Part shown: positions 1 to 64,000 of the stretch, piece by piece
Position numbering within the stretch: the stretch's first letter is position 1
Layout: the number at the start of each line of letters is the position of its first letter
IMG/VR virus record: IMGVR_UViG_3300037189_015369
Coordinates: 1 to 64,000 of that record
Reading direction: 5' to 3' (one strand)
DNA length: 64,000 nucleotides
Source of the DNA: a virus
Notes under the pieces: generated by a model
The model's input: only the letters and a program-made list of their open reading frames with translations
The model's database searches: none
What the model was told of the DNA's origin: nothing
Made by a program: the position numbers and the translations under genes

Positions 1-192
1 ATTTGTGATCGTCTTACCGAAGATCTTTTCTAATAAGAAAATACCCTCAGAGTGGTGCCGCAGCGCACGGTGCCGGAAATCAGCCATGTGCGCTTTGGAC
101 TCATCAAACCAGTCGTGGATTGGCTGGTAGTCTTCTACGCAGCCGCCCCACCTGCTAACTGATGACAGTGCGTGGTGATATGGATGTGCCAT
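1..192 (-). CDS. DUF6915-like protein, N-terminal part (cut by window edge)
   Basis: Only the first 64 codons are inside the window; the stop lies beyond the left edge. The ATG is at 192, with an AAGG about 11 bases upstream. The protein opens MAHPYHHALSSVSRWGG and carries the blocks PIHDWFDESK and FRHRALRHHSEGIF, which I recognise as the DUF6915 type found in phages and bacteria. Function is unknown. The His/Arg cluster could bind metal or nucleic acid, but that is only an inference. It is the most downstream member of the leftward gene series in view. Confidence 0.75.
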   Translation of the reverse strand, partial: MAHPYHHALSSVSRWGGCVEDYQPIHDWFDESKAHMADFRHRALRHHSEGIFLLEKIFGKTITN

Positions 193-221
193 TATTTACG
201 CAACCTTCATGTTATTTGACT

Positions 222-722
222 TCAACAGGTTGAAAATATTCGACGCCGCGCGTCTTCTCTGGCGACAAACATTTCAATTGTTTCTCGCTTTTCTCGGCCG
301 CCGTAGCCAAACCGGTCGTCAACCCAGCGGTCTAGGCCGTAGCCGCGCCATTCAATATCGACAGTCTTCTTGTTGACTTTGGTGACAACATAGTGCGCAT
401 ATCCATCGCCTTTCGGCACCACAAACAATTTGCCGACTTGCAGGCCGTCGGGCAGGCTGTTTGCGTATGCTTTTGCGCTGCGATAATGTTCTTCGACGTG
501 CTGCGTGTATTCGTCCGGCGGTCGGAACGACATAGTAACCGGCGTTAAAACATCAACACTGACAACATATTGGTCTGGCGTTAGTGCGTCGTTAATAATT
601 ACTTGCCGGCCGGCGGCGTAATACTTGATTGATTCCGGGTCCCAGCGCGACACGATGCCGTATTGCATGTAACCATTCTGCAGCCATTTCACCTGATACA
701 GGTCGGGGATTGGGGTGTGCAT
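222..722 (-). CDS. hypothetical protein, 166 aa
   Basis: An unrecognised protein rich in aromatic residues. The second half (KVNKKTVDIEWRGYG and after) has alternating hydrophobic residues like a small beta barrel, followed by a charged helical end (REDARRR). The ATG lies 3 bases after the stop of the upstream gene (726-935), whose last codons include GAG; no separate strong ribosome site is seen, so translation is probably coupled. Nothing in the sequence shows a function. Confidence 0.7.
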   Translation of the reverse strand: MHTPIPDLYQVKWLQNGYMQYGIVSRWDPESIKYYAAGRQVIINDALTPDQYVVSVDVLTPVTMSFRPPDEYTQHVEEHYRSAKAYANSLPDGLQVGKLFVVPKGDGYAHYVVTKVNKKTVDIEWRGYGLDRWVDDRFGYGGREKRETIEMFVAREDARRRIFSTC

Positions 723-725
723 GTG

Positions 726-935
726 TTACTCGCTTGTGTAAAGGTCAAGAACGTGATGTAAATCGCTGTGCGTAGCTGACCAATCCATTTTGTCCTCAAC
801 GACTTCGGCGGCGTGTTCCCATTCGTCGTTATCTTCTCGATCAAACATATCTGCTGACCACCACGCAAGGATGATGCTTTTGGTGCCGCCGCGTTTGGCC
901 GACTCTAGGTTTCTAATTGCGTCGTCAATCGTCAT
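726..935 (-). CDS. small hypothetical protein, 69 aa
   Basis: I place the start at ATG 935 (MTIDDAIRNLES), because the longer reading begins with TTG and a GAGGA motif sits 8 bases before this ATG. The N-terminal helix is followed by IILAWWSADMF, which looks like a short beta strand, then an acidic helical tail. Small proteins that begin MTxxDAI and contain a WWxADMF block are common in phages and have no known role. It overlaps the upstream gene by 11 bases. Confidence 0.7.
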   Translation of the reverse strand: MTIDDAIRNLESAKRGGTKSIILAWWSADMFDREDNDEWEHAAEVVEDKMDWSATHSDLHHVLDLYTSE

Positions 936-1119
936 CGGACTCTTCCTCAAACGTGTCGTACGGGGCTTCGCACGCTTCGACCAGTTCTTTGTCAGATAAC
1001 CTATTTACGCGTTCTAGCAGCGCCGCACGCAGTTGGGCGCCGGTAACGTCTTCTCCGGTCTCGTCTGTGCTGCCGGGAACCTCAAACCCGAATGTGTAGG
1101 CGTGATTGTATTTTGTCAT
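925..1119 (-). CDS. small acidic hypothetical protein, 64 aa
   Basis: The gene starts inside the stop of its upstream neighbour (TGATG at 1119-1121), a typical coupled start. The N-terminus (KYNHAYTFGFEV) is strand-like, the middle (TGAQLRAALLERVNRLSDKELVEAC) is a predicted helix pair, and the tail is EEESDDD. I do not recognise the family. It belongs to a five-gene chain of small overlapping genes from 722 to 1816. Confidence 0.7.
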   Translation of the reverse strand: MTKYNHAYTFGFEVPGSTDETGEDVTGAQLRAALLERVNRLSDKELVEACEAPYDTFEEESDDD

Positions 1120-1367
1120 CAGTCGTCCTCGTTTTCTCCTTGATTAGCCAGCCGCGGGACGATGCGTTCGTGCTGTTCGTCGGGGTCTCCACTCGCGGCC
1201 AGCATGTTCTCCAAAACATCGATTTCTTCGTCAAACGCTTCATCCGCCAGATCCATGTGGGTGAGGATTTTATCTGTCGTTTTGGGATATTCCGTTACCG
1301 CCACACGAATAAATTCAAGAACTGTGATCACGGCATGATGCAGATCAGGTGAAAACTTCTTGGCCAT
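1119..1367 (-). CDS. small acidic hypothetical protein, 82 aa
   Basis: The start is ATG 1367, which overlaps the stop of the gene above as TAATG and has GGAG 5 bases upstream; a GTG two codons earlier is less likely. The protein is mostly helical and acidic (DLADEAFDEEIDVLENML). No family is recognised. Role unknown. Confidence 0.7.
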   Translation of the reverse strand: MAKKFSPDLHHAVITVLEFIRVAVTEYPKTTDKILTHMDLADEAFDEEIDVLENMLAASGDPDEQHERIVPRLANQGENEDD

Positions 1368-1816
1368 TACCACTCCGATTCGCTGGTATTTACGTCGTTG
1401 ACGCGTTCGTTGTGGACCATCCGTACTTTTCTGGTCGCGGTGTCAATTGTGATTTCGCCGTAGCTGCCGTCATTGATTTCCCAGCCGCCGGGCAGCAGGT
1501 CAAAGAATGCGTCACGAAACCTTTCGTACGCTTTTTCTGTGATGAGTGACGTTGGTTCAACCTTGGGATCTTTGACGTATCGCATTTTGAACATGTGTTC
1601 GTTTAAAACCCGCTTGCTTTGGCTGGTTGTGCCCATGCTCACAGCCTGATCCGCCCGCGCGATCGGGTCATCAAAACGAAACTGCACAAAGTTGAAATCG
1701 CCTGAGTCGCCGCTGCCTTCGTATTCAGCCGTAATAGACGTAACACCGATGGCCTCAAACAGCGGGCAAATCTCTTTGAGCGTGTCGGCCGGCGTTAAGG
1801 TTTTTGCTTTTGCCAT
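1367..1816 (-). CDS. DUF6878-like protein
   Basis: The protein has 149 residues. It shows EYEGSGDSGDFNFVQFRF in the N-terminal third and LLPGGWEINDGSYGEITID followed by HNERV near the end. This layout (GSGDSG, then GWE-N-GSYG, then HNER) matches what I know of DUF6878 proteins, whose function is unknown. A strong GAGGAG lies 5 bases before the ATG, so this is likely the first well-expressed gene of the small cluster. The family call is from memory of motifs, not from a search. Confidence 0.75.
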   Translation of the reverse strand: MAKAKTLTPADTLKEICPLFEAIGVTSITAEYEGSGDSGDFNFVQFRFDDPIARADQAVSMGTTSQSKRVLNEHMFKMRYVKDPKVEPTSLITEKAYERFRDAFFDLLPGGWEINDGSYGEITIDTATRKVRMVHNERVNDVNTSESEW

Positions 1817-1825
1817 AAAATCTCC

Positions 1826-2335
1826 TCAGTAAGACGCCAAGACGGTGCAGGGTTTACCAGTCTGCTTTTCTTTCTCTTCCGCCAACGTCACAAAATCTCT
1901 AAACGATTGCGTAACCCGCTCAGTCATGTCAGCGGCGTCGTCCGGGTAGAGCCGATGCTGGCGTTCACGCACGGCTTCCTCTACCGTCATTGGTCGCGTA
2001 GTGTCAGTCTGCACTTCTGGGCCGATAACGTCGGCGCCGGCTGCGCGCATCATGTTTATCATCTCGGCCGCGAGTGTGTGTCCGCTGCCGGAATCGTGTC
2101 TCGCCGGTTCTGTTACGCGGGTCAACCGCTCGCGCATCACAGCGGCTGGAATTGCTGCGCGGCAGTCATCGGCCTCGAACGCCTCGCGCACGAGAATTCG
2201 AGTGGCATAAGGTCCGCCGTGGTAAGCCTCGCGCAGATACCCGACGTTTCCCGACATAATCGAAAAACCCGTGGCCTGCGCTTTTTTTTCTTCTTCCTCC
2301 ATCCCGTCCCACTCCAAATAGATATCAATACCCAT
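1826..2335 (-). CDS. hypothetical protein, 169 aa (MGIDIYLEW type)
   Basis: I choose ATG 2335, which overlaps the stop of the upstream gene as TAATG, over an in-frame start 13 codons earlier that would lie inside that gene. The protein opens MGIDIYLEWDGM with a KK-rich helix, then GYLREAYHGGPYATRILVRE. Proteins with this opening are common in phages and integrative elements and have no assigned role. The C-terminal half is helical (DMTERVTQSFRDFVTLAEEK). Confidence 0.7.
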   Translation of the reverse strand: MGIDIYLEWDGMEEEEKKAQATGFSIMSGNVGYLREAYHGGPYATRILVREAFEADDCRAAIPAAVMRERLTRVTEPARHDSGSGHTLAAEMINMMRAAGADVIGPEVQTDTTRPMTVEEAVRERQHRLYPDDAADMTERVTQSFRDFVTLAEEKEKQTGKPCTVLASY

Positions 2336-2565
2336 TACTTGTTTGCCTTTTGCCGTTTGATGGTGTCGAGCCAAGCAGCTTTATCTGTTTCTGCAACAGA
2401 AATTGCAGAGCTGCGGCTAGCCGTCAACTTGACGATTTTTTTGTTGTCGCATTTGCCGACGTTAGCAGCAGTCATGGCGATCATTTCAGCCGCCTTTCTG
2501 TCGGCAGCGTTGACAACAAATTGTTGGTTTTCGCTGTCGGTAATGTCGATGTGGTAATAAGGCAT
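2335..2565 (-). CDS. small hypothetical protein, 76 aa
   Basis: The start is ATG 2565 (MPYYHIDITDSENQQFVV), because GGAG lies 5 bases before it; the longer reading adds a Pro/Arg-rich stretch that runs into the hairpin at 2585-2618. The N-terminal part looks like a short beta hairpin, then AADRKAAEMIAMTAANVG forms a helix. Its stop overlaps the start of the next gene (TAATG). Family not recognised. Confidence 0.7.
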   Translation of the reverse strand: MPYYHIDITDSENQQFVVNAADRKAAEMIAMTAANVGKCDNKKIVKLTASRSSAISVAETDKAAWLDTIKRQKANK

Positions 2566-2584
2566 GTGTGCTCCAGTTAAATGA

Positions 2585-2618
2585 GGAGGGCGCCGGGGCC
2601 GAAACCCCGACGCCCTCC
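2585..2618 (-). terminator. 14-bp stem-loop downstream of the secreted-protein gene
   Basis: Arms at 2585-2598 and 2605-2618 pair around a six-base loop. The one plus-strand mismatch (C2593/A2610) becomes a G-U pair on the minus strand, so the structure fits leftward RNA. It starts 35 bases after the stop of the gene at 2653-2991. There is no U-run after it, so it may be a pause, a processing site or a 3'-end protector rather than a classic terminator. Confidence 0.5.
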
Positions 2619-2652
2619 ATGGCGTCAAAAGTAGTTACCTAGAGACGATAGT

Positions 2653-2991
2653 TCACCGACAGCCGCAGCTGCTGCAACCACCGCGACAGGCGCGGCCGGC
2701 GCGAACAACGCGCACCGGAGCGGCGACGACCGCTACCGGAACTGCAATCGTCGCGCGGGTTACCTTCCGCGTCCGTTCAATCGTGCGGCCAAACAGGGCG
2801 GGACGGCTCGAACTGCGGCAAGAGCTTTCCGTGCAACAGGTGCCTTCGGCGCACGCCGTGACGGGCGCAGCCACAATTGCCGGCGCAACCACTACTGGCT
2901 GCTTCAGCACGCTCTGCGGTTCGCCGGCATCACCAGCGAGAGCCACGGACGAAACGAACGCCAGAACCACCGCGACAAAACAAGACTTCAT
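2653..2991 (-). CDS. small secreted Cys-rich protein
   Basis: A 112-aa protein with a clear signal peptide: MKSCFVAVVLAFVSSVALAG has a lysine, a hydrophobic core and an ALA-type cleavage site near residue 19. The mature part has ACAEGTCCTESSC, then two Ala/Val/Arg-rich stretches, and ends CRGGCSSCGCR. Short exported proteins of this look are typical of planctomycete genomes, which is one hint to the host. An AAGGAG lies 6 bases before the ATG. It has its own promoter candidate (3061-3088) and a hairpin in its leader, so it seems to be a separate transcription unit. Function unknown; envelope modification or superinfection exclusion are only possibilities. Confidence 0.8.
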   Translation of the reverse strand: MKSCFVAVVLAFVSSVALAGDAGEPQSVLKQPVVVAPAIVAAPVTACAEGTCCTESSCRSSSRPALFGRTIERTRKVTRATIAVPVAVVAAPVRVVRAGRACRGGCSSCGCR

Positions 2992-3019
2992 GTCAATCTC
3001 CTTGAACTACCGAACGAAC

Positions 3020-3039
3020 GCTGCAGCACGCGCTGCAGC
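3020..3039 (-). repeat. perfect inverted repeat in the leader of the secreted-protein gene
   Basis: GCTGCAG and CTGCAGC (7 bp each) flank a six-base spacer. The element lies between the promoter candidate at 3061-3088 and the ribosome site of the gene at 2991. It could be an operator or a 5'-end stabilising hairpin. Confidence 0.45.
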
Positions 3040-3060
3040 CACCCGACTGGTTGTACTACT

Positions 3061-3088
3061 TGTATAGCCAATCAGGATTTGGAATCAA
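3061..3088 (-). promoter_or_regulatory. sigma70-like promoter candidate
   Basis: On the minus strand TTGATT (3083-3088) and TATACA (3061-3066) are separated by 16 bases. It faces the secreted-protein gene starting at 2991 and lies in a 133-base gap, one of the few gaps in this compact genome. No transcription evidence exists. Confidence 0.4.
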
Positions 3089-3124
3089 TCCCAATTTCAA
3101 CCGTGAAATTAGGGTATTTTGAAA

Positions 3125-3397
3125 TTATGTGCCGTTTTGCACGACGCTCACGTTGTGTTGCGTCATTTTTTCGTTGAGCCATTTATCCTCGGCCGCCAAC
3201 GCCGCCGCCCGACATTTAAACCCGGTGAACAGCGGACCGCCGACTGGCGACAGGTCTGCCATCCACTCTCCGGGCTTTTCTTCATTTGGTTCGACGTGGC
3301 TGGCCCTTTTGATATCAAGACTGCCCAGCGTAGACAAATCGATGTCTTCGCCGTAAAGGCACTGGGCGGTCCCATTTGGTCTGATGTAAATGTTCAT
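3125..3397 (-). CDS. small hypothetical protein, 90 aa
   Basis: The ATG overlaps the upstream stop as ATGA. The protein reads as one small alpha/beta domain: IYGEDIDLSTLG-type opening, then the block IKRASHVEP, then WMADLSPVGGPLF, then an Ala-rich helix (CRAAALAAEDKWL). The ASHVEP and DLSPVGGP blocks occur in a widespread set of small phage and bacterial proteins with no known role. There is no signal peptide. Confidence 0.75.
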   Translation of the reverse strand: MNIYIRPNGTAQCLYGEDIDLSTLGSLDIKRASHVEPNEEKPGEWMADLSPVGGPLFTGFKCRAAALAAEDKWLNEKMTQHNVSVVQNGT

Positions 3398-4350
3398 ACG
3401 CCACCCATAGACATGAGACGTCTGGCTGGGACAAGCGCATCCATATTGACCGGCTGCGTTGTGGGCATCAGGTGGTTTAGCGCGCGGGCTCTTTGGCTCC
3501 GCGGTACATTATACGCCTGAAACTGATCGTATCGTTCAATGGTTGCCGCAGGGAATATTGCGTCCTCTGTGACCGAGATACGGTCGTAGCCGTTAGTGGA
3601 TGTGGGCGGCCTGAAAATGATGCGGCCGCCAATCACCATGCAATGACCGCCAAATACCAGCAGCGCGTTGATCGACTCGACATTTGCAATGACAGCAAAG
3701 TCAACGACCTTGAGCCGATTTTCGTCAAGTAGCGATGTGTCTGTGTTACCTTTGTATAAAGACAGTTGATGCAGTTTGCTGGAAAGCACCTGCGCGTTGC
3801 CGGCGACAGTGACGTAACCCTGTAGCGTAGATTTGCACACGTGTGCGTCGCCTGCAATATACGCAGCGCCCTCCATCGACGTCATCATGACAACCGCTTC
3901 GCCGGCAATCCTCGAATCGCCGCGCATGGTGCAGCTTTTAACCGTCGGGTTTCCGAGCACAATTGCACGATCCTGCAACACAGTGGAGCCCAGTAGCGTT
4001 CCGCCAATTACTCGCGCCATATGCAGCACGCGCGAATCATCAGCCGCCCGCGCTTGACCACCAACATACGCCGTGTTTGTTACTTTTACGCGATCAGTGA
4101 GATGGGCATAACCACAAACCTGCGCTTTGTGCGTAATCTCTGCTCTACCTTCTACTACTGCGTGGTGATATACCTGCGCAAATTTATTTACAAACGCTGT
4201 ATCAGCTACTTTGGCTGTATCTGCAACCCAGCCGCCGCCGTTGGCGTGCCGGTGCGCAAAAACTCGACCAAGACCGTCTTTAAAATCGTGCTTGGACGCC
4301 CGTTTCTTTCGAATCTTCTTCGCGGTCGCCGTAGACGATGTTTCCTCCAT
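3394..4350 (-). CDS. left-handed beta-helix (hexapeptide-repeat) protein
   Basis: After a basic N-terminus (KKIRKKRASKHDF) the protein runs through many hexapeptide-like steps such as AKVADT, AFVNKF, AQVYHH, AVVEGR, AEITHK, AQVCGY. They span roughly residues 45-210 and indicate a left-handed parallel beta helix as in acyltransferases and polymer-forming proteins. The catalytic His of acyltransferases cannot be fixed by eye. I choose ATG 4350 because GGAG lies 5 bases upstream; a GTG at 4356 overlapping the previous stop is possible. A structural or sugar-modifying role is open. Confidence 0.75.
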   Translation of the reverse strand: MEETSSTATAKKIRKKRASKHDFKDGLGRVFAHRHANGGGWVADTAKVADTAFVNKFAQVYHHAVVEGRAEITHKAQVCGYAHLTDRVKVTNTAYVGGQARAADDSRVLHMARVIGGTLLGSTVLQDRAIVLGNPTVKSCTMRGDSRIAGEAVVMMTSMEGAAYIAGDAHVCKSTLQGYVTVAGNAQVLSSKLHQLSLYKGNTDTSLLDENRLKVVDFAVIANVESINALLVFGGHCMVIGGRIIFRPPTSTNGYDRISVTEDAIFPAATIERYDQFQAYNVPRSQRARALNHLMPTTQPVNMDALVPARRLMSMGGV

Positions 4351-4352
4351 TC

Positions 4353-5297
4353 TCACTCCATTCGCATGACGCGTCGGCGTGGCGCGTCGGTGATCAGGCT
4401 GTCGAGCGAAACCTTGAGATCGCTCATCTGAGTACGAAGGGTCTGCTGCATTTCTTCGTTCTTGCGCAGTTCCTTCGGGTCGACGCCGGCGACCAGCGCG
4501 TTGGCTTGATCAATCAACGCCTCAAGCTGCGCGTTCGACCGCACATTCATGTGACGGAAATTCTCGTAGAACTCTTTGAAGTTCTCGATTGTCGACGCGG
4601 TGAATACCTTTTTCTTGCCGTCCGGTTCTTCTGTGAGCCGCTCGATAAGATGCGTGACAAGGCCCTGTAGCGTTTCTGCAAACGCGTCTTCGGCCATAGC
4701 CACGGCATTCTCAAATCGTCGTTGCACGCGGTTCTGCTCAGCCTGATAGACCCCCGGGTTGAGCGCCACAAGATAACGTGGCGGCTCGATCGGCGGGTAC
4801 TCCCACGAGATATCAAAAACGCCTTCCAGCGTCGCCGGGTAATCGTTGGGATTAAACAGGCTTCCAAGCTTTTCGCGGGCGGCATTTTTGATGGCGTCGT
4901 ACTCAAGCTGCAGGTTTGCCACAGCGGCTGCGAGCTGATCTTTGTATCCGCTCATCGTTTCTTCAAAGCGCGCGACGTCTTCCTGCTTAATCAACCGCGT
5001 ACCCTCTTGTGGATACGGCAGCGTAATACCGCGCCAAAAAGTCTGCGCCTGACTCTTGATCGCGGTGGCCGCGCGGTAGGCCGGATGCTTGGTGTCAATC
5101 AGTCTCTTCGACGCGGTGACCAGATCAGTCGCGGCGTCGAACGTGTCGGCAGCCTGCTTGGTCTGCGCATCTGAAAGCTTGCGCTGAGTGCCAAGCCACG
5201 AGAAGGAAAGCCGGACCGCGCCCATCGTCTGACGCAGATCGTTCGCTGTCTGCTCTATTGAATTTGTTTCTGGTGTTGTAATTTCTGTTGTAGACAT
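4353..5297 (-). CDS. hypothetical helical protein of the AAA-ATPase module
   Basis: The protein has 314 residues and is almost all helical, with LGTQRKLSDAQTKQAA near residue 36 and later a conserved-looking block SLFNPNDYPATLEGVF then WEYPPIEPPRYL. Near the C-terminus are HMNVRSNAQLEALIDQAN and a charged end. I recall similar 300-aa proteins beside AAA ATPases in bacterial genomes, but no function is established. It starts directly after the stop of the DUF1281-type gene and is probably co-transcribed with it. A role as partner or substrate adaptor of the ATPase is inference from position only. Confidence 0.75.
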   Translation of the reverse strand: MSTTEITTPETNSIEQTANDLRQTMGAVRLSFSWLGTQRKLSDAQTKQAADTFDAATDLVTASKRLIDTKHPAYRAATAIKSQAQTFWRGITLPYPQEGTRLIKQEDVARFEETMSGYKDQLAAAVANLQLEYDAIKNAAREKLGSLFNPNDYPATLEGVFDISWEYPPIEPPRYLVALNPGVYQAEQNRVQRRFENAVAMAEDAFAETLQGLVTHLIERLTEEPDGKKKVFTASTIENFKEFYENFRHMNVRSNAQLEALIDQANALVAGVDPKELRKNEEMQQTLRTQMSDLKVSLDSLITDAPRRRVMRME

Positions 5298-5876
5298 TCA
5301 GTCTTCCTCGTCTTCGTTAACCATCTCGTCAATATTGAACATTGTCACAAGATCTCGTGGCAGCGTACTTTCGACCGCGGCGACTGTGTCGGGTATTTCG
5401 TACTCCTGTATCGCGCCGTTGTCGTAGATGCCGCAGAAATTTAATCCCGGCTCAAAAAAGTACGCTTTGACATTAAAGCCGCGAGACTGTCGCATGTACT
5501 CAAAGAATTCAACCGGCGGGGACCACGCGGAATCAAACCGAAGATTTACACGAGTGGCTGTCGGTCGTAGCGCCTGCCGACGCGGAGCATCTTTTTCGCG
5601 GCCCACATCCCATTTTGTACCCCAGTGACCCACTTGCCATTCGTACCAGTTTCTAGCGCCGTAGAGCTGAATGTTTTGCTGCTCTTGCGCCTCTAACGTT
5701 ATTTGCTCAGGCGATCCAGCCGGCCCAGCACAACCAGCTACGGTATTTTTTAGTTCTGGCGGGCACGGCATAAATGTGCCCATAAGTTGTCCGCTATTCC
5801 ATGCGCGCACAATGTTATTTAATTCTTTCAGATCTTCGTGTTTAAACGTCACATAGTTGGTGCACCAGTTTGGCAT
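5298..5876 (-). CDS. DUF1281/YubB-like protein
   Basis: The start is ATG 5876 (MPNWCTNYVTF), with CGGAG 5 bases upstream; the longer frame adds six residues without a ribosome site. MPNWCxNxV at the N-terminus, PPELKNT, NWYEWQVGHWGTKWD and FDSAWSPPVEFF are the hallmarks of the DUF1281 (YubB ferredoxin-like) family of plasmids and phages. The role is not known. The end is acidic (MVNEDEED). Confidence 0.85.
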   Translation of the reverse strand: MPNWCTNYVTFKHEDLKELNNIVRAWNSGQLMGTFMPCPPELKNTVAGCAGPAGSPEQITLEAQEQQNIQLYGARNWYEWQVGHWGTKWDVGREKDAPRRQALRPTATRVNLRFDSAWSPPVEFFEYMRQSRGFNVKAYFFEPGLNFCGIYDNGAIQEYEIPDTVAAVESTLPRDLVTMFNIDEMVNEDEED

Positions 5877-5900
5877 AGCGTCTCCGATCAGCAATCCGCA

Positions 5901-5926
5901 GCTGCGGGGCAGTGACGCCCCGCAGC
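5901..5926 (-). terminator. 10-bp perfect GC-rich stem-loop after the AAA-ATPase gene
   Basis: Arms 5901-5910 and 5917-5926 are perfectly complementary around a six-base loop. It lies 18 bases after the ATPase stop and 25 bases before the next start. No U-run follows on the minus strand, so transcription may continue. A partial terminator or a processing site is the likely role. Confidence 0.5.
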
Positions 5927-5944
5927 CGCAGTATTGCCAATACT

Positions 5945-7429
5945 TTAGCCCTTGGCGGGCGCGGCCACGCGGCGGCGACCGGCGACCGGCACAGCGGCCT
6001 TACCGACACGCGTATAGATACCGCGCGTATCCGCAGACAGGCAGCGGCCCTCGGCCCACTGGCGCAAGCGCTCGATCTGCTCAGCAGACGTAACCGAAAC
6101 CGGAACCACGTTCTGCGCCGCTTCGACGAGCGGGATGTCGAGCAGCGCCGCCAGACGGCAGCAGCTCTTGATCTCGGCGCCAGTCCAGTTGGTGTCGTCG
6201 GGGCGCTCCTGTGAAGCGTCAACGCCAAACTGATTTAGATAGATATCCCAGATCGCCGACCGCTGGTCAGGGCCGGGCAGATCCACGAAGAAAATGCCGT
6301 CGAAACGCTCGGCGCGGGCGAACGGCGCGGGCAGCTGGCTCGCGTCATTGCAGGTGCCGATAAAGAACACGTCCGACGTGTGATCGTTCAACCACGTTAA
6401 CAGCGTACCGAATAGACGCGCCGACACACCCGAGTCAGTCTGGCCGGAGCTACCGACGCCCGCCAGACCCTTCTCGATCTCGTCGACGAACAGCACGCAC
6501 GGCGCCATCGCGTCGACCTGTCGAAGCGCACGCCGCATGTTACCCTCGGACTCGCCCACGAACTTGCCCATGAGCGAACCGAAATCGAGCATGACGGTCG
6601 GACGACCTACTTCGTTACCAAGTGCCTTGGCAAACTGCGACTTGCCGCAGCCCGGCGGGGACAGCAGCAGTACACCCTTGGGGCGCTTGTCCACGTTCGT
6701 TTCGCCCTGACGCCGCATGGCGCGCAGGCAGAACGACTTGAGATTTTCAAGGCCGCCAAGGTTCTCGAAATTCGCGTCGCCGCGATACAGGGTCATGGTG
6801 CCGCTCTTTTCGAGCGTCTGCGCCTTGATGCCCCAGATCGTGTCCGGCGACAGTTTGTTATTACGCACCAGCGACAGCGCGTACGCGTTCTCGGCCTCCT
6901 GCCGTGTCAGACCGCGGGAAGCGTCTACGACAGCGTCAACTTCCTGCGCGGTCGGCTTGGTAAACGCGCAGCCTTCCGGGAACAGATCGTTGCATACCGT
7001 CGTGAGCTGCGAGAGATCCGGCAACTCGTGATGAACCACCGTGAACAGCTTTTCAACCTCGGGCTGGAGCTGCAGAACCGGCGCCACAATGATGATGTGC
7101 TTGCCGTCGCCCTTGCCCTGCACAACCCGATTTGCCAGCGCCTGCAGAACCTCGGGGTTACCAAGGAACCGGTGGAAGTTCTTCAGCACCAGAAGCATCG
7201 GCTGCTTCGGCTGCGGCTGGTCAAGAAACCGGAGAGCCTGCAGCGGGCCGGGAGCCGGAGCAATACCCGAATATAACTGGCGGTCGATGTCCCAGACGTC
7301 GAAGCCCCATTCCTTCTCTTCGGTTACCCTGCGAATCGACGCAATCGCATCGTCGCACTCCTGCGATTCAACCCAGATGCCGGAAAAGCCGGCGCAGACC
7401 AGCTCTTTGATTTCTTTTTCGAGTGACAT
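5945..7429 (-). CDS. AAA-family ATPase, Ycf46-like
   Basis: A 494-aa ATPase with an N-terminal domain of about 210 residues (opening EIKELVCAGFSGIWVESQE) and one AAA+ domain. Walker A is SPPGCGKS at 257-264, Walker B is VLFVDEIEKG at 312-321, sensor 1 is N361 in GTCND, and the arginine finger is in RAERFD near 372-375. The N-terminal layout and the single AAA module resemble plastid and cyanobacterial Ycf46. It is followed upstream in the operon by DUF2997 and DUF1257 genes, an association also known from cyanobacteria and planctomycetes. AAAGGA lies 5 bases before the ATG. It likely remodels or unfolds a protein partner; the target is unknown. Confidence 0.9.
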   Translation of the reverse strand: MSLEKEIKELVCAGFSGIWVESQECDDAIASIRRVTEEKEWGFDVWDIDRQLYSGIAPAPGPLQALRFLDQPQPKQPMLLVLKNFHRFLGNPEVLQALANRVVQGKGDGKHIIIVAPVLQLQPEVEKLFTVVHHELPDLSQLTTVCNDLFPEGCAFTKPTAQEVDAVVDASRGLTRQEAENAYALSLVRNNKLSPDTIWGIKAQTLEKSGTMTLYRGDANFENLGGLENLKSFCLRAMRRQGETNVDKRPKGVLLLSPPGCGKSQFAKALGNEVGRPTVMLDFGSLMGKFVGESEGNMRRALRQVDAMAPCVLFVDEIEKGLAGVGSSGQTDSGVSARLFGTLLTWLNDHTSDVFFIGTCNDASQLPAPFARAERFDGIFFVDLPGPDQRSAIWDIYLNQFGVDASQERPDDTNWTGAEIKSCCRLAALLDIPLVEAAQNVVPVSVTSAEQIERLRQWAEGRCLSADTRGIYTRVGKAAVPVAGRRRVAAPAKG

Positions 7430-7442
7430 GTGTTTCCTTTAG

Positions 7443-7634
7443 TTAGTTGCTCTCGGCGATCTGCTCGTCGTTGCTGGCGTTGTAGAACTCGCCAGTCAGC
7501 TGCTCATCAACCTTGGCGCCCAGCGCCTGCTCCAACGCGCGGGTCGCATCCTGACATGAACTACCGGTGTAGCCGCTCGTTTCGATCTTGGTGCCGCCCT
7601 TGGGGTCGACGATGATCTGGATAGTCTTGGTCAT
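7443..7634 (-). CDS. DUF2997 protein
   Basis: A 63-aa protein with IQIIVDPKGGTKIETSGYTG, then SCQDATRALEQALG. This is the DUF2997 pattern: an I-x-V strand, a G-rich turn, T-x-G-Y/F-x-G and a C-terminal helix. DUF2997 genes are often next to DUF1257 genes, as here. GGGAGG lies upstream of the ATG. Function unknown; probably a partner of its two neighbours. Confidence 0.85.
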   Translation of the reverse strand: MTKTIQIIVDPKGGTKIETSGYTGSSCQDATRALEQALGAKVDEQLTGEFYNASNDEQIAESN

Positions 7635-7636
7635 GT

Positions 7637-8002
7637 TCAGAAACCTCCCGTCAGATTGAGTTTGATGGAACCGTCCTGCAGCGTCTCTTCGTACACCGAA
7701 TAGCCGCCCTTCTGAGCCTCGTAGATCGCCTTTTCAACCGCATACGCCTGCAGGAACTTGTCCAGCTCCGCCTGCTTGCCCCACGCGCCGTTGTAGTTGT
7801 CGTAGTTTGCGGCGCCGGTCTCGGTATTAAACACGGCCGGATACTGCCAGCCGGGAAGCTTTACAGCCATGCCGTCGGCGCTCTGACCGGCGAACAGCAC
7901 ATGGTGCCCGGTCTTGGGCGCTTCCAGCCCTAGTCGACGGCACGCCGCTTCAACGGCCGCCGCATCCTTCACTTCCGTCTTGATCTGAACGATATGAGAC
8001 AT
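7637..8002 (-). CDS. DUF1257 (Ycf35-like) protein
   Basis: The start is ATG 8002 (MSHIVQIKTEVKD), 2 bases after the stop of the gene above. MSHIVQIKT, then LEAACRRLG-type helix, the block LPGWQYPAVFNTETGAANYD and GKQAELDKFLQAYAVEKA are typical of DUF1257, known as Ycf35 in plastids. The 121-aa length fits the family. Its role is not settled; conserved linkage with DUF2997 and Ycf46-like genes suggests one functional unit. Confidence 0.88.
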   Translation of the reverse strand: MSHIVQIKTEVKDAAAVEAACRRLGLEAPKTGHHVLFAGQSADGMAVKLPGWQYPAVFNTETGAANYDNYNGAWGKQAELDKFLQAYAVEKAIYEAQKGGYSVYEETLQDGSIKLNLTGGF

Positions 8003-8004
8003 TG

Positions 8005-8325
8005 TTAGCCCCGTGTATCCTTTTTTGAAAGGTGATGTTGAAGTGCGCACATAATTGTGCTTTCAAATTGTTCGGGCGAGATGTAATCAGTGCCCGCAAA
8101 GTATTCCAATAAAGCAACCGCCGTTTTGCGGTCATATACAAACTTAAATTGCCTCGGTCCGCGCGGCGTGTCTAAATGGTATTCCGTGATGTCGTGCAAC
8201 GTCACGACTTCAGGAATGGCCAACACGTCGCTGTATTCGCGGCGCAGCCTGTCTAACGAGTCGAGCGCTGTTAAGATGCGCTCGCGATCTTCGTCTTGCA
8301 GTTTTTCTTCGTTGTATGGCGTCAT
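8005..8325 (-). CDS. hypothetical protein, 106 aa
   Basis: The ATG overlaps the upstream stop as ATGA. The protein starts with a charged helix (EEKLQDEDRERILTALDSLDRLRREY), then a strand pair (TEYHLDTPRGPRQFKFVYDR) and a helical end. I do not recognise it. It is sandwiched between the DUF1257 gene and a 102-aa gene and is in the same operon. Confidence 0.7.
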   Translation of the reverse strand: MTPYNEEKLQDEDRERILTALDSLDRLRREYSDVLAIPEVVTLHDITEYHLDTPRGPRQFKFVYDRKTAVALLEYFAGTDYISPEQFESTIMCALQHHLSKKDTRG

Positions 8326-8630
8326 CGGTACGCCACAACCTCGGCGCGTGTTTCAACCCAGACGTGCGCGCCACAAGAGAGCGGCGCGTCTGGCGAGTAG
8401 ACAACCCGCGATTCTCCGCGGACGTCTACGTTTTTTGCTGCGTATGTTTTATTACGCCACTTTATGGTGAGCGGCGGTACGCGTATGTTTTGCTTTTTAT
8501 TGTCTCGAATAATGTGCTGGTTAACGTGAATACGTTTAATTGTTCCAGCCGGCATCGTCATTTCATCGGCATCGCCCGGAAACCGGAGCGGAATGCGTGG
8601 TTCGAGCAGGCAGACATTGTCTGTCGCCAT
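8322..8630 (-). CDS. hypothetical beta-rich protein, 102 aa
   Basis: I choose ATG 8630 (MATDNVCLLEPRIPLRF) because AAAGGA stands 7 bases before it; the longer frame begins 11 codons earlier without such a site. The protein reads as successive beta strands: GTIKRIHVNQHIIRDN, PPLTIKWRNKTY, VDVRGESRVVY. No family is recognised. It follows the hairpin at 8679-8721 and may be the first gene of the AAA-module operon. Confidence 0.7.
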   Translation of the reverse strand: MATDNVCLLEPRIPLRFPGDADEMTMPAGTIKRIHVNQHIIRDNKKQNIRVPPLTIKWRNKTYAAKNVDVRGESRVVYSPDAPLSCGAHVWVETRAEVVAYR

Positions 8631-8678
8631 GGTCTGATCCTTTCGTCTGCAGAGGGCAGACAAGATAAAGATATCTAA

Positions 8679-8721
8679 CCCGCTGTGGTACCGGCCATCC
8701 GTGACCAGTACCTGCAGCGGG
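8679..8721 (-). terminator. stem-loop between the acidic-protein gene and the AAA module
   Basis: CCCGCTG (8679-8685) pairs with CAGCGGG (8715-8721) and an inner GGTAC pairs with GTACC, with a one-base bulge. It begins 13 bases after the stop at 8734. A fairly U-rich stretch follows on the minus strand. It probably ends or weakens transcription of the acidic-protein gene. Confidence 0.5.
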
Positions 8722-8733
8722 CAGATAATACGC

Positions 8734-9558
8734 TCAGCGGCTCATCATTGCGCCGAGCTGCTTGTGCGCGGTGAGAATTTCACCGGCCGTGTCGTAGCAA
8801 CCATCGCAGGCTTCCAGAAACGCTGTCGCCGCTTTGAGCTGCCCCATCGGCAACATCGTGGTCTTCGACGGCGCCGACTCGACGGCCCGATGCTTCGGAG
8901 TAACGCGAGGAGCCTCGGCCGCGCCGACGCGCTTGCCCTTTGCCGCAACGAAACTCTTTTCTTCCGATCCGGCCTTGACGCCGCGTTTGGTCGGCTTGAC
9001 GCCGGCTTTCTTGAGCAACTGGCTCACCTGAGCCGGGCTCACAACAACGCGCTTCTTGGCGAGCGCCGCCACGATATCGACACCGCGCAGCGAGTCACCA
9101 GATTCCTGACGACGCTCGATTTCCTCGCGGATGTGATCGGCGCCACTCTTCTTATCAGCCATGGCATTCACTTTCTTTTTGGTGCCGGACGTTTCTTCGG
9201 CCGACACAGTGGGATCATCATCTTTGTCGCTCTCCACAACGGAGTCGACCTCATCATCGCTTTCGTCAACTACCTCGTCGCCTTCTTCAGGTTCGTACTC
9301 AGTTTCGTCTTCGTCTTCTGTCGCGTCGCTTTCTTCAAGCTCAGCAGCTTCGACGTAGGCAGCTTCGTTATCATCTTCAAGGACCGCATCTTCTTCAAGC
9401 TCTGCATCGACGTCCAAGTCAATGTCGTCGTCTTCTTCGTTGGTCCGCATCCGTGGGGCCTTTTCTTCCTTCTTCTCTTTTGCTGGCTTGCTGGTAGATC
9501 CGGGCAGTGGTTTGCCCCACAGATTTGCGGGGCTGATCAGGTCATCAGCTTTCGCCAT
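8734..9558 (-). CDS. acidic-linker DNA-binding-like protein
   Basis: The 274-aa protein has a basic start, then about residues 38-120 a very acidic stretch (runs such as EEDDDIDLDVDAELEED). It continues with a helix pair GADHIREEIERRQESGDSLRG and VDIVAALAKKRVVVSPAQVSQLLKKAGVK, which resembles a small winged-helix-type unit where VSPAQVSQLLKKAG would be the recognition helix. A basic segment follows (KGKRVGAAEAPRV) and a helical end with CDGC. AGGAG is upstream of the ATG. I infer nucleic-acid binding, but the target is unknown. Confidence 0.75.
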   Translation of the reverse strand: MAKADDLISPANLWGKPLPGSTSKPAKEKKEEKAPRMRTNEEDDDIDLDVDAELEEDAVLEDDNEAAYVEAAELEESDATEDEDETEYEPEEGDEVVDESDDEVDSVVESDKDDDPTVSAEETSGTKKKVNAMADKKSGADHIREEIERRQESGDSLRGVDIVAALAKKRVVVSPAQVSQLLKKAGVKPTKRGVKAGSEEKSFVAAKGKRVGAAEAPRVTPKHRAVESAPSKTTMLPMGQLKAATAFLEACDGCYDTAGEILTAHKQLGAMMSR

Positions 9559-9582
9559 AACGCTCTCTCCTAGTGCGCCGCG

Positions 9583-9599
9583 GCCGAAAACACTTCGGC
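9583..9599 (-). repeat. small hairpin in the leader of the acidic-protein gene
   Basis: GCCGAA (9583-9588) and TTCGGC (9594-9599) enclose five bases. It lies 25 bases upstream of the ATG at 9558, within a 106-base gap that holds no gene. It may stabilise the 5' end of the message. Confidence 0.35.
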
Positions 9600-9664
9600 T
9601 GTCCTGCGGCTAAATGAAAAATACATCCCAGAAAACAAAAAGCAACTCAACAGCAAAAATGCCG

Positions 9665-10027
9665 TTAATTACCTGTTTTATAGGCTTCGGGAATGTTGCC
9701 GTCGGCGTCCCGAAGTTTTCCGGCGTTTAGTTCTGGCCACTTCTGGTAAGAGTGGATTGCGCCGAGCAGGTTCCAAGAAGCGTGCGCCAAATGGTTTTCT
9801 GAACGATCGCCGTTTAAAAAACTGTAGATGTGCGCGATCGCATGATTCAGCAGGTCCGAAACTGGCATTCCGTTTTCCCAGTTGTACGGACCAAATTTTT
9901 GCGCACCTTCGTGGTACGTTTCAGCTAAAGCGCGCAACGCCACCGGCGAGATCAAATCGTATCGTACGGCATCACAGTCTGCGCTTCGAACGGCGCCAGT
10001 GTCGTACTCATGTCGCGCCGCGGTCAT
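9665..10027 (-). CDS. dATP/dGTP diphosphohydrolase-like protein (DUF5664 type)
   Basis: The start is ATG 10027, with AAGG 6 bases upstream; it overlaps the upstream gene by 20 bases. The 120-aa protein reads EYDTGAVRSADCDAVRYDL, then SPVALRALAETYHEGAQKFG, NWENGMPVSDLLNHAIAHI, DRSENHLAHASWNLLGAIH. These blocks match the DUF5664 / dATP-dGTP diphosphohydrolase N-terminal family, an all-alpha MazG-like fold in which the E and D/H residues in the helices would bind metal. It may remove selected purine dNTPs. Relatives act in phage Z-DNA synthesis, but no purZ-like partner is seen here. Confidence 0.8.
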   Translation of the reverse strand: MTAARHEYDTGAVRSADCDAVRYDLISPVALRALAETYHEGAQKFGPYNWENGMPVSDLLNHAIAHIYSFLNGDRSENHLAHASWNLLGAIHSYQKWPELNAGKLRDADGNIPEAYKTGN

Positions 10028-10328
10028 GGTCAACCTTCGTGGGTTTGAATGAGAAATAAAATCTCGGCTCGTCATTGAATGCGACGGTGCCGGCCAGCGC
10101 GTCACGTTTTCGAATCACGTGCACGTACGGCGGATCAAAGTGCGACACTTCGAATTCTTCTAGCAGTTGTTCGCTGTTCCACACCTGCTCGCCATATTGT
10201 TTTTTCAATACGTCTCGTATTTCGTCTGCGCCGCGTTTGGCTAATTGATCCTGCAGCACGTGAATCAGCGTCTGCCGCGCATTATCAAGCTTGATATGCG
10301 TTGCAAAATTTTCAACCTTGTTGGGCAT
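10008..10328 (-). CDS. hypothetical protein, 106 aa
   Basis: I choose ATG 10328 (MPNKVENFATHI), which overlaps the end of the upstream gene by 17 bases; the longer frame would overlap it far more. The N-terminal half is helical (ARQTLIHVLQDQLAKRGADEIRDVLKKQYG), the second half strand-like (YVHVIRKRDALAGTVAF, RFYFSFKPT). No family is recognised. Confidence 0.65.
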   Translation of the reverse strand: MPNKVENFATHIKLDNARQTLIHVLQDQLAKRGADEIRDVLKKQYGEQVWNSEQLLEEFEVSHFDPPYVHVIRKRDALAGTVAFNDEPRFYFSFKPTKVDHDRGAT

Positions 10329-10713
10329 TTGTGGTGTCGTCTGGTGCAAGCTTGTCCAGTGCGTCTTTCTGTGTTTTGATTTGTTCGGCAACATGCGCAG
10401 CATACTGGTCAAGCATACGAATCTGGCCAACGAGATCTTTGTGCACATCGACGCTGAATAGCGACAGCCGCCTGAGCAAGCTCAGAAGACTGGATGTAAA
10501 CGGCGGTTCTTTGATGCGCAGGCTAAGAATGCCGGGAGGCGCGTTCTCGGGCTGCGAGTTCCATAACGGAACTAATGCAATCCCGTGTAGTTCAGGTACA
10601 GCAGCTAAGAGCGCGTCGCAAAATTCTTCACTGCGTTTCATAAACTCGACGTCAAATGATAATCGCGTTTGCGCGTTTTCTGGTTGCTGATCTGTTTGCT
10701 GCGGCGCATCCAT
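10312..10713 (-). CDS. hypothetical protein, 133 aa
   Basis: The start is ATG 10713 (MDAPQQTDQQPEN), 16 bases after the stop of the membrane-protein gene, with AAGGA further upstream. The first 20 residues are Gln-rich and probably disordered. The rest is helical with VHKDLVGQIRMLDQYAAHVAEQIKTQ, a likely coiled coil near the end. Role unknown. Confidence 0.65.
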   Translation of the reverse strand: MDAPQQTDQQPENAQTRLSFDVEFMKRSEEFCDALLAAVPELHGIALVPLWNSQPENAPPGILSLRIKEPPFTSSLLSLLRRLSLFSVDVHKDLVGQIRMLDQYAAHVAEQIKTQKDALDKLAPDDTTNAQQG

Positions 10714-10729
10714 GTAGTAAAAATCCTTG

Positions 10730-11077
10730 TTATTGGGTATATCTCGATTCTTTCGGGAGAAGGCCGTCAAGCACGTTCCCGAGACGCGTGGCGGCCAGAC
10801 TGTAGATCACCAGCCGGACGCACACGTCAAAAATACCGCCGATATTGTTTCCTGCCAAGAGCAGCAAAAACAGATAAAACGGCGCATGATATGACTTGCA
10901 GAACGGGCAGTTGATCAGTTCCAGTATTTTTCCGCGCAAACTGTCGTATGGGGTCACATCTTGCCACGCCTGCGCGTACGCGCGAGCTGTTTCAAAAATA
11001 GATCCCTTGTGCCAAACTTCAATAATTGCGCCTGCGGCCAGCGTGACTGCAAAAAAATCAAACAAAGTTATTGTCAT
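10730..11077 (-). CDS. small membrane protein with CPFC motif
   Basis: A 115-aa protein with a hydrophobic N-terminal segment (about 5-22), a soluble middle, CPFC at 57-60, and two further hydrophobic segments near 66-78 and 81-98. The CPFCKSYH block followed by membrane segments occurs in small phage and bacterial membrane proteins. The Cys pair could bind metal or be redox active. The ATG overlaps the stop of the next membrane gene as ATGA. Confidence 0.75.
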   Translation of the reverse strand: MTITLFDFFAVTLAAGAIIEVWHKGSIFETARAYAQAWQDVTPYDSLRGKILELINCPFCKSYHAPFYLFLLLLAGNNIGGIFDVCVRLVIYSLAATRLGNVLDGLLPKESRYTQ

Positions 11078-11256
11078 TGCCGCCTGCGTTTAGTTGATTC
11101 GGCTGTGTATCCGCCCATGAAACAGGCGCCGCTGTACACAACGCTTGCTGCAATCAGCAGACCAACTATACCAATTTCTGGAAGGGCGCATACCCCGCCA
11201 ATGAGAGCAAGTGCGGCGTATCCAGCGAATGTTGTATTTGGATCTGACCGTGCCAT
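11074..11256 (-). CDS. small two-helix membrane protein, 60 aa
   Basis: The start is ATG 11256, one base after the TAA of the gene above; the longer frame would start inside that gene. Two hydrophobic segments (about 10-26 and 28-49) are joined by a Pro-Glu turn, and the C-terminus is KRRRQ, which by the positive-inside rule suggests both ends in the cytoplasm. Size and place beside other membrane genes would suit an accessory lysis or envelope role, but nothing proves it. Confidence 0.7.
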   Translation of the reverse strand: MARSDPNTTFAGYAALALIGGVCALPEIGIVGLLIAASVVYSGACFMGGYTAESTKRRRQ

Positions 11257-11257
11257 T

Positions 11258-11482
11258 TTATGTCGCTTGGTTGTCGCCGTGCGGCCACACCTGTGTACGT
11301 GTAGTATCCGGCGCGGCAGGGTTAAACTGGTACTGGGGTAGCGGCAACGGTGCCTCAAGTTTAAGATGGTTTACGGCGTTATCGGAGATGTGCAGCTGCG
11401 GACCGGGCCCGCGGCGTGTACCTTCCGTATAGTTTTGTTTACGCTCTTGATACAGTTTTGCTGAACGTCCAACGTTGGCCAT
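11258..11482 (-). CDS. small hypothetical protein, 74 aa
   Basis: A strong TTGGAGG lies 4 bases before the ATG. The protein is Pro/Gln-rich with a basic N-terminus (RSAKLYQERKQNYTEG) and the C-terminal block PLPQYQFNPAAPD. There is no membrane segment. It heads the three-gene membrane-protein chain. Family not recognised. Confidence 0.65.
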   Translation of the reverse strand: MANVGRSAKLYQERKQNYTEGTRRGPGPQLHISDNAVNHLKLEAPLPLPQYQFNPAAPDTTRTQVWPHGDNQAT

Positions 11483-11496
11483 AAAACCTCCAATAA

Positions 11497-11537
11497 GTGA
11501 GCGACCGGGTCACCGTTTAGTATACCCAGTTGCTCAC
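11497..11537 (-). terminator. stem-loop between the 54-aa and 74-aa genes
   Basis: Outer arms GTGAGC (11497-11502) and GCTCAC (11532-11537) and seven inner base pairs, including a U-G pair on the minus strand, form a hairpin with a 13-base loop. It starts four bases after the stop at 11541. The loop contains TATACT, which could instead be a -10 element, but I see no matching -35. Confidence 0.4.
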
Positions 11538-11540
11538 CGT

Positions 11541-11705
11541 TCACTTGCGAGTAGTTTCTTTCATGGCAGCTGTGGCTACTTCACACATGTAGCCCAATAC
11601 ATTTGCCAATCCAGCGAGTCCGTAGACGAAAACACATCCCGTATATTTGAGACTGTCTTCGACCCACTGAAACTCCCACTCGTTACCCGGGTTATTGTGG
11701 TTCAT
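11541..11705 (-). CDS. small single-span membrane protein, 54 aa
   Basis: This short gene begins MNHNNPGNEWEFQWVED, has a hydrophobic segment from about residue 22 to 41 (GCVFVYGLAGLANVLGYM) and ends KETTRK. Its ATG (11703-11705) shares CATG with the terminase ATG (11704-11706) on the other strand. An AGG lies 7 bases upstream. It fits the leftward chain of small membrane proteins. Because it is short, the call rests on context and composition. Confidence 0.6.
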   Translation of the reverse strand: MNHNNPGNEWEFQWVEDSLKYTGCVFVYGLAGLANVLGYMCEVATAAMKETTRK

Positions 11706-13614
11706 GGTTAAACCTAATAAAGCAATTAAAGCGCTTGATATGCCCTCCGCGGGCGTACAAACGCTTATACAAGAATTAATCTCAATCGACCCAACGGACG
11801 TGAAAGCTGTTCACGAGCGTGCGGTTGTTTTGCAGCATCTTGCAAACAAACATGCGTTTCCGTCGCTTGAACCCATTCTTCCGTTAGTCTTAAACCTTAA
11901 TGGACGTCCGTACAGCCTACAGAACCATTTTCCGTTTGCCCCCCTATTCAGACTACTCACCCCTAAAAATCAGGTGTGGTGTACAGGGCGGCAGGTATCA
12001 AAATCGACCAGCCTAGCAGCGCACGGAGTTGTAGTTGCCAACTCTATCCCGTTTTTCAAAACGTTATTTATCACGCCGCTCTATGAGCAGATTCGGCGTT
12101 TCTCGAACAACTATGTGCGCCCGTTTATTGACCAGTCGCCGGTGAAAGCGCAGTGGAGTGGTACGTCAACTGAAAACTCTGTGTTGCAGCGTTCGTTCAA
12201 GAACAATTCAATGATGTTGTTCAGTTTTGCTTTGTTAGACGCTGACAGAATCCGCGGTGTTTCCGCGGATCGTGTGTGTATTGACGAAGTGCAGGATATG
12301 GATCCAGATCACGTACCGATCATCCAAGAGACAATGTCTTACTCGCGCTGGGGGACTAGTTATTACACGGGTACTCCAAAGACGCTCGATAACTTAATTT
12401 ACGGTTTGTATAAACGATCCTCACAGGCCGAGTGGTTCATTCCGTGTCATTCTTGTAAACACTGGAATATACCAGCGCTTGAATATGACTTAAACGCAAT
12501 GATTGGCCCATACAGCGATCACATCAGCGAGAAGTATCCGGGCACCGTATGCGCAAAATGTCAAAAGCCCGTAAGCCCACGACATGGTCGCTGGGTGCAC
12601 AGATATCCCGAACGCCGCTGGCAGTTTGCCGGGTATCACGTACCGCAGATGATTCTGCCACTTCATTTCTCCGACCCTGAAAAGTGGTCTACGCTCTTGT
12701 TGAAACGAGAAGGCTTTGGGAACATGACCCAAGCCCAGTTTTACAACGAAGTTATGGGAGAAAGTGTTGATACCGGCCAGAAGCTCATCAGCGAAACTGA
12801 TTTGAAAGCTGCGTGCGTACTAGACTGGGAAAACAAGAAAGAACCAGAACCCAAATGCTTCGCAAATCTGTCGCATTACAAACACCGCATTTTAGCGGTC
12901 GACTGGGGCGGTGGCGGAGAAGCCGGTATTAGTTTCACCGTGCTGTCTGTGCTGGGATTCCGGCCCGATGGAACAATCGATGTGCTATGGGCCAAACGGT
13001 TGCTCATTGGTGGCGACCACTTGGCTGAAGCCGTTGAATGTATGCGCTGGTCTAACTTGTTTAATTGCGATTTTGTCGCTCATGATTACACCGGTGCAGG
13101 CACGGTCCGTGAGACGGTCATGGTGCAGGCAGGGTTTAATCTTGACCGAGTACTTGCGATGCGGCTCGTCCGTTCCGCGTCGCAAGATTTGATGGTGTAT
13201 AAACCACCAACGGAAATCAATCACCGCGCACACTACAGCCTTGATAAGACGCGGTCGTTGCTGTACACGTGTCAGGCTATCAAACTAAAGCAGATCCGGT
13301 TCTTCCAGTATGACTGGTCGTCGCAGGACTCGCCGGGTTTGATATCAGATTTCTTAGCGTTGGTAGAAGAAAAAGCCGAATCCCGATTGGGCGGCGATAT
13401 TTATACCATCACTAGAAACACACTATTGACTGACGACTTTGCGCAGGCTGTCAACTTGGGGTGCGCGGCGTTGTGGCACGTAAACAACGCGTGGCCAAAC
13501 TTCGCCGAGATTGCCGGCGTTGCTCGACTAAGCGCGCGCGCCGTACAAGCCGAGACGCCGATGGACGACGACTGGGCTGACGACGCAATCGGCAACAACT
13601 ATTTTGGTTATTGA
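11704..13614 (+). CDS. terL: terminase large subunit
   Basis: The packaging motor: an ATPase plus nuclease that cuts and pumps DNA into the head. In the 636-aa reading, the adenine/Walker A region is TGRQVSKST near residue 94-102 (the usual Gly replaced by Ser, as in other terminases), Walker B is VCIDEVQD near 191-198, and the nuclease begins ILAVDWGGGG near 397 with its first Asp. Two CxxC pairs (CHSC near 248, CAKC near 283) form a zinc knuckle between the domains, as in GpA-type proteins. The ATG at 11704 lacks a good ribosome site; a TTG at 11695 or an ATG at 11740 are alternatives. It is one of three plus-strand genes. Confidence 0.95.
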   Translation: MVKPNKAIKALDMPSAGVQTLIQELISIDPTDVKAVHERAVVLQHLANKHAFPSLEPILPLVLNLNGRPYSLQNHFPFAPLFRLLTPKNQVWCTGRQVSKSTSLAAHGVVVANSIPFFKTLFITPLYEQIRRFSNNYVRPFIDQSPVKAQWSGTSTENSVLQRSFKNNSMMLFSFALLDADRIRGVSADRVCIDEVQDMDPDHVPIIQETMSYSRWGTSYYTGTPKTLDNLIYGLYKRSSQAEWFIPCHSCKHWNIPALEYDLNAMIGPYSDHISEKYPGTVCAKCQKPVSPRHGRWVHRYPERRWQFAGYHVPQMILPLHFSDPEKWSTLLLKREGFGNMTQAQFYNEVMGESVDTGQKLISETDLKAACVLDWENKKEPEPKCFANLSHYKHRILAVDWGGGGEAGISFTVLSVLGFRPDGTIDVLWAKRLLIGGDHLAEAVECMRWSNLFNCDFVAHDYTGAGTVRETVMVQAGFNLDRVLAMRLVRSASQDLMVYKPPTEINHRAHYSLDKTRSLLYTCQAIKLKQIRFFQYDWSSQDSPGLISDFLALVEEKAESRLGGDIYTITRNTLLTDDFAQAVNLGCAALWHVNNAWPNFAEIAGVARLSARAVQAETPMDDDWADDAIGNNYFGY

Positions 13615-13619
13615 CCGTT

Positions 13620-13943
13620 TTAATAGATGCGCCAACAGTATTTTTCTATCTTTTGCCGTAGCGCGGCTGAGTGCCGAATTGGAATGTCTTCAATGACATC
13701 AACTACGGCGCGCGCCGCTTTTTCAAGCGCCGCCGCAGCTTCGTCGCAATCCATTGACGACGCGTACAGCTCCCATGCGGCGCCTGTACGAGGAACAGCG
13801 GGTGATTTTCCGTCGAGGGCGGCGTCCAGTAATCTTTGAAATATTCCGTCCGGTTCTGAGTCTCGGGCGCCGTACTTGCTGTATTTTTCCTGTGTCGCCT
13901 CGAAAGCTTTGATCAGCGTATCAAGCTTTTCCAGCGGGGTCAT
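13620..13943 (-). CDS. hypothetical helical protein, 107 aa
   Basis: I choose ATG 13943 (MTPLEKLDTLIKAFEA), which overlaps the upstream gene by 23 bases; the longer frame reads into that gene. The protein is helical, with MDCDEAAAALEKAARAVVDVIED in the middle and a Trp-Arg-Ile-Tyr end. It converges with terminase, with only five bases between the two stops. No family recognised. Confidence 0.65.
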   Translation of the reverse strand: MTPLEKLDTLIKAFEATQEKYSKYGARDSEPDGIFQRLLDAALDGKSPAVPRTGAAWELYASSMDCDEAAAALEKAARAVVDVIEDIPIRHSAALRQKIEKYCWRIY

Positions 13944-14376
13944 CGTATTCGCTGACAACGTGCATACCCTTTTCAGTAACCGAGAAAGCAAAAGCATCTT
14001 TCTCGAAATCATATTCGGCGTCGAGGAGTCCTTGTTTCACGCCAGCCGCCATGACGTTCGACAGCAACCGGGCACCGAGAGCGCGGAACAAACCAAGCAT
14101 CTTTTCTTTGTACTCTTCAAACGAGTTGGCGCCGATGCCGTACATACCGTCATGCGAAACATCGCTAAGCTCTTTTACGATGTTTTCAACCTCCCAAATC
14201 TCTAAGAACTGACGCTGATGCTCTATTGCGTCAGTTACGTTTTGACCACTCACGTGAGACAGAAAATGGCCAAACACGCACAGAACGTGATCGCGTAAAC
14301 CTTCGATTGAGTTGCACACGTGGTGCTGCACGTCGTCATCGTCGTCACCGGCTTTGTTTTCAAAATCCTCAAACAT
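13921..14376 (-). CDS. hypothetical acidic helical protein, 151 aa
   Basis: The start is ATG 14376 (MFEDFENKAGDDDDD), preceded by GTGAGG 5 bases upstream. The N-terminus is acidic, then HHVCNSIEGLRDHVLCVFGHFLSH and further helices. The last 30 residues (AFAFSVTEKGMHVV) look like a beta hairpin. Function unknown. Confidence 0.65.
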   Translation of the reverse strand: MFEDFENKAGDDDDDVQHHVCNSIEGLRDHVLCVFGHFLSHVSGQNVTDAIEHQRQFLEIWEVENIVKELSDVSHDGMYGIGANSFEEYKEKMLGLFRALGARLLSNVMAAGVKQGLLDAEYDFEKDAFAFSVTEKGMHVVSEYDDPAGKA

Positions 14377-14383
14377 TTGAACC

Positions 14384-14695
14384 TCACTTGGTTTCATTGC
14401 TGAGCCGGGCACGTGCCAGCGCGGCATCATACGAGCCGCGGGCCAAAATACGATTCTCGACGGCGATGCGCAACTGGGCGAGATAATCGGCGTACTGGCT
14501 GTCACCGTGAACACCGGCCTCTGCGCTGGAGAAGCTGTGCGGCTTGCCGGTCAGCGGGTTGTCTCCAGCGCTCATGATGCGGCCGATGGCGCCAAACTTG
14601 ACATTGTGACGGTTGTCTTCCATTTCCATCTCGGTCTTGACGGCGACAGCCAACCGCTGGGCTGCTGTCTCAATTTCTTTTGCAAAATCAGCCAT
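14384..14695 (-). CDS. hypothetical protein, 103 aa
   Basis: The start is ATG 14695 (MADFAKEIETAAQRL), with AAGGAG 9 bases upstream; the longer frame begins with TTG. A helical N-terminus is followed by NVKFGAIGRIMSAGDNPLTGK and a second helical part (QYADYLAQLRIAVENRIL). It could be a small virion or packaging accessory, but the sequence does not show it. Confidence 0.65.
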   Translation of the reverse strand: MADFAKEIETAAQRLAVAVKTEMEMEDNRHNVKFGAIGRIMSAGDNPLTGKPHSFSSAEAGVHGDSQYADYLAQLRIAVENRILARGSYDAALARARLSNETK

Positions 14696-14966
14696 TATCA
14701 GTTCTCCTTGCAAGGTGGTCCCGCACCGCGGTCAAATCGCGGATAGCGGTGTCGATCATGTGCACGGCTTCTTCTCGGTCGCCGGCATCGGACATTTCAA
14801 ATATCAAAAACGCGAAGAGAGTGTCGCCACACTGGCGAATTGCGTTTTTGCTTTGGCGGTTGATGTAGTCGTGAAAGGACTCGCCAACTTCCGGCGGATC
14901 TATGCCTAGCAGATCTGAAACCGGGTATGAATCGTAAACTTCTTTTGGTATAACTGGGTTACTCAT
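14688..14966 (-). CDS. hypothetical helical protein, 92 aa
   Basis: The ATG overlaps the end of the upstream gene by 8 bases, with GGAAAGAGG directly in front. After a Pro-rich start (NPVIPKEVYDSYPVSD) the protein is one helical bundle with a final TAIRDLTAVRDHLARR helix. No family recognised. Confidence 0.65.
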   Translation of the reverse strand: MSNPVIPKEVYDSYPVSDLLGIDPPEVGESFHDYINRQSKNAIRQCGDTLFAFLIFEMSDAGDREEAVHMIDTAIRDLTAVRDHLARRTDNG

Positions 14967-15168
14967 CCTCTTTCCATCGTTGACGCTCTTTCCGGGTTGG
15001 AATGCGTTTGGGGAATTTTTCCGGGTGACACAGCTGGCATGAGGCGCGGTTACAGCCGTTGTGGGTTTTGCGGTAACGACCCGGTGCGCCGTATTCTCCG
15101 CCGTTTAGCTGGCGGGCTTCTTCCCGGCGGCGGAAGATGATGTGTTTTTCTTCGTGGTAGCGTTTCAT
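14959..15168 (-). CDS. small basic protein with CxxxxCxxCH motif
   Basis: The start is ATG 15168, one base after the upstream TAA. The 69-aa protein is Arg/Lys-rich and has CNRASCQLCH at about residues 39-48, which could bind zinc, with a nearby His. Small phage proteins with NGCNRASCQLCHP occur in several phages; a nucleic-acid-binding role is an inference. Confidence 0.65.
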   Translation of the reverse strand: MKRYHEEKHIIFRRREEARQLNGGEYGAPGRYRKTHNGCNRASCQLCHPEKFPKRIPTRKERQRWKEDE

Positions 15169-15169
15169 G

Positions 15170-15610
15170 TTATGGATCGCAGTAAGTGACAACGTTGCAG
15201 CCGCATTTGCTCGCTAGCTTTATGACGTCATGTGCGTAGACAGCCACGACCTTGTTTCGGTCTATGTGTCCGGCCGCAATGAGCGCTGTCAGCCCAAGCT
15301 TTGCAATTCCGCGGCGGCGATAGTCTGGGTCAACAAAACATTCCACGGTTTGTACAATTGTCTGGCGCCCCTTGAATTTTTCAGGCCACGGGCGTGTACC
15401 CACCCAGCCAGCAAGTACATCATCCAGCCAGACTAGAGCTAGCGCCATTTCTGGGTGTGGGCCGGGTTCTGGCTCGCCGTACCGCTTGTGCAACTCTTTT
15501 TGAATCGAGCTGCTGCTGCCAGAATCAGGCCACGAAAGCCGCGACATAAGCGCGGTGACATCAATTAACGCAAGCTTGTTGATGTCTTTGATTTTGATAA
15601 CAAATTCCAT
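15170..15610 (-). CDS. GNAT-family N-acetyltransferase
   Basis: A 146-aa single GNAT domain. The acetyl-CoA motif A is VECFVDPDYRRRGIAKLGL near residues 88-106, where RRRGIAK is the pyrophosphate-binding R/Q-x-x-G-x-G/A loop. The preceding strand (ALALVWLDDVLAGWVG) is the family's beta-4-like core. GGAGG lies 6 bases before the ATG. Phage GNAT proteins may acetylate host or phage proteins or antibiotics; the substrate here is unknown. It lies next to the tRNA gene. Confidence 0.85.
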   Translation of the reverse strand: MEFVIKIKDINKLALIDVTALMSRLSWPDSGSSSSIQKELHKRYGEPEPGPHPEMALALVWLDDVLAGWVGTRPWPEKFKGRQTIVQTVECFVDPDYRRRGIAKLGLTALIAAGHIDRNKVVAVYAHDVIKLASKCGCNVVTYCDP

Positions 15611-15644
15611 GGGCAGCCTCCGCGCTTACCCATGAATTATACAA

Positions 15645-15717
15645 AGCCGGCGGTCGGACTCGAACCGACGACCTACTGATTACAAATCAGTGGCTCTACC
15701 AACTGAGCTACACCGGC
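15645..15717 (-). tRNA. tRNA-Thr (anticodon UGU)
   Basis: The minus strand folds into a full cloverleaf: a 7-bp acceptor stem (GCCGGTG with CGCCGGC, one G-U), D arm GCTC/GAGC, anticodon stem ACTGA/TCAGT with loop TTTGTAA (anticodon TGT), and T arm with TTCGAGT. It reads ACA codons. CCA is not encoded. It stands alone between the GNAT and glycosylase-like genes. Confidence 0.95.
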
Positions 15718-15723
15718 GTCACA

Positions 15724-16191
15724 TCAAACTGGTTCTGCTACCAACCCTGCGGGCCAGTAGTATGGCAGATCAATTGGCTCTAGCCAACCAAACCGCGAAT
15801 AGTGGCGATAGTCTTTTCGCAGTAGGTTGCTGCGGTGACTCGCGTGAAATGTTTCGTCGCCCACCCACGGCGGGTAGCGATTAACTGTTATTTGTGCCCG
15901 CAACTGAACGTAGCTGCGCATGAATTGCGGGCACAGTGTGTCGTTGAAGCCGCGGTGAATCCACTCGCGGCAAACTACTATGGCGTATACAGTCAGCGCG
16001 GTTTCAAAACCCAACCACATTCGAACAGCCGGGTGATTGCGCCAGCTTGATGTGCCGGGCTCGTGCTCGCCGACTGGTACGCCCAAGCAGAGTAATATCT
16101 GCTTGCATTCAACCCTTTGCTTGCCTAGACGTTTATTATCCAAGCAGGCAGCCGAGGTTTTAAACCGCGGCAGCGGCAAAAAGGTTTGCAT
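15724..16191 (-). CDS. pyrimidine-dimer-glycosylase-like protein (MSMEG_6728/DenV type)
   Basis: The 155-aa protein opens MQTFLPLPRFKTSAACLDNKRLGKQRVE-type (shown in parts: DNKRLGKQRVECKQIL), then SWRNHPAVRMWLGFE, and PPWVGDETFHASHRSNLL. These blocks match the family related to T4 endonuclease V, which removes UV-made pyrimidine dimers through an N-terminal amine and a key Glu. I do not see that exact catalytic N-terminal Thr, so activity is uncertain. A repair role for phage DNA is likely. Confidence 0.8.
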   Translation of the reverse strand: MQTFLPLPRFKTSAACLDNKRLGKQRVECKQILLCLGVPVGEHEPGTSSWRNHPAVRMWLGFETALTVYAIVVCREWIHRGFNDTLCPQFMRSYVQLRAQITVNRYPPWVGDETFHASHRSNLLRKDYRHYSRFGWLEPIDLPYYWPAGLVAEPV

Positions 16192-16200
16192 GTATGCCTA

Positions 16201-16539
16201 TTAGTCCTCGTCATCAAAATTGTCGTTCTCGTCTACTTCAAAGTTTTCGTCATATGACGGCTCGTCTTCATCTTCATCTTCATAGTCTTCGTCGTCGTCC
16301 CAGTTCTCATCGTCTTCATCGGTTTCTTCTTCGTCGTCTTCGTAGTCTTCGTCGTCGTCCTCTTCTTCTTCCTCGTCATCAAAGAAGTAGTTTGGTTTCG
16401 GCGTATCCATGAGACTGTCGTCGTCATCGTCTTCGTCGTCAACGAATTGCCATTCTTCTTCGATAAAATCGTCGTCAAGGCCGTCGTCACGTTTCGATTT
16501 AGCGTCACGGCGAAAAGAAGCTGGCTCAAGATAGCGCAT
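16201..16539 (-). CDS. hyperacidic low-complexity protein, 112 aa
   Basis: After a basic start (RRDAKSKRDDG) nearly all residues are Asp or Glu with spaced Tyr, Trp and Phe (for example EEEEDDDEDYEDDEEE). The DNA is a matching GTC/TTC-rich repeat. It starts two bases after the stop of the primase-like gene, so the two are co-translated. Such proteins may mimic DNA or act as chaperones for basic proteins; this is an inference from composition only. Confidence 0.7.
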   Translation of the reverse strand: MRYLEPASFRRDAKSKRDDGLDDDFIEEEWQFVDDEDDDDDSLMDTPKPNYFFDDEEEEEDDDEDYEDDEEETDEDDENWDDDEDYEDEDEDEPSYDENFEVDENDNFDDED

Positions 16540-16541
16540 AA

Positions 16542-19175
16542 TTATCCGATTTCCCGGGCGGCGTTTAGATCAGACAACAAGTACTGGTCGCACAATTCTG
16601 TTGTTACAAGAATGCCGGGCATGCCGTGAACAATAGCTTCGCCTTTAAAAGCGTCGTTAGCCGTCAGCTGCTCGACAATCTGTAACCAGTTTGGTGGCAA
16701 TGCTTTGCAACTATAAAAATAACGATCAATGGCCCTTTGATTCAACCACCAGTGTTCTTTTTTTCGCAAAATGTAATTTGTCGGTTGATCTTTTTTGCGC
16801 GGTTGCGGGAGTACGTCGATTTTTCCGGTTTGTATACCGGCGTAAACAGCGGCTAAAAACGCGGTATCAGCAGTGGTTTGCGTACTTAACCTGCCGGCGG
16901 CGTACTCCAGCTGGAACGTGGCGCCATACGCTGTGTTCAACCACTCCGAAACGTCTGCCAGTACCGCGAGGGTTGTGTTTTGGTCGAGGAGGCTGAGCCG
17001 CATCCTATTTTTGAGGGTGTGTTGGATGTACGCCGGCAGAACGTAACGTAGAACGGAAAAATCAGTTGATTTGCTGCTCGCGCGACCGTCAACCACTTGC
17101 CACCCGTAACTTTGCGCGGCGGCCGCGGCGATTGAGGATAGTTTTACGAGTAGCGGGCGGTTGTGGCATTTCGGAACGATTGGACTCACGCTTGTATCGT
17201 CAAACGTGCTCGATACAAATGTTGGCCACAGGCATTCGTTTGTTTTGTCGTAGATGTGTTTGCTGACGTCGGCGCGGCGCAAAATAGCTGCCTGCAAATG
17301 CTCGCAGCCCAGCATCTCACCAATTTTTACGGCAGTGTCGAAGTTTTCGCCTGTGACGGCGGTAGCAACATGTTCGCGGCGCAAGATCGGGTTGATTAGC
17401 CCGGCGGCAACTGAAGCAAAAATACTCCACGTGAACGCATTCTCAGGACTGGGTGTGAGTAACGTTCGGATGCTTGGCGGGGCGACTTTTACCGGTTCAG
17501 GAAACGTCACGCGGCGGTGTTTTTTTGTAGGCGACAGCGTCTCTGCTGTTGTGCCGTCGTTTTTAATTTCGTAGTTAGCGAAACGAAAAACGTTTGCTTT
17601 GTCATCCCACCCAAGCCGATTTGAAACGTTGATGAATTCCGGGTTGTTCAGCTCTATGGATATTAAGTGGCTGCGCCGATTCCATGTTCGATCAAAAACC
17701 AGCAGTTTGCGATACTGCGCGACGTGTGCTTCCGCAAACGCTAATAATCCCATGCGCTCAATTTTGTTGGCGCTGTCTGAGAACGGGAACTCTTCGCCGG
17801 CAAGATAGATGACGCCGCTGTACGTTTTTTCGCCGTCGTCTGAATGCACGATCTTATTGATGACGACGTTCGCCGAGCATATGCGTTGATTCGTCACGCT
17901 CCACCAGCCGTCGCTACGCGGAGTGACCAACCAGCGCCACGACAGTTTTGGCGTCGTGGCCGACGGCATGGTGTTCACCTGCGACAGCACGCGATCAGCA
18001 AATCCGGCAGAAAACCGTTCTGATATCTTTTTCAGAAACACGGTCAGTTTGTCCGGCGTGATCGTCAGGCGGGAGGCGAACGAGTGCGCGGCAATCTCGC
18101 TCATACTACTCATGGCGCGGTACAAGCTTGTTTGCCATGTTTCTGCGTTTACGCGCATGGCGGTGAGTCGGCTCAGCGCGTCTGTACTTAGCCGGCGCTG
18201 TAACCGCTGCGTCTGCGACATAATCGTTACGTAACCGCGGGCTGTGCAGGCGCGGCTTACAAGTTCTGGATTTATGGCGCGACTCTGGAAGATTCGGCTC
18301 AATGGCGGAAAAGAATGCCAGTTCAACCCGTAGCTGTTGGCTTCATGTCCGGTATAGCTGCACATTAACGGGAGCAGGGGTAGTCCACGCTGCAGGTGCT
18401 CGCATTGCATGCTCAGCGCCCAGAACGGATTGTCGACAATGAACTGGGTATTTTTTAACAGCTCTCCGACTGGTTGCAGCGCGGTCTTGAGCAGGAAGTA
18501 CCCGGCTTCTGGTCGGCGGCGTTTGTACCCGGTGGTTGGCACGAAAGTTTGTTTGGCTTCAAACTCTTCGGTGTATTGCACAAGTAAGACGCCGGTAAGC
18601 CGTCCGGGCAAGTCGTAATATGGAAAGACAAGACTCGTGCCTTTTGGGCGGACGCTTCGCGGTTTTGCCCTGCCAAGCGCGCGGCAGATCTTTTCAATCT
18701 GATCCGGGTACGCCACGCCAACTAGTCCGGCCGCGTTGATCTCATGTTGCACGCCCAGCTCGCGGAGGCGGCACGCGATTAAGTCGTCGCTGTGGTTCCA
18801 TATCTGCGCTTCGGCGTCAAACCAAAAGTTCTCTATTTCACGGTGCCGGGTTATGGCGCGGTCGTACTCGCCCGCCATATTGTCTTTTTCGCCGTGATTT
18901 ACGAGATTTAGGTCAGCGAACCTGTTAAGCGCGTCGGGTAGGCTTGTATTCCATAATGACGCGCCAAAGGTTATGATATCTCCATGGACTTGACACGAAT
19001 TACAGTGCAGCCATATACCGTCTGTGGCTAGGTCGTCAAACAGGTGCAGAGTATTCTGTTGACATAACGGACAATTCACGACGGCCGGAAAAGTCACATT
19101 TTCTGGCGCAACGCCCAACGCCGATAGGGCGCTCACATGGTGTTGTCGGCTGACTAAACAGGTAGGAAAACCCAT
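16542..19175 (-). CDS. primase-like protein with DnaG-type zinc ribbon
   Basis: The 877-aa protein has an N-terminal zinc ribbon: C35, C38 (CPLC) and C58, C61 (CNSC), followed by HGDIITFGASLW, which matches the CxxC-GDxxxF end of DnaG CHC2 fingers. Residues around 180-290 (SLVFPYYDLPGRLTGVLLVQY, then FIVDNPFWALSMQ) look like a worn TOPRIM-type region. The C-terminal 330 residues resemble helicase/primase-associated domains, but no Walker A (GxxxxGKS/T) is present. It probably makes primers or loads the helicase. The ATG shares CATG with the plus-strand gene at 19174. Confidence 0.7.
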   Translation of the reverse strand: MGFPTCLVSRQHHVSALSALGVAPENVTFPAVVNCPLCQQNTLHLFDDLATDGIWLHCNSCQVHGDIITFGASLWNTSLPDALNRFADLNLVNHGEKDNMAGEYDRAITRHREIENFWFDAEAQIWNHSDDLIACRLRELGVQHEINAAGLVGVAYPDQIEKICRALGRAKPRSVRPKGTSLVFPYYDLPGRLTGVLLVQYTEEFEAKQTFVPTTGYKRRRPEAGYFLLKTALQPVGELLKNTQFIVDNPFWALSMQCEHLQRGLPLLPLMCSYTGHEANSYGLNWHSFPPLSRIFQSRAINPELVSRACTARGYVTIMSQTQRLQRRLSTDALSRLTAMRVNAETWQTSLYRAMSSMSEIAAHSFASRLTITPDKLTVFLKKISERFSAGFADRVLSQVNTMPSATTPKLSWRWLVTPRSDGWWSVTNQRICSANVVINKIVHSDDGEKTYSGVIYLAGEEFPFSDSANKIERMGLLAFAEAHVAQYRKLLVFDRTWNRRSHLISIELNNPEFINVSNRLGWDDKANVFRFANYEIKNDGTTAETLSPTKKHRRVTFPEPVKVAPPSIRTLLTPSPENAFTWSIFASVAAGLINPILRREHVATAVTGENFDTAVKIGEMLGCEHLQAAILRRADVSKHIYDKTNECLWPTFVSSTFDDTSVSPIVPKCHNRPLLVKLSSIAAAAAQSYGWQVVDGRASSKSTDFSVLRYVLPAYIQHTLKNRMRLSLLDQNTTLAVLADVSEWLNTAYGATFQLEYAAGRLSTQTTADTAFLAAVYAGIQTGKIDVLPQPRKKDQPTNYILRKKEHWWLNQRAIDRYFYSCKALPPNWLQIVEQLTANDAFKGEAIVHGMPGILVTTELCDQYLLSDLNAAREIG

Positions 19176-20349
19176 GACAAATATCCCGCTCGATCAGTCA
19201 CACGATGTCAGTGGTTGCGAAACGCACCGGCTTACCACTCTGTACCCGCAGCCCGACTTTGTTAAAAGTGCCGCGCATGACAGACTCACCGGCGGCTCTG
19301 AGTTAGCACGCCATTTGTATGCTGATCAGCGCAATAAACTTTATCCGTGTCACACGGCGCCCGCAACATGGATGTCCGCGCTTTTCTTCGCGGACAAGCA
19401 AGCGCAGTTTGACCCGCGCGACGCCGACACTATTAAAACTAGGATACACCAAGCGGCTGAATATTTTGGCATTGCCGGTGCTGTGGCGGAACTAGAAGAA
19501 AAGGTCGCCGCGGCCAACAGCCATGACATTAATGCGCTGCCAGACTCCGAGTTTGCGATTGTCTGGGTCAGCGACATGGGCGGTAAAGAACGGCACTGGC
19601 CGCTACGCAACGCCTCCGAAGTCAAGTTTGCCGCAGCCCACTTCAAGGAATTTCGCGACAACTTTGTGTTTGCCGACCGTCATATCATCGCCAGCAAAAT
19701 CCTCGAAAAGGCGGCTGAATACAGCGCAGATGTTTCTGAGGCTGACGGCTCGCTTGAACTTGCTGCCGGCCTTGGTGCTTGTGCCGCCAAGGTTGCCAGC
19801 CAAATGCTTAAAGACCGCGTACGGCTCACCCAACGGCAGCACGCCGATCTGGCCGCTGAGTTGTCCAAGTTGGCTGAGGTCATTGACCAGAACCCCGAAA
19901 GGGCTCGCGAGGTTGAGACCCGGTTGAAGTTGGCGAGCGCGGTCGACAATTTTGATAGGAATACCCAGCTTTACCGGCTATACGACGCCGGCGGGCTTCC
20001 ACGGCCTGAAGAAGTATTATTTGCAATCACCGAAAAGGTAGCCCGCGAGTTCATGAACCAGAACGTCGAAACCACGACCGGCAACGTCTACGCCCTCGAA
20101 GATCTTGAGAAGCTGGCGGTTGAAGACGTGCGTGAGTGGCTTGGCGACGAGTTCGCTGATGCCGTGAGCGCCGGCGGAGTGTACATGGACCGGGACAAGC
20201 TCGCGGCCATTGTGCCCACGCTTGACCGCGGTATGGCCGCCACGCTGGACCGACTGGTGCAGCAGAAGACGGCCGGCGCTGTTGTTAAGTCAGCGGCGGC
20301 GGACAGTCTTCTTTCGCTTGAGCGCCTTCGCGAACTTGCCCGGGGCTGA
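19174..20349 (+). CDS. hypothetical phage protein, 391 aa
   Basis: A plus-strand gene with AGGTAGGA about 6 bases before the ATG. The N-terminus has DRLTGGSELARHLYADQ and YPCHTAPATWMSALFF, followed by a helical Ala-rich body (AAEYSADVSEADGSLELAAG; ADLAAELSKLAEVID) and an AVVKSAAADSLLSLERL end. The tone is that of large-phage structural or head-core proteins, but no motif proves it. Its 3' end overlaps the convergent gene by 60 bases. Confidence 0.75.
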   Translation: MTNIPLDQSHDVSGCETHRLTTLYPQPDFVKSAAHDRLTGGSELARHLYADQRNKLYPCHTAPATWMSALFFADKQAQFDPRDADTIKTRIHQAAEYFGIAGAVAELEEKVAAANSHDINALPDSEFAIVWVSDMGGKERHWPLRNASEVKFAAAHFKEFRDNFVFADRHIIASKILEKAAEYSADVSEADGSLELAAGLGACAAKVASQMLKDRVRLTQRQHADLAAELSKLAEVIDQNPERAREVETRLKLASAVDNFDRNTQLYRLYDAGGLPRPEEVLFAITEKVAREFMNQNVETTTGNVYALEDLEKLAVEDVREWLGDEFADAVSAGGVYMDRDKLAAIVPTLDRGMAATLDRLVQQKTAGAVVKSAAADSLLSLERLRELARG

Positions 20350-20823
20350 AAGCTTTTTCTTAGGTTTTCGCTTTGGCTTTGGTTTCGACTGCGCAAACAA
20401 TTTTGTAATACGCCCAAGCACGGCGTTCGCCGTCGTTTTTTTGTAGTCGACTTTGTCCCACGCTTGGTGCGTTTCTTTTGCCAGCCCGCGGCGGCTCGCT
20501 TCAAGGTCGTGAAACAGGCTGTACTGTGGGTTGTACCACTTGTAAGCGCTGCCCTTGCCCTTGCAGCTTACGTAGTCGCAAACCGAGATTTCAAAAACAG
20601 TGCTTGTCACACTGTCCATGATGATCTGCGCGCCGGCAATAAACCCGGTTGCGCGCGGGTCATCTTTTTGCGGACGCGGTCCGATGCGAGACGCGTCGAT
20701 TATTACGGCGTTCCGCCCATAACAATCCCAGCAGTATTTTTCGGCGCTATCAATCGTGTACTTGCACGCTTGGAAAAAGCGTGCAAGTTGTTCAAACCCG
20801 CAGTGGTCAATTTTTGTCGACAT
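20290..20823 (-). CDS. hypothetical protein with basic tail, 177 aa
   Basis: The ATG overlaps the upstream gene end by 17 bases. The N-terminal half has several Cys (ACKYTIDSAEKYCWDCYG; CDYVSCKGKG) that may bind metal. The C-terminus is very basic (KPKPKRKPKKKLSAP; LKRKKTVRRR), suggesting nucleic-acid binding. The last 60 bases are shared with the plus-strand gene, and both frames look protein-like there. Confidence 0.65.
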   Translation of the reverse strand: MSTKIDHCGFEQLARFFQACKYTIDSAEKYCWDCYGRNAVIIDASRIGPRPQKDDPRATGFIAGAQIIMDSVTSTVFEISVCDYVSCKGKGSAYKWYNPQYSLFHDLEASRRGLAKETHQAWDKVDYKKTTANAVLGRITKLFAQSKPKPKRKPKKKLSAPGKFAKALKRKKTVRRR

Positions 20824-21052
20824 GTGCGATATGTTTTATCCGTTTGACAAGTTCGCGCAACGCCGCAAGCGCTGGGTTTTCGCGAACCTTGGGCGTGAGA
20901 GCGCCCGGGTCGATGTTTTGAGATGAGAGGCCGCTAAGTTCTTCTTGGCGGCAAGATTCTAAATAGTGATGCCAGTTATCGTAGGCGTCACGGTCTTCGT
21001 CTGATTCGTACGGTCTGTATGGTTCGTCAAGAAGTCTGTCGTTCCAACCCAT
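20807..21052 (-). CDS. small hypothetical protein, 81 aa
   Basis: It opens MGWNDRLLDEPYRPYESDED, rich in Asp, Tyr and Trp, and ends in a basic helix (ALAALRELVKRIKHIAHV). It overlaps the csrA end by 26 bases. Phage proteins starting with this kind of WNDR-L-x-x-PY block are small and unassigned. Confidence 0.65.
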   Translation of the reverse strand: MGWNDRLLDEPYRPYESDEDRDAYDNWHHYLESCRQEELSGLSSQNIDPGALTPKVRENPALAALRELVKRIKHIAHVDKN

Positions 21053-21221
21053 CTTTCTTTTTGTCCTCGTTTTTGACTAATAGTTCACCGCGCACGATGG
21101 ACGTGGCTTTGGGCGCGGTTAAGCCGATCTTTACTCTATCGCCGGTAATCCCCAGCACTTTGACGACAATGCCGTTACCAATTACGACTTCCTGTTCCTT
21201 CTTCCTTGAGAGTACAAGCAT
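21027..21221 (-). CDS. csrA: CsrA, carbon storage regulator
   Basis: A 64-aa RNA-binding dimeric regulator that blocks or frees ribosome sites by binding GGA in hairpin loops. It starts MLVLSRKKEQEVVIGNG, then VKVLGITGDRVKIGLTAPK and SIVRGELL. The RNA-contact residues known in E. coli CsrA (L4, R6, R44) are all at the right places. I choose ATG 21221 because it begins the family start MLVL and has GGAG 5 bases upstream; the longer frame has no homology. The tail (KNEDKKKDGLERQTS) is charged. Targets may be phage or host messages; candidate sites are given at 21220-21235 and 23956-24009. Confidence 0.92.
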   Translation of the reverse strand: MLVLSRKKEQEVVIGNGIVVKVLGITGDRVKIGLTAPKATSIVRGELLVKNEDKKKDGLERQTS

Positions 21222-21235
21222 GATGGCTCCATCAT
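21220..21235 (-). promoter_or_regulatory. palindromic hairpin over the csrA ribosome site and start
   Basis: The minus-strand message can pair ATGATG with CATCAT around a GAGC loop; the right arm contains the csrA ATG and the GGAG is at the loop. This could hide the start or present GGA to CsrA itself. The fold is small, so it may breathe easily. Confidence 0.45.
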
Positions 21236-21903
21236 TCTGTTGCAGATTTTTGCAGTAACTCAACCACGGACTTCGTGTTGCCGTTTTGCAAATCTAACGC
21301 CGCGAGTTGTTTGATAAGTAATCCAGTTTTCAAACGAATTGACTGGTTAATGTCTTCTGTTTTTCCGGCCTCTACGTCATACACAGCGTTGAACATCTCA
21401 GGATCATCCGAGAAGTCTTGAATGGAGGGCGACACGCGGGCGGCTCTGAGTGCCACGCGCAGGATGTCGGGGGCGTTGATGATTCCTTCACTGTCGAGCA
21501 CGGAACCGATGTAGGCGCGTATCTCATCTGTAAACGGTTCCGGGTCTTCATCGTCGGGCGGGGAGATTAGCAAGGCTTCTGTAATCCCCCACGCCACTTC
21601 TTCGGCGTCAGCGGGATCCCACATATCTGGTCGGTATGTGTCGCCGCCTAGAACGTTGCAAAAATTAATGAAATCGGGCAGGCTTTTAAAGAACTGATCT
21701 GTGGTGAGAAGCTGAATGGCGACCAGCAGCTTGTCGAGTGACAACTGGGGAAGCTCGACGTCAAACTCTTCTTCAATTTCGAGGGTGATGGTGGCTGGGT
21801 CCCAGTGCAACGCTTCCATCCCAAATTTGTCAAGAAACAGCGTCAGTAGTACTGTCGCAAACGTCTCCCGGCTCTTCCACGCTTCCTGCATTATTTTTGA
21901 CAT
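21232..21903 (-). CDS. hypothetical phage protein, 223 aa
   Basis: The start ATG 21903 (MSKIMQEAWKSRETFATVLL) overlaps the upstream gene by 74 bases; ATG 21891 is an alternative. The protein is helical and acidic: LTLFLDKFGMEALHWDP, then EIEEEFDVELPQLSLDKLLVAIQLL, and SPPDDEDPEPFTDEIRAYI. The style resembles virion-associated or assembly proteins of large phages, without a firm match. Confidence 0.65.
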   Translation of the reverse strand: MSKIMQEAWKSRETFATVLLTLFLDKFGMEALHWDPATITLEIEEEFDVELPQLSLDKLLVAIQLLTTDQFFKSLPDFINFCNVLGGDTYRPDMWDPADAEEVAWGITEALLISPPDDEDPEPFTDEIRAYIGSVLDSEGIINAPDILRVALRAARVSPSIQDFSDDPEMFNAVYDVEAGKTEDINQSIRLKTGLLIKQLAALDLQNGNTKSVVELLQKSATE

Positions 21904-22375
21904 TGAGGCCAGCCCTGTTCTCAATCAGCCGCACACCCCGGTGGCGCAGCTCGACTAGATTATACGCGATTGTCTCTAGCGGCGTCCTTGGAAGAGTCGT
22001 AACCCGTTCTCCAGACTCAAGATCCGTCCAGCCAAATTGCCCGCTCCACGTGGCAAACCGCCCATCCGCGAAAGCGATCTGTTGGGCGCAGCACGGGTGG
22101 TTGTCTGCCGTCTCAGGCCAGTCTTCCATGTGCCGCGACGCCCACATCAGCTCTAGCAGCAGCAAGCGCTGTTCTGCAGACAGAAACGCAAGGTTTTCCA
22201 TCATGTCAGCGATCAGGATGTAAAACACCGCATCTTCGGCAAGCGGGGCGTCTGGAGCCGGGGCCGTCTTTTTCATTACAGCCGAAAAAAGATTGCGTAT
22301 TTGCAACTTGCTAAGTTTTACGACCCGCATTACCATATCGAGCGTCAGGTCTTTTTTCACTTCGGAGGTAGCCAT
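21830..22375 (-). CDS. hypothetical protein, 181 aa, divergent start with 92-aa gene
   Basis: I choose ATG 22375 (MATSEVKKDLTLDMVMR), since the longer frame would run through the oppositely coded 92-aa gene. A GGA lies 7 bases upstream. The body is helical: LSKLQIRNLFSAVMKK, EDAVFYILIADMMENL, SAEQRLLLLELMWASRHM. The C-terminus is less ordered. Its ATG shares CATG with the plus-strand start at 22374. Function unknown. Confidence 0.65.
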   Translation of the reverse strand: MATSEVKKDLTLDMVMRVVKLSKLQIRNLFSAVMKKTAPAPDAPLAEDAVFYILIADMMENLAFLSAEQRLLLLELMWASRHMEDWPETADNHPCCAQQIAFADGRFATWSGQFGWTDLESGERVTTLPRTPLETIAYNLVELRHRGVRLIENRAGLNVKNNAGSVEEPGDVCDSTTDAVS

Positions 22376-22652
22376 GTCTGTTTCCATCATCGACAACCTT
22401 TCTAACATTACGTCTGGTCGCGCTGAATTCGTCGTCAGCGCCAATGGTATCGAAGAACTTCTGTCGTCGGCAACTGCAAACGTCGTGCTGCAAAAAGCTG
22501 CGGAAGCCGGACTGAACCGCCCGGGGGTTTCGAGCGCGAGCGGCCCATATCCGGTTGACGCTGACGGCAAGACCGACGACGAGTTGATGATGGGCAAGCG
22601 CGGCCCGGTCGCCGGTTACCGTCGAGATTTTGTTATCTTAGCTTCGATTTGA
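22374..22652 (+). CDS. hypothetical protein, 92 aa (plus strand)
   Basis: A perfect GGAGG lies 5 bases before the ATG, which supports a real start even though that site is inside the first codons of the divergent gene. The protein has SIIDNLSNITSGRAEFVVSANGIEE, an Ala-rich helix, then Gly/Pro-rich segments and a short C-terminal strand. It stops one base before the end of the convergent gene at 22653. No family recognised. Confidence 0.65.
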   Translation: MSVSIIDNLSNITSGRAEFVVSANGIEELLSSATANVVLQKAAEAGLNRPGVSSASGPYPVDADGKTDDELMMGKRGPVAGYRRDFVILASI

Positions 22653-22991
22653 TCAGGCGTCGTCTGGCCGGTCGACGATGAGCATATCCGTAGGTTTGCC
22701 GTTATCAAATCCGACAACGGCAAAACATATTGGTGTGCCGCAATCTATATCGAGTTTCTTGGCGGCAGCGTATGCGGCGCGGCGGCTCATTGACGTTGCC
22801 GCGTGGCACGCCGCGGTAAGTGTGCCAAATAGGCCGACAGGCACGTCGTCCATTGTGTGCCGCCAGACGACAAGATAGCCCGACAGCGCGTGCTTCTTTT
22901 GGTACTCGGGGCCGTACGGATTCTTTTTTGGCGTACCGGAGGCGCGCGACGCGCGCCTCTTCTTTTGCGTTTTTGATATTTTTGTCGTCAC
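22653..22991 (-). CDS. hypothetical protein, 112 aa
   Basis: It begins with GTG overlapping the upstream TGA and has GGAG upstream. The N-terminus is basic (KISKTQKKRRASRASG), then GYLVVWRHTMDDVPVGLFG and an Ala-rich helix with ATSMSRRAAYAAAKKL, followed by a strand pair. Nucleic-acid contact by the N-terminus is possible. Family unknown. Confidence 0.65.
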   Translation of the reverse strand: MTTKISKTQKKRRASRASGTPKKNPYGPEYQKKHALSGYLVVWRHTMDDVPVGLFGTLTAACHAATSMSRRAAYAAAKKLDIDCGTPICFAVVGFDNGKPTDMLIVDRPDDA

Positions 22992-23461
22992 TCTTCTACT
23001 CCAAACGTGTCGATATGCGCCAACCGGGCGCAGTAGAATTCTGCGACCATCCCGGCTGCTTTTTGAAACCGCTTGACGATATCCGGGATCACTTGCTCAT
23101 TAAAGACGCGAATGATCACCTTACGAAACTTCGCGATTGCTTCTGGTGTGTAGCCTTCTTCGCGGGCTTTTTCTGCCGCCCGGCGGACATCTTGATTGCC
23201 GTCGAGCTGGACTTGGAGGAAGGCTGGGTTAAGAAATTCAATAATGTGGCCATACGTCTGACGAACTTCGTACGGGTACGTAACGTCAAACACGCCGGGC
23301 CCGGGCCATCGTTCTCCATCGATTATCTCCTCGGATAAATATCTCAGTTTGCCGAGCGTCCACCCGAACGCAGCGGCATCGTCATTTGGGTCAGCCATTA
23401 CAAAAGCTGGTTTTGGACCAGCCGGTGGCTTGTCGAGTTTTGCTTTGCTTTTGCGTGCCAT
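22988..23461 (-). CDS. hypothetical protein, 157 aa
   Basis: I choose ATG 23461 (MARKSKAKLDKPPAGP), because the longer frame would lie inside the long hairpin at 23497-23569. There is no clear ribosome site before it. The protein has a basic start, then AAAFGWTLGKLRYLSEEIIDG, YEVRQTYGHIIEFLNPAFL and a helical C-terminal half. Function unknown. Its leader is the long hairpin, so its expression may depend on that structure. Confidence 0.6.
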   Translation of the reverse strand: MARKSKAKLDKPPAGPKPAFVMADPNDDAAAFGWTLGKLRYLSEEIIDGERWPGPGVFDVTYPYEVRQTYGHIIEFLNPAFLQVQLDGNQDVRRAAEKAREEGYTPEAIAKFRKVIIRVFNEQVIPDIVKRFQKAAGMVAEFYCARLAHIDTFGVEE

Positions 23462-23496
23462 TGTGTAATAGCTAAGGAAAATTGGAAAAGGTTTAG

Positions 23497-23569
23497 TTCT
23501 GACTGCGTAGCCGGGAATCACATCAGCCGTCATAAGACGAATAGATGTGTCCCGACTACACAGTCAGAA
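23497..23569 (-). promoter_or_regulatory. 26-bp hairpin between two small genes
   Basis: Outer arms of 20 bp (23497-23516 and 23550-23569) and inner arms of 6 bp (23519-23524 and 23544-23549) enclose a 19-base loop. Two C/A mismatches on the plus strand become G-U pairs on the minus strand, so the fold suits the leftward transcript. It starts 12 bases after the stop of the gene at 23581 and ends 35 bases before ATG 23461. A T-run (CCTTTTCC) follows a few bases after the stem. It could be a terminator or a leader element. Confidence 0.7.
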
Positions 23570-23580
23570 CACGCCGGAAA

Positions 23581-23955
23581 TTAATCTCCGGCGGTGCAGG
23601 CAAGGTACGCATGATATTGCGCAGTAACCTCAATACGAGGATCGATCTCTTTAAACACTGGCTCATCCTCCATGGATGCCAGTTCACCACGCAGCAATGC
23701 CGCAGTGTACTCGTTGTACAACCGCGCCATATGCCCGCGTAACTTTCGCGTGGTGCGCTTAAGCACACGTTCCCGCAGAAACGCTGCTCGCTCCCAGAAG
23801 TTCGCTAGCCCCGAGATTTCATCTGCGAACTTCTCTGCAGTCCTGTCGAACAAACGATGCGCCTTTTCATCTACGATCTGAAACTCCGGCGCTCGTTTCT
23901 TGCAACGAGTGGTGACTGCTAGGCGGATTTTCTCCGCGGTAGCCGAAAGAGACAT
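23581..23955 (-). CDS. hypothetical helical basic protein, 124 aa
   Basis: The ATG at 23955 has AAGGGAG 7 bases upstream. The protein is nearly all helix: SATAEKIRLAVTTRCKKRAP, FDRTAEKFADEISGLANF, then AAFLRERVLKRTTRKLRGH, rich in Arg and Lys, and ends in a mixed segment. No family is recognised. The ribosome site is embedded in the paired structure described at 23956-24009, so this gene appears to be tightly regulated at translation. Confidence 0.7.
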   Translation of the reverse strand: MSLSATAEKIRLAVTTRCKKRAPEFQIVDEKAHRLFDRTAEKFADEISGLANFWERAAFLRERVLKRTTRKLRGHMARLYNEYTAALLRGELASMEDEPVFKEIDPRIEVTAQYHAYLACTAGD

Positions 23956-24009
23956 GCGTTAACTCCCTTGTAACGCGTGGAAAGGGAGCTACTGATACGA
24001 TACAGTAGC
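23956..24009 (-). promoter_or_regulatory. two-state Shine-Dalgarno leader (possible CsrA target)
   Basis: The ribosome site AAGGGAG (23963-23969) can pair with an upstream CTCCCTT (23982-23988), a 7-bp match that extends to 9 bp with one G-U. Alternatively GCGTTA (23971-23976) pairs with TAACGC (23956-23961) and holds the ribosome site in a nine-base loop. The two folds exclude each other. The loop contains AGGGA, which fits the CsrA core ANGGA. A third hairpin, GCTACTG/CAGTAGC (23988-24009), borders the anti-SD. All pairs are exact on the minus strand. Confidence 0.6.
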
Positions 24010-24055
24010 GACAATAAATATGCCGCGTTTTTGGGAAAAATTTAGCGTCGTCTGG

Positions 24056-24067
24056 AATTCGCGAATT
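24056..24067. promoter_or_regulatory. 12-bp perfect palindrome
   Basis: AATTCGCGAATT is identical on both strands and lies in the AT-rich part of the 288-base untranslated region. It could be an operator for a dimeric regulator. No clear promoter hexamers surround it. Confidence 0.4.
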
Positions 24068-24134
24068 GCGAACATCGTTGCAATTAAACGACTTACGGCG
24101 CAAAGTATCGTGTTCTAGAAAATGGAAAATGCAA

Positions 24135-24213
24135 CCGCCGCCCCGCGCTGACCTAGGGCATGGAGCCCGTTGGCCGCGTGGAACGCAGCCGTTCAGTCAG
24201 CGCAGGGCGGCGG
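24135..24213 (-). ncRNA. candidate three-way-junction RNA
   Basis: An 18-bp closing stem (24135-24152 with 24196-24213) holds two hairpins: 24156-24168 (4-bp stem, five-base loop) and 24172-24190 (8-bp stem, three-base loop). One mismatch in the closing stem and one in the larger hairpin are C/A on the plus strand and become G-U on the minus strand. Both minus-strand loops carry UCC. It starts 31 bases after the stop of the gene at 24244. It is not a tRNA and I cannot match it to a known riboswitch or ribozyme. It may be a leader element, a processed small RNA or a DNA cruciform site. Confidence 0.6.
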
Positions 24214-24243
24214 AAGATCGCAGCCTACACGTGGCAGGTGCGG

Positions 24244-24546
24244 CTAGAACGTGAGCTGTACAGTTTGCCCGCCAGCGTTCACATAGACCACGCGAATTTT
24301 ACTGGCGTCAAGTAACGATTTGAGAAGTGTCTTTTTCTCGGAACTCATTCCGGCAAGGCACGATTTAATTTGCGCCATCGCACTTCGTTGCTTTTCTTGT
24401 TTTTTACGGGCACATGCGCCACACCCGCCAGCCTCAGTGCGGAACAAATCTTTTTTGTTGAACAGGCAGGGAATGCTTTGCGCGTATTCCGGGTTGTTCA
24501 TCATTGAGATAATTGTACTGTCTTCAAGTACTACCATGTCGCGCAT
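24244..24546 (-). CDS. hypothetical protein with CxxC motif, 100 aa
   Basis: GAGG lies 5 bases before the ATG. The N-terminal part (MVVLEDSTIISMMNNPEY) is followed by EAGGCGACARKKQEKQRS, where CGAC may bind metal, then a helix (AMAQIKSCLAGMSSEKKTLLKSLLD) and a final strand pair (IRVVYVNAGGQTVQLTF). Function unknown. It precedes the untranslated region on the transcript. Confidence 0.65.
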   Translation of the reverse strand: MRDMVVLEDSTIISMMNNPEYAQSIPCLFNKKDLFRTEAGGCGACARKKQEKQRSAMAQIKSCLAGMSSEKKTLLKSLLDASKIRVVYVNAGGQTVQLTF

Positions 24547-24553
24547 AATAACC

Positions 24554-25081
24554 TCACGGTGAAACTGGCGCAGGACCGATCCATACCGCGCCGCCGGGCA
24601 GCAGGTGGTCTGCCGTGTCTAGCGTGCTCTTAAGCCGCTGAACATCCTCGACAACGTTTTCAATAAATTCTTTAACTTCGGATCGCGACCTGAGCAGCAC
24701 GTCTACGTAATTCAACCGGAACCACGCCGGACGGTCATTTGGAATCGGATCGTCTTCGGGATACTCTTCCAGATCCGTCGGCGAACAGACGTGGTCAAAT
24801 GCGCCTACGCGGGCTTCGGCGCCCGGCTTGAGGGGCAGCAGTTGATAGGCGAAGATTTTATCGGACATGTCTACGGGATCGCTCGCTGTAATGCGCACCC
24901 GAATGCCGTCTGTCGAATGGAAGTTGTAACGACTCACGCTCCATGTCAGTTTTACACGGCGACTGCTGGTAGACGGCGGCGGAGGATTTAACTCCGGCGT
25001 ATAAAAATTGAGTCCCAGCGTATCCGGCAAATTGATAATTGGGTCAAGTGGGTCTGGTTCGCAACTTGAGCAGTTTGACAT
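24554..25081 (-). CDS. hypothetical virion-like protein, 175 aa
   Basis: AAGGA lies upstream of the ATG. The N-terminus is Cys/Pro-rich (CSSCEPDPLDPIINLPD), then come beta strands (RRVKLTWSVSRYNFHSTDG; IRVRITASDPVDMSD) and a helical segment (VKEFIENVVEDVQRLKSTLD). The strand-rich middle and place beside the fibre genes suggest a virion part, but this is an inference. Confidence 0.65.
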   Translation of the reverse strand: MSNCSSCEPDPLDPIINLPDTLGLNFYTPELNPPPPSTSSRRVKLTWSVSRYNFHSTDGIRVRITASDPVDMSDKIFAYQLLPLKPGAEARVGAFDHVCSPTDLEEYPEDDPIPNDRPAWFRLNYVDVLLRSRSEVKEFIENVVEDVQRLKSTLDTADHLLPGGAVWIGPAPVSP

Positions 25082-25084
25082 GAC

Positions 25085-25363
25085 TTATCCTTGTAGAGGC
25101 AAGACGCGCGCAGTGATGTTTACAGGCCCCGGGGTTGTCGAACGCACATAGGCCAGCGCCAAACCCTCGTCGTCTGTGATCCCCGGTTGTGTGATTTGTA
25201 CGGTGTTGACGTCCGCTATGATTTCAGCCTGTCGCCCTGCTACCGGCCGATCCCAAGGATCTCGTAGTCTGATTTTGATGACAGCGGCGTGCGTACCGTC
25301 GGCCAACACATGCGGTTTTGCGCCGTGCAAAAGTTTTGAACGTTCTGGGCTGACGCAACTCAT
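25085..25363 (-). CDS. Ig-like (Big_1/invasin-type) domain protein
   Basis: The 92-aa protein is essentially one Ig-like domain: VLADGTHAAVIKIRLRDPWD, then PVAGRQAEIIAD, and ITDDEGLALAYVRSTTPGPVNITARV. The ADGT-x-x-x-V-x-V-x-L-D pattern and T/D-x-x-G-x-A-x-x-x-x-S-T ending are typical of Big_1 domains. These often sit on virion surfaces and can bind sugars on cells. The ATG overlaps the upstream stop as ATGA, so it is made with its neighbour. Confidence 0.8.
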   Translation of the reverse strand: MSCVSPERSKLLHGAKPHVLADGTHAAVIKIRLRDPWDRPVAGRQAEIIADVNTVQITQPGITDDEGLALAYVRSTTPGPVNITARVLPLQG

Positions 25364-25728
25364 GGAAACGTGTGCCTCTGGGGCGCGGAGCCGTCTGGGG
25401 GCGAGTAATATATTGTAACGCCAGTCGTTTCAATGTTAGGCGTTTTGGCTACAAATTGAATAAATTGCCGCATTGTTTCTTGGTCGTTTTCTTTGGCGTG
25501 CAGCAGTGCTTCGATAAATGCCGTCATGCACGGAGAAAGAACATTGTTGTCGGCGCGGCATCGGCAACCGCGTTCGCTGGCTGATTTGTCGTAGGCGGCG
25601 CGACAGGCTTCAAACTGTGGTTGAAGATTTGCTAGTCCGGGAACAGCGTCAAAAAACGGCTGCTGTTGTGCAAACTGCATAATGTTATCGCGGCTGATTG
25701 AAATCATGCGTGTAATACGCTGCGTCAT
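25360..25728 (-). CDS. hypothetical protein, 122 aa
   Basis: GAGGA lies 6 bases before the ATG. A helical N-terminal part (ISRDNIMQFAQQQPFFDAVPGL) is followed by ACRAAYDKSASERGCRCRAD and an acidic helix. The C-terminal strand (ETTGVTIYYSPPDGS) comes just before the Ig-like gene. The 53 bases upstream hold a TGCGATCGCA palindrome (25747-25756) but no gene. Role unknown. Confidence 0.65.
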   Translation of the reverse strand: MTQRITRMISISRDNIMQFAQQQPFFDAVPGLANLQPQFEACRAAYDKSASERGCRCRADNNVLSPCMTAFIEALLHAKENDQETMRQFIQFVAKTPNIETTGVTIYYSPPDGSAPQRHTFP

Positions 25729-25781
25729 AGATAGTCCTCGCGTAAGTGCGATCGCATTCTAGCCGTGTATTAAAAACAACG

Positions 25782-26684
25782 CTACGCTAACGCCGCCGCT
25801 TTTATGGCGGCTCGTAGTGTCGCGTTAGTTTGAATTGCGGCAATAAGCTGCGCGATAGTCAGTTCACCTTGCGGACCTGTGGGGCCGGTTGGCCCTACGT
25901 TGCCGCACGGGCCTGTAGCGCCCGTATGACCGACACCTGACGCGCCTGTTGCGCCGTAGGGTCCGGTAGGTCCAGCTGGTCCGCGCGGACCTGTGGCGCC
26001 ACGCGCACCTGTAGATCCTGTATCGCCTTTTGAGCCTCTGGAGCCCGCCGGCCCAGATGGTCCTTGCGGCCCCTGTCCGCCGACCGAGCCGGCAACGCCT
26101 TGCGGCCCCATTAAACCCTGCGGGCCAATTAAACCTTGTAGCCCCTGTGCGCCCTGCAGTCCGCGGTCTCCTTTCGGGCCGGTGGCTCCGCGCGGCCCTG
26201 TGGCCCCTGTAGCCCCGTTAACGCCCGTAATACCTCTGGGCCCTGTCGGGCCAGTCGCGCCTTTTGGGCCCGTTATACCGTTCGCGCCGGCCTTGCCTTG
26301 CGGCCCGGTAGCCCCCGTCGCGCCTTTGACCCCGGTTGCGCCGGTGGCTCCTTTTAAACCTGTTGCGCCGGTAGCCCCGGCGACACCTGTAGCGCCTGTC
26401 GCGCCTACCGGCCCCGTCGCGCCTTTCGCTCCAGTAGCACCTGTTTTTCCTTGTGGACCGCTAACACCAGTGGCGCCTTTAGGGCCAGTCATGCCTACAT
26501 TGCCCTGCGCGCCTTGCGGTCCGCGGGCGCCAGCTGGCCCGGCAGGACCTTGCGGGCCGTCATTTCCTTGTGGGCCTTGTGGGCCAGCTGGACAGACGCC
26601 ACAGCCGCCGCCGCTGTCGGCCATTGTGATGCCGTCGTACGGCACCATCTCGACTGGCGCGTCGTTATTTAATGGGTCGGTCAT
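25782..26684 (-). CDS. collagen-like fibre protein, 300 aa
   Basis: After a short head with GGCGVCPAG, residues from about 32 to 275 are unbroken Gly-X-Y triplets (for example [33 protein letters not shown]), which form a collagen triple helix, so the protein should be a trimer. The last 25 residues ([22 protein letters not shown]) form a helix similar to the end of the next gene's product, probably a trimerisation or binding tip. Start ATG 26684 has no strong ribosome site and is probably coupled to the fibre gene at 26691. Confidence 0.88.
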
Positions 26685-26690
26685 GGTGGT

Positions 26691-29600
26691 TTAGTTATTT
26701 AAAACGGCGCGGACAGCGTTACGCAGGTTCGTGTTTGTATTCAATTGCGCGATAAACTCGTTTAAAAACGCGCCCGAGCGGACTAACTCGGCAATATTGA
26801 TGTTAATGTTTCCGTTAATCGCCGACGTGGTTGCTGTAATTGTGCCGCTACCCACGGCAGATGGTGTAAATGTAATTGTACCACCGGCGGGTATTACTCC
26901 GGTTGCACCTTGCGGACCCGCTGCGCCTGTAGCGCCAACATTGCCACACGGCCCTGTCGCACCTTCTGGACCCGTCGCTCCGGCGGTACCAGTGGCCCCC
27001 TGCGGGCCAGTAACGCCGCGTGGGCCTGCAACACCTGTTGCGCCGGCAACGCCTGTGGCGCCCTGTAAACCGCGTTGGCCGGTTGTTCCCGCCGGTCCTT
27101 GTGGTCCCGTAGCGCCTTGAATACCTGTTGCGCCGATTTGACCGTTTTGACCGTTTTGACCGCTTGGCCCAGTTGCTCCGCGCGGGCCAGTAGCACCAGC
27201 CACGCCGGTTGAGCCTGTATCGCCCTTTGGGCCGGTGGCGCCGCGCAAACCCTGCGCGCCTGTAACACCACGCGGTCCGGTTGGGCCAACCGGGCCTGTA
27301 ATACCGCGCGGGCCGGTAGCGCCAGCTGCGCCCGTAGCACCAGCAGAACCAGCAGCGCCAGCAGCACCCGCAGCGCCAGCTGGGCCAGTTACGCCGGTCG
27401 CACCACGAGCACCTGATACTCCAGCGGCTCCAGCAGGGCCGACTGGACCAGTTGAGCCTGTATCGCCCTTGGGGCCCACAGGACCTATTGGGCCGGTTAC
27501 ACCGCGGGGACCGATCGGGCCTGTTACGCCTTTTTCGCCTTTGTCGCCCTTCTGGCCTTTCGCGCCAGTGGGTCCGGTATTGCCTGTATCGCCTTTGGCG
27601 CCGGCGGGACCTTGCGGGCCAGATTGACCGGGATCGCCTGTGCAACCAGTCGGACCCATCTCGCCTTGAGGCCCGATAATACTTGCACCCGGAAGACCCT
27701 GCGGCCCGATGTCGCCGTTCTCGCCTTTCTCGCCTTTCTCGCCTTTCTCGCCTTTCTCGCCTCTGTCGCCCTGATTGCCTTGCATGCCGCCAAAGCCTGC
27801 AGGGCCGCGCGGGCCTGCAGGACCAGCCGGACCTTGTGGCCCGCCGGCGCCGGCGGGACCTTGCGGACCCTGTACGCCCGGTTCACCTTTTTCGCCTTGC
27901 GGCCCCTGTTGACCGACGCCGTCTTCACCCGGCTCACCCGGTTCTCCTTTGTCTCCCTTGTCGCCCTTCTCGCATGATCCGCTTCCACCGCCGCCGCTGC
28001 CACTGCCGCTGCCACTGCTCGTTGCAGGGCACTCGGTTGTGTTTAAGTCAATGTTGATGGTGAGCTGACCTGTTTCCGTATCAACTTCAATGCTGCCGGT
28101 TCCGACACCGCTGGGTTTGATATTAACCGTGCCGCCCGAGATACCTGTCGGGATGTATGCATATCCTTGCACTTCATATTTGCACGTAGTTGTCTCAACG
28201 ATGTCGACATGTATTTCCGGTGTGCCGCCGCCGTACGGTCGCATCTCCAAACTGGCGCCCGTAAACTCTGGTACGCACGGTACGGGTACGCCGATAGTTA
28301 ACTCAATGTCGTACGTACATACGCCCGGCTCGTCACCGCTACTGCCGCCTACCTGTGACGGCGTGACGTAACCGTAACCATACGGATACTCAGATTCGAC
28401 AACATCAATGTTGACCTCTATCTGCGGGCACGGTTGCGGCGGGCATTTAGGGATCCAGATGTACGGCGTTATTTTGAATTCGCATAGATCGAGCTGTTCA
28501 ACAAGAATCTCTGCGCGCGGTTCTATGCCGCAACCAGTAAGAGCAATTCCCTCGCCGCCTTGAATTTTCGGGATGCACGGCTTCGGGATGCCGATATAAA
28601 ACGGTATGACTACGTCGCAGTAGTAACCCTCGTCAAAATTGAATATCGGGGAACTGGCGAACGCATACGGATCTGCCTGTGGTGGCAGAACGCGCATATC
28701 AACCATCATGGAGACAGTCGTGCACGGCGGCTTTGGAATCTGAATATCGATTTCAAAGTCAATCTCGTAGCAGCAAACCGGCGGATCATTTGTGCCGCGC
28801 TTTTCGTCGTATTCCGGGCATTTTTGAATTTCAAACTTGAACTTAGGTGGCACGTCATAGCCAACCTGATGTTCAAGGTTTTTGACGCGTACTGTCGTGC
28901 ACGGCGGCCGAGGTTGCGGAACGTCAACGTGGATATCAAATAGAAATGTGCATGACCCCGGATCATTACACGTAGCCGGGGTTGTAGTTGCAATAAGATT
29001 GAAAAAACTCGGCGTATTGTTGAGCCGACCAGCCGGGCCATCTTTGTAATGGCTGTTGACGGTCATGAACTTCATCAACGTCGGGCATTTTGGTCGCGGA
29101 ATCGGAATAACTAGATCTAGGTAGACATTGAAATCGCATGTCTCTGGTTGATCGCAGCCCGAGGCCGGCGTCACTTCCGTGACAATTTCAAATTTAGACG
29201 ACCCGCTTACACACGTAGTGCCGGTGTAACCAACTTTCTGGGTAAACGATTTTTTTGTAATTTTTATGCATGGTGGCGGCGGAATTGGCACCACAATTTC
29301 AAGATCGATATCAAAATCACACTGGTCTGGTGTGTTGCAATTACCGGGCGTAATAGTCGAGGTAATTTCAAACTTGTTCGATTTGCCCTGCACGCATGTC
29401 GAGTCAGCGTAACCACTCGTGACCTCAAACGAATTAACGTTGATATTTGGGCACGCTGGTTTTGGAATCGGAATTGAAAGCGTCAGATCAAAATCAAATT
29501 CGCACTGATCGGGCGTATTGCACCCACCCGGGATTGAGCGCGATGTGATGGTGAAAGATGAGTCACCGCCCGCGCCGCACGTCGGGTCGTCATAGCCGAC

Positions 29601-31232
29601 CGCAAGCTTGAACGTCGGCGAATTAAGAATTGGGCATGGCGTTCGCGGGATCGGTACAACAATTTCAAGATCAACATTAAACTCACACTGTCCCGGGTCG
29701 TCGCACGAGCCCGCGGTGTGGCTTGTTGTAATCTCAAATTTTGAACCACCTTGCGCGCACGTTTGATCGGCGTAACCTGTTGTGATTTTAAATGTTGGCG
29801 AATTGATGATTGGGCATGGCGGACGCGGAATTGGAATATTGATCTCTAACTCAACGTCAAATTCGCACTGGTCGGGTGTCTTGCAGTCGCCGGGCGTGTG
29901 CTTAGGCGTGATAGTGAACTTTGAATCAGGCTGCGTGCAGTTCTGATCGTTGTAGCCGGTTTTTACAGTCAGTGCAGGTGAGTTGATGATCGGGCATGGC
30001 GGCCGTGGAATTGGGATATTGATTTCAAGATTAACGTCAAACTCGCACTGATCCGGCGTGTTGCAGTCGCCGGCCGTATGTTTTGTTGTGATCGTGAAAA
30101 TCGAATCTGGCGGCACACAGGTTTGATCGTCAAAGCCGGTGTTCACTACAAACGTTGGCGAGTTGATGATCGGGCAGGGCGGTCGCGGAATTGGGATGAC
30201 GATTTCTAAGTCAAAATTAAATTCGCACTGGTCGGCGTTATTGCAGTCACCGGGTATAACGCGCGTTGTGATTTCAAACCGGTTCTCGCCCGTGATGCAC
30301 GACGAGTCGTCATAACCGGAGGTAACTTTTAATACTGGCGGGTTGAGCGTCGGACACGGCGGGCGCGGTATTGGAATGGCAATCTGCAGGTCAACGTCAA
30401 ATTCACATCGCGCGGGCGTATTGCAGTCGCCCGGTATTTCGCGGCTGGTGATATTGAAGTAGTTCTGTTTGCCCAACAAGCAATCGCCGTCCGAGTAACC
30501 ACTGTCGACGGTAAAGTTTGTCAGGTTAATAAGCGGGCACGGCGGCCGAGGAATTGGCACCGCAATTTCAAGCTCTATTTCAAACCGGCACTGATCAGCG
30601 GTGTCGCAATCGCCGGCCGTGATTACCGGCGTTAACGTGAATTTGTTTTGCGCGTCCGTCATGCACGAGGAATCGGCATACCCAGAATTGACGGCAAAAT
30701 TAGTAATGACGATTTGCGGGCACGGCGGTTTCGGCACCGGGATCTTTAGATCCAAATCAATGACAAATTCGCAGCTGTCTGGCGTGGTACAATCGCCGGG
30801 CGTGATAATTGGTGTGATGCGTATTTCGCTGGTTTGCGTGACGCAATCCTGATAACCGACTTCCAAACCAAACTCGCCGGCGGTAAGCGTGCTGCACGGT
30901 ATGCGCGGAACAGGAATGTTCAGGTCGAGCGTGACTTCGTATTTACACGGATCGATATCTGTTTGTTCAATCTTGAGCTCGTTTTTAGCGGAGTCGCACG
31001 CGCCTGTTCCGCTGGTATCTACAAAGTTGACGCCCAGCGTCGTCACTGCCGAGAAGTCTGGGCAGCGAATGCCCACTTCGGTCGGCGGCTCGCGCGGGAT
31101 GATCGGCGCCTGACAGCCGTAGATCGGCGGCGGCAGCGGCGCAATCTCGCACACCGACGAAATAAAATCGAAATCCGCTTTTGGTACGGGTTCGATCGGG
31201 CACTGCGAGTCTTTGAAAAGATTTTCAGCCAT
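26691..31232 (-). CDS. giant fibre: Cys-rich tandem repeats plus collagen-like shaft
   Basis: A 1513-aa protein in three parts. Residues about 57-1030 hold some 17 diverged repeats of roughly 58 residues. A good copy opens CPIINSPTF, continues with TTGYADQTC and [10 protein letters not shown], and closes IPIPRPP, with three or four Cys each. After a Ser/Gly linker, residues about 1086-1446 are Gly-X-Y collagen triplets. The end (about 1447-1513) has [16 protein letters not shown] and a helix [14 protein letters not shown]. It is likely a long trimeric virion fibre, with the repeat part stabilised by disulfides. The ATG follows the upstream stop by one base. Confidence 0.85.
27719..27763 (-). 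repeat. 9-bp tandem repeat inside the collagen region
   Basis: Four exact copies and one near copy of TCTCGCCTT encode Gly-Glu-Lys triplets on the minus strand. Because the unit is nine bases, gain or loss of copies would keep the frame and only change shaft length. Confidence 0.8.
28143..31064 (-). repeat. array of about 17 diverged repeats of 58 residues
   Basis: The array encodes the N-terminal part of the giant fibre. Copies 3 to 10 are closest to each other; copies at both ends are more worn. The IPIPRPPCP-type junction marks each border, which suggests expansion from the centre by unequal recombination. Confidence 0.8.
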
Positions 31233-31233
31233 G

Positions 31234-32148
31234 TTATGTGCAGTTTACCTGCGCGTTTGGTTTCTTCTGCACCTTGATTGTTCCGTCGTCAATCAAAATG
31301 TTAATTCCAGCGCCGCCAATGATATTGATATTTGTACCGCCAACACCGTTTACTGTCGTGATGAGTTCGTCACAGGCCGGACCACCGCTAAAAAATTTGC
31401 TGTCTGCCGCGAGCGGTTCTGCCGGGTACAGCGGTATTTCGCTTCCGTGCGCACACAATTCTGCGCTCGTTGACCCGGCTCCAGCGCCTTTAGTCGCGCT
31501 GACACTCAACTCATTGGCGCGGTCTGTTTGTGTAATTAAGCAGTTATAACCTTCTTTGAGCCGAATGTCGCCCTTTATGCAGCGCGCATTTAGGATGATT
31601 GGCCGGTTATCGTTCGTGCCGGTGACGCCGCAAGCTGGCACACGAACGCGGTCGTAATTTCCAACACTGATTGAACGCAAATATGCCTTGTTTAAATTTT
31701 GAATAAGCGCCGGTTCAACGCGGTAATCATTGTCGGTAAAAGACCACGTGCCGGATGAAAAAACATCACGAAGCGCGCCGAGCGGGCCGGTAGCAATAAA
31801 CCCAGACCAAATTGGTTCTTCGGCGCATTGTTTGCTGTTAAGCGGCGCGGACTCGGCATACTCGTTTAACCACTCGTTAGATTCTTGCTCGCGAAAAAAT
31901 GACAGTGTGGCACTACTGGCATTTGTTTTAAACACAAACTCAAACACCGGCACCGTATCAACCACAACGCTGTTAATTGCCGACAACCAAACGGTGTGCT
32001 GCGTCTCGTCAAAATACGCGTCGAGACCCATTACAAAACCGGCGTCAACAATTACGCTCGTTGGCAGCGGGGGCAATGTGGCTGGTTTGTCGTAAACGAA
32101 CGGATACGCGCGGTATTCGTTATCGTTGTAAAATCCGGGACGAGGCAT
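31234..32148 (-). CDS. fibre/baseplate paralogue A
   Basis: A 304-aa virion-type protein. Residues 6-16 read FYNDNEYRAYPF, the shared N-terminal signature of this five-gene family, followed by a beta-rich domain. Near the end stands VNGVGGTNINIIGGAGINI, the ING-type motif seen in phage fibres before a tip domain. The ATG overlaps the upstream stop (TAATG). It probably sits between baseplate and fibre. Confidence 0.75.
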   Translation of the reverse strand: MPRPGFYNDNEYRAYPFVYDKPATLPPLPTSVIVDAGFVMGLDAYFDETQHTVWLSAINSVVVDTVPVFEFVFKTNASSATLSFFREQESNEWLNEYAESAPLNSKQCAEEPIWSGFIATGPLGALRDVFSSGTWSFTDNDYRVEPALIQNLNKAYLRSISVGNYDRVRVPACGVTGTNDNRPIILNARCIKGDIRLKEGYNCLITQTDRANELSVSATKGAGAGSTSAELCAHGSEIPLYPAEPLAADSKFFSGGPACDELITTVNGVGGTNINIIGGAGINILIDDGTIKVQKKPNAQVNCT

Positions 32149-32924
32149 TACACAACGCTCCTACCAACGGTATCGACGACAATTGTCTCGCCGTCAACAT
32201 AAATTCGCAACACGGCGTCGTTGACCAGTTGATTTGTAGCAGTAAACGTAAAACTGCCGTATTCGTCGGGGCCGCAGCCGTTGATGGTTTTTAAATAAGG
32301 TTTGGACGGAAAATTCTCGCCTTGCGGTTCACACAGGAATCTTTTAAATAGCGGGACGCCGATAATGTCAAATCGAATCACATGCGGGCCGTCTTGGCGC
32401 AGCACAACGCCTTGATCGCCAACCAGCCAGATGTCGCCTGTTAAGAACTGCTTTTTTTCTGTTTGGATAGCGCGCACACCGGGTTCATTCGCCGGGATCA
32501 CTACCGTAGATACAAACTCTGTTTCGCCCTGCGTAAACGGATAGGCGCCAATTGCCCACGCAGAAAAACGCGCAAGCGCTATTGGAGTTGATAGCAACAT
32601 TCCGGCCGGGCGACCATAGATATCTGAAAACAACAGTATCCCGTCCGCCGGTGGCGACAGCGGATTGTAACGCGAAAAAATTCGGCTTGTTAGATCAGAA
32701 TCGCCAACCGTGATCGTGACTTGTTGCGCCGTTACGTCTATCGACGAGATATACGCGCGAGTACCACCACCGATCGCAAAGAATGACGCGTCAATAAAAG
32801 TGTCTGGCGCAATTTGAATTGTTTCAGCTGCCGCGCTTTGCAGCGTGGCTGTATCTGCAAACGGGTAACGTGACGTCAACTGTTCGTCGCGAAACTCTGG
32901 AAATAAAATACGCGCGTCGGTCAT
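32148..32924 (-). CDS. fibre/baseplate paralogue B
   Basis: A 258-aa protein starting at ATG 32924 (TGATG overlap with the upstream stop). It has FRDEQLTSRYPFADTATLQ near the N-terminus and DVTAQQVTITVGDSDL, matching the fold of its neighbours. KTINGCGPDEYGSFTFTAT is the ING motif near the C-terminus. A virion role follows from context. Confidence 0.75.
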   Translation of the reverse strand: MTDARILFPEFRDEQLTSRYPFADTATLQSAAAETIQIAPDTFIDASFFAIGGGTRAYISSIDVTAQQVTITVGDSDLTSRIFSRYNPLSPPADGILLFSDIYGRPAGMLLSTPIALARFSAWAIGAYPFTQGETEFVSTVVIPANEPGVRAIQTEKKQFLTGDIWLVGDQGVVLRQDGPHVIRFDIIGVPLFKRFLCEPQGENFPSKPYLKTINGCGPDEYGSFTFTATNQLVNDAVLRIYVDGETIVVDTVGRSVV

Positions 32925-34657
32925 CACTGCACCACAAATTTGTTAAAAAACGTATAAGACTGGTTTGTAAATAAACCAACAGAACCCGTAACCTCGCCGG
33001 GATTGGTGATGCTTGTGAAACCAGTTGCAGCGTGCGTGCCGTCAAGTTCTGATACAGAAAAATTTACAGTAAGCGCATTACCGTTGAGATTTAAACTTGT
33101 ATACAGGCGATACCACGTGTTTACTTTTGCGTTGTAGTTTACCGACAGCTCTTCGGTAAATATGTCGTTGTTGTAACGCAGCACACGGATTTTTGCTCGG
33201 GTAGCATCAACAAGTACAACAAGGTACCGGGTAACGACTTGGTTTAATTCAAGTGTCTGCAAATAATTCAGCACAACGCCGCCGTTACGCGCGATGCCGT
33301 TCGTACCGATTTTGAATTCTGTCATGATTGTGCGACTTAGCGCCCAATCTGTTGCGCAGTTTTTCAGTGCCGCTACGTTCACTCCGCCTATGCCGGCGGA
33401 GGCGTATGTGCCGTGATTAGTCAGCGCGCTTCCGATATTTGGATTGAATTCTGCAATCGAGCAGTTTCCACAAACCGGCGGCGCTTTTGTTTCGGCGGCT
33501 GAGAACACCCCTGTTTTTGTTTCAAAGTAAGCGCTTGGCTGGCACGAGCTAAAGTCGGCACACAGCGGTATTGGAAGACACGCGTAATCGCGGTCTGTCA
33601 ATGTTTCGTCAACAATAAGATCTATGGCTGTTGTCGGGTCCGGCCAGCAATATTCATCGATAACAATATCGGTTTCGTTGTAATTGCTGCCTTCCCAGCG
33701 ATATACCTTGTTTGTGTCAAACGCCAGATATAATTTATTTAGTTCGCCGGCTGGCGGAAAAGCTGCAACATTAGCAAACGTATAAATGTTTTCGCCGGTG
33801 AGCGTGCAACACAAATCTTTGAACTCTTGCGGTTTTTTTGGTGTATTGGCAGCGCACACTGACGTCAGGCCAACATCTGTCACGATGTCGGCGCCACCGC
33901 AACCAGCGAAATTGATATTTGTAAAACCATCAAATACGATGTTGATGTTTCCGGCACAATCTGGCGCAACACCGTTGATAGTTTCAATTGGTGTTTTTGG
34001 GCAGGTACCGCTTTCTGGTCGTTGGCCGCAGGGACCAATAAATGTCTGTAATGGGTTGTATTCGCCCGTGATTAACGCCGCGTCTAATCGAAATACAACA
34101 GCCGGGTAATCGACGCCCTCGTATTGAATAGTTTCGTATTTAGCGGTAACGGGCGAAGATCCTATTAGATTGACGACGCCCTGTAGCGCTGTACCAAGAT
34201 TTATTTTGCCGATAGTAGGGATCGGCAGTGGTCGGTAGGGGCGTGCGTTTCTAGTCTGAATTAGTGTCTGCGTTGGCCGACTATATCTACCGGCAAACGC
34301 TGTATCTACGCCGGGGCCAAAAGCAACCCAGCCAGAAACTCCCGGCACAAGTGGCGTCACACTGTAATTAACATAAGGCGAAGCTGGTTGCGGTACAGAC
34401 ACCGCGCAGATTGTTTGCCCCTGCGTGTCAGCCGGTGATTCAACGACACCAAAAACGACTGTAACAATTCCAGCAGATACAGTTAAACCCTGCACGTATA
34501 AATACTGACCGAGCGGCCGCGGAAACCTAATATGGCAATCAACAAGAATGTCGTCGCGAATAAATGCGCCGTTGTTGTCGAGACCGCTAGACAGATCGTC
34601 AAGCGGGTAGCGCCGCGTTGACTGGAGGTTGTACCAATTCTGGTTGCGTATAGACAT
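32924..34657 (-). CDS. fibre/baseplate paralogue C with LamG-like end
   Basis: A 577-aa protein. The N-terminus has NLQSTRRYPLDDLSSG, the family signature. In the middle is ETINGVAPDCAGNINIVFDG, the ING motif. The last 180 residues (MTEFKIGTNGIARNGG; LVDATRAKIRVLRYNND; NTWYRLYTSLNLNGNALTV) read like a concanavalin/LamG jelly roll that may bind carbohydrate. Several Cys pairs (CCTLTG, CGNC) are present. It is the best receptor-binding candidate among the five. Confidence 0.75.
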   Translation of the reverse strand: MSIRNQNWYNLQSTRRYPLDDLSSGLDNNGAFIRDDILVDCHIRFPRPLGQYLYVQGLTVSAGIVTVVFGVVESPADTQGQTICAVSVPQPASPYVNYSVTPLVPGVSGWVAFGPGVDTAFAGRYSRPTQTLIQTRNARPYRPLPIPTIGKINLGTALQGVVNLIGSSPVTAKYETIQYEGVDYPAVVFRLDAALITGEYNPLQTFIGPCGQRPESGTCPKTPIETINGVAPDCAGNINIVFDGFTNINFAGCGGADIVTDVGLTSVCAANTPKKPQEFKDLCCTLTGENIYTFANVAAFPPAGELNKLYLAFDTNKVYRWEGSNYNETDIVIDEYCWPDPTTAIDLIVDETLTDRDYACLPIPLCADFSSCQPSAYFETKTGVFSAAETKAPPVCGNCSIAEFNPNIGSALTNHGTYASAGIGGVNVAALKNCATDWALSRTIMTEFKIGTNGIARNGGVVLNYLQTLELNQVVTRYLVVLVDATRAKIRVLRYNNDIFTEELSVNYNAKVNTWYRLYTSLNLNGNALTVNFSVSELDGTHAATGFTSITNPGEVTGSVGLFTNQSYTFFNKFVVQ

Positions 34658-34660
34658 GGC

Positions 34661-36268
34661 TCAGCACGGCCCCTCGGTTTTACCGTCAGCATTACAGTGT
34701 AACGTCTGCACTGTCTCTGATACGGCCGCAGGTGGTGGAAAACCATCAGCGAGATTAACGCCGCAATTTGTCAGAATAGGCGAGTTATCGCTTAGGAGAG
34801 CTCCGGTTAAAACACCGGTAATTACATAAGGACCGCGGGCTCGTGTTTCAACCGACGGCGTTTGCGTGTCATCTAGTTGAGTAAATTTTACGCGAAATTG
34901 TACATAAGCAGACGACCCCGGTTTAAGTTGTGGAAATGCTGCTGTGTAGTTGCGCCCGTCGCTGCTGACCGTGATGCCGATTGCGCCGCCGCGGATGCCG
35001 GGCGCGTACATAGCCGTGTGACCGCATTCTAATGACGGCGTCACGTGTACCGGTGTTTGTTGCCCCGGCAGCGCCACTAAATCACCGGATACGTCCAGAG
35101 TTACAGTCAGACGAGACGGATTAACACATGTTTCGCAGGGATTGCACAACATCATTACGACGTCCATGTATGCACAACGCTGCGGAACAAGAAACAGCCG
35201 TAGCGGACGTTGCACGCTGCATGCGCGCTGGTCAAGCCACCGCGCTATATTGTTTTCGTGCTCTGTGCGCACTTTGTCCGCCCGCTGGCCAATAAGCCGG
35301 TATCTGTAGCTCGTATCGTTCATGTATTTTGCTGTAGCGGCGTAGTCGTTGCAGCTGCAGCACGGCTCGCAGTCGGCGCCAATCTGCTGATGTGCTGTAG
35401 TAGAAGGATTTACCGCATACGGCGGCGATATCCCGACAGACACGGGGCGGCGGGCCCACAAGCAATCAGTGCCAGAAATTCGAAAATCGCCGTTGTCGCT
35501 GCTGAGTCCGTTAATTTTTGTAAGCGGTACACCTACGTTGCCGCCGCAATTTCCATATCGTCCCAAACCGGTACCGGCAACAGCGGTAAAATTTATTTTT
35601 GTGTTGTTACGGAAGTTTTTTGTTTCTGCTGTACCGGCCACAATTTCTGTGTTGTACCCATTCACAAATTTTATTGATTCGGTATACCGCGGACTGATTG
35701 CGTTGCCGTTGCGTACGCGTAGCGTTAACAACCGTTTAGGCATTTTGTAAACAGCGCGTTCATCTAACCGCGCGTTCGACGGGGCGAGATATTTATCGTA
35801 TTGCCGTCGCGTGTCATCATCTATTTGTTGGTTGTCGTCGTTTGGCCACGTGGTATAGGTAACAAGGCGGCATACAGCGCGCGCAGTCTTCCACTCGTAA
35901 ATACGGTAATCGGCGCCCCACGCGCTGACGTTAAACAATACGTCCTCGTGATTTGTGTCAAGAATGACGCGGTTATGGGAATCCACAACAACGATGTCTG
36001 CCGCGTGGACTGAAACCGGAAAACCGGGGGCTGGAGTATTCTCAACACATCCGATGCCGTATAGATATTTAATTCGCAGCGGGTGGGTTGCTTTCGGGGC
36101 GCCGGAGTCGTATTCGCCAGCGTCGTCATACGACAGATGTAGGTCAGCGACAAGATATTGAATATCTTCTGACGGCGAGACTAAAGGATAATCTAAGCCG
36201 CTTTGCGGTTGCACTACGCCGAGCCCGCTGCGGCCGGATTTTGATGTGGTGTAGTCGGGGCACGTCAT
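34661..36268 (-). CDS. fibre/baseplate paralogue D, Cys-rich
   Basis: A 535-aa protein. Its N-terminus (GLDYPLVSPSEDIQYLVAD) keeps a weaker form of the family signature. KINGLSSDNGDFRISGTDC is the ING motif. The block CEPCCSCNDYA and CNPCETCVN are striking Cys clusters that may bind metal or form disulfides. The C-terminal part contains beta domains like DUF11-type stalk domains (MYAPGIRGGAIGITVSSDG). A virion role is inferred. Confidence 0.7.
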   Translation of the reverse strand: MTCPDYTTSKSGRSGLGVVQPQSGLDYPLVSPSEDIQYLVADLHLSYDDAGEYDSGAPKATHPLRIKYLYGIGCVENTPAPGFPVSVHAADIVVVDSHNRVILDTNHEDVLFNVSAWGADYRIYEWKTARAVCRLVTYTTWPNDDNQQIDDDTRRQYDKYLAPSNARLDERAVYKMPKRLLTLRVRNGNAISPRYTESIKFVNGYNTEIVAGTAETKNFRNNTKINFTAVAGTGLGRYGNCGGNVGVPLTKINGLSSDNGDFRISGTDCLWARRPVSVGISPPYAVNPSTTAHQQIGADCEPCCSCNDYAATAKYMNDTSYRYRLIGQRADKVRTEHENNIARWLDQRACSVQRPLRLFLVPQRCAYMDVVMMLCNPCETCVNPSRLTVTLDVSGDLVALPGQQTPVHVTPSLECGHTAMYAPGIRGGAIGITVSSDGRNYTAAFPQLKPGSSAYVQFRVKFTQLDDTQTPSVETRARGPYVITGVLTGALLSDNSPILTNCGVNLADGFPPPAAVSETVQTLHCNADGKTEGPC

Positions 36269-36271
36269 ATG

Positions 36272-37213
36272 TCACCCCGTTGAACAACCAGAGTCGCCGA
36301 GCTGGCTACCGAGCACGACGAGGCTCATTTGCGTTACTTCAGATCCAAGTCGCGTGATAAAGTTCTGTAGCGTAGTGACGCCGTCGCCAAAGCGATTAAT
36401 CTGGTCGACGATTGCGTCCAGCTCTGTGCAGCCACAACAAGGTTGCGCACACGTATCTGCAAATTTTAATCCGTTACTCATCGGCGTAATCTGAATACAG
36501 TCGTCGGGCGCGATAATAAAATTGCCGTCTGAACTGCATACACCGTTGATACACCGAATACACTCGCCGGTTGTTGGTGTATCGCAGTAACACTCTTCAT
36601 TCAGATTTGTGTTCGCAATAGCGTCAAAAACAATTTCTGTTTCAGCGCCAAAATTAGCGGCCGTAATCCGAATGTTGTTTCCGGCGACAAGCGTGACATC
36701 GCCGTAAATGGGAGCACTAAGTTCGCTGTTGTTTGAGACGCGCAGTCGGGTTACGGCCCGCAACATTGGCCGAATAGCGTCTGTCTCTAGCTCGCCGTCT
36801 GCGGGTTCAAACTCGTACAACCCCGGCGGAAGTAAATCAACCTCGTCTAGTACGCCGAGCACGACGCGGCCCACGCAGTCGTCGAAGTCGCCTAGACCGC
36901 CGAGCGCGTAAGACCGGTTTGGTTGATAGTTGCTGCGAATAATATTGGCAGCGGCGACGTCTACGGTTTGACCGCCAGCGGCATAGCCAACTGTGATATT
37001 AAAACCGGTTGGCGCAATCAGTATGCTTTTGATGTAAAAGTTATTTGGCGCAAACGACAGGCCAGAGTGGATAGGCAGGTACAAGCCAACAATAAAGCTG
37101 TCTGGCAGCCTAATCGTTTTGCTGACGTCTGTTTTTGTGGCGCGCTCTGTCAGCGGGTATGACCGCTGCGAGTTGTGATTGAGCCACTGTAGATTCCAGT
37201 TTCCAATTGGCAT
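36272..37213 (-). CDS. fibre/baseplate paralogue E
   Basis: A 313-aa protein that opens MPIGNWNLQWLNHNSQRSYP, the clearest form of the family signature, followed by LPDSFIVGLYLPIHSG. CINGVCSSDGNFIIAPDDC is the ING motif, then CAQPCCGCTELDAIVDQI starts a C-terminal coiled coil. AGGTGA is 7 bases before the ATG. Probably the first fibre-linker gene of the block. Confidence 0.75.
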   Translation of the reverse strand: MPIGNWNLQWLNHNSQRSYPLTERATKTDVSKTIRLPDSFIVGLYLPIHSGLSFAPNNFYIKSILIAPTGFNITVGYAAGGQTVDVAAANIIRSNYQPNRSYALGGLGDFDDCVGRVVLGVLDEVDLLPPGLYEFEPADGELETDAIRPMLRAVTRLRVSNNSELSAPIYGDVTLVAGNNIRITAANFGAETEIVFDAIANTNLNEECYCDTPTTGECIRCINGVCSSDGNFIIAPDDCIQITPMSNGLKFADTCAQPCCGCTELDAIVDQINRFGDGVTTLQNFITRLGSEVTQMSLVVLGSQLGDSGCSTG

Positions 37214-37226
37214 GGCGGCTCACCTA

Positions 37227-39155
37227 TTATGTTGCGCTATAGACGATACCTGTGACGCGCAACACGCCAATTTCTCCGTATACGTTATCTTCTGTGCGTC
37301 CAATCGTGACGAGCACGGTGTCGCCTTCTTCCACAGAAAACTCCGCGCTGTCGCGCTGAATTGCGTGATCGATGAACAAGTTAGCGCTCGAATCAAAAAT
37401 CAGTGGTACGTCGGCTGTTTCCAGCTTTTCACCGTCTGTTGCCGTCGAAGCCGGTTCTGAAAGAATGCGGCGCGTCATATACAGCGACGGCATAACTTTA
37501 CGTGCGCCTAGTGGTGCCGCGCCGCCGTCGCGACCAAATAGCTGCACGCGAATTTTCATCTTTAAGTTATCGCCAATATTGCTTCCGGGCACGTTAAACC
37601 GCAACCGCAATAGCGCTTCTTGCCCGCTCGGAAAACCCAAGTACGGAATATCCATGTACAGGCGCTCAACGGTGTCGCTAAGGCGAATAATTTGCGGTGA
37701 AATTTCGCGTTCAACCAGTTGATCAGTGTAGTCAATTTTCAAAATACCCTGATGCAGGGTAATCGGCGCGGTGGTAGTCAGATCGAACTGTTGCTTTTCG
37801 CTGGTTGTCAAGTTGCGCGGCGCACCACGAGAACCTGTAATTGAAATTTGATTTGATGTGGTAAAGGCACCCTCGGCAATCCAACCGCGCGTTAACTGGT
37901 GCCGATTGATCACACCCTTAATAGCCTGTCCGCCGCTGGCTTCTTCCGCAGCAATTTGCAGATCCAAATTTAACTGTAAGTCGCCAGTCGATGCCGGCAT
38001 ATCTGCGCAGTTTGTAATAGCAATCGGGCTGTTGACCGTGGCAGCAGCTGGTGTTGTTGTCGTGGCAATGTTATTTGACGCAGCAACGTCTTTAACAACA
38101 CTTGTCACTGACTTACGATCGTTGCCGACCAGCATGCGTAGGTAGACCACAGCGAGGCGCAGAGTTTCGTTGCGCGGGCACTCACCTGTCGGCGGCGGAT
38201 CTTCTTCGGTGACTGGGGTTTCCGACCACGGTACGTCTCCCGTGCAATTGCTCATCCACCAAATGCCGTTGGTATCGCAAATTGCCAAGCCATTGCGGCC
38301 GAGCGGGATTTCTGTGGCGCCAACGTGGTCAGCTCCTTTGTCCCAGAGCATGGCCACTGATTGAATCGGCAGGGGCGGCCACACATTAGCCAGCGCTGAA
38401 TGCTGGCTCAGGTTGTAACCAAACAGCGCGCCGTTCGGGGCCTTGCCGTTAAAAACAGAATGACTTGCTGGCAGCCATCCGGGCAACGCTGGGTTTGGGT
38501 TGGTAATAACGCGATGACTTGCGCCGTTATGAACGATTGCGGCTGTCGTACCGGCGGGCTGGGCAACAAGATCAAAACGATAGTGCGTGTGCTCGTCGAT
38601 GAAGTCTCGAATGTGCGGCATAACCACAACGCGCGGCACACTGGAACAGTTATTTTTTGGTCCTTGTACGTGGCAAACGCTAACGGTAACTGCCGGTTTC
38701 TGCCGGACTAGTTTTCCGGGCTCAGCCGACGACAGGTAATAACGCCCCGGCTCAATTGGGCCGTCGATCGCGTTCTGCAAATCCGGCACATTAACAATGC
38801 CGCGCAACACGATATCGCCGAGCGTTTCAGATCGTTTGGTGAGGCAGATCCCGACGCAATCCGACGACGGCTGAACTGCAAGCGCCTGCGTTTCGCTGTT
38901 GGTCGTTACGGCTGCCAGCGCCTTTTCGTAACGATGCTCGACCCAGTTCCAATACACCGGCTGGCCGGGAAGTACGTCTGAGCAAATCGTCGCGCCGTTG
39001 TCTACGAGCGCCTGCCCGAGAGCCGCTGCGTCGAGACGGTCTTTGAGATAGTCAGTGCGGTCCTCTAGCGTACGGTCTGGGCGGGAAACAATGCCCGCTT
39101 GGACCGGCTCGCCGGGATTGACGTGTTTGATATTATGCAGCCAGTTACCGGACAT
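37227..39155 (-). CDS. baseplate/fibre protein, 642 aa
   Basis: The N-terminus (NWLHNIKHVNPGEPVQAGIVS, then LEDRTDYLKDRLDAAALG) resembles the baseplate-binding part of phage tail fibres. HTHYRF near residue 190 is an H-x-H motif as in metal-binding fibre tips. The C-terminal 250 residues are beta rich. GGAGG lies upstream of the ATG. I infer a virion appendage; no exact family match can be made by eye. Confidence 0.7.
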   Translation of the reverse strand: MSGNWLHNIKHVNPGEPVQAGIVSRPDRTLEDRTDYLKDRLDAAALGQALVDNGATICSDVLPGQPVYWNWVEHRYEKALAAVTTNSETQALAVQPSSDCVGICLTKRSETLGDIVLRGIVNVPDLQNAIDGPIEPGRYYLSSAEPGKLVRQKPAVTVSVCHVQGPKNNCSSVPRVVVMPHIRDFIDEHTHYRFDLVAQPAGTTAAIVHNGASHRVITNPNPALPGWLPASHSVFNGKAPNGALFGYNLSQHSALANVWPPLPIQSVAMLWDKGADHVGATEIPLGRNGLAICDTNGIWWMSNCTGDVPWSETPVTEEDPPPTGECPRNETLRLAVVYLRMLVGNDRKSVTSVVKDVAASNNIATTTTPAAATVNSPIAITNCADMPASTGDLQLNLDLQIAAEEASGGQAIKGVINRHQLTRGWIAEGAFTTSNQISITGSRGAPRNLTTSEKQQFDLTTTAPITLHQGILKIDYTDQLVEREISPQIIRLSDTVERLYMDIPYLGFPSGQEALLRLRFNVPGSNIGDNLKMKIRVQLFGRDGGAAPLGARKVMPSLYMTRRILSEPASTATDGEKLETADVPLIFDSSANLFIDHAIQRDSAEFSVEEGDTVLVTIGRTEDNVYGEIGVLRVTGIVYSAT

Positions 39156-39179
39156 CCTTGTCCTCCGGCAGTTAGTTGA

Positions 39180-39812
39180 TTACAGGAATGCGATATCCCA
39201 AGTGATGCCGATTTGCGACGACGCTTCCTTGGTCACCTGATTATTTTCGGCAAACACCGTGCGCGCAAAAACAACGTCCTTCGACCGGTCACTCATTACC
39301 GGCGCAGCCACTAATGCCGCCGCATAGACGCGGCTATTACTGCTGGCACGAAATGCTTTATTTTCGCCTTCGTACACCACGCGTGCTTCGGACGTTTGCG
39401 CAAAAAACGTTAATTGATTGCCAGATTGATTCACCGGCAGATTGGCCTCGTAGCCTGTAGACACGCTCAGCGCCGGTTCAATGGTCAGCGGCACGCGTAT
39501 AAAATTTCGCGTTTCCGAGTCGACGAGCGAGTTGTAATACGATATGTCAGCGCTACGGCCAAGCGACACGGGCGAGATGGTTAGTTCTGGGTCTAGGTTT
39601 TCGTACTCGATGTACATCGCCGAAATGTGGTAATCGAGGCGGTCTGGTTGGCGTTGGTAGCCGAGCTGCCTTGCGGCGATAAAACCCCAGCCGTATTGAA
39701 TCTGGTTGGGCTGCGACCACAACGGCAGCTTCAGACCGGTTTTTTCATCTACACGCCACAAAGACACGTGTCCGCGAACGCCGAAGATAGGGTCAATGTT
39801 ATCAGCAGCCAT
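39180..39812 (-). CDS. virion structural protein, 210 aa
   Basis: It opens with beta strands (GVRGHVSLWRVDEKTGLKL) and has WSQPNQIQYGWGFIAARQLGY, a block seen in tail-fibre-associated proteins of other phages. The end reads VFARTVFAENNQVTKEASSQ. AAGGA lies upstream. A baseplate or fibre attachment role fits its place between baseplate and fibre genes. Confidence 0.7.
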   Translation of the reverse strand: MAADNIDPIFGVRGHVSLWRVDEKTGLKLPLWSQPNQIQYGWGFIAARQLGYQRQPDRLDYHISAMYIEYENLDPELTISPVSLGRSADISYYNSLVDSETRNFIRVPLTIEPALSVSTGYEANLPVNQSGNQLTFFAQTSEARVVYEGENKAFRASSNSRVYAAALVAAPVMSDRSKDVVFARTVFAENNQVTKEASSQIGITWDIAFL

Positions 39813-39821
39813 TGTTCTTCC

Positions 39822-41549
39822 TTATTGACAGGTGCCAGACACCAGCCGAGCAGACGCGCCAAGATCTTGTACAAGTTCTACGGGTATGGCGTCTCCCAGC
39901 GGTTCTGCTCCGGTAAATTTCGAGATGGCCTCAGAAATGGCGTTTTCGGGGATTATGTTATCTTTGTCGGCAGTTAACTCGAAAATTACGATCATTGCCG
40001 TTTGCGGCGGCAATAATCTACGTAGGTGCCTAATATTGTACAATCCGAGCTGATTTAACCCTAGGGCGCTCACGGAAATTCTGACGACAAACACGTTATT
40101 GCGTAGCACATTTTCTACGAGAAAACGCAATGGGTTAATTGTCTTCGGTAAATGCGCGGCAGACGGCTCTGTTTCTGCGTTTGCGCGCCTGTCAAACAGG
40201 TGGGCTAACGTCCCAATACGGCGTTTTGCGGCGCACGGGTCTTGCGCTTTTCGTGCCGTCGCGGCAGCAATACCGCGGGCGTGTACTTCGTCAAAAAAGC
40301 GTTCGAGGTCGGCGGGGTAGCCGCCAAGTTGAAATTTTACATACGTATACCCGCTTGGGTGAGCTGTATCAATCTCAAGCGGAACGACCTTGTTTTCGAA
40401 CACAATATCGCCATAAAAACAAGCCGACAAGAAACCGCTATCGAGGGCAAGGGCGGCGATATTTTTTCGAACCGGCTGGCACGGCTCCATATTCGGATCG
40501 AGCAGCAAGTCGTCGTCGGTTTCGGTGGTGAGATTCTCCCACGCGCTATTGGTCAAGATATCGTTTGGGGGTGGGCAACAAATAACCGGCTGCGCGTTGT
40601 CGCTCCGGGCATAAACGTTACCGACAAAAAACTCGTGAATATCAACGCCGTATATTAATTGCGTACCAGCGGTGATAACCTGTTCAACTTCAACGCGCGG
40701 TACTGCGTTTTCTGTGAAACGGTAAACAGCTTTATCCGTGACTATGAGTAATCCGCGGGCGTCAGTGTCCACGAACTCCACGGTTTCGACCGGACCTACG
40801 CTTACCGGTATACCACAGATAGCCGCCAACGCGCTGTCAAGAATCGCCGCTGTCGCGCCGCCTTCTACCAACCCAGAGATGATGGCGTTCGTCAAGTCTT
40901 TGTAACCTTGACTTGTTCGCAGCTTTACACCTACGGCATACGCAAACTGATTAAAAACGTTGTCGTAATCAAACTTGCCGCAGAACGCCCATAGAGTAAG
41001 TTCCGTGTCGCCCGGATTGTCTGGCGCGACGCGTTTTGTAAACAGCGTGTTTGCAAACGGGTCTTGCGCAAAAACAATTACTTGACGGTCTAGGTCGATC
41101 AAGAAATCTGTATTTTTAATCAGCGCGCCAGTTGGAAACGTAATGCGATTAAACAGTTGGGTTACGTCCGCGAGATTGTCGGGGAGCGGGAACGAAAAAA
41201 ACCGAGACGCGGGCGCGCGGTCAAAGCTTATCGTGTCATTATTAAAAGTCGTGGTTGTTTTATCGAATCTGACGCTGCTCGTGCGCAGTGTGTTGCACTC
41301 TGATTTTTTGAGCACGACAGGCGATAAAAATTCAGTGTGAAACAGTGGCACATCGTACCGACTCATCGACTCCACAGCTTCGATCAAATTTTGATAACTT
41401 TGATTGACAAGCTGTGCGGTAGCCAGCGTGTACGAGTGCACCTGATCGACGCCGTCGTAGAGCTTAGACCAGAAGCTACCTAGCGCCGCGATAAGGTTGC
41501 GACTGCGGTCGAGGTCTGAGCCGGGATAGACAAACTCTGGTTTTTTCAT
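39822..41549 (-). CDS. baseplate protein, 575 aa
   Basis: The start is ATG 41549, 2 bases after the stop of the baseplate J gene. The N-terminus (KPEFVYPGSDLDRSRNLIAALGSFWSKLYDG shown in part as GSDLDRSRNLIAALGSFW) is helical, followed by beta-rich regions and Cys pairs (VICCPPPND). The position next to the J-type protein in a myovirus suggests a baseplate wedge component like gp7/gp8-type proteins, but size and sequence do not prove it. Confidence 0.65.
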   Translation of the reverse strand: MKKPEFVYPGSDLDRSRNLIAALGSFWSKLYDGVDQVHSYTLATAQLVNQSYQNLIEAVESMSRYDVPLFHTEFLSPVVLKKSECNTLRTSSVRFDKTTTTFNNDTISFDRAPASRFFSFPLPDNLADVTQLFNRITFPTGALIKNTDFLIDLDRQVIVFAQDPFANTLFTKRVAPDNPGDTELTLWAFCGKFDYDNVFNQFAYAVGVKLRTSQGYKDLTNAIISGLVEGGATAAILDSALAAICGIPVSVGPVETVEFVDTDARGLLIVTDKAVYRFTENAVPRVEVEQVITAGTQLIYGVDIHEFFVGNVYARSDNAQPVICCPPPNDILTNSAWENLTTETDDDLLLDPNMEPCQPVRKNIAALALDSGFLSACFYGDIVFENKVVPLEIDTAHPSGYTYVKFQLGGYPADLERFFDEVHARGIAAATARKAQDPCAAKRRIGTLAHLFDRRANAETEPSAAHLPKTINPLRFLVENVLRNNVFVVRISVSALGLNQLGLYNIRHLRRLLPPQTAMIVIFELTADKDNIIPENAISEAISKFTGAEPLGDAIPVELVQDLGASARLVSGTCQ

Positions 41550-41551
41550 TG

Positions 41552-43267
41552 TTAGCTCGCCCAACCGCCTGATACAACGGAAATAGAGATATCTTCCGGT
41601 CGTGTTAAAAACGCGGTTGTGCGCCCGGTGACTAAACGCGCAACATCGTCCGGTATTTGCAGAATTGTATTGTCTCGAATACGGGCGGTAGTGCCGTCAG
41701 GCCGCCGAATCCGACCGAACATGTCAACGCTACCGACGGCTTGACGCCCGCTCAAATACCTATGCACTACGTTTGTGATAACAGACGCGTGCAACTGGCC
41801 AGAGAACCCAATCGCCCCAATGGCTGTGCTGATGCTTTTTTTGATAGCCTCAAGATTTGGCGCGGCTTCGGCAGCTGGCTTGCGGATTTCAAACGAAATC
41901 TTTGTAAAACACGGCACCGGCGCTTTAACCAGTATGTCAGTCGCACGCGGTCTCGTTTCTCGACCCGTCAAGTAGTCCTGCAGTTCGGCGATTAGCGGCA
42001 TACCTACAGTTGTTACACCGTACAGCTTTTTTGTCTGGCCGGCGACGAGTGTCGGATTCGGCTGTATATCGGTATTCACAAAACGAATAACCGCAGTTTG
42101 GTATCGCGTGTATGCACTTTCGGGTATGTACATGATGTCAGGCACAAAATCTAACTCTGAAAAATCGACGTGGCGCGTGTCGAGCAGCACAGAGTAATTC
42201 ACGGGTTGCGCCACAGTCGGATCGACGACACTGACAACTTCATAAAAACCCGGCGCGGCTTCGCGGTTGATCGACACCTGCCACACAGTGCCGGTCGTCG
42301 TTCCGCCCACCAGCGCGCGTTCAGCGCAGTCGCCCGAAGAGTTTGTTGGCGGCAAATATGGTTCGACGTACGTGGCCGTCAACATGTGTTCTTTTTCTTG
42401 CGCATACATATTGGTCTGCGCGTAAATATCTATTTTGCCGCCGCCTGATACAGGAAACAGCGTGTGTTGGTCGCGCTGCTGCTCAGCATCACCGCAGCCT
42501 AGAATCGATAGGTTTTTGATATTAGAAAATGCTGACTGCGTAGTCAGCGCGGCTTCGTAGCTTTGCCGGCTGCCAATTGTTTTGGCCGCCAGCCCGCTCG
42601 CCAACCGTTGTAGGTATTGAGAGTTTGTGGCCGCATCAGAACCTTCGATGAAGTCAGTGGCGGCGTACGCGGCGGCGACATTATTGATCACGCTATTTGG
42701 CGTTAGGTTTACGCCGCGCTTAATGTTCCCAGCTGAGCCAACTGACAGCGCGATCACTGTGATTGTTGCGGCGAACGTTCCGTCGCCGACTGGAATCATT
42801 TTTCTTTGGTTTGTTTCTGTAGCCTTGTCTGCTGAAGCTGCAGAAAAAACAACAAACGAGTTTGTCGGCACAAAAACGACGCCGGCGTCTTCGGCAGCAA
42901 ACCGTACGGCGCTGGAAATCTCTGTTCGTGTGTCGGAGTTGAAAATGATTGTTAGCGCGCCTGTTGCTGGCGTACCGTTGTCGCGCGTCAGGTTGAAATT
43001 GGACAGAACCTGATCAACCAAGTCGGCGTCAGCGAGTTCCGGGTTTTCGGTTATTTTGAGCAGGCTTTTGCTCTGCTGCACGCGGTCGATATTTTCTTGA
43101 ATGGCGGCATTCAACAAGCCGTCAAAATAAAGCACTAGATCGTGAAATACGCCGCGCGTTAATTCCACTTCTGGGTGACGTTCCGCCATAAGCTGCGACA
43201 ACGTCGCAACCATTGCTTGCACCTTTTCTGGGTTTAACTGCGTCAGGCTTGAAATTTCAATTGGCAT
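41552..43267 (-). CDS. baseplate J-like wedge protein
   Basis: A 571-aa protein with the baseplate J architecture: helical N-terminus (ELTRGVFHDLVLYFDGLLNA), a strand domain with TGALTIIFNSDTRTEISSAV, then IEGSDAATNSQYLQRLASG and AKTIGSRQSYEAALTTQ, which is the J-family signature region, and a C-terminal domain with the usual VKAPVPCFTKISFEIRKP strand pair. AGGTGA precedes the ATG. It forms the wedge ring that holds the baseplate, as T4 gp6 does. Confidence 0.88.
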   Translation of the reverse strand: MPIEISSLTQLNPEKVQAMVATLSQLMAERHPEVELTRGVFHDLVLYFDGLLNAAIQENIDRVQQSKSLLKITENPELADADLVDQVLSNFNLTRDNGTPATGALTIIFNSDTRTEISSAVRFAAEDAGVVFVPTNSFVVFSAASADKATETNQRKMIPVGDGTFAATITVIALSVGSAGNIKRGVNLTPNSVINNVAAAYAATDFIEGSDAATNSQYLQRLASGLAAKTIGSRQSYEAALTTQSAFSNIKNLSILGCGDAEQQRDQHTLFPVSGGGKIDIYAQTNMYAQEKEHMLTATYVEPYLPPTNSSGDCAERALVGGTTTGTVWQVSINREAAPGFYEVVSVVDPTVAQPVNYSVLLDTRHVDFSELDFVPDIMYIPESAYTRYQTAVIRFVNTDIQPNPTLVAGQTKKLYGVTTVGMPLIAELQDYLTGRETRPRATDILVKAPVPCFTKISFEIRKPAAEAAPNLEAIKKSISTAIGAIGFSGQLHASVITNVVHRYLSGRQAVGSVDMFGRIRRPDGTTARIRDNTILQIPDDVARLVTGRTTAFLTRPEDISISVVSGGWAS

Positions 43268-43274
43268 GTGTCAC

Positions 43275-43742
43275 CTATGGCAGCGTGGCTACCGGTAAAA
43301 TAACGGCGCGCTCGTCGCCGGCTAAACTTGTAATCATAACACGCATGTTCAGATATCCCGGCAATATGGCAACAGACAGTAATTCTGCGTCATCAAAACG
43401 CTCGTCGTCTGGCATGCCGTCGTATTCTTCAGCTTGCAGTGTGACTCGTACGCGTAGATTTGCGGCATTAAAACTTTGGGTAACGTCTAGTTGCGTGCGC
43501 AGCATTCCCTGCCGCAACAGCGTCATAAAGTCGCTGCCGCGGGCGGGCAGGCCGGGCATGGAACCTTTTTCAGTTAAAAATTCAAGCGCCCACCGCTGGG
43601 CCAGTTTTTGTATACCGGCGCAAATTTTGCCGCTGTTATCTTCGTCATATAGCACAAGTCCCAGCTTGCTCTCCCGTAACGTGTTAACGTTTTGCAAGGC
43701 GAGAAAGTCGTATTTACGCTCAGCGAAATCTTGAAGACCCAT
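43275..43742 (-). CDS. baseplate wedge protein, gp25-like candidate
   Basis: A 155-aa protein directly upstream of the J-type gene, the usual place of gp25/W-type proteins. KICAGIQKLAQRWALEFLTE is an N-terminal helix, then EKGSMPGLPARGSDFMTLL resembles the gp25 pattern of a Gly/Pro turn before a hydrophobic helix, and LRVRVTLQAEEYDG is a strand. AGGTGA precedes the ATG. The call rests on order and a weak motif. Confidence 0.6.
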   Translation of the reverse strand: MGLQDFAERKYDFLALQNVNTLRESKLGLVLYDEDNSGKICAGIQKLAQRWALEFLTEKGSMPGLPARGSDFMTLLRQGMLRTQLDVTQSFNAANLRVRVTLQAEEYDGMPDDERFDDAELLSVAILPGYLNMRVMITSLAGDERAVILPVATLP

Positions 43743-43749
43743 AAATCAC

Positions 43750-44271
43750 CTATGCCAGTCCGGCAGCTCCGCCGGGATTGATGTCGCCCGTAAAACCGTC
43801 AGATCCGCCGGCGGCCCCGGCGTCGATATGTGACTGAACATTGTCTTTGAAAAACGAGAAGACGCTCTTTTTTGCCATACCGTGACCGTGCAGCCGGCCG
43901 TGCATAAACGACATACAGCGAGCATAGCTAGCGTGCCGTGTCCGCCACGCCCGTTCCTCGACGGCCATAAAGTCTGCCTGCCACTTCATGGCAATCAAAT
44001 CACCCGTTGTCCCGCCTTGCTTTTCTGGTCCTGCAAGAACGCTTTCCGAGTAGATTTGATTGATGTTGTTTCTGTCCCAGCTGGGAAAGCTCATACCGGG
44101 GACGTCCATCAACTCTTTTGTTTTAATTTCATCGGGGGTGTGCCACGGCCGCCAATCAGTCATATAGGTGTCGAACACCTCGGCCATTTTTTTAGCCCGC
44201 TCTTCGAGTTGGTTGATACGGGCTTCAAATTTCCCGTCGACCTGTCCTTTACTTGCGCCAATGCCAGCCAT
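43750..44271 (-). CDS. virion protein, 173 aa
   Basis: The N-terminus is a coiled coil (DGKFEARINQLEERAKKMAEVF). The middle has TDWRPWHTPDEIKTKELMD and Trp/Met-rich segments. The C-terminus is Gly-rich (AGAAGGSDGFTGDINPGGAA), like a flexible tail. No family is recognised. Its place between sigma-like and baseplate genes suggests a baseplate part. Confidence 0.65.
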   Translation of the reverse strand: MAGIGASKGQVDGKFEARINQLEERAKKMAEVFDTYMTDWRPWHTPDEIKTKELMDVPGMSFPSWDRNNINQIYSESVLAGPEKQGGTTGDLIAMKWQADFMAVEERAWRTRHASYARCMSFMHGRLHGHGMAKKSVFSFFKDNVQSHIDAGAAGGSDGFTGDINPGGAAGLA

Positions 44272-44286
44272 AGTTACGTCTTCTCC

Positions 44287-45108
44287 TTAAAATCCACCTT
44301 GGGTGTACTGTTTATCGAGCAGGGACTGAATCTTGGCGGCACGTTGGCTGACGGCACCCGGCGTGATATTTAATCGGCGCGCAATGTCTTGCGTGCTGGC
44401 TTTACGCCGGCCATTACGTCCTAACGTCATATCGGCAATCAACTTGTCGACCGGCCCAAGATCGTCATAGACAAAGTTGAACCATGCATCCGCAGAGCGT
44501 GTGCTGTTTGGAATGTTACTAGCTACATCGCCGCCGTACGCTTCATCGTCGCCAACTTCGCGCGTCGTCATGCCCTCGGATACCGGCTGGTTGAATGCGC
44601 GAATTTTTTGTATCCGTTTTTTTGACAACCCGGTTTGGTCCGCGAGTTCGTCGTCTGTCGGGTCGCGCCCAAGTTGATCGCGCAGTTCGCCTTCACTTTC
44701 GTTGAGTCGCGAATAATCCAAACCGACTTGCTCTGGGATAGTTATGATATTTTGTGCCTGCGCTGACAGTCGCCGTAAGCTCTGCAGTTGAGACAGAAGA
44801 TGCGTGCGCACATTCCCGCGCTTGGGGTCGTACGTGTCGAGCGCTTTTAAGGCCATCATTTTCGCGCGAGACCGAATGGTTGGGCTCGCGTTCTGTCCGG
44901 CATAGCTCATGACGGCTGTGTCTATAACGGGCTGCAGCGTCCCCAACAACGCCGTATTCGTTTCGGGCGTTTTGGTCGTCTGCCACGTTTGGTACGCCGT
45001 ATCAAAAGCTGAGCTGACACCTGTCGGTTTTTTGTCAGAAAAAGGGGCAGGAATATCGCCCAAAATGGACGGCATGCCAGTAGGTTTTTTTACAGTATCG
45101 TTTTGCAT
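44287..45108 (-). CDS. sigma-70-family-like factor
   Basis: The start ATG 45108 overlaps the upstream stop (TAATG). In the 273-aa protein, residues 84-112 (MALKALDTYDPKRGNVRTHL and after) resemble region 2, 121-170 holds TIPEQVGLDYSRLNESE and ELRDQLGRDPTDDELADQTG as in region 3, and 238-262 (TQDIARRLNITPGAVSQRA) is a region-4-type helix-turn-helix. A factor of this kind, encoded within the tail genes, could direct late transcription. The promoter it would read is not known. Confidence 0.8.
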   Translation of the reverse strand: MQNDTVKKPTGMPSILGDIPAPFSDKKPTGVSSAFDTAYQTWQTTKTPETNTALLGTLQPVIDTAVMSYAGQNASPTIRSRAKMMALKALDTYDPKRGNVRTHLLSQLQSLRRLSAQAQNIITIPEQVGLDYSRLNESEGELRDQLGRDPTDDELADQTGLSKKRIQKIRAFNQPVSEGMTTREVGDDEAYGGDVASNIPNSTRSADAWFNFVYDDLGPVDKLIADMTLGRNGRRKASTQDIARRLNITPGAVSQRAAKIQSLLDKQYTQGGF

Positions 45109-46748
45109 TATTCTGGTTTCCGTAATGGACCACCCGGCCATTTCGTGCCCTCTACGTACAGCGGCGCGTACTCTTTCGACACAAGCGTCGTGTCTTTGTC
45201 TTCTTCCTCAGTGCGCAGATACGACAGCGCAAACGACGTGCCGGCAAGCGCACGTTCAGCGTTAATTGCATACGACACTTGCGTTACTGCGCCAATCATC
45301 GACCCGTCTGACTGAATTTCTGACGTCGGCATTTCAATTTTAACAATACTGCCCGGTGCGATGTCGAAACGTAATTTGCCGGATAGTTCGCCGTACCGCT
45401 GGCTTAAAAACTCGGTCTTGTAGAAATGTTCAGCAAAACGCGAGCACACCTTGTCCGACATGGCGTCTGCGATATCTGGAGCAGGTAACCAGTCAGGTGG
45501 TGGATTTTCTTCGCCTGTTTGCGGCGCTAAACAGCAGCCGCCGCGTTTGCCGTTCACGCTGGTTGTGGCCGCACTAAAAATAGGCCACGGCGACATGTTT
45601 GTCAGCCATGTCGGTAAATCTTTAAACAGCTTCAACCCGTCACGCTCTGTGTCGCCTTTTGGCGGATACTGGCCGGCTGGCTGCGTGTAGCTATCGGTAG
45701 TTCGAACTTGCCCGCCAACTTCAAGCATTGGGTCGAGTTGGCTTGGCCAGAACACTACAACACTGTCAATAAGCTGACTTAGCGACGCGTTAAAATTTGC
45801 GTAACTGTATTCGTCGCCTTTGATCACGTACTTTTGATTTCCGTCGTGTTGAAGCCCGCCAAAAAACGGAATCACACACGCATGTTCAATACTTGGGGAT
45901 ACCGCAAAGAAAAATTGTGGTGCATACTCCCCAACAAGTTTTCCCCAAAACGATGTGTAAGCAAACGACTCCAGCGCGTCTTTTGTTAGCGCTGTACGCA
46001 CCGATTGCTCAATGTTGTGCCCGGGTAAATCGGTCACGTCAATGGCTAGTGGTGTTGTTTGTACGGAAGCTGCTTGCGCGCCCATGGGGTCGCCTTTGGG
46101 CATTCTTTCAAGCGCTTTTAACGCAGCATTATTTGGTTTTGCTTGCGGTAGATCCCACTCAGCGATCTTTTTAAAGATAGGTTTGATGACCTTGGCCCAC
46201 AGGTCGCTGCCGATGTTTGCTTTGGTAACAAGTTCTTCGTCAGAGTCGATCACTGGCACACTAGAGTGCGTAGTGCCCTCTGTCGTCTGCAGCGCCACGA
46301 AAGCCGCGTTGGTCGCCATCAGGAACGGCGCGTTTTGAAACCACTTGCCGTTGAGCGCCGACGAGTTATTTAAGTTGTCGAGCCAGTGAATCAGCTGCAC
46401 GACGTAGTTTGCGCTGTTGTGCGACCGTTGATATCCGACACCAGCCACCATACCTTCAAATATCAAAAACCGGCCCGACTCCATTTTTGATGTTTTACCG
46501 GCTTCCGGTGTAATTGTGAGCCAGACTTTGGCTTCGTCGCGCGGCTTGATCTGTTTTCGCAGCGTATGAATCGTCGCTTCTTTTTGACGTCCTGTGCGCG
46601 CGTCGTGACCTACCGCCATAGTGAGTGACGCGGTCGGAATACTATTCAAACCGAAAGTAGCTGAAATCGCCACGATATCGTCGAACTTACGTCCGGCAAT
46701 TTCGGCGTCTATTTTGAACTTTGAGTATACGTACGGAATTTCAGCCAT
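45108..46748 (-). CDS. baseplate/tail hub-type protein, 546 aa
   Basis: It opens with a beta domain (AEIPYVYSKFKIDAEIAGRK; IVAISATFGLNSIPTASLTM), a start often seen in hub proteins of gp27/gpD type that carry a strand-rich tube-like domain. Two further beta regions and an end with YGELSGKLRFDIAPGSIVKI follow. The ATG overlaps the upstream gene end by 8 bases. I infer a tail-tip or hub role from this and from the neighbours. Confidence 0.6.
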   Translation of the reverse strand: MAEIPYVYSKFKIDAEIAGRKFDDIVAISATFGLNSIPTASLTMAVGHDARTGRQKEATIHTLRKQIKPRDEAKVWLTITPEAGKTSKMESGRFLIFEGMVAGVGYQRSHNSANYVVQLIHWLDNLNNSSALNGKWFQNAPFLMATNAAFVALQTTEGTTHSSVPVIDSDEELVTKANIGSDLWAKVIKPIFKKIAEWDLPQAKPNNAALKALERMPKGDPMGAQAASVQTTPLAIDVTDLPGHNIEQSVRTALTKDALESFAYTSFWGKLVGEYAPQFFFAVSPSIEHACVIPFFGGLQHDGNQKYVIKGDEYSYANFNASLSQLIDSVVVFWPSQLDPMLEVGGQVRTTDSYTQPAGQYPPKGDTERDGLKLFKDLPTWLTNMSPWPIFSAATTSVNGKRGGCCLAPQTGEENPPPDWLPAPDIADAMSDKVCSRFAEHFYKTEFLSQRYGELSGKLRFDIAPGSIVKIEMPTSEIQSDGSMIGAVTQVSYAINAERALAGTSFALSYLRTEEEDKDTTLVSKEYAPLYVEGTKWPGGPLRKPE

Positions 46749-47634
46749 ATGTATGCGTTCTAACGCTTTCTATTCTGTAAATAAAAGCTGTGACTAAACC
46801 GGCCAGTCGGTAGGCCGGCAATGGGTGATCAAACCACATGTTTTTAAACGTAGCGTACGGTTCTTCGTCTGTCACCCCAAATAGCTCAAGAAACAGCGGT
46901 TCGCCGAGCAATTCTAGTGCTGGCAAAAGTGTTGTAATTGCCGGAGCTGGATTTGAGTCTAAAACTACGTACCACCGACCCGTAAGTGTTAGCGGGTCGG
47001 TAGACAAGCGTTCCATACGTAATCGCACCTGTGTTTCAGGTAAGGTGATCGGGGGTAATTCGACGGCAAACTCCGCGGTAGTATCTGATTCAGGTGTGGA
47101 AACCGTTTGCGCTGTTAAAAATAATTCTGTGTCTGGTTCTAGTTCTTCTGTCACCACGCCGTTGCCCTCTTCAAGCGTCAAGTTGGCCAGCTGCTCGGCG
47201 GCTAGCGCATCTGGATTGGCGGGGTACAGACCAACTGTGTACAAACGTGTGGCGCGACCGATATTGTTATTGGCCACAAAATCGCCGCCTACAGCCACAG
47301 ACCTTTTTGCGCCGTCAACTTGCGTTATGCGTATCGCTGGCTGATATTTAAAAACAGTTTCTGATATCTCCGGCCAGTATGTTATGCGTGAATCAAGTTT
47401 GTATAGGTAGTCGGCCAGCGGCGTCTGATGTATGTAACTCAGAAGTTCGCGGCTGCGCAAATTTAAAAAGCGCTGGTCGGGATTGCTGCCAAATAGAATT
47501 TTACGGACGGTTTTTAGTGCAGTTGGAAGCACAAGGGGTCTGTATGAGTTGGAAATGTACTCATAGCCTGCTTGCTGTTTCTGCGCGCTTTGCGCCCAGA
47601 TATTCAATAGTAGTGTGCGGCCGTGATTGATCAT
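46741..47634 (-). CDS. tail-associated protein, 297 aa
   Basis: The N-terminus is helical (HGRTLLLNIWAQSAQKQQAG), followed by beta-rich parts (TYWPEISETVFKYQPAIRIT) and a long acidic linker (EEGNGVVTEELEPDTELFLT). The C-terminal 40 residues include FKNMWFDHPLPAYRLAGLVT. No family recognised. It is made with the hub-type gene. Confidence 0.6.
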   Translation of the reverse strand: MINHGRTLLLNIWAQSAQKQQAGYEYISNSYRPLVLPTALKTVRKILFGSNPDQRFLNLRSRELLSYIHQTPLADYLYKLDSRITYWPEISETVFKYQPAIRITQVDGAKRSVAVGGDFVANNNIGRATRLYTVGLYPANPDALAAEQLANLTLEEGNGVVTEELEPDTELFLTAQTVSTPESDTTAEFAVELPPITLPETQVRLRMERLSTDPLTLTGRWYVVLDSNPAPAITTLLPALELLGEPLFLELFGVTDEEPYATFKNMWFDHPLPAYRLAGLVTAFIYRIESVRTHTYG

Positions 47635-47636
47635 GA

Positions 47637-48095
47637 TTATTTCTTTGGCAGGATGTTAAAGCGCAACGACCACTGCCCAACGAGTGTTTGCGGATCTTGA
47701 AGTTCGAGGCGCATACCTGTGAGAAACGCCCAAAAATTTGCATCTGGACAATCGCCAATCTGTACTGACAAGTCGCCTTTTTCTTTAATGCGGTTGTCCT
47801 GATAGAACTTAAAAACATTGCACAGTTTTGCGTCTTCAGCGCTGGTGCATGTTTTTGTAAAACCAAAACCAGACACTGTCAGCTCACCGATGCGATCGCC
47901 AAAAGCGTACACGTAAATAAAATCATTTACTGTGTGTAGAAACTGATAATTACCGTTTAACTCCATGGCAAATCCGGCCATTGGCGCAGTTAGTTTTCCT
48001 TTTGCGCCGTTGAATTTGATAGAGAATACAGATTCTTCGCTGCATCCTTTAATTTTTGCAACCGCACCCACGCACGGACTAAACACTGTTGGCAT
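47637..48095 (-). CDS. tail protein, 152 aa
   Basis: A beta-rich protein with GFAMELNGNYQFLHTVNDFI and GELTVSGFGFTKTC, then CNVFKFYQDNRIKEKGDLSV. The strand pattern and the size resemble tube-like or tube-cap proteins (as T4 gp54/gp48 relatives of gp19), and a tube-cap role next to the tape measure would fit. AGGTGA precedes the ATG. This is inference. Confidence 0.6.
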   Translation of the reverse strand: MPTVFSPCVGAVAKIKGCSEESVFSIKFNGAKGKLTAPMAGFAMELNGNYQFLHTVNDFIYVYAFGDRIGELTVSGFGFTKTCTSAEDAKLCNVFKFYQDNRIKEKGDLSVQIGDCPDANFWAFLTGMRLELQDPQTLVGQWSLRFNILPKK

Positions 48096-48098
48096 ATA

Positions 48099-51000
48099 TC
48101 ACCTACCTTGCCGTGAGCCAGTAGCATTTGCCATGTCGACGGGTGGCCCACCGTCGGGCGTGTCTTCCATACGCCGGCCGGAAGCTGCAAGCACAGCTTC
48201 AGACAGACCCTGCAGCACAAGTGTGCCGTTGATATTCATGTCGCCTCCGCCGGCCCCACCCATCCCAGCTGCTCGACGTTCTTGTTGAGCAACTTGATCT
48301 TTGAGGAAGTTGTAACGTACTTGATCCTTCTCGTCGGCGAAGTACTCCTGACCGTTCCAGCCGCGTTTCTTTTTACCTTCAAGGTCGTGAAGACGCTGCG
48401 TCGCTGCCTGCAGCGGATCTTCAGACCCAGCATTCAGCATCGCCTGTTCAGCCAACAACTTGATGTGCGGTTTCTGAACGACTTGCGAAACGCTACCGTC
48501 GGGGTTTGTGACGTTAACGCGTTTCGCGCCGTTCTTTTTGAAATCTGCTTTTTCTTGTGCCGTGCCGTAACGTTCGACGTCGAGAGCGGCCTGCTCTTCT
48601 GTGTAGTTTGGATTGTGCGGTATAAACACACGTTCAGATGCGTCCTGCGTGCCGCCAAACATAGTCCACGTCGCTTCGCCGCGCACCTCGCGCATTGAGA
48701 TATCTAAACCGGGCAGTTTGCCCTTGGCGCCAAACGGATCGTATGTTGTGATTTGATCGCCGGTTCGCGGCGCAGAAATGCTTTGCCGGCGAGACTGCAG
48801 CTCTTCCCACTGTTTTTGGTCTTCCGGGTTATCAAATTTTGTTTCTGTTCTTCCCCTGCCGCCAGCTGACCAATACGTTTTGCCGCGTTTCTGCAACGCT
48901 GCCATTTCGGCGTCGACCTCTTTCAGCGCGTCAGCTTTGCTCGTTACGTGTGTTGTGGCTTGGCCGACGCCGCCGGCAGAAACTGGTCCGCCCGTCGCTG
49001 GGCCGTGGCCGCGGCGATTGAGCTGTTGCACTTGCTCCGGCGTCAGATTCTGCGACGACACGCCCTGTTGCGCGGCGTTGCTTTCGTTGATCGCGTCTTT
49101 AATGCGTCCCACGTTTGCGCGTTCAGACTCGTCAAGACGCCACGAGTACAAGCCGTTTTGTGCGCTCTCTAGCGCCGCCATACCTTCACGCTGCGCTTCC
49201 GGCGTGAACTTTTTAAACAACGATACGGCGTCGGCGTTCGGTAGCGTTAGCAATAGCTGCCGTTTTGTTTTGTCCATCATCGCGGCTTTCATGCCCGCGC
49301 CAGACGGATCGGATCCGACCTCGTCTAATAGTTTTTGCTGTTCAGTCGTAACCTTATCGGTGGCTTCGGCCACACCCATGCCGCGCTCGCGCTTTGCGTT
49401 GTTAGCGCCAGTTAGAATATTGTTTAACCGCTCTGTCACTTTTTCTGGGTCAGAACCCATGACGGCGACTAATTCTTTACGCGCCTGCGCCTGAGCCTCT
49501 TCGGGGTCCATACCCTGTAGTACAAATTGCTGCGCGAGCTGGGCTGTTATTTTTTTGCCCATAATCTCGGCGCGCTTTTCGGCTGTTTCTCCGGCGGTCC
49601 CGCCCATCTGGTTCACCGCGACTTCAGCTGCGGCGACGCTGATCATGCGCATGCGCTTTTTACGTTGCGTCTCAAACTGCGCGTCCGACATACCCTTTGG
49701 ACGCAACTTCTCATATTCAGCGCGGTCGTAGCCTTGTTCCATCTTGTCATAGACGGCTTTGCCGACATCGCCAACGACGGCATTAGCTTTCGCGGTTGGC
49801 CGCTTTTGCGCCTTGGCTACATCTTCCGGTGTTTGTTCAAGGCCGGCGCCAGCTAAACCACCAATGTCTTGCGCAACCCGCAACGATTGCGCGATGGCGC
49901 GCGCCTGCGCTTGCTTCTCGTCGCTAAGTCCGCCGCCAAACAACCCGCGCTTCATTTGATCTTCAAACGACTTGGAGTCTGAGCTGAGCGCCGCGGTGGC
50001 AAACTTTTCAATCTGCTCTTTAGACGCCCCCGGCCCGAACATTTGCTCTGCCATGGCGCGAGCCGCAGCGTTTACGTCTTCTTTGTTACCGGTATTGAAC
50101 CCCTTCATGATCAATTCGGCTTGTTTGCGCTGCTGCTCGCTTTGTTTCTTTTCAGCGTCAGTTGTGCCCTTGGCCGTATCGGCAGACTTCATGATGGCGC
50201 GATTTTTAATCTCGTCGATTTTGGCCGGGTCGAGCGGTTCTTTTGCATCAACCCCCGCAAGTTTTTTCAACTGCGTCGCCTCGGCGCCGGCAGGGTTTTT
50301 TTGCGCAGCTTCTGCCAGCTTTTCAATCTGGCTCGGCGTGATCGTCGCCTGCGTGTACATTTTGGCTGCTGCGACCAAACCTTCTTGCATATCTGGGGCG
50401 TAACTCTGCAGCAAGTCGTCTTCCGACGTAACATTAAAAATAGCTTTCAACGCGTCGGACCGCGTCCCGGCGTTATCGTCGGCGAGTTTTTCAAGCTCCT
50501 CGCCAACGCGCTGCATAGTTGTTGATTCTTTACCCTTGGCCGACGCCGCAAATCGTTTTGCTCGGCGCTGATTGACTACCATCTTTGTGTCGGCTTCAGA
50601 CAGCGCGTCTTTGTCGTACTGTTGTTTCAACGCCTCTATGCTGACGCCAGTACGCTGCTGGGCGATCGCACTTGTTTCAGAATATGTTGCAAGCAAGTTG
50701 TCGCGGCGTTTTTCAGCCGTGTCGCCGTAAATAGCCTCAAAGTACTGATTAGCGGCCTTCTCCGCCGCGCCCTGTTTCATGTTGCCGCCAGCGCTGCTCT
50801 TGAAGTATTTAACTAACTCTTCTCGTCCGCGCTTCTCTAACGTTGCAACGCGTTCCTCAGAAGACATGTCGGCCGTCTCGTCGATCATTATGCCAGTCAT
50901 CGCATACGACAACCCGCCGGCCAACGCCGTGTTTTTTGATCTAAAGTCTGCGTCTGACATACCCGCGGGTTTGAGCTTTTTAAACTCTGCGCTGCCCATG

Positions 51001-52781
51001 CGATCTTGAATAACACCCTCGTGCGCGCGCGACAAATTCCTCTGCAACTCAAAACGTTGCGCCTTATAGGCGTACCCGGCATTGAGATATTCTTCTGTAC
51101 CAATCTGGTCATTTTGATAAGCGCGGAAAAGTCTGTCGTCCGCACCACCCTCGCGGGCCATGTTATAGATGGCCTTCATGCCGCCACGACCTGCCTGCTC
51201 AGACAGGTTGTAAGATTTTCCCTTATACTCGTATGTGTCGGAACCGGTGCGATACGCCTGCATCGCCGCTTCAAGTTGTGTGCCTTTGTATTTGTCTGGG
51301 TTTTCAGACACCATGCGATTCAATACTGCCATGCCGCGGCCAACCGCGGAAGCGTCGGCACGGGTAGACAAAGCGGCAGATCTCGATTCGGCTTCTGCGC
51401 GATTCAGCTTCCCGAAACCCGGCTTTTCAAACACACCCGCGTCGGCCATCGCTTGCCCGCGCATCAGATCGCTAGTCATGCCTTTTTCGGCTGTTACTTC
51501 TGATAATCCAAGTTGCCGCGCCTGTGCTTTTTTCTCGTACATCAAGGCGTTTAGATTTTTCAGATCTGTATTTGAATCGCGCGCGGCCATACGCATCTCA
51601 CGCACGAGCGATTCAACCTTACCGGCACCCATGCTGCTTTGCGCCCCGTTTGTCAGGTGCTGCAAATTTGCAATGAGTTCTTGAATCGGCGCGTTGGGGT
51701 TGCCGTTGTCGCCGAATATTTCACGAATAGCCGACACTGCGCCGTTGTATTCTTTGACAGCTTTTGAAACGTTCTTAGCGTCGAGCGCGTTAGCGGCGAG
51801 ACCGAACCCTTCCATCTGTTCGATTTCTTCGGCCGACTTTGCCCGTTTGTCGCCGGCTTTGTACTTGTCGATTTCCGAGAACGTATCGCCGAGGCGTTTT
51901 TTAAACTCGGGAAGTTTGTCCGCGAGCATAATTTTGCGTTCTTCGTCTGACGCGTTGGCGTAGTCGTAGTCGCGTTCCATTAGTTCTGAGTGGCCGAACT
52001 GCTGCGCAAGACTCGTCATGGTCTTGTCATCGCGCTTACCGCGGCCGATCGCTTTTACCCGGTCTGCCGGCTTGAGCGCGCCGATACTCTGCGGAAGCCG
52101 GCCTTGCTGAAACAACACGTCCATCATCTCGCCGCTGGCCACTGCACCAAACCCATGCATCTCGTCTAGATTGGCATCGGGTCCGTACAAGTTTTGATAC
52201 ATATTCTGCGAGAACTGCTGCAGCGATTCAGATGACATCCTGCGGCCGCCAGTTGCGGCGTCTGGCCTAAAAAAACCAACCCGCGAGGCGGCAGACGCAA
52301 GCGCGGTCGGATCGCCGCGCCGACCAAACATAATCCCCTCTAAATTTTCAGCACCAATCTGCGCGGCAGCAAACTGTTTAAATATCGGGTTATTCAGTAC
52401 CGCAGCGCCGACATTGGCATGCTCTCGGTCGAGCCGCGTTAATTCTTGTCCGCCGTTAACAACCCGCTGAAACCCAAGCAATTTTTTAGCGACTTGCTCG
52501 TTGCCGGCCATATTAGCTGCTTGCACGGCGGCGGCACCGTGGCGCTGGTAGCGGGCTGCTGTATACTGGTCCAGCCGCGCTTGTCCGGGCGCCTGATGCG
52601 CCAAAAAGGCGTCCTCGCCGAACAGCCCCTGTACGATCCCGGGGCCGTATAAATTAGCCATATACCCGAACGCGTCGTCAACGTGGGCGGCGTTCTGAAA
52701 CGGCGAATAAACAGGCGGTGCGTACGGATTATTGGTGTCGTTTTGTACGTACCCGGCGGCGCCGTACTGGCTTGCTTTCAT
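48099..52781 (-). CDS. tape measure protein
   Basis: The longest gene here (1560 aa) lies between tail-tube/chaperone genes and baseplate genes, the standard place for the tape measure that sets tail length and fills the tube. It is nearly all helical, rich in Ala, Lys, Glu and Gln, with long coiled-coil-like stretches (for example AEKRAEIMGKKITAQLAQQF). At about 1.5 angstrom per residue, the length known for other phages, it would give a tail of about 230 nm. The end (GGAGGGDMNINGTLVLQGL) is Gly-rich, then a short strand. Confidence 0.88.
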   Translation of the reverse strand: MKASQYGAAGYVQNDTNNPYAPPVYSPFQNAAHVDDAFGYMANLYGPGIVQGLFGEDAFLAHQAPGQARLDQYTAARYQRHGAAAVQAANMAGNEQVAKKLLGFQRVVNGGQELTRLDREHANVGAAVLNNPIFKQFAAAQIGAENLEGIMFGRRGDPTALASAASRVGFFRPDAATGGRRMSSESLQQFSQNMYQNLYGPDANLDEMHGFGAVASGEMMDVLFQQGRLPQSIGALKPADRVKAIGRGKRDDKTMTSLAQQFGHSELMERDYDYANASDEERKIMLADKLPEFKKRLGDTFSEIDKYKAGDKRAKSAEEIEQMEGFGLAANALDAKNVSKAVKEYNGAVSAIREIFGDNGNPNAPIQELIANLQHLTNGAQSSMGAGKVESLVREMRMAARDSNTDLKNLNALMYEKKAQARQLGLSEVTAEKGMTSDLMRGQAMADAGVFEKPGFGKLNRAEAESRSAALSTRADASAVGRGMAVLNRMVSENPDKYKGTQLEAAMQAYRTGSDTYEYKGKSYNLSEQAGRGGMKAIYNMAREGGADDRLFRAYQNDQIGTEEYLNAGYAYKAQRFELQRNLSRAHEGVIQDRMGSAEFKKLKPAGMSDADFRSKNTALAGGLSYAMTGIMIDETADMSSEERVATLEKRGREELVKYFKSSAGGNMKQGAAEKAANQYFEAIYGDTAEKRRDNLLATYSETSAIAQQRTGVSIEALKQQYDKDALSEADTKMVVNQRRAKRFAASAKGKESTTMQRVGEELEKLADDNAGTRSDALKAIFNVTSEDDLLQSYAPDMQEGLVAAAKMYTQATITPSQIEKLAEAAQKNPAGAEATQLKKLAGVDAKEPLDPAKIDEIKNRAIMKSADTAKGTTDAEKKQSEQQRKQAELIMKGFNTGNKEDVNAAARAMAEQMFGPGASKEQIEKFATAALSSDSKSFEDQMKRGLFGGGLSDEKQAQARAIAQSLRVAQDIGGLAGAGLEQTPEDVAKAQKRPTAKANAVVGDVGKAVYDKMEQGYDRAEYEKLRPKGMSDAQFETQRKKRMRMISVAAAEVAVNQMGGTAGETAEKRAEIMGKKITAQLAQQFVLQGMDPEEAQAQARKELVAVMGSDPEKVTERLNNILTGANNAKRERGMGVAEATDKVTTEQQKLLDEVGSDPSGAGMKAAMMDKTKRQLLLTLPNADAVSLFKKFTPEAQREGMAALESAQNGLYSWRLDESERANVGRIKDAINESNAAQQGVSSQNLTPEQVQQLNRRGHGPATGGPVSAGGVGQATTHVTSKADALKEVDAEMAALQKRGKTYWSAGGRGRTETKFDNPEDQKQWEELQSRRQSISAPRTGDQITTYDPFGAKGKLPGLDISMREVRGEATWTMFGGTQDASERVFIPHNPNYTEEQAALDVERYGTAQEKADFKKNGAKRVNVTNPDGSVSQVVQKPHIKLLAEQAMLNAGSEDPLQAATQRLHDLEGKKKRGWNGQEYFADEKDQVRYNFLKDQVAQQERRAAGMGGAGGGDMNINGTLVLQGLSEAVLAASGRRMEDTPDGGPPVDMANATGSRQGR

Positions 52782-52790
52782 ATGCCACCG

Positions 52791-53159
52791 TTAATTGCCG
52801 TGAAGTTCTTTGTAGCGTTTAATCAATTCCTGCGCCGAACTATCCAGTATTGTATCTTCTTGCACCGCCTGATTTGCAGCCGCGGTGTCGGTTTTATCGG
52901 CCACTAGCCACGGATACACCAATTTTTGAATAAGCTGTAACAGGTCGTTTGCGTGTTTTTTGGCGTCTTTAAAGCTATCTTCCGTCAGGTTGCCGTGAGA
53001 TAACAGCGCCAGCCAATGCTTGTGCGCGACCGTCAGCAGTTCATAATCTTCCCGACGCTCCATTTCTTGCAGTAACAGTAAGTGCTTAATTCGCCATTTT
53101 CTGTCTTGGGGATCGGCACTGGTGTAATCAATTGCACCGGTGACGGCGGCTCGCACCAT
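52791..53159 (-). CDS. tail assembly chaperone-like protein
   Basis: I choose ATG 53159 (MVRAAVTGAIDYTSA); the longer frame begins with TTG. The 122-aa helical protein (RKWRIKHLLLLQEMERREDY; KDAKKHANDLLQLIQKLV) lies just before the tape measure gene and after a larger gene that it overlaps in the -1 frame. That is the arrangement of tail assembly chaperones made by frameshifting. A T-run stands in the overlap (about 53182-53186). Confidence 0.6.
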   Translation of the reverse strand: MVRAAVTGAIDYTSADPQDRKWRIKHLLLLQEMERREDYELLTVAHKHWLALLSHGNLTEDSFKDAKKHANDLLQLIQKLVYPWLVADKTDTAAANQAVQEDTILDSSAQELIKRYKELHGN

Positions 53160-53167
53160 TAAGGCCG

Positions 53168-54181
53168 CTACCCGATCCCGTTCCAAAAACTTGGTTCAAG
53201 CGTCATGGCTTCTAGGGCCTCGACGAGTCTTTGGAATTTGCGTAAATGTGTCGCAGCTAGGCGGCGTGTGACTTCGTGCGCCAGCGCCTTTGAATGAACA
53301 AATTCTCTGGCGGCGGGCAGCGCTGTTTGATTGGGTTTGTCTTTTACCGGTTCAAACTTGATTTCACTCAACTCAGGAATGATAACCAGCGGTTTTTTAT
53401 TTCCGTCATACACGGCTTCCAGCGAGCAAGCCATCCGGTACTCTAACATGCGCAGAAACCATTCGGCTTCTGACAAGATTAAACCGTCGTTTTGATCTAG
53501 GAGCAGCTGCCGCTGAACGAGGAAGTTTTCGTCGGCCAGCATGCTGCGCAGTCGAATCACAAACTTGCCGCCCGCCAGTTCGTAGTCTCTTTTGAACCGA
53601 CCACCACCGAGCAACGTCGTTAAAAAATCTTCCTTATCTTTGTCGGTAACGTTTGTGTCGTACTCCTGCTGCATATCCCAGCCGCAGCGCGGGCAAAACG
53701 GCATGACAATCATCGGCGCTGAAATACCAGCTTCTTCTACCGCGGGCACGTCGGCCGGCGATACAGGCTGTTCCGTTACAGTTGTTTTCGGCTGCCCGGG
53801 TTCAGACGCTGCTGGTGTCGGATCTGCGGTCTCGCGGTCATCGATGATTTCAGCGCTATTTGTGTTAACAAGCTTTTCGTACATATCGCGCACGGAGTCA
53901 GACATGCCGGCGGTGTCTTGGTCTAGTTGCTCTCGCTGCGCGATTTTATTAGCGGTGCCTTTCGCAGCTGCTAGCATTTCTTTGATCTGGCTGACGTCTT
54001 CTTCTTTCATGGCGTCTTTATCAATAAGGACGTCAACACGGGACGACGCCGGCAGACGATCTTTGATCTGCAGCATAAGCTGTCCCAGATCCGCGGGAAT
54101 AGGGTCGTTATTTCGCCAACCGAACTGTTCCAGCGTCTTCTTTGTGAAATCCGAGACGTAGGGATTTTCTACCAACTCCAT
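53168..54181 (-). CDS. tail assembly/virion protein, 337 aa, with zinc motif
   Basis: AAGGAG is upstream of the ATG. The N-terminal 110 residues are helical (FTKKTLEQFGWRNNDPIPAD; EEDVSQIKEMLAAAKGTANK), then an acidic Pro-rich linker, CPRCGWDM (a half zinc finger), and a C-terminal helical part (FVHSKALAHEVTRRLAATHL). The C-terminal end overlaps the 52791-53159 frame. It could be the G-type chaperone, or a separate neck/tail protein. Confidence 0.6.
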   Translation of the reverse strand: MELVENPYVSDFTKKTLEQFGWRNNDPIPADLGQLMLQIKDRLPASSRVDVLIDKDAMKEEDVSQIKEMLAAAKGTANKIAQREQLDQDTAGMSDSVRDMYEKLVNTNSAEIIDDRETADPTPAASEPGQPKTTVTEQPVSPADVPAVEEAGISAPMIVMPFCPRCGWDMQQEYDTNVTDKDKEDFLTTLLGGGRFKRDYELAGGKFVIRLRSMLADENFLVQRQLLLDQNDGLILSEAEWFLRMLEYRMACSLEAVYDGNKKPLVIIPELSEIKFEPVKDKPNQTALPAAREFVHSKALAHEVTRRLAATHLRKFQRLVEALEAMTLEPSFWNGIG

Positions 54182-54195
54182 AACCGACTCCTTGG

Positions 54196-57078
54196 TTAGT
54201 TACGCGGAACGATGGGATAATTGCCGTTAATTTTTTTCGGCTCGTTGGATTTGAATTCTGGTTCTTTGTATTCACCCGCAAGACCCGGCGCCTCACCGCG
54301 TTCTTTGTCGATATAGCCGCCCTCAAGCTGCACAATCTTGAAATCTTGTTCGACGTACGCGGGCTCAGAGTTAAGCCACTTATCGCCGGGAAACGGGAAT
54401 GTCTTACCACACGACTTCGCGGTAACCGGGCGCTCTGTCCACCTTTCGGGAATTTTTCCGTCGAGCCGGCCCATCTGCTGCCAACGGTCCTCGTACAGCA
54501 TGAAGTCGGGGATGTTGTAATCTTCGTCGCGCCGGAACGAAAACTCCATGATGGTCATGACTTTTTCATTACCAGCGCGTTTGTCGACATACCATGTTTG
54601 CTGCACTTTTTCATTGTCGATCATGTCGCCGATGGCTGGGATGTCGACATCAATAAGCGACTTGAACAGCTCAACCGCCGCTTTGACCTGAGACTGGCAA
54701 TCTCCGTCGCAGGGGCCCACGAAGATAGCGCCCTTGGCGGCTTGTTCCGTGAGGATGTGACCCTTCGCTACAAGAACGCTGCCGTCGCACAGTACGTTGC
54801 CGTCGCAGAAGATATCGCCGTCAGTGCCGATCGGGCCGCAGAGGCAGGTAAGAGTCTGGCGAAACAGGTTTGCCTTATTTGTGCCGCCGATTTTCTGACC
54901 GCCAAAGAAGTGATAAACCTCGCCGTCTTCTTTAAGATAGTTGTACAGATTTGTCGACTTCGTGATGATATCTTCTTCACCCTGCGAGGCGTCGAGCATG
55001 ATCATTCCTTGCTCGATCTCGCCACCGCCTGTGCGTAAGTAAATCTGCTTTGCCAGCCCCACTACGTTTGAATGCGGCGCCCGAGCAACAACACCAGCAA
55101 ACTTAATTTCGTCGCCGCATGTTTCAAAGTCGTACTCGATGGTCTTGCCGCGCGACTCCAGCAAGATGCCGCCTTCGCGATCAGTCGAGTCGTTGCCGGC
55201 CAGTACCAGAACGTTACGCTCGGCTTTGATGCGGATGTTTTTCTCTGTAGCCGAGATATCGACTGTTTTATTCGCGCGCGCAATAACGTCATTACCAGCC
55301 CACGCTTGCACGTCTCGGCCGCCCTTGAGCCACACGTCACCCGGCGCTGAGATAAACACGCAACCGCCAACCATCCGAATCTCGCCGCCGTAACCATCAC
55401 CAATACATACGCCGCCATCTTCCAGCAACGAGATGTACGATTCCTGCTCGTAAAACTTTTGTTCGTTATAGCGGTGGTCGATTTTCCACATCTTGGGCTG
55501 CGGTTCTTTCAAATACATAGAACCCTGCAACTCGCCAAACGTCGGAATTTTTTGATTTACGTCGGCATAACCCTCAGACTTTAAATCCTGTTCTTCCCAC
55601 GTTTTGTAGTCCTTCTCGTGCCAATAGAAGGCGTGTAACCCGGAGTAGTTGAATAGGTAACCGTGCAAATCAAGAACAGCCGTGGCGCGCTGTAAATTGG
55701 GCCACTTACTGTCCGTGGTTTTGATGTCGCCAGTGATTTTGTGGTCAGGCCCAGAGCCGAACATGCTCGCGGCTTTATAATTCCGCTCTGTGTCGTCGCC
55801 TTCGCCGGATTCGGGGCGGCGGAGCCTCTGCGGGATTGGCAGCAGAATACGTTTAGATAACACAATGCCCTTGGACGACGTAATGAATCGCCGGCCGTCT
55901 AGCGCCGTGTTATCCTCTTGCAGGCCGTATACGGGCTTCTCTTCGTGATCCTGTGTTTTTGATCCGCCACCGCAATCGGGCGAGAACCCGTGCTTGCCGC
56001 GAATGCTGGACTCATACGGCGGTATAGCTTCCCCAGCGCTCCCCGGCTTATACGTCCAGCGCTGTACGCCTTTGGGCGGCGCATGTATCACCGTGCGCGA
56101 ACCTTGCCCCAAATAGCCAAAGAATTTTTGTGTCCGGTGATAGGGTTGCTGGAACTCGTTGTCGTTTTCCCAGTGCGTGTAATATGGCACGGCGAGCGGG
56201 CACAGGTAGTCCTTTGGCTGGAACTCCTTGATCATCGGCATGCCGATTTCTATGTTTCCAGCAGCTTCCCACGGGTACGGCGAATAACCAGTGCTGTCGT
56301 TACACTCGGCTTGGTCCATATACGAATCGCGCTCGCTACCCGCGGTCCAAACCTGCATGTTCCAGCCGGCTACCCGCAACATCTGATCGTGATAAAACCC
56401 ATATACACCGCAAAACTCGTTCACCGAGGCGCGGAACATGAAGTCGTCAACGGAAATACCGACGCCAGTTGTCGTGATCGCGCCCCACTCGCTGGCTAGC
56501 GTGGCGTCCATAGGCCGCCAACACGACCAATCAACCATCTGCCCGTTAAGCTTCTCTTTGAGATACTTTTTGTGGCAGTCGTCAACTCGCTTCCGGGTAG
56601 CTTGCGAGATGTAGTCGTGGTAAGCACGCTTTCCGATATCTAAAACACTCGGGACAGATCCGATGATGTACGCTTGCCCGATCTTGTCGTGAACCATCAC
56701 GATCACTGGCGTACCGGGCGCGTATGTGTTCAGCGCCGACGCGCCGAAACAAACTTGACTCGTCGTCGAGAGCGCGGATGCAATAATCGGCGCACGAGAT
56801 TTTTCTACAAAAACTTTGTAGCAATTGGCAATCGATGTGCCGTCTACAATTGTGCCCGTAACAAGCTTACCGGTGTCCTGAAAGCCTTGTTTAAATCCGG
56901 CCAGTTTGCTAAACGGGTCGGCAACAGCCTGAACCTGCGCTGCATAAGCGCCGGTACCGGTGCGACTAGAGAGCTGTTTTTGGGCGACAACGCGAGCAGC
57001 TTGAGATTGATCGACTGAGTGCTGCTGCCCTGTTTGCGGAGTATTACTTACCGGCTTGCCCGGGGGCGTCCGTGACAT
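54196..57078 (-). CDS. central spike / gp5-VgrG-like protein
   Basis: The start is ATG 57078 (MSRTPPGKPVSN), with GGTGGA upstream. In the 960-aa protein an OB-like fold lies at about 72-145 (LVTGTIVDGTSIANCYKVFV; APGTPVIVMVHDKIGQAYII), as in gp5 and VgrG. At about 565-640 a parallel beta helix runs through EIRMVGGCVFISAPGDVWLK, GRDVQAWAGNDVIARANKT and RIKAERNVLVLAG, the membrane-piercing needle type. The region between is unique to this phage and the end is Lys/Glu-rich. No lysozyme domain is seen. Confidence 0.8.
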   Translation of the reverse strand: MSRTPPGKPVSNTPQTGQQHSVDQSQAARVVAQKQLSSRTGTGAYAAQVQAVADPFSKLAGFKQGFQDTGKLVTGTIVDGTSIANCYKVFVEKSRAPIIASALSTTSQVCFGASALNTYAPGTPVIVMVHDKIGQAYIIGSVPSVLDIGKRAYHDYISQATRKRVDDCHKKYLKEKLNGQMVDWSCWRPMDATLASEWGAITTTGVGISVDDFMFRASVNEFCGVYGFYHDQMLRVAGWNMQVWTAGSERDSYMDQAECNDSTGYSPYPWEAAGNIEIGMPMIKEFQPKDYLCPLAVPYYTHWENDNEFQQPYHRTQKFFGYLGQGSRTVIHAPPKGVQRWTYKPGSAGEAIPPYESSIRGKHGFSPDCGGGSKTQDHEEKPVYGLQEDNTALDGRRFITSSKGIVLSKRILLPIPQRLRRPESGEGDDTERNYKAASMFGSGPDHKITGDIKTTDSKWPNLQRATAVLDLHGYLFNYSGLHAFYWHEKDYKTWEEQDLKSEGYADVNQKIPTFGELQGSMYLKEPQPKMWKIDHRYNEQKFYEQESYISLLEDGGVCIGDGYGGEIRMVGGCVFISAPGDVWLKGGRDVQAWAGNDVIARANKTVDISATEKNIRIKAERNVLVLAGNDSTDREGGILLESRGKTIEYDFETCGDEIKFAGVVARAPHSNVVGLAKQIYLRTGGGEIEQGMIMLDASQGEEDIITKSTNLYNYLKEDGEVYHFFGGQKIGGTNKANLFRQTLTCLCGPIGTDGDIFCDGNVLCDGSVLVAKGHILTEQAAKGAIFVGPCDGDCQSQVKAAVELFKSLIDVDIPAIGDMIDNEKVQQTWYVDKRAGNEKVMTIMEFSFRRDEDYNIPDFMLYEDRWQQMGRLDGKIPERWTERPVTAKSCGKTFPFPGDKWLNSEPAYVEQDFKIVQLEGGYIDKERGEAPGLAGEYKEPEFKSNEPKKINGNYPIVPRN

Positions 57079-57141
57079 TTTTATCCACCAAAAGGTGTGG
57101 TTACGGGCAAATATGCCCAAGGCTTTTCAGCCTAATACCAT

Positions 57142-57174
57142 AAGCGGCGGCTGCGTTTTGCGCAACCGCCGCTT
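57142..57174 (-). terminator. 14-bp stem-loop after the tail tube gene
   Basis: AAGCGGCGG (57142-57150) pairs with CCGCCGCTT (57166-57174), extended by five inner pairs (one G-U on the minus strand) around TTTTG. It starts 26 bases after the tube stop and lies before the spike gene. No U-run follows. It may reduce read-through so that tube and sheath are made in excess over the spike. Confidence 0.55.
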
Positions 57175-57200
57175 ACTTGATTACCGATATGTCGTTATTA

Positions 57201-57644
57201 TCACGAATCTTCAAGATCCGCGAAGATAAACGACAGGTTTTCTGTCAGCACGATCTCTTGGGCCGTGACACTGGCGCCAATCGACGTGAGGGTGGCAGAC
57301 GTCATTCGATACGTGCGCTTCGCTTGCGCGCACTTACCGCCGCCCTTGCCTGTGGCCTCAAGTTTTAGTTCTTTGGGATTACACATATCTCCGTAATCCT
57401 TAACAAGCGTAGCCATAGACGAGTTGCCGCCTACAACGCGGCTCATCTGGCACTGCCCCTGCCGGCGGTTACCGACGTAATAAATGTTGTTTGAGCCGAT
57501 CTCGTACAACATGTTTACGGTGCGGTTTACCGTGAACTGCACTTGCTGCACCAGCACACCAGCCTTGCCGCCGATCGTCAGATTAAAATCTTCGGCGCGG
57601 AAAGAACCTGTGTGCTTTTGCTCTGTACCGAAATTAAATGGCAT
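57201..57644 (-). CDS. tail tube protein
   Basis: A 147-aa protein just after the sheath gene, the standard myovirus order. The pattern FRAEDFNLTIGGKAGVLVQQ and VQFTVNRTVNMLYEIGSNNI, then RRQGQCQMSRVVGG, fits the gp19-type tube fold of two beta sheets and one helix. AAAGGTGA precedes the ATG. It forms hexameric rings that make the inner tube. Confidence 0.88.
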   Translation of the reverse strand: MPFNFGTEQKHTGSFRAEDFNLTIGGKAGVLVQQVQFTVNRTVNMLYEIGSNNIYYVGNRRQGQCQMSRVVGGNSSMATLVKDYGDMCNPKELKLEATGKGGGKCAQAKRTYRMTSATLTSIGASVTAQEIVLTENLSFIFADLEDS

Positions 57645-57673
57645 AGCTCACCTTTGTAATAGAAGTTCCAGAA

Positions 57674-60600
57674 TTAGACAACTAAGTGCAGCTCAATGTT
57701 GTTGAGCGGCGCCGGGACAGTAAGGTCGAGCACGATTTCGATCCGATCCTTCAGCAGCGGGTGGATCTGCAGCGTACGGATAGATCCGTCGATGAGCTGC
57801 GAGCCCAGTTCTTCCGTGTTGCCGTTGGTCTTCAGGAAGTCGATGATCGCCTGTACTTCGTACGACAGACGACGCACCATACCGTCCTGCGCGTTCGTAC
57901 GGCCGATGAACGGCTTCAGACGGCGGTAGAACAGGTACGACATGCTGTCAACGTTACGACGAATCATTTCTTCCCTACGATTCAGATCGAGGTTATCGGT
58001 CGTGAGGCCGTGCCGTGTGAACGGTGTACCGTCACGATCCTCGGTCACAATCCACGTACCAGCTTCCGCCAGTCGGTTCAGCTGTGTCTCGTTGAAGTAC
58101 TTGTAAGAACGCGTGTAGTCGTCAAAACCAGCAACCTCAACGTTTGTCAGCGGTTGGTGCGGAACCACGCCGGAGACAAGGCCGGCCAGCGCGGCAGCAA
58201 GGTAGTAACCCGGCTGCACGACACCAGCTTCTCCAACCTGATCGGGCCACACGGCGCACACACGACGGTTCGAGAGCGAACCGGCTTGCTGCACAATGTC
58301 TTCCACAACCTCGTTGCGATCTCGGTTGTGGAAGATTTCAACGCGCTGCGGCACCGTCACGGCGAAATCGCCGCCGGAATACAGCAGAAGTGTCGACTCG
58401 GAAATAACCTGATCAACAACGTACTCTTCGTACTGCTCTTCACCGAAACCGTCGACCGTGTAGTTGTAACGGACGAGGTCGCCGGGGCGAACATCGTTGG
58501 TGATGAAGTAACCGTTGCCCGTCGTGACTGTTAGCCGCGTGTATTGCGTGTTGGTCGCGTTCGGGTCGTCAGACAGCGTCGCCAAAACCGGCTCCGCTAC
58601 TTCCTCACCGAGCACACCCTGCACAGCAACACCTTGACCAGCAACCTTCGCTACCGGGTGCGACTTCAGCGCGAAGAAACCGGCCTTCCAGTTGTTGGCA
58701 TACTCGTTCGACTCGCCGCCGATGTGCGCTGCCCACAGGTTTTGAATTCTGCGGTCAAACGTCATCGGAACGAGGTTGTACATATCGTCTCGGCCCTTGA
58801 TGCGCTCAAGAACCTGTACCCACTTGTCGAGGTCCGGCCCGAGCGAGCGACCTTCCTCGTCAAATTTCTCGGGATCGGCGACGGCTGTGTACTTAACCAC
58901 GGTGCCGTTGCTGTTGGAGAGCGCCTTGTAAACGCCCCACTTCAGCGGGTTATCGGGGTCAAGCTGGCCTTTGATGTTGTCGAGATCGGCAACGTCGCTG
59001 ATCGAGTTGACCTCGTCGGCCAGCTCAGACAGCCATTCGCGATATTCGACATACACTTTGCCGGACATGACGTTAAGGGGTTGCTCAGCGCCAGCGCTTG
59101 TCCACTCAGGGTGGTAAGCAACGATGCCTTCCTGCACGCAAATCTGCGTATCCTCGTACCAGAAGTTCGTCATCGGCGCAAAGCCGATTCGGTTCTTCGA
59201 GATTTGGATATCGTCTTTGATGAACAACTTAAGATCCATATCTTCGCCGCTGATCAGCTGGCAGGTCGCCGAAGCGCCTGCGCCAGCTTCGCTCGGAGCC
59301 GCAATCGTGATCGTCGGGGCCGATGTATAACCAGAACCACGGTTTGTAACCACAATAGCGACAACCTTGTCGTTGTTCGTACCGACAATGCTGCCGAGTA
59401 CCGCGTAGCCGGTAGCCCGAACATTTTGCACGAGGTTGCCAGTCGGGGCCGAGAACGTCACAGGCGGTGCGACAGTGTAACCACCACCGGCGGCTGTGAT
59501 GCTGACCGGACCAACTTTGTCAACCGGCGAGTTATCCTGCGTAAGCAGCGACGTCGGGAGGTCATCGCGGAGGATGAGTTTGCGCACCGGGCCAGCCTTG
59601 CTGGAGTTCACGGTGATGTACCACTTGTCACCCTTTCGCAGGCCGGGAACAGCGTAGCTATCTTCTTGGTCTGAAACAGCCGCAAAAAGAACCTTAACGC
59701 CATTTGTACCGATCGACACCGAGACGGCGTTTTCGCCGACTCCGTCGCCGGTTACTTCGGTCGGGCCAGAGAAATCGAGACCCTTGACCGTGCGTACAGT
59801 GATTTCCGGCAGTTCGGACCAGAGGCCGCCCTTGGTGCACTCAATCACATACGTATCGTTCTTGGCGCCCGTATACTTGCCAAGAATATCAACGTGGCCC
59901 ATCACGCCGTCCACCGACGTTTCAGTCGAGTAAACGCCGTCAGCGTCCGATACCGCTTTGACTTTTTCATATGTCTGATGGATGTCAAATTTCCACTTCT
60001 GGCCGACCACAAACTGATCAGCGCCCGAAGTTGTGAAACGAACTGACAGGCCGCGTGTACCGACAAATGTCACGCCGTCAGCGTCGTCAAAGTCGTTTGG
60101 CTGGATTTCGGCTACGTCGTCTGTGCCGCTACCGGAGATAACCCGGAGGCGGGCAGCGTTGCAACCCAAAATTGTGCTCTTGATAACTTCAACAACGTAC
60201 TCTTCTTCAACGTAGCCAGAAACAAGGCCGTTGTAGTCGTTAGCACCTTCGTCATCGGAGGTCAGCACGGTGACCGCAACAGCGTTGTCAACACCCTCGA
60301 TCTGCGTGACACTTACGTCAACGCCACTGGGGCTTTGAGCGCTATAGCTGTCTTGGTTATTAACGTCCGATACAGCCGGAAGAATACGCGACGGAACAAG
60401 GTCGCTGGCGAAACCGGTAACGTAAGTCTCCAGTACCGTCTCTTCACAGTCGTTGTCGGCGCTAACAGTGCGCAGACGCACAACGTCGCCGAGCTGAACA
60501 TCACGATCAAAAAACACACCCGTCGAGCGCGGGTAGGCAACGCCGTTCGACTTGAACGACAGCGTGCTCGACTGGATCCAGTTCATCTTGCCGGGAACGG

Positions 60601-60907
60601 CAGTGATTGTGGTGTCGCTCTCGCCCATGTTGTGGGCATAGTACTGCAGCATGGCGTCGTCGATGTAGACCTTGACGTAAGGCAGGTCGACAACGGAACC
60701 GGGCAGCCGCTGCGGCCACGGGTAGCAGGTGTCAGCAAGCCGGTCATACTGACCGAGCATCGCGTGCTTCTTTTCATCAGCAACGCTATAGCGATGAAGA
60801 ACAGCGTGCGGGCCAGCGATGTGGGCGCGCAGCGGCTCCGTGATCTCCGTGGGGACGATACGGAACTCTTGGAAGACTAATACTTGTGGTTTAACGTAGC
60901 TCGACAT
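57674..60907 (-). CDS. tail sheath protein, enlarged
   Basis: The C-terminal 280 residues (PHQPLTNVEVAGFDDYTRSY; NRLAEAGTWIVTEDRDG; TRHGLTTDNLDLNRREEMIR; RRLSYEVQAIIDFL) are the conserved sheath domain. The protein has 1077 residues, against about 660 in T4. Two similar domains lie at about 231-320 and 345-442 (GQKWKFDIH and GDKWYITVN mark their ends), and two GGGYTVAPPVTF-type strands at 474-486 and 524-536 form another insert. GGAGG precedes the ATG. Inserts probably decorate the tail surface. Confidence 0.92.
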   Translation of the reverse strand: MSSYVKPQVLVFQEFRIVPTEITEPLRAHIAGPHAVLHRYSVADEKKHAMLGQYDRLADTCYPWPQRLPGSVVDLPYVKVYIDDAMLQYYAHNMGESDTTITAVPGKMNWIQSSTLSFKSNGVAYPRSTGVFFDRDVQLGDVVRLRTVSADNDCEETVLETYVTGFASDLVPSRILPAVSDVNNQDSYSAQSPSGVDVSVTQIEGVDNAVAVTVLTSDDEGANDYNGLVSGYVEEEYVVEVIKSTILGCNAARLRVISGSGTDDVAEIQPNDFDDADGVTFVGTRGLSVRFTTSGADQFVVGQKWKFDIHQTYEKVKAVSDADGVYSTETSVDGVMGHVDILGKYTGAKNDTYVIECTKGGLWSELPEITVRTVKGLDFSGPTEVTGDGVGENAVSVSIGTNGVKVLFAAVSDQEDSYAVPGLRKGDKWYITVNSSKAGPVRKLILRDDLPTSLLTQDNSPVDKVGPVSITAAGGGYTVAPPVTFSAPTGNLVQNVRATGYAVLGSIVGTNNDKVVAIVVTNRGSGYTSAPTITIAAPSEAGAGASATCQLISGEDMDLKLFIKDDIQISKNRIGFAPMTNFWYEDTQICVQEGIVAYHPEWTSAGAEQPLNVMSGKVYVEYREWLSELADEVNSISDVADLDNIKGQLDPDNPLKWGVYKALSNSNGTVVKYTAVADPEKFDEEGRSLGPDLDKWVQVLERIKGRDDMYNLVPMTFDRRIQNLWAAHIGGESNEYANNWKAGFFALKSHPVAKVAGQGVAVQGVLGEEVAEPVLATLSDDPNATNTQYTRLTVTTGNGYFITNDVRPGDLVRYNYTVDGFGEEQYEEYVVDQVISESTLLLYSGGDFAVTVPQRVEIFHNRDRNEVVEDIVQQAGSLSNRRVCAVWPDQVGEAGVVQPGYYLAAALAGLVSGVVPHQPLTNVEVAGFDDYTRSYKYFNETQLNRLAEAGTWIVTEDRDGTPFTRHGLTTDNLDLNRREEMIRRNVDSMSYLFYRRLKPFIGRTNAQDGMVRRLSYEVQAIIDFLKTNGNTEELGSQLIDGSIRTLQIHPLLKDRIEIVLDLTVPAPLNNIELHLVV

Positions 60908-60959
60908 GCGTCAGCCTCCGTGCCTAAAAAACTTGTGTGCGGTATGGCGTTCAGGTCGT

Positions 60960-60988
60960 AGTATACACAACTACTTATTTGCAAAAAA
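60960..60988 (-). promoter_or_regulatory. promoter candidate before the sheath gene
   Basis: A good -10 element TATACT (60960-60965, minus strand) stands in the 100-base gap before the sheath start. A T-run lies 17 bases upstream in place of a normal -35, so a phage sigma factor or an activator may be needed. The gap contains no gene. Confidence 0.35.
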
Positions 60989-61007
60989 CACCCCACCGTA
61001 AATTTCA

Positions 61008-61718
61008 TTAACAAGACAGTAAATCTGATGCCTTGAAGACAATCCGCTTTAGGCGCGGCGCATACGGCTGGAGCGTCCAAGCTTCCTCGGCAACGTATGC
61101 AACAGTCACAGGAACGGCATATCCCTGAACGACCTCTTGAACTTCTCCTATGCCGCCTACCTCGGCGACGTAAAAACGGAATAAATCCATTTGTTCGCGA
61201 ATCAGCGGCGAAAAGTTTACGAGAAACTTTATAACCTCTGTCGCCAAAAATTCTGTTTCTGCGCCGGCGGAACTAAGGCAATACAACGTATGACTGCCTT
61301 CCCAAATTCCGGCGTAACTTACAGCTCCAGTATAATCGTTTGACGTTACGATGTCACCAATAGTTTGTTTTTGCCATTTCCAGCCGTTTCTTTTAATAAG
61401 TACAGCCGGACGTTTATCGGCGGTATTTGGCGCCCAGCGGGTGATACTTTCAATCAAAAGACCGCCTTTGTTATCACCAGCGTCTGACGGTCGCCACGCC
61501 CCCAGCGTTTCTACGTGCCGGCGAATGCGCGGCTCTTCTATATTATCTGGGTCCGAAAAGTGCCCAATTAATAGTTGGCGTAACAAACCCGTCATGACGT
61601 GCGGCCGCATGCCGTAAGAGCACAGCGAACTGACCCTATCGACCCGGTTTTCTGGTTGACTGCCGGCCGGGAACTGAGATTCAATTTCCGGCGGATTTGG
61701 TTCGTCGCAGGTACTCAC
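61008..61718 (-). CDS. tail/neck completion-type protein, 236 aa
   Basis: It starts with GTG at 61718, with AAGGA 8 bases upstream, and overlaps the small 51-aa gene by 38 bases. ESQFPAGSQPENRVDRVSSL is followed by a strand-rich domain (GGLLIESITRWAPNTADKRP; AVLIKRNGWKWQKQTIGDI) and a C-terminal part with IREQMDLFRFYVAEVGGIGE. The position before the sheath suggests a tail terminator or connector as T4 gp15, but the fold is not proven. Confidence 0.65.
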   Translation of the reverse strand: MSTCDEPNPPEIESQFPAGSQPENRVDRVSSLCSYGMRPHVMTGLLRQLLIGHFSDPDNIEEPRIRRHVETLGAWRPSDAGDNKGGLLIESITRWAPNTADKRPAVLIKRNGWKWQKQTIGDIVTSNDYTGAVSYAGIWEGSHTLYCLSSAGAETEFLATEVIKFLVNFSPLIREQMDLFRFYVAEVGGIGEVQEVVQGYAVPVTVAYVAEEAWTLQPYAPRLKRIVFKASDLLSC

Positions 61719-61836
61719 TGAGTTTGTCCTTTTTATTGACCAGCGAAACTATCACTTTTTCAAACAGTTTGATTTTACCGGGCCGGATGTCGACCTTGTC
61801 TAATTTTGGCTCAGCCGGGTTTTTACGCTTAGCCAT
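61681..61836 (-). CDS. small basic protein, 51 aa
   Basis: This short gene starts in a TAATG overlap with the stop at 61836-61838 and ends inside the next gene. It reads MAKRKNPAEPKLDKVDIRPG and continues with a basic helical part (KLFEKVIVSLVNKKDKLSEY), ending RRTKSAGN. The coupled start and the compact overlap with both neighbours support a real gene. Function unknown; perhaps a small virion or assembly factor. Confidence 0.65.
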   Translation of the reverse strand: MAKRKNPAEPKLDKVDIRPGKIKLFEKVIVSLVNKKDKLSEYLRRTKSAGN

Positions 61837-63140
61837 TAGATATCCCAAAAGCTATCAGGATTGGGGTTGTTATCGCAAAGTTTGAATTCTTCGGGTGTTG
61901 CAAGTGGGCGGCCACTTTCTGTCATTAACAGTATCGGGTCTCCGTCGTCTGTAGTATCTCCGAGTGCGGCGGTTGGCGTCCACGTACAAGCAAGGGTTGC
62001 GCCGGGGGCCGAAACATTAATAAAGTCTACATCGGGCCCGTACTCGCCGAGCTTTTCATATACAACAGCGTAGTCACCGGGATCCAGCGCAATAGATTGC
62101 GCCCAGCGCCCGTTTGCCGTTGTGGTTGTTGAACCCAACGCAAGATTTTTTGGTGTCGCCAGCCCGGTTACATCAAATACGTCTTTCAAAAATACGTATA
62201 ACGTCGCGCCCTGAATTGGGCAGCCGGCGGAATCTGTGTACGCGTAACGGTCATTGCCGCTGTGATTCTGGTCAACCGGCACGGAACCGCAGCCAGCGAT
62301 CGGTAACGTCGGTCCTACACGTTCCGCTGGTTCGCCGCCAACTTCGATTGCGTACGCTGTGTTACTGAGCGGCAACAAGCCCATCTGAATTTGATAAATA
62401 ATCGGCACGTTACGGATAGCCGCTGCAATTTGAATCGTCTCAACTAGCCACCGCTCATCGCTTGAGCCATTAACCCATATGTCGTTTTTGTTAATTGCCG
62501 GAAAGCCGATTACCCGAGCTGTAATGTACGGGTTTTCGCGTGTGATGCCCTTTAACTGCGCGTCTACACCTTCTTGAACTGTCTGGGTTGATAAGTCCCA
62601 GCACTGCATAGAGAGTGGCGGGTGATAACCTACTTCAAAGCCTGTTCCGTTGCATACAGGGCAATCAGAATCAATCACTTCTTGTGTTAGCTGATCGCGG
62701 CAACGGGCGCACGGATTCCCGAAACGATATGGCTTTAAAAGATAGCCGGGCACAGCGACGTATTTAAAACGCAGCTCTTCCTTGCGGATAACTTCGCGCG
62801 CAATTAACCAATCACGCTCGGGTAAGTCGCCATAGCAGTTAGCCGCTTGCGAAACGTATACGTCTGTCGGCGTGGTGAGAACGACGCGGTAGTGGTCAAG
62901 CAGGTCATAGCCGGCTTCACGCCACAACGGGTCATATGCCATGTACCCGTTTACAACTGGTGCGCCGACGTTCACCCAGTCTACGGCGTCACGCAGGCCG
63001 GTTTTCCCGATCTGCAGCTGAAAGACATACGGGCCCGAGTCTTTAAAGTCGCGCTCAAGTTGCCACCAAACACGGGTAGTTCCGCGGACCATGTGATCCA
63101 CCGAAACCCGGCGAAACGGAAAGATACGCGCCTGTGGCAT
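61836..63140 (-). CDS. virion structural protein with CxxC pairs, 434 aa
   Basis: It opens with beta strands (TTRVWWQLERDFKDSGPYVF). CARCRDQ near residue 145 and CPVCNGTGFE near 162 form a zinc knuckle like that of DnaJ. The last 120 residues are an Ig/carboxypeptidase-regulatory-type domain (ATLYVFLKDVFDVTGLATPK; GRWAQSIALDPGDYAVVYEK). The start at 63140 has no clear ribosome site; ATG 63092 with GGTGGAT upstream is an alternative. A neck or head-tail role is inferred. Confidence 0.7.
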   Translation of the reverse strand: MPQARIFPFRRVSVDHMVRGTTRVWWQLERDFKDSGPYVFQLQIGKTGLRDAVDWVNVGAPVVNGYMAYDPLWREAGYDLLDHYRVVLTTPTDVYVSQAANCYGDLPERDWLIAREVIRKEELRFKYVAVPGYLLKPYRFGNPCARCRDQLTQEVIDSDCPVCNGTGFEVGYHPPLSMQCWDLSTQTVQEGVDAQLKGITRENPYITARVIGFPAINKNDIWVNGSSDERWLVETIQIAAAIRNVPIIYQIQMGLLPLSNTAYAIEVGGEPAERVGPTLPIAGCGSVPVDQNHSGNDRYAYTDSAGCPIQGATLYVFLKDVFDVTGLATPKNLALGSTTTTANGRWAQSIALDPGDYAVVYEKLGEYGPDVDFINVSAPGATLACTWTPTAALGDTTDDGDPILLMTESGRPLATPEEFKLCDNNPNPDSFWDI

Positions 63141-63196
63141 AGTTTGACGTTACGGTCGGTTTAGCGTAATAAAAGTCTGTCAATCCACGCAAAACA

Positions 63197-64000
63197 TCAA
63201 TAACGGATACGAAGCGCATCCGTATATCCGGCATACTTATACGCCGAAGAAACTTCTCCGTAGCAGCTCTCTAGATTGATGCTTGCCTTTGTAGCTCGCA
63301 CCCAGTCGCGATAAGCTTGCCACCGAGCTTGGCCAGCACGTTCATAGCTGGCCTCTTTATTTTGGTCGTTAATTGACATACCGGCGGCTGTGTAATCGAA
63401 CTGGTTACGCCGGAATTGTTCAGCGACCATCATGAACAGGTTGGCGCAAATTCCTTCGAGCCAATGATATCTAAAAGGAAACGACTGGGTATTAAACACA
63501 GCGTCGATCGGGGGCGGTACTTCATTCCAGTACATAACTGGCCGCGAAATAGCCAGCGCAATTTCAGCGTCGTCAAACATTAAATTATCTAACAAGAAAC
63601 TTTCGCCGGGCGCAGAGTCACGCAGATGCAATCTAATTTCCGCGATACTTGGCGGCCCACCCGGCTGACCTACGCTGTCAAATGTGCTGCGAGAGATAAC
63701 AACAGAAAACGTGTTTGAAAAAATGACGCATGGTTGGCCGTTTAACTGTGCGGGTACGCTAACAAGCGCAATTTCTCCGTAATAAATACCCGGGACGCTC
63801 GTCATACCGGCGGTGAGCTGTACCGCAACCTTTCCGTTTTGCGGCTCTACCATAGTAGCCGGTAACTCCAAGGGCGCGTTTTGATTTCCGAGCGACAGCT
63901 GCTCTTTTAGCCGCATCACGATGACAAAGTCTTCGGACCCGGCGCAACTTGATAAATCGACTGGTTTGCCGTCGCGGTCGTGCATAACCCACTCAACTGT
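63197..64000 (-). CDS. virion structural protein, start beyond window
   Basis: The frame stays open to the right edge (TVEWVMHDRDGKPVDLS), so the start is outside. The visible 267 residues have a beta-rich first part (VIVMRLKEQLSLGNQ; GIYYGEIALVSVPAQL) and a helical second part with EIRLHLRDSAPGESFLL, DDAEIALAISRPVMYWNEVP and QFRRNQFDYTAAG. The DDAEIALAI-RP-x-x-YWNE block is one I associate with neck-type phage proteins, without a firm family name. Confidence 0.75.
   Translation of the reverse strand, partial: TVEWVMHDRDGKPVDLSSCAGSEDFVIVMRLKEQLSLGNQNAPLELPATMVEPQNGKVAVQLTAGMTSVPGIYYGEIALVSVPAQLNGQPCVIFSNTFSVVISRSTFDSVGQPGGPPSIAEIRLHLRDSAPGESFLLDNLMFDDAEIALAISRPVMYWNEVPPPIDAVFNTQSFPFRYHWLEGICANLFMMVAEQFRRNQFDYTAAGMSINDQNKEASYERAGQARWQAYRDWVRATKASINLESCYGEVSSAYKYAGYTDALRIRY

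Follow-up and report, generated by a model that had tools for sequence, protein, structure and literature searches.

Proteins of the CsrA family bind ANGGA motifs in hairpin loops, the ANGGAN hexaloop being bound best (PMC7652899), and in the well-described cases of repression by CsrA, RsmA and RsmE, such as hcnA with RsmE and glgC with CsrA, an ANGGA loop of this kind lies over the Shine-Dalgarno (SD) sequence. Phages may also carry csrA (30 out of 2,517; PMC7366521), and knockdown of one phage-borne copy, PTXU04_00028, shrinks plaque size (PMC11879866); the proposals published for such genes are of host manipulation. The phage described here shares with these a csrA gene in its genome (PMC7366521, PMC11879866), and with the bacterial systems it shares ANGGA loops over SDs, ANGGAN hexaloops and a CsrA-family protein encoded nearby. 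It differs from both in that the candidate sites lie at the starts of the phage's own genes, including that of the capsid protein, and would be served by a phage-encoded regulator. The window analysed is a stretch of 64,000 nucleotides from the IMG/VR virus record IMGVR_UViG_3300037189_015369, and the features given below as coordinate ranges are on its minus strand.

The initial annotation had placed a phage csrA 2.7 kb downstream of the leader of a 124-aa protein gene, on the same strand, and this gene was confirmed at 21221-21027. Its 64-aa product matches PF02599 (E 8.6e-20; 70.9 bits against a cut-off of 27), aligns to solved CsrA/RsmE chains and keeps both RNA-contact residues, L4 and R44 (E. 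coli numbering), so that profile match and contact residues together assign it to the CsrA family. Its nearest matches, in Bacillota and Planctomycetota at 38-56%, are not decisive for the host. The 124-aa gene (23955-23581) is the first of the csrA-containing run. Searching with its product retrieved 10 relatives, 69-100% identical and in several cases located on contigs close to 200 kb; all 10 carry csrA, and two distant relatives, L022 and L023, were added through a search with CsrA; csrA lies 1.8-3.4 kb downstream of the 124-aa gene in all of them. The 124-aa protein itself is small and predicted to be helical, has no match in Pfam or PHROG and no assigned function, and its predicted structure (pLDDT 55) is unusable. 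INPHARED, a collection of phage genomes, contains nothing that matches DNA of the window region.

Immediately before the 124-aa gene, a GCGUUA/UAACGC stem closes a nine-base loop that contains A(G/C)GGA and the SD, GCGUUA[CAAGGGAGU]UAACGC (23976-23956), as had been described from the sequence. In DNA form, GCGTTA[CAAGGGAGT]TAACGC, the hairpin is identical in 11 relatives: the stem and the loop CAA(G/C)GGAGT, with its GGAG, are fixed across the leader alignment of close relatives, and only the N of ANGGA varies. In L023, where identity of the 124-aa protein drops to 30%, the hairpin is kept as GCCTTA[CAAGGGAGT]TAAGGC, with a compensatory change of a G-C to a C-G pair, and A(G/C)GGA again lies in a loop overlapping the SD; by our tally, 21 of the last 25 leader bases of L023 match those of the window, a figure equalled by the top pair among 30 other gene pairs of these two phages. 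In L022 the hairpin is absent from the leader. Every cell of the stem alignment is paired, with one two-sided change and the remainder invariant; 71 of 500 shuffles score equally high. The site is not an exact ANGGAN hexaloop, given its 9-nt loop, and larger loops can lower binding by RsmE (PMC7652899); alternatively, it can be read as an AASGGA or ASGGAG hexaloop with one bulged base.

The same SD can also be sequestered, as the initial annotation had pointed out: AGCUCCCUU (23990-23982) pairs with AAGGGAGUU (23969-23961) over 9 bp with one G-U, and a third hairpin, GCUACUG..CAGUAGC (24009-23988), overlaps this anti-SD arm. It had been proposed that the leader is bistable, with the anti-SD and SD-loop folds alternating under the choice of CsrA, a small ligand or an antisense RNA. 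RNAfold recovers all three pairings, and the 91-nt region folds more stably than its shuffles (z -2.23; 4 of 200 shuffles as good). Both folds do appear in the ensemble and are close in energy in the window's lineage, the balance between them shifting with the ends chosen. Folding 24030-23940 gives the anti-SD fold at about 95%, whereas 59-62 nt running from the third hairpin to near the start codon give the SD-loop fold at 75-84% and the anti-SD fold at 16-25%; the former input is longer by 21 bases at the 5' end and by 15 at the 3' end. With 86 nt from the third hairpin, which takes in more coding sequence, most sampled structures are neither fold. Because the winning fold depends on the chosen ends, a two-state leader is thermodynamically possible in the window's lineage.

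Comparison with relatives separates these elements. The anti-SD helix is compensated in L003 and L004 only, is weakened or broken in most other relatives and is absent in L023 although the SD-loop hairpin is kept there; it is 81% paired overall, with covariation not above that of shuffles. The two folds are therefore not conserved together and a switch between them was rejected as a conserved mechanism; nothing pointed to a small ligand or to an antisense RNA as the selector between folds, and the bistable leader as a whole appears highly improbable to us. Covariation in relatives was found for the third hairpin, came down to one compensatory change in the otherwise invariant SD-loop stem, and was not found for the anti-SD helix. 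From these alignments we conclude that selection acts on the SD-loop hairpin and that the anti-SD arm is local variation. The P. aeruginosa psl leader, regulated by RsmA, likewise combines an SD/anti-SD hairpin with a CsrA-family site; unlike it, the leader studied here has its GGA within the SD loop and an anti-SD arm that is not conserved.

The third hairpin has a conserved loop, URUYGUAU, and all of its alignment cells are paired, with five two-sided changes (2 of 500 shuffles score equally high). It probably lies near the 5' end of the mRNA. A promoter-like block, CTAAATTT-N10-CGCGGCATATT (24045-24017), was recognized with fixed spacing from the L022 and L023 sequences and the leader alignment; CGCGGCATATT occurs once in the window, and together with the third hairpin once per contig in 10 of 12 contigs. 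No copies of the leader were found elsewhere in the window. The same intergenic region contains a DUF3800-VIII RNA (RF03075, 47.7 bits; 24211-24137). A search of 12 family contigs finds this RNA in 7 of them as well, L009 and L010 being among those without it; in 9 contigs, including those that carry the RNA, no DUF3800 gene was found. Between the 124-aa and 156-aa genes there is a very long hairpin (23570-23496) of about 30 bp, at -55 to -63 kcal/mol; ten sequences align with both its sequence and its structure preserved, and it is perhaps an RNase III-type processing site. Two collagen-like proteins with GXY repeats, of 300 and 1513 aa, are encoded at 26684-25782 and 31232-26691, near a protein with a Big_1 domain.

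The 124-aa leader belongs to a wider pattern. Gene starts with ANGGA 4-10 nt upstream were counted, a hit being an exact ANGGAN hexaloop on a stem of at least 4 Watson-Crick pairs. Across 11 contigs of the family (1.66 Mb), 58 of the 525 ANGGA ribosome sites lie in such a hexaloop. Shifted registers yield 3.2 on average and 9 at most, and 200 trials with the flanks of the same sites shuffled yield 7.1 on average and 13 at most. The first six contigs gave 39 hits at register zero and 0-7 in shifted registers, and counting by gene family left 24 against 2.0. The unchanged test on about 50 other loci reached through the capsid gene returned 44 of 250 against 1.4, and away from starts ANGGA sites exceeded expectation less strongly (45 of 6,095 against about 12). 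Hexaloops therefore lie over SDs beyond chance throughout the family, and the loop rule agrees with the ANGGAN preference of RsmE and with the SELEX consensus (PMC7652899). The family is large: phages of about 200 kb with a highly conserved capsid protein (56-100%) were found in IMG/VR (L182-L244).

Hairpins of this kind might merely expose the SD to the ribosome without any protein, and indeed the SD is accessible in the loop and its GGAG is conserved. A pure exposure device would not predict dependence on the first loop base, yet loops with a base other than A there show no excess (6 against 6.3), the exact 6-nt register is needed, and hexaloops are absent in phages with the same SDs (T4, 0 of 18; PhiXhv-12, 0 of 21; G048, 0 of 94). 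We regard exposure alone as very unlikely. A Xanthomonas phage with csrA shows, like T4, little or no hexaloop enrichment.

Among the individual targets, three window genes have conserved sites: the 124-aa gene, a GNAT acetyltransferase gene (15610-15170) and a 642-aa gene (start at 39155). The acetyltransferase SD is covered by a GCGGAG hexaloop hairpin (15636-15605), found in 11 of 11 family contigs, with a 13-bp stem in most, and the leader covaries strongly, none of 500 shuffles reaching its score; in 5 of the 11 contigs, the window's lineage included, its loop does not start with A. A tRNA-Thr (UGU) gene lies directly upstream (15717-15645). Over the start codon of the 642-aa gene, GGAC[AAGGAU]GUCC (39163-39150) contains the CsrA SELEX core ACAAGGAUGU; it is identical in 9 contigs and reads GGAC[ACGGAU]GUCC in G009, the free N alone being altered. 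In the capsid gene leader the stems around A(C/T)GGAG change in both arms (GGAAC/GTTCC, AGAAC/GTTCT, AAGAC/GTCTT, GGCAC/GTGCT and CGATC/GATCG), and again 0 of 500 shuffles reach the covariation score. The capsid identity comes from profile matches to the solved major capsid protein 6wkk and a major-head PHROG (E 4.9e-9 and E 2.5e-13), its structure model being poor (pLDDT 50.5; best Foldseek E 3.3e-3). Further targets include an HNH endonuclease, a weakly matched HD-domain-like protein and proteins without assigned function, whereas an SD hairpin at 54181 was rejected as not conserved. Judged by these comparisons, the hairpins are RNA structures under selection.

Phage proteins acting on phage ribosome sites are familiar from T4 RegA and MS2 coat protein, which are unrelated to CsrA and follow different RNA rules. 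By analogy, another phage RNA-binding protein could repress through the hairpins, and the 124-aa protein, small, predicted to be helical and of unassigned function, would be a candidate, although its structure model is of too low quality for a verdict. The loops follow the CsrA rule, and the hairpins occur in many family members before many genes, which makes such a protein extremely unlikely in our estimation.

Which CsrA would act is addressed by the distribution of csrA itself. The sites could be CsrA sites served by the host protein, the phage copy having another job, for example on host mRNAs: CsrA recognition is conserved across bacteria, and host manipulation is a proposed role of phage CsrA (PMC11879866). 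Against this, csrA keeps the same place in all close relatives, hexaloops accompany the phage gene among distant ones, and other csrA-bearing viral loci are little enriched in hexaloops (6 of 251 against 1.8). Among 39 further contigs of the family, many of them incomplete, 17 carry csrA; two distant contigs with csrA retain hexaloops (4 of 21 and 7 of 81, 11 of 102 in total), two contigs of 188 and 192 kb that lack it have none (0 of 38 and 0 of 94, 0 of 132 in total), and two shorter contigs lacking it have 3 of 44 each. This is suggestive of a link between hexaloops and csrA, with ancestry as a confounder, since the 188- and 192-kb contigs are among the most distant members and lineage is thereby confounded with csrA loss. 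On this evidence, we hold the host protein to be an unlikely effector. The leader of csrA itself has no hexaloop over its SD, so autoregulation through that SD was rejected, and no CsrB-like sponge (three hexaloops within 300 nt) was found in six contigs.

The initial annotation was borne out in part: the CsrA-type hairpin that holds the SD shows no change in 11 relatives, is compensated in a twelfth, is always followed by csrA and belongs to a strong genome-wide pattern. We consider it probable, from sequence comparison, that the 124-aa leader is a CsrA-type operator, one of a phage-wide set on the phage's own genes; the regulon itself is the more certain of the two, since its looser loop leaves some doubt whether this leader belongs there. 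We infer that the short stem would present the SD with A(N)GGA in the loop and that the GGA would be bound by a dimer of CsrA, most likely of the one that the phage encodes, in competition with the 30S subunit, blocking initiation and repressing translation in the classic mode. Since the 124-aa gene heads the csrA-containing run, the site may serve negative feedback on the csrA operon, for which coupling and mRNA stability are plausible routes.

Neither CsrA operators nor phage csrA genes are new in themselves; no report of phage-wide CsrA operators on phage genes, or of a phage CsrA that targets phage mRNAs, was found in a search that had most subscription journals outside its reach. The named targets and their mutable 16-nt operators make the question directly testable. 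Contrary to the proposals of host manipulation, the pattern points to a CsrA regulon made up of genes of the phage itself, in which phage CsrA would set the timing or amounts of phage proteins. We lean, if only modestly, towards this CsrA being the phage's own translational master regulator, with operators over many genes, including that of the major capsid protein, that would time or balance virion production.
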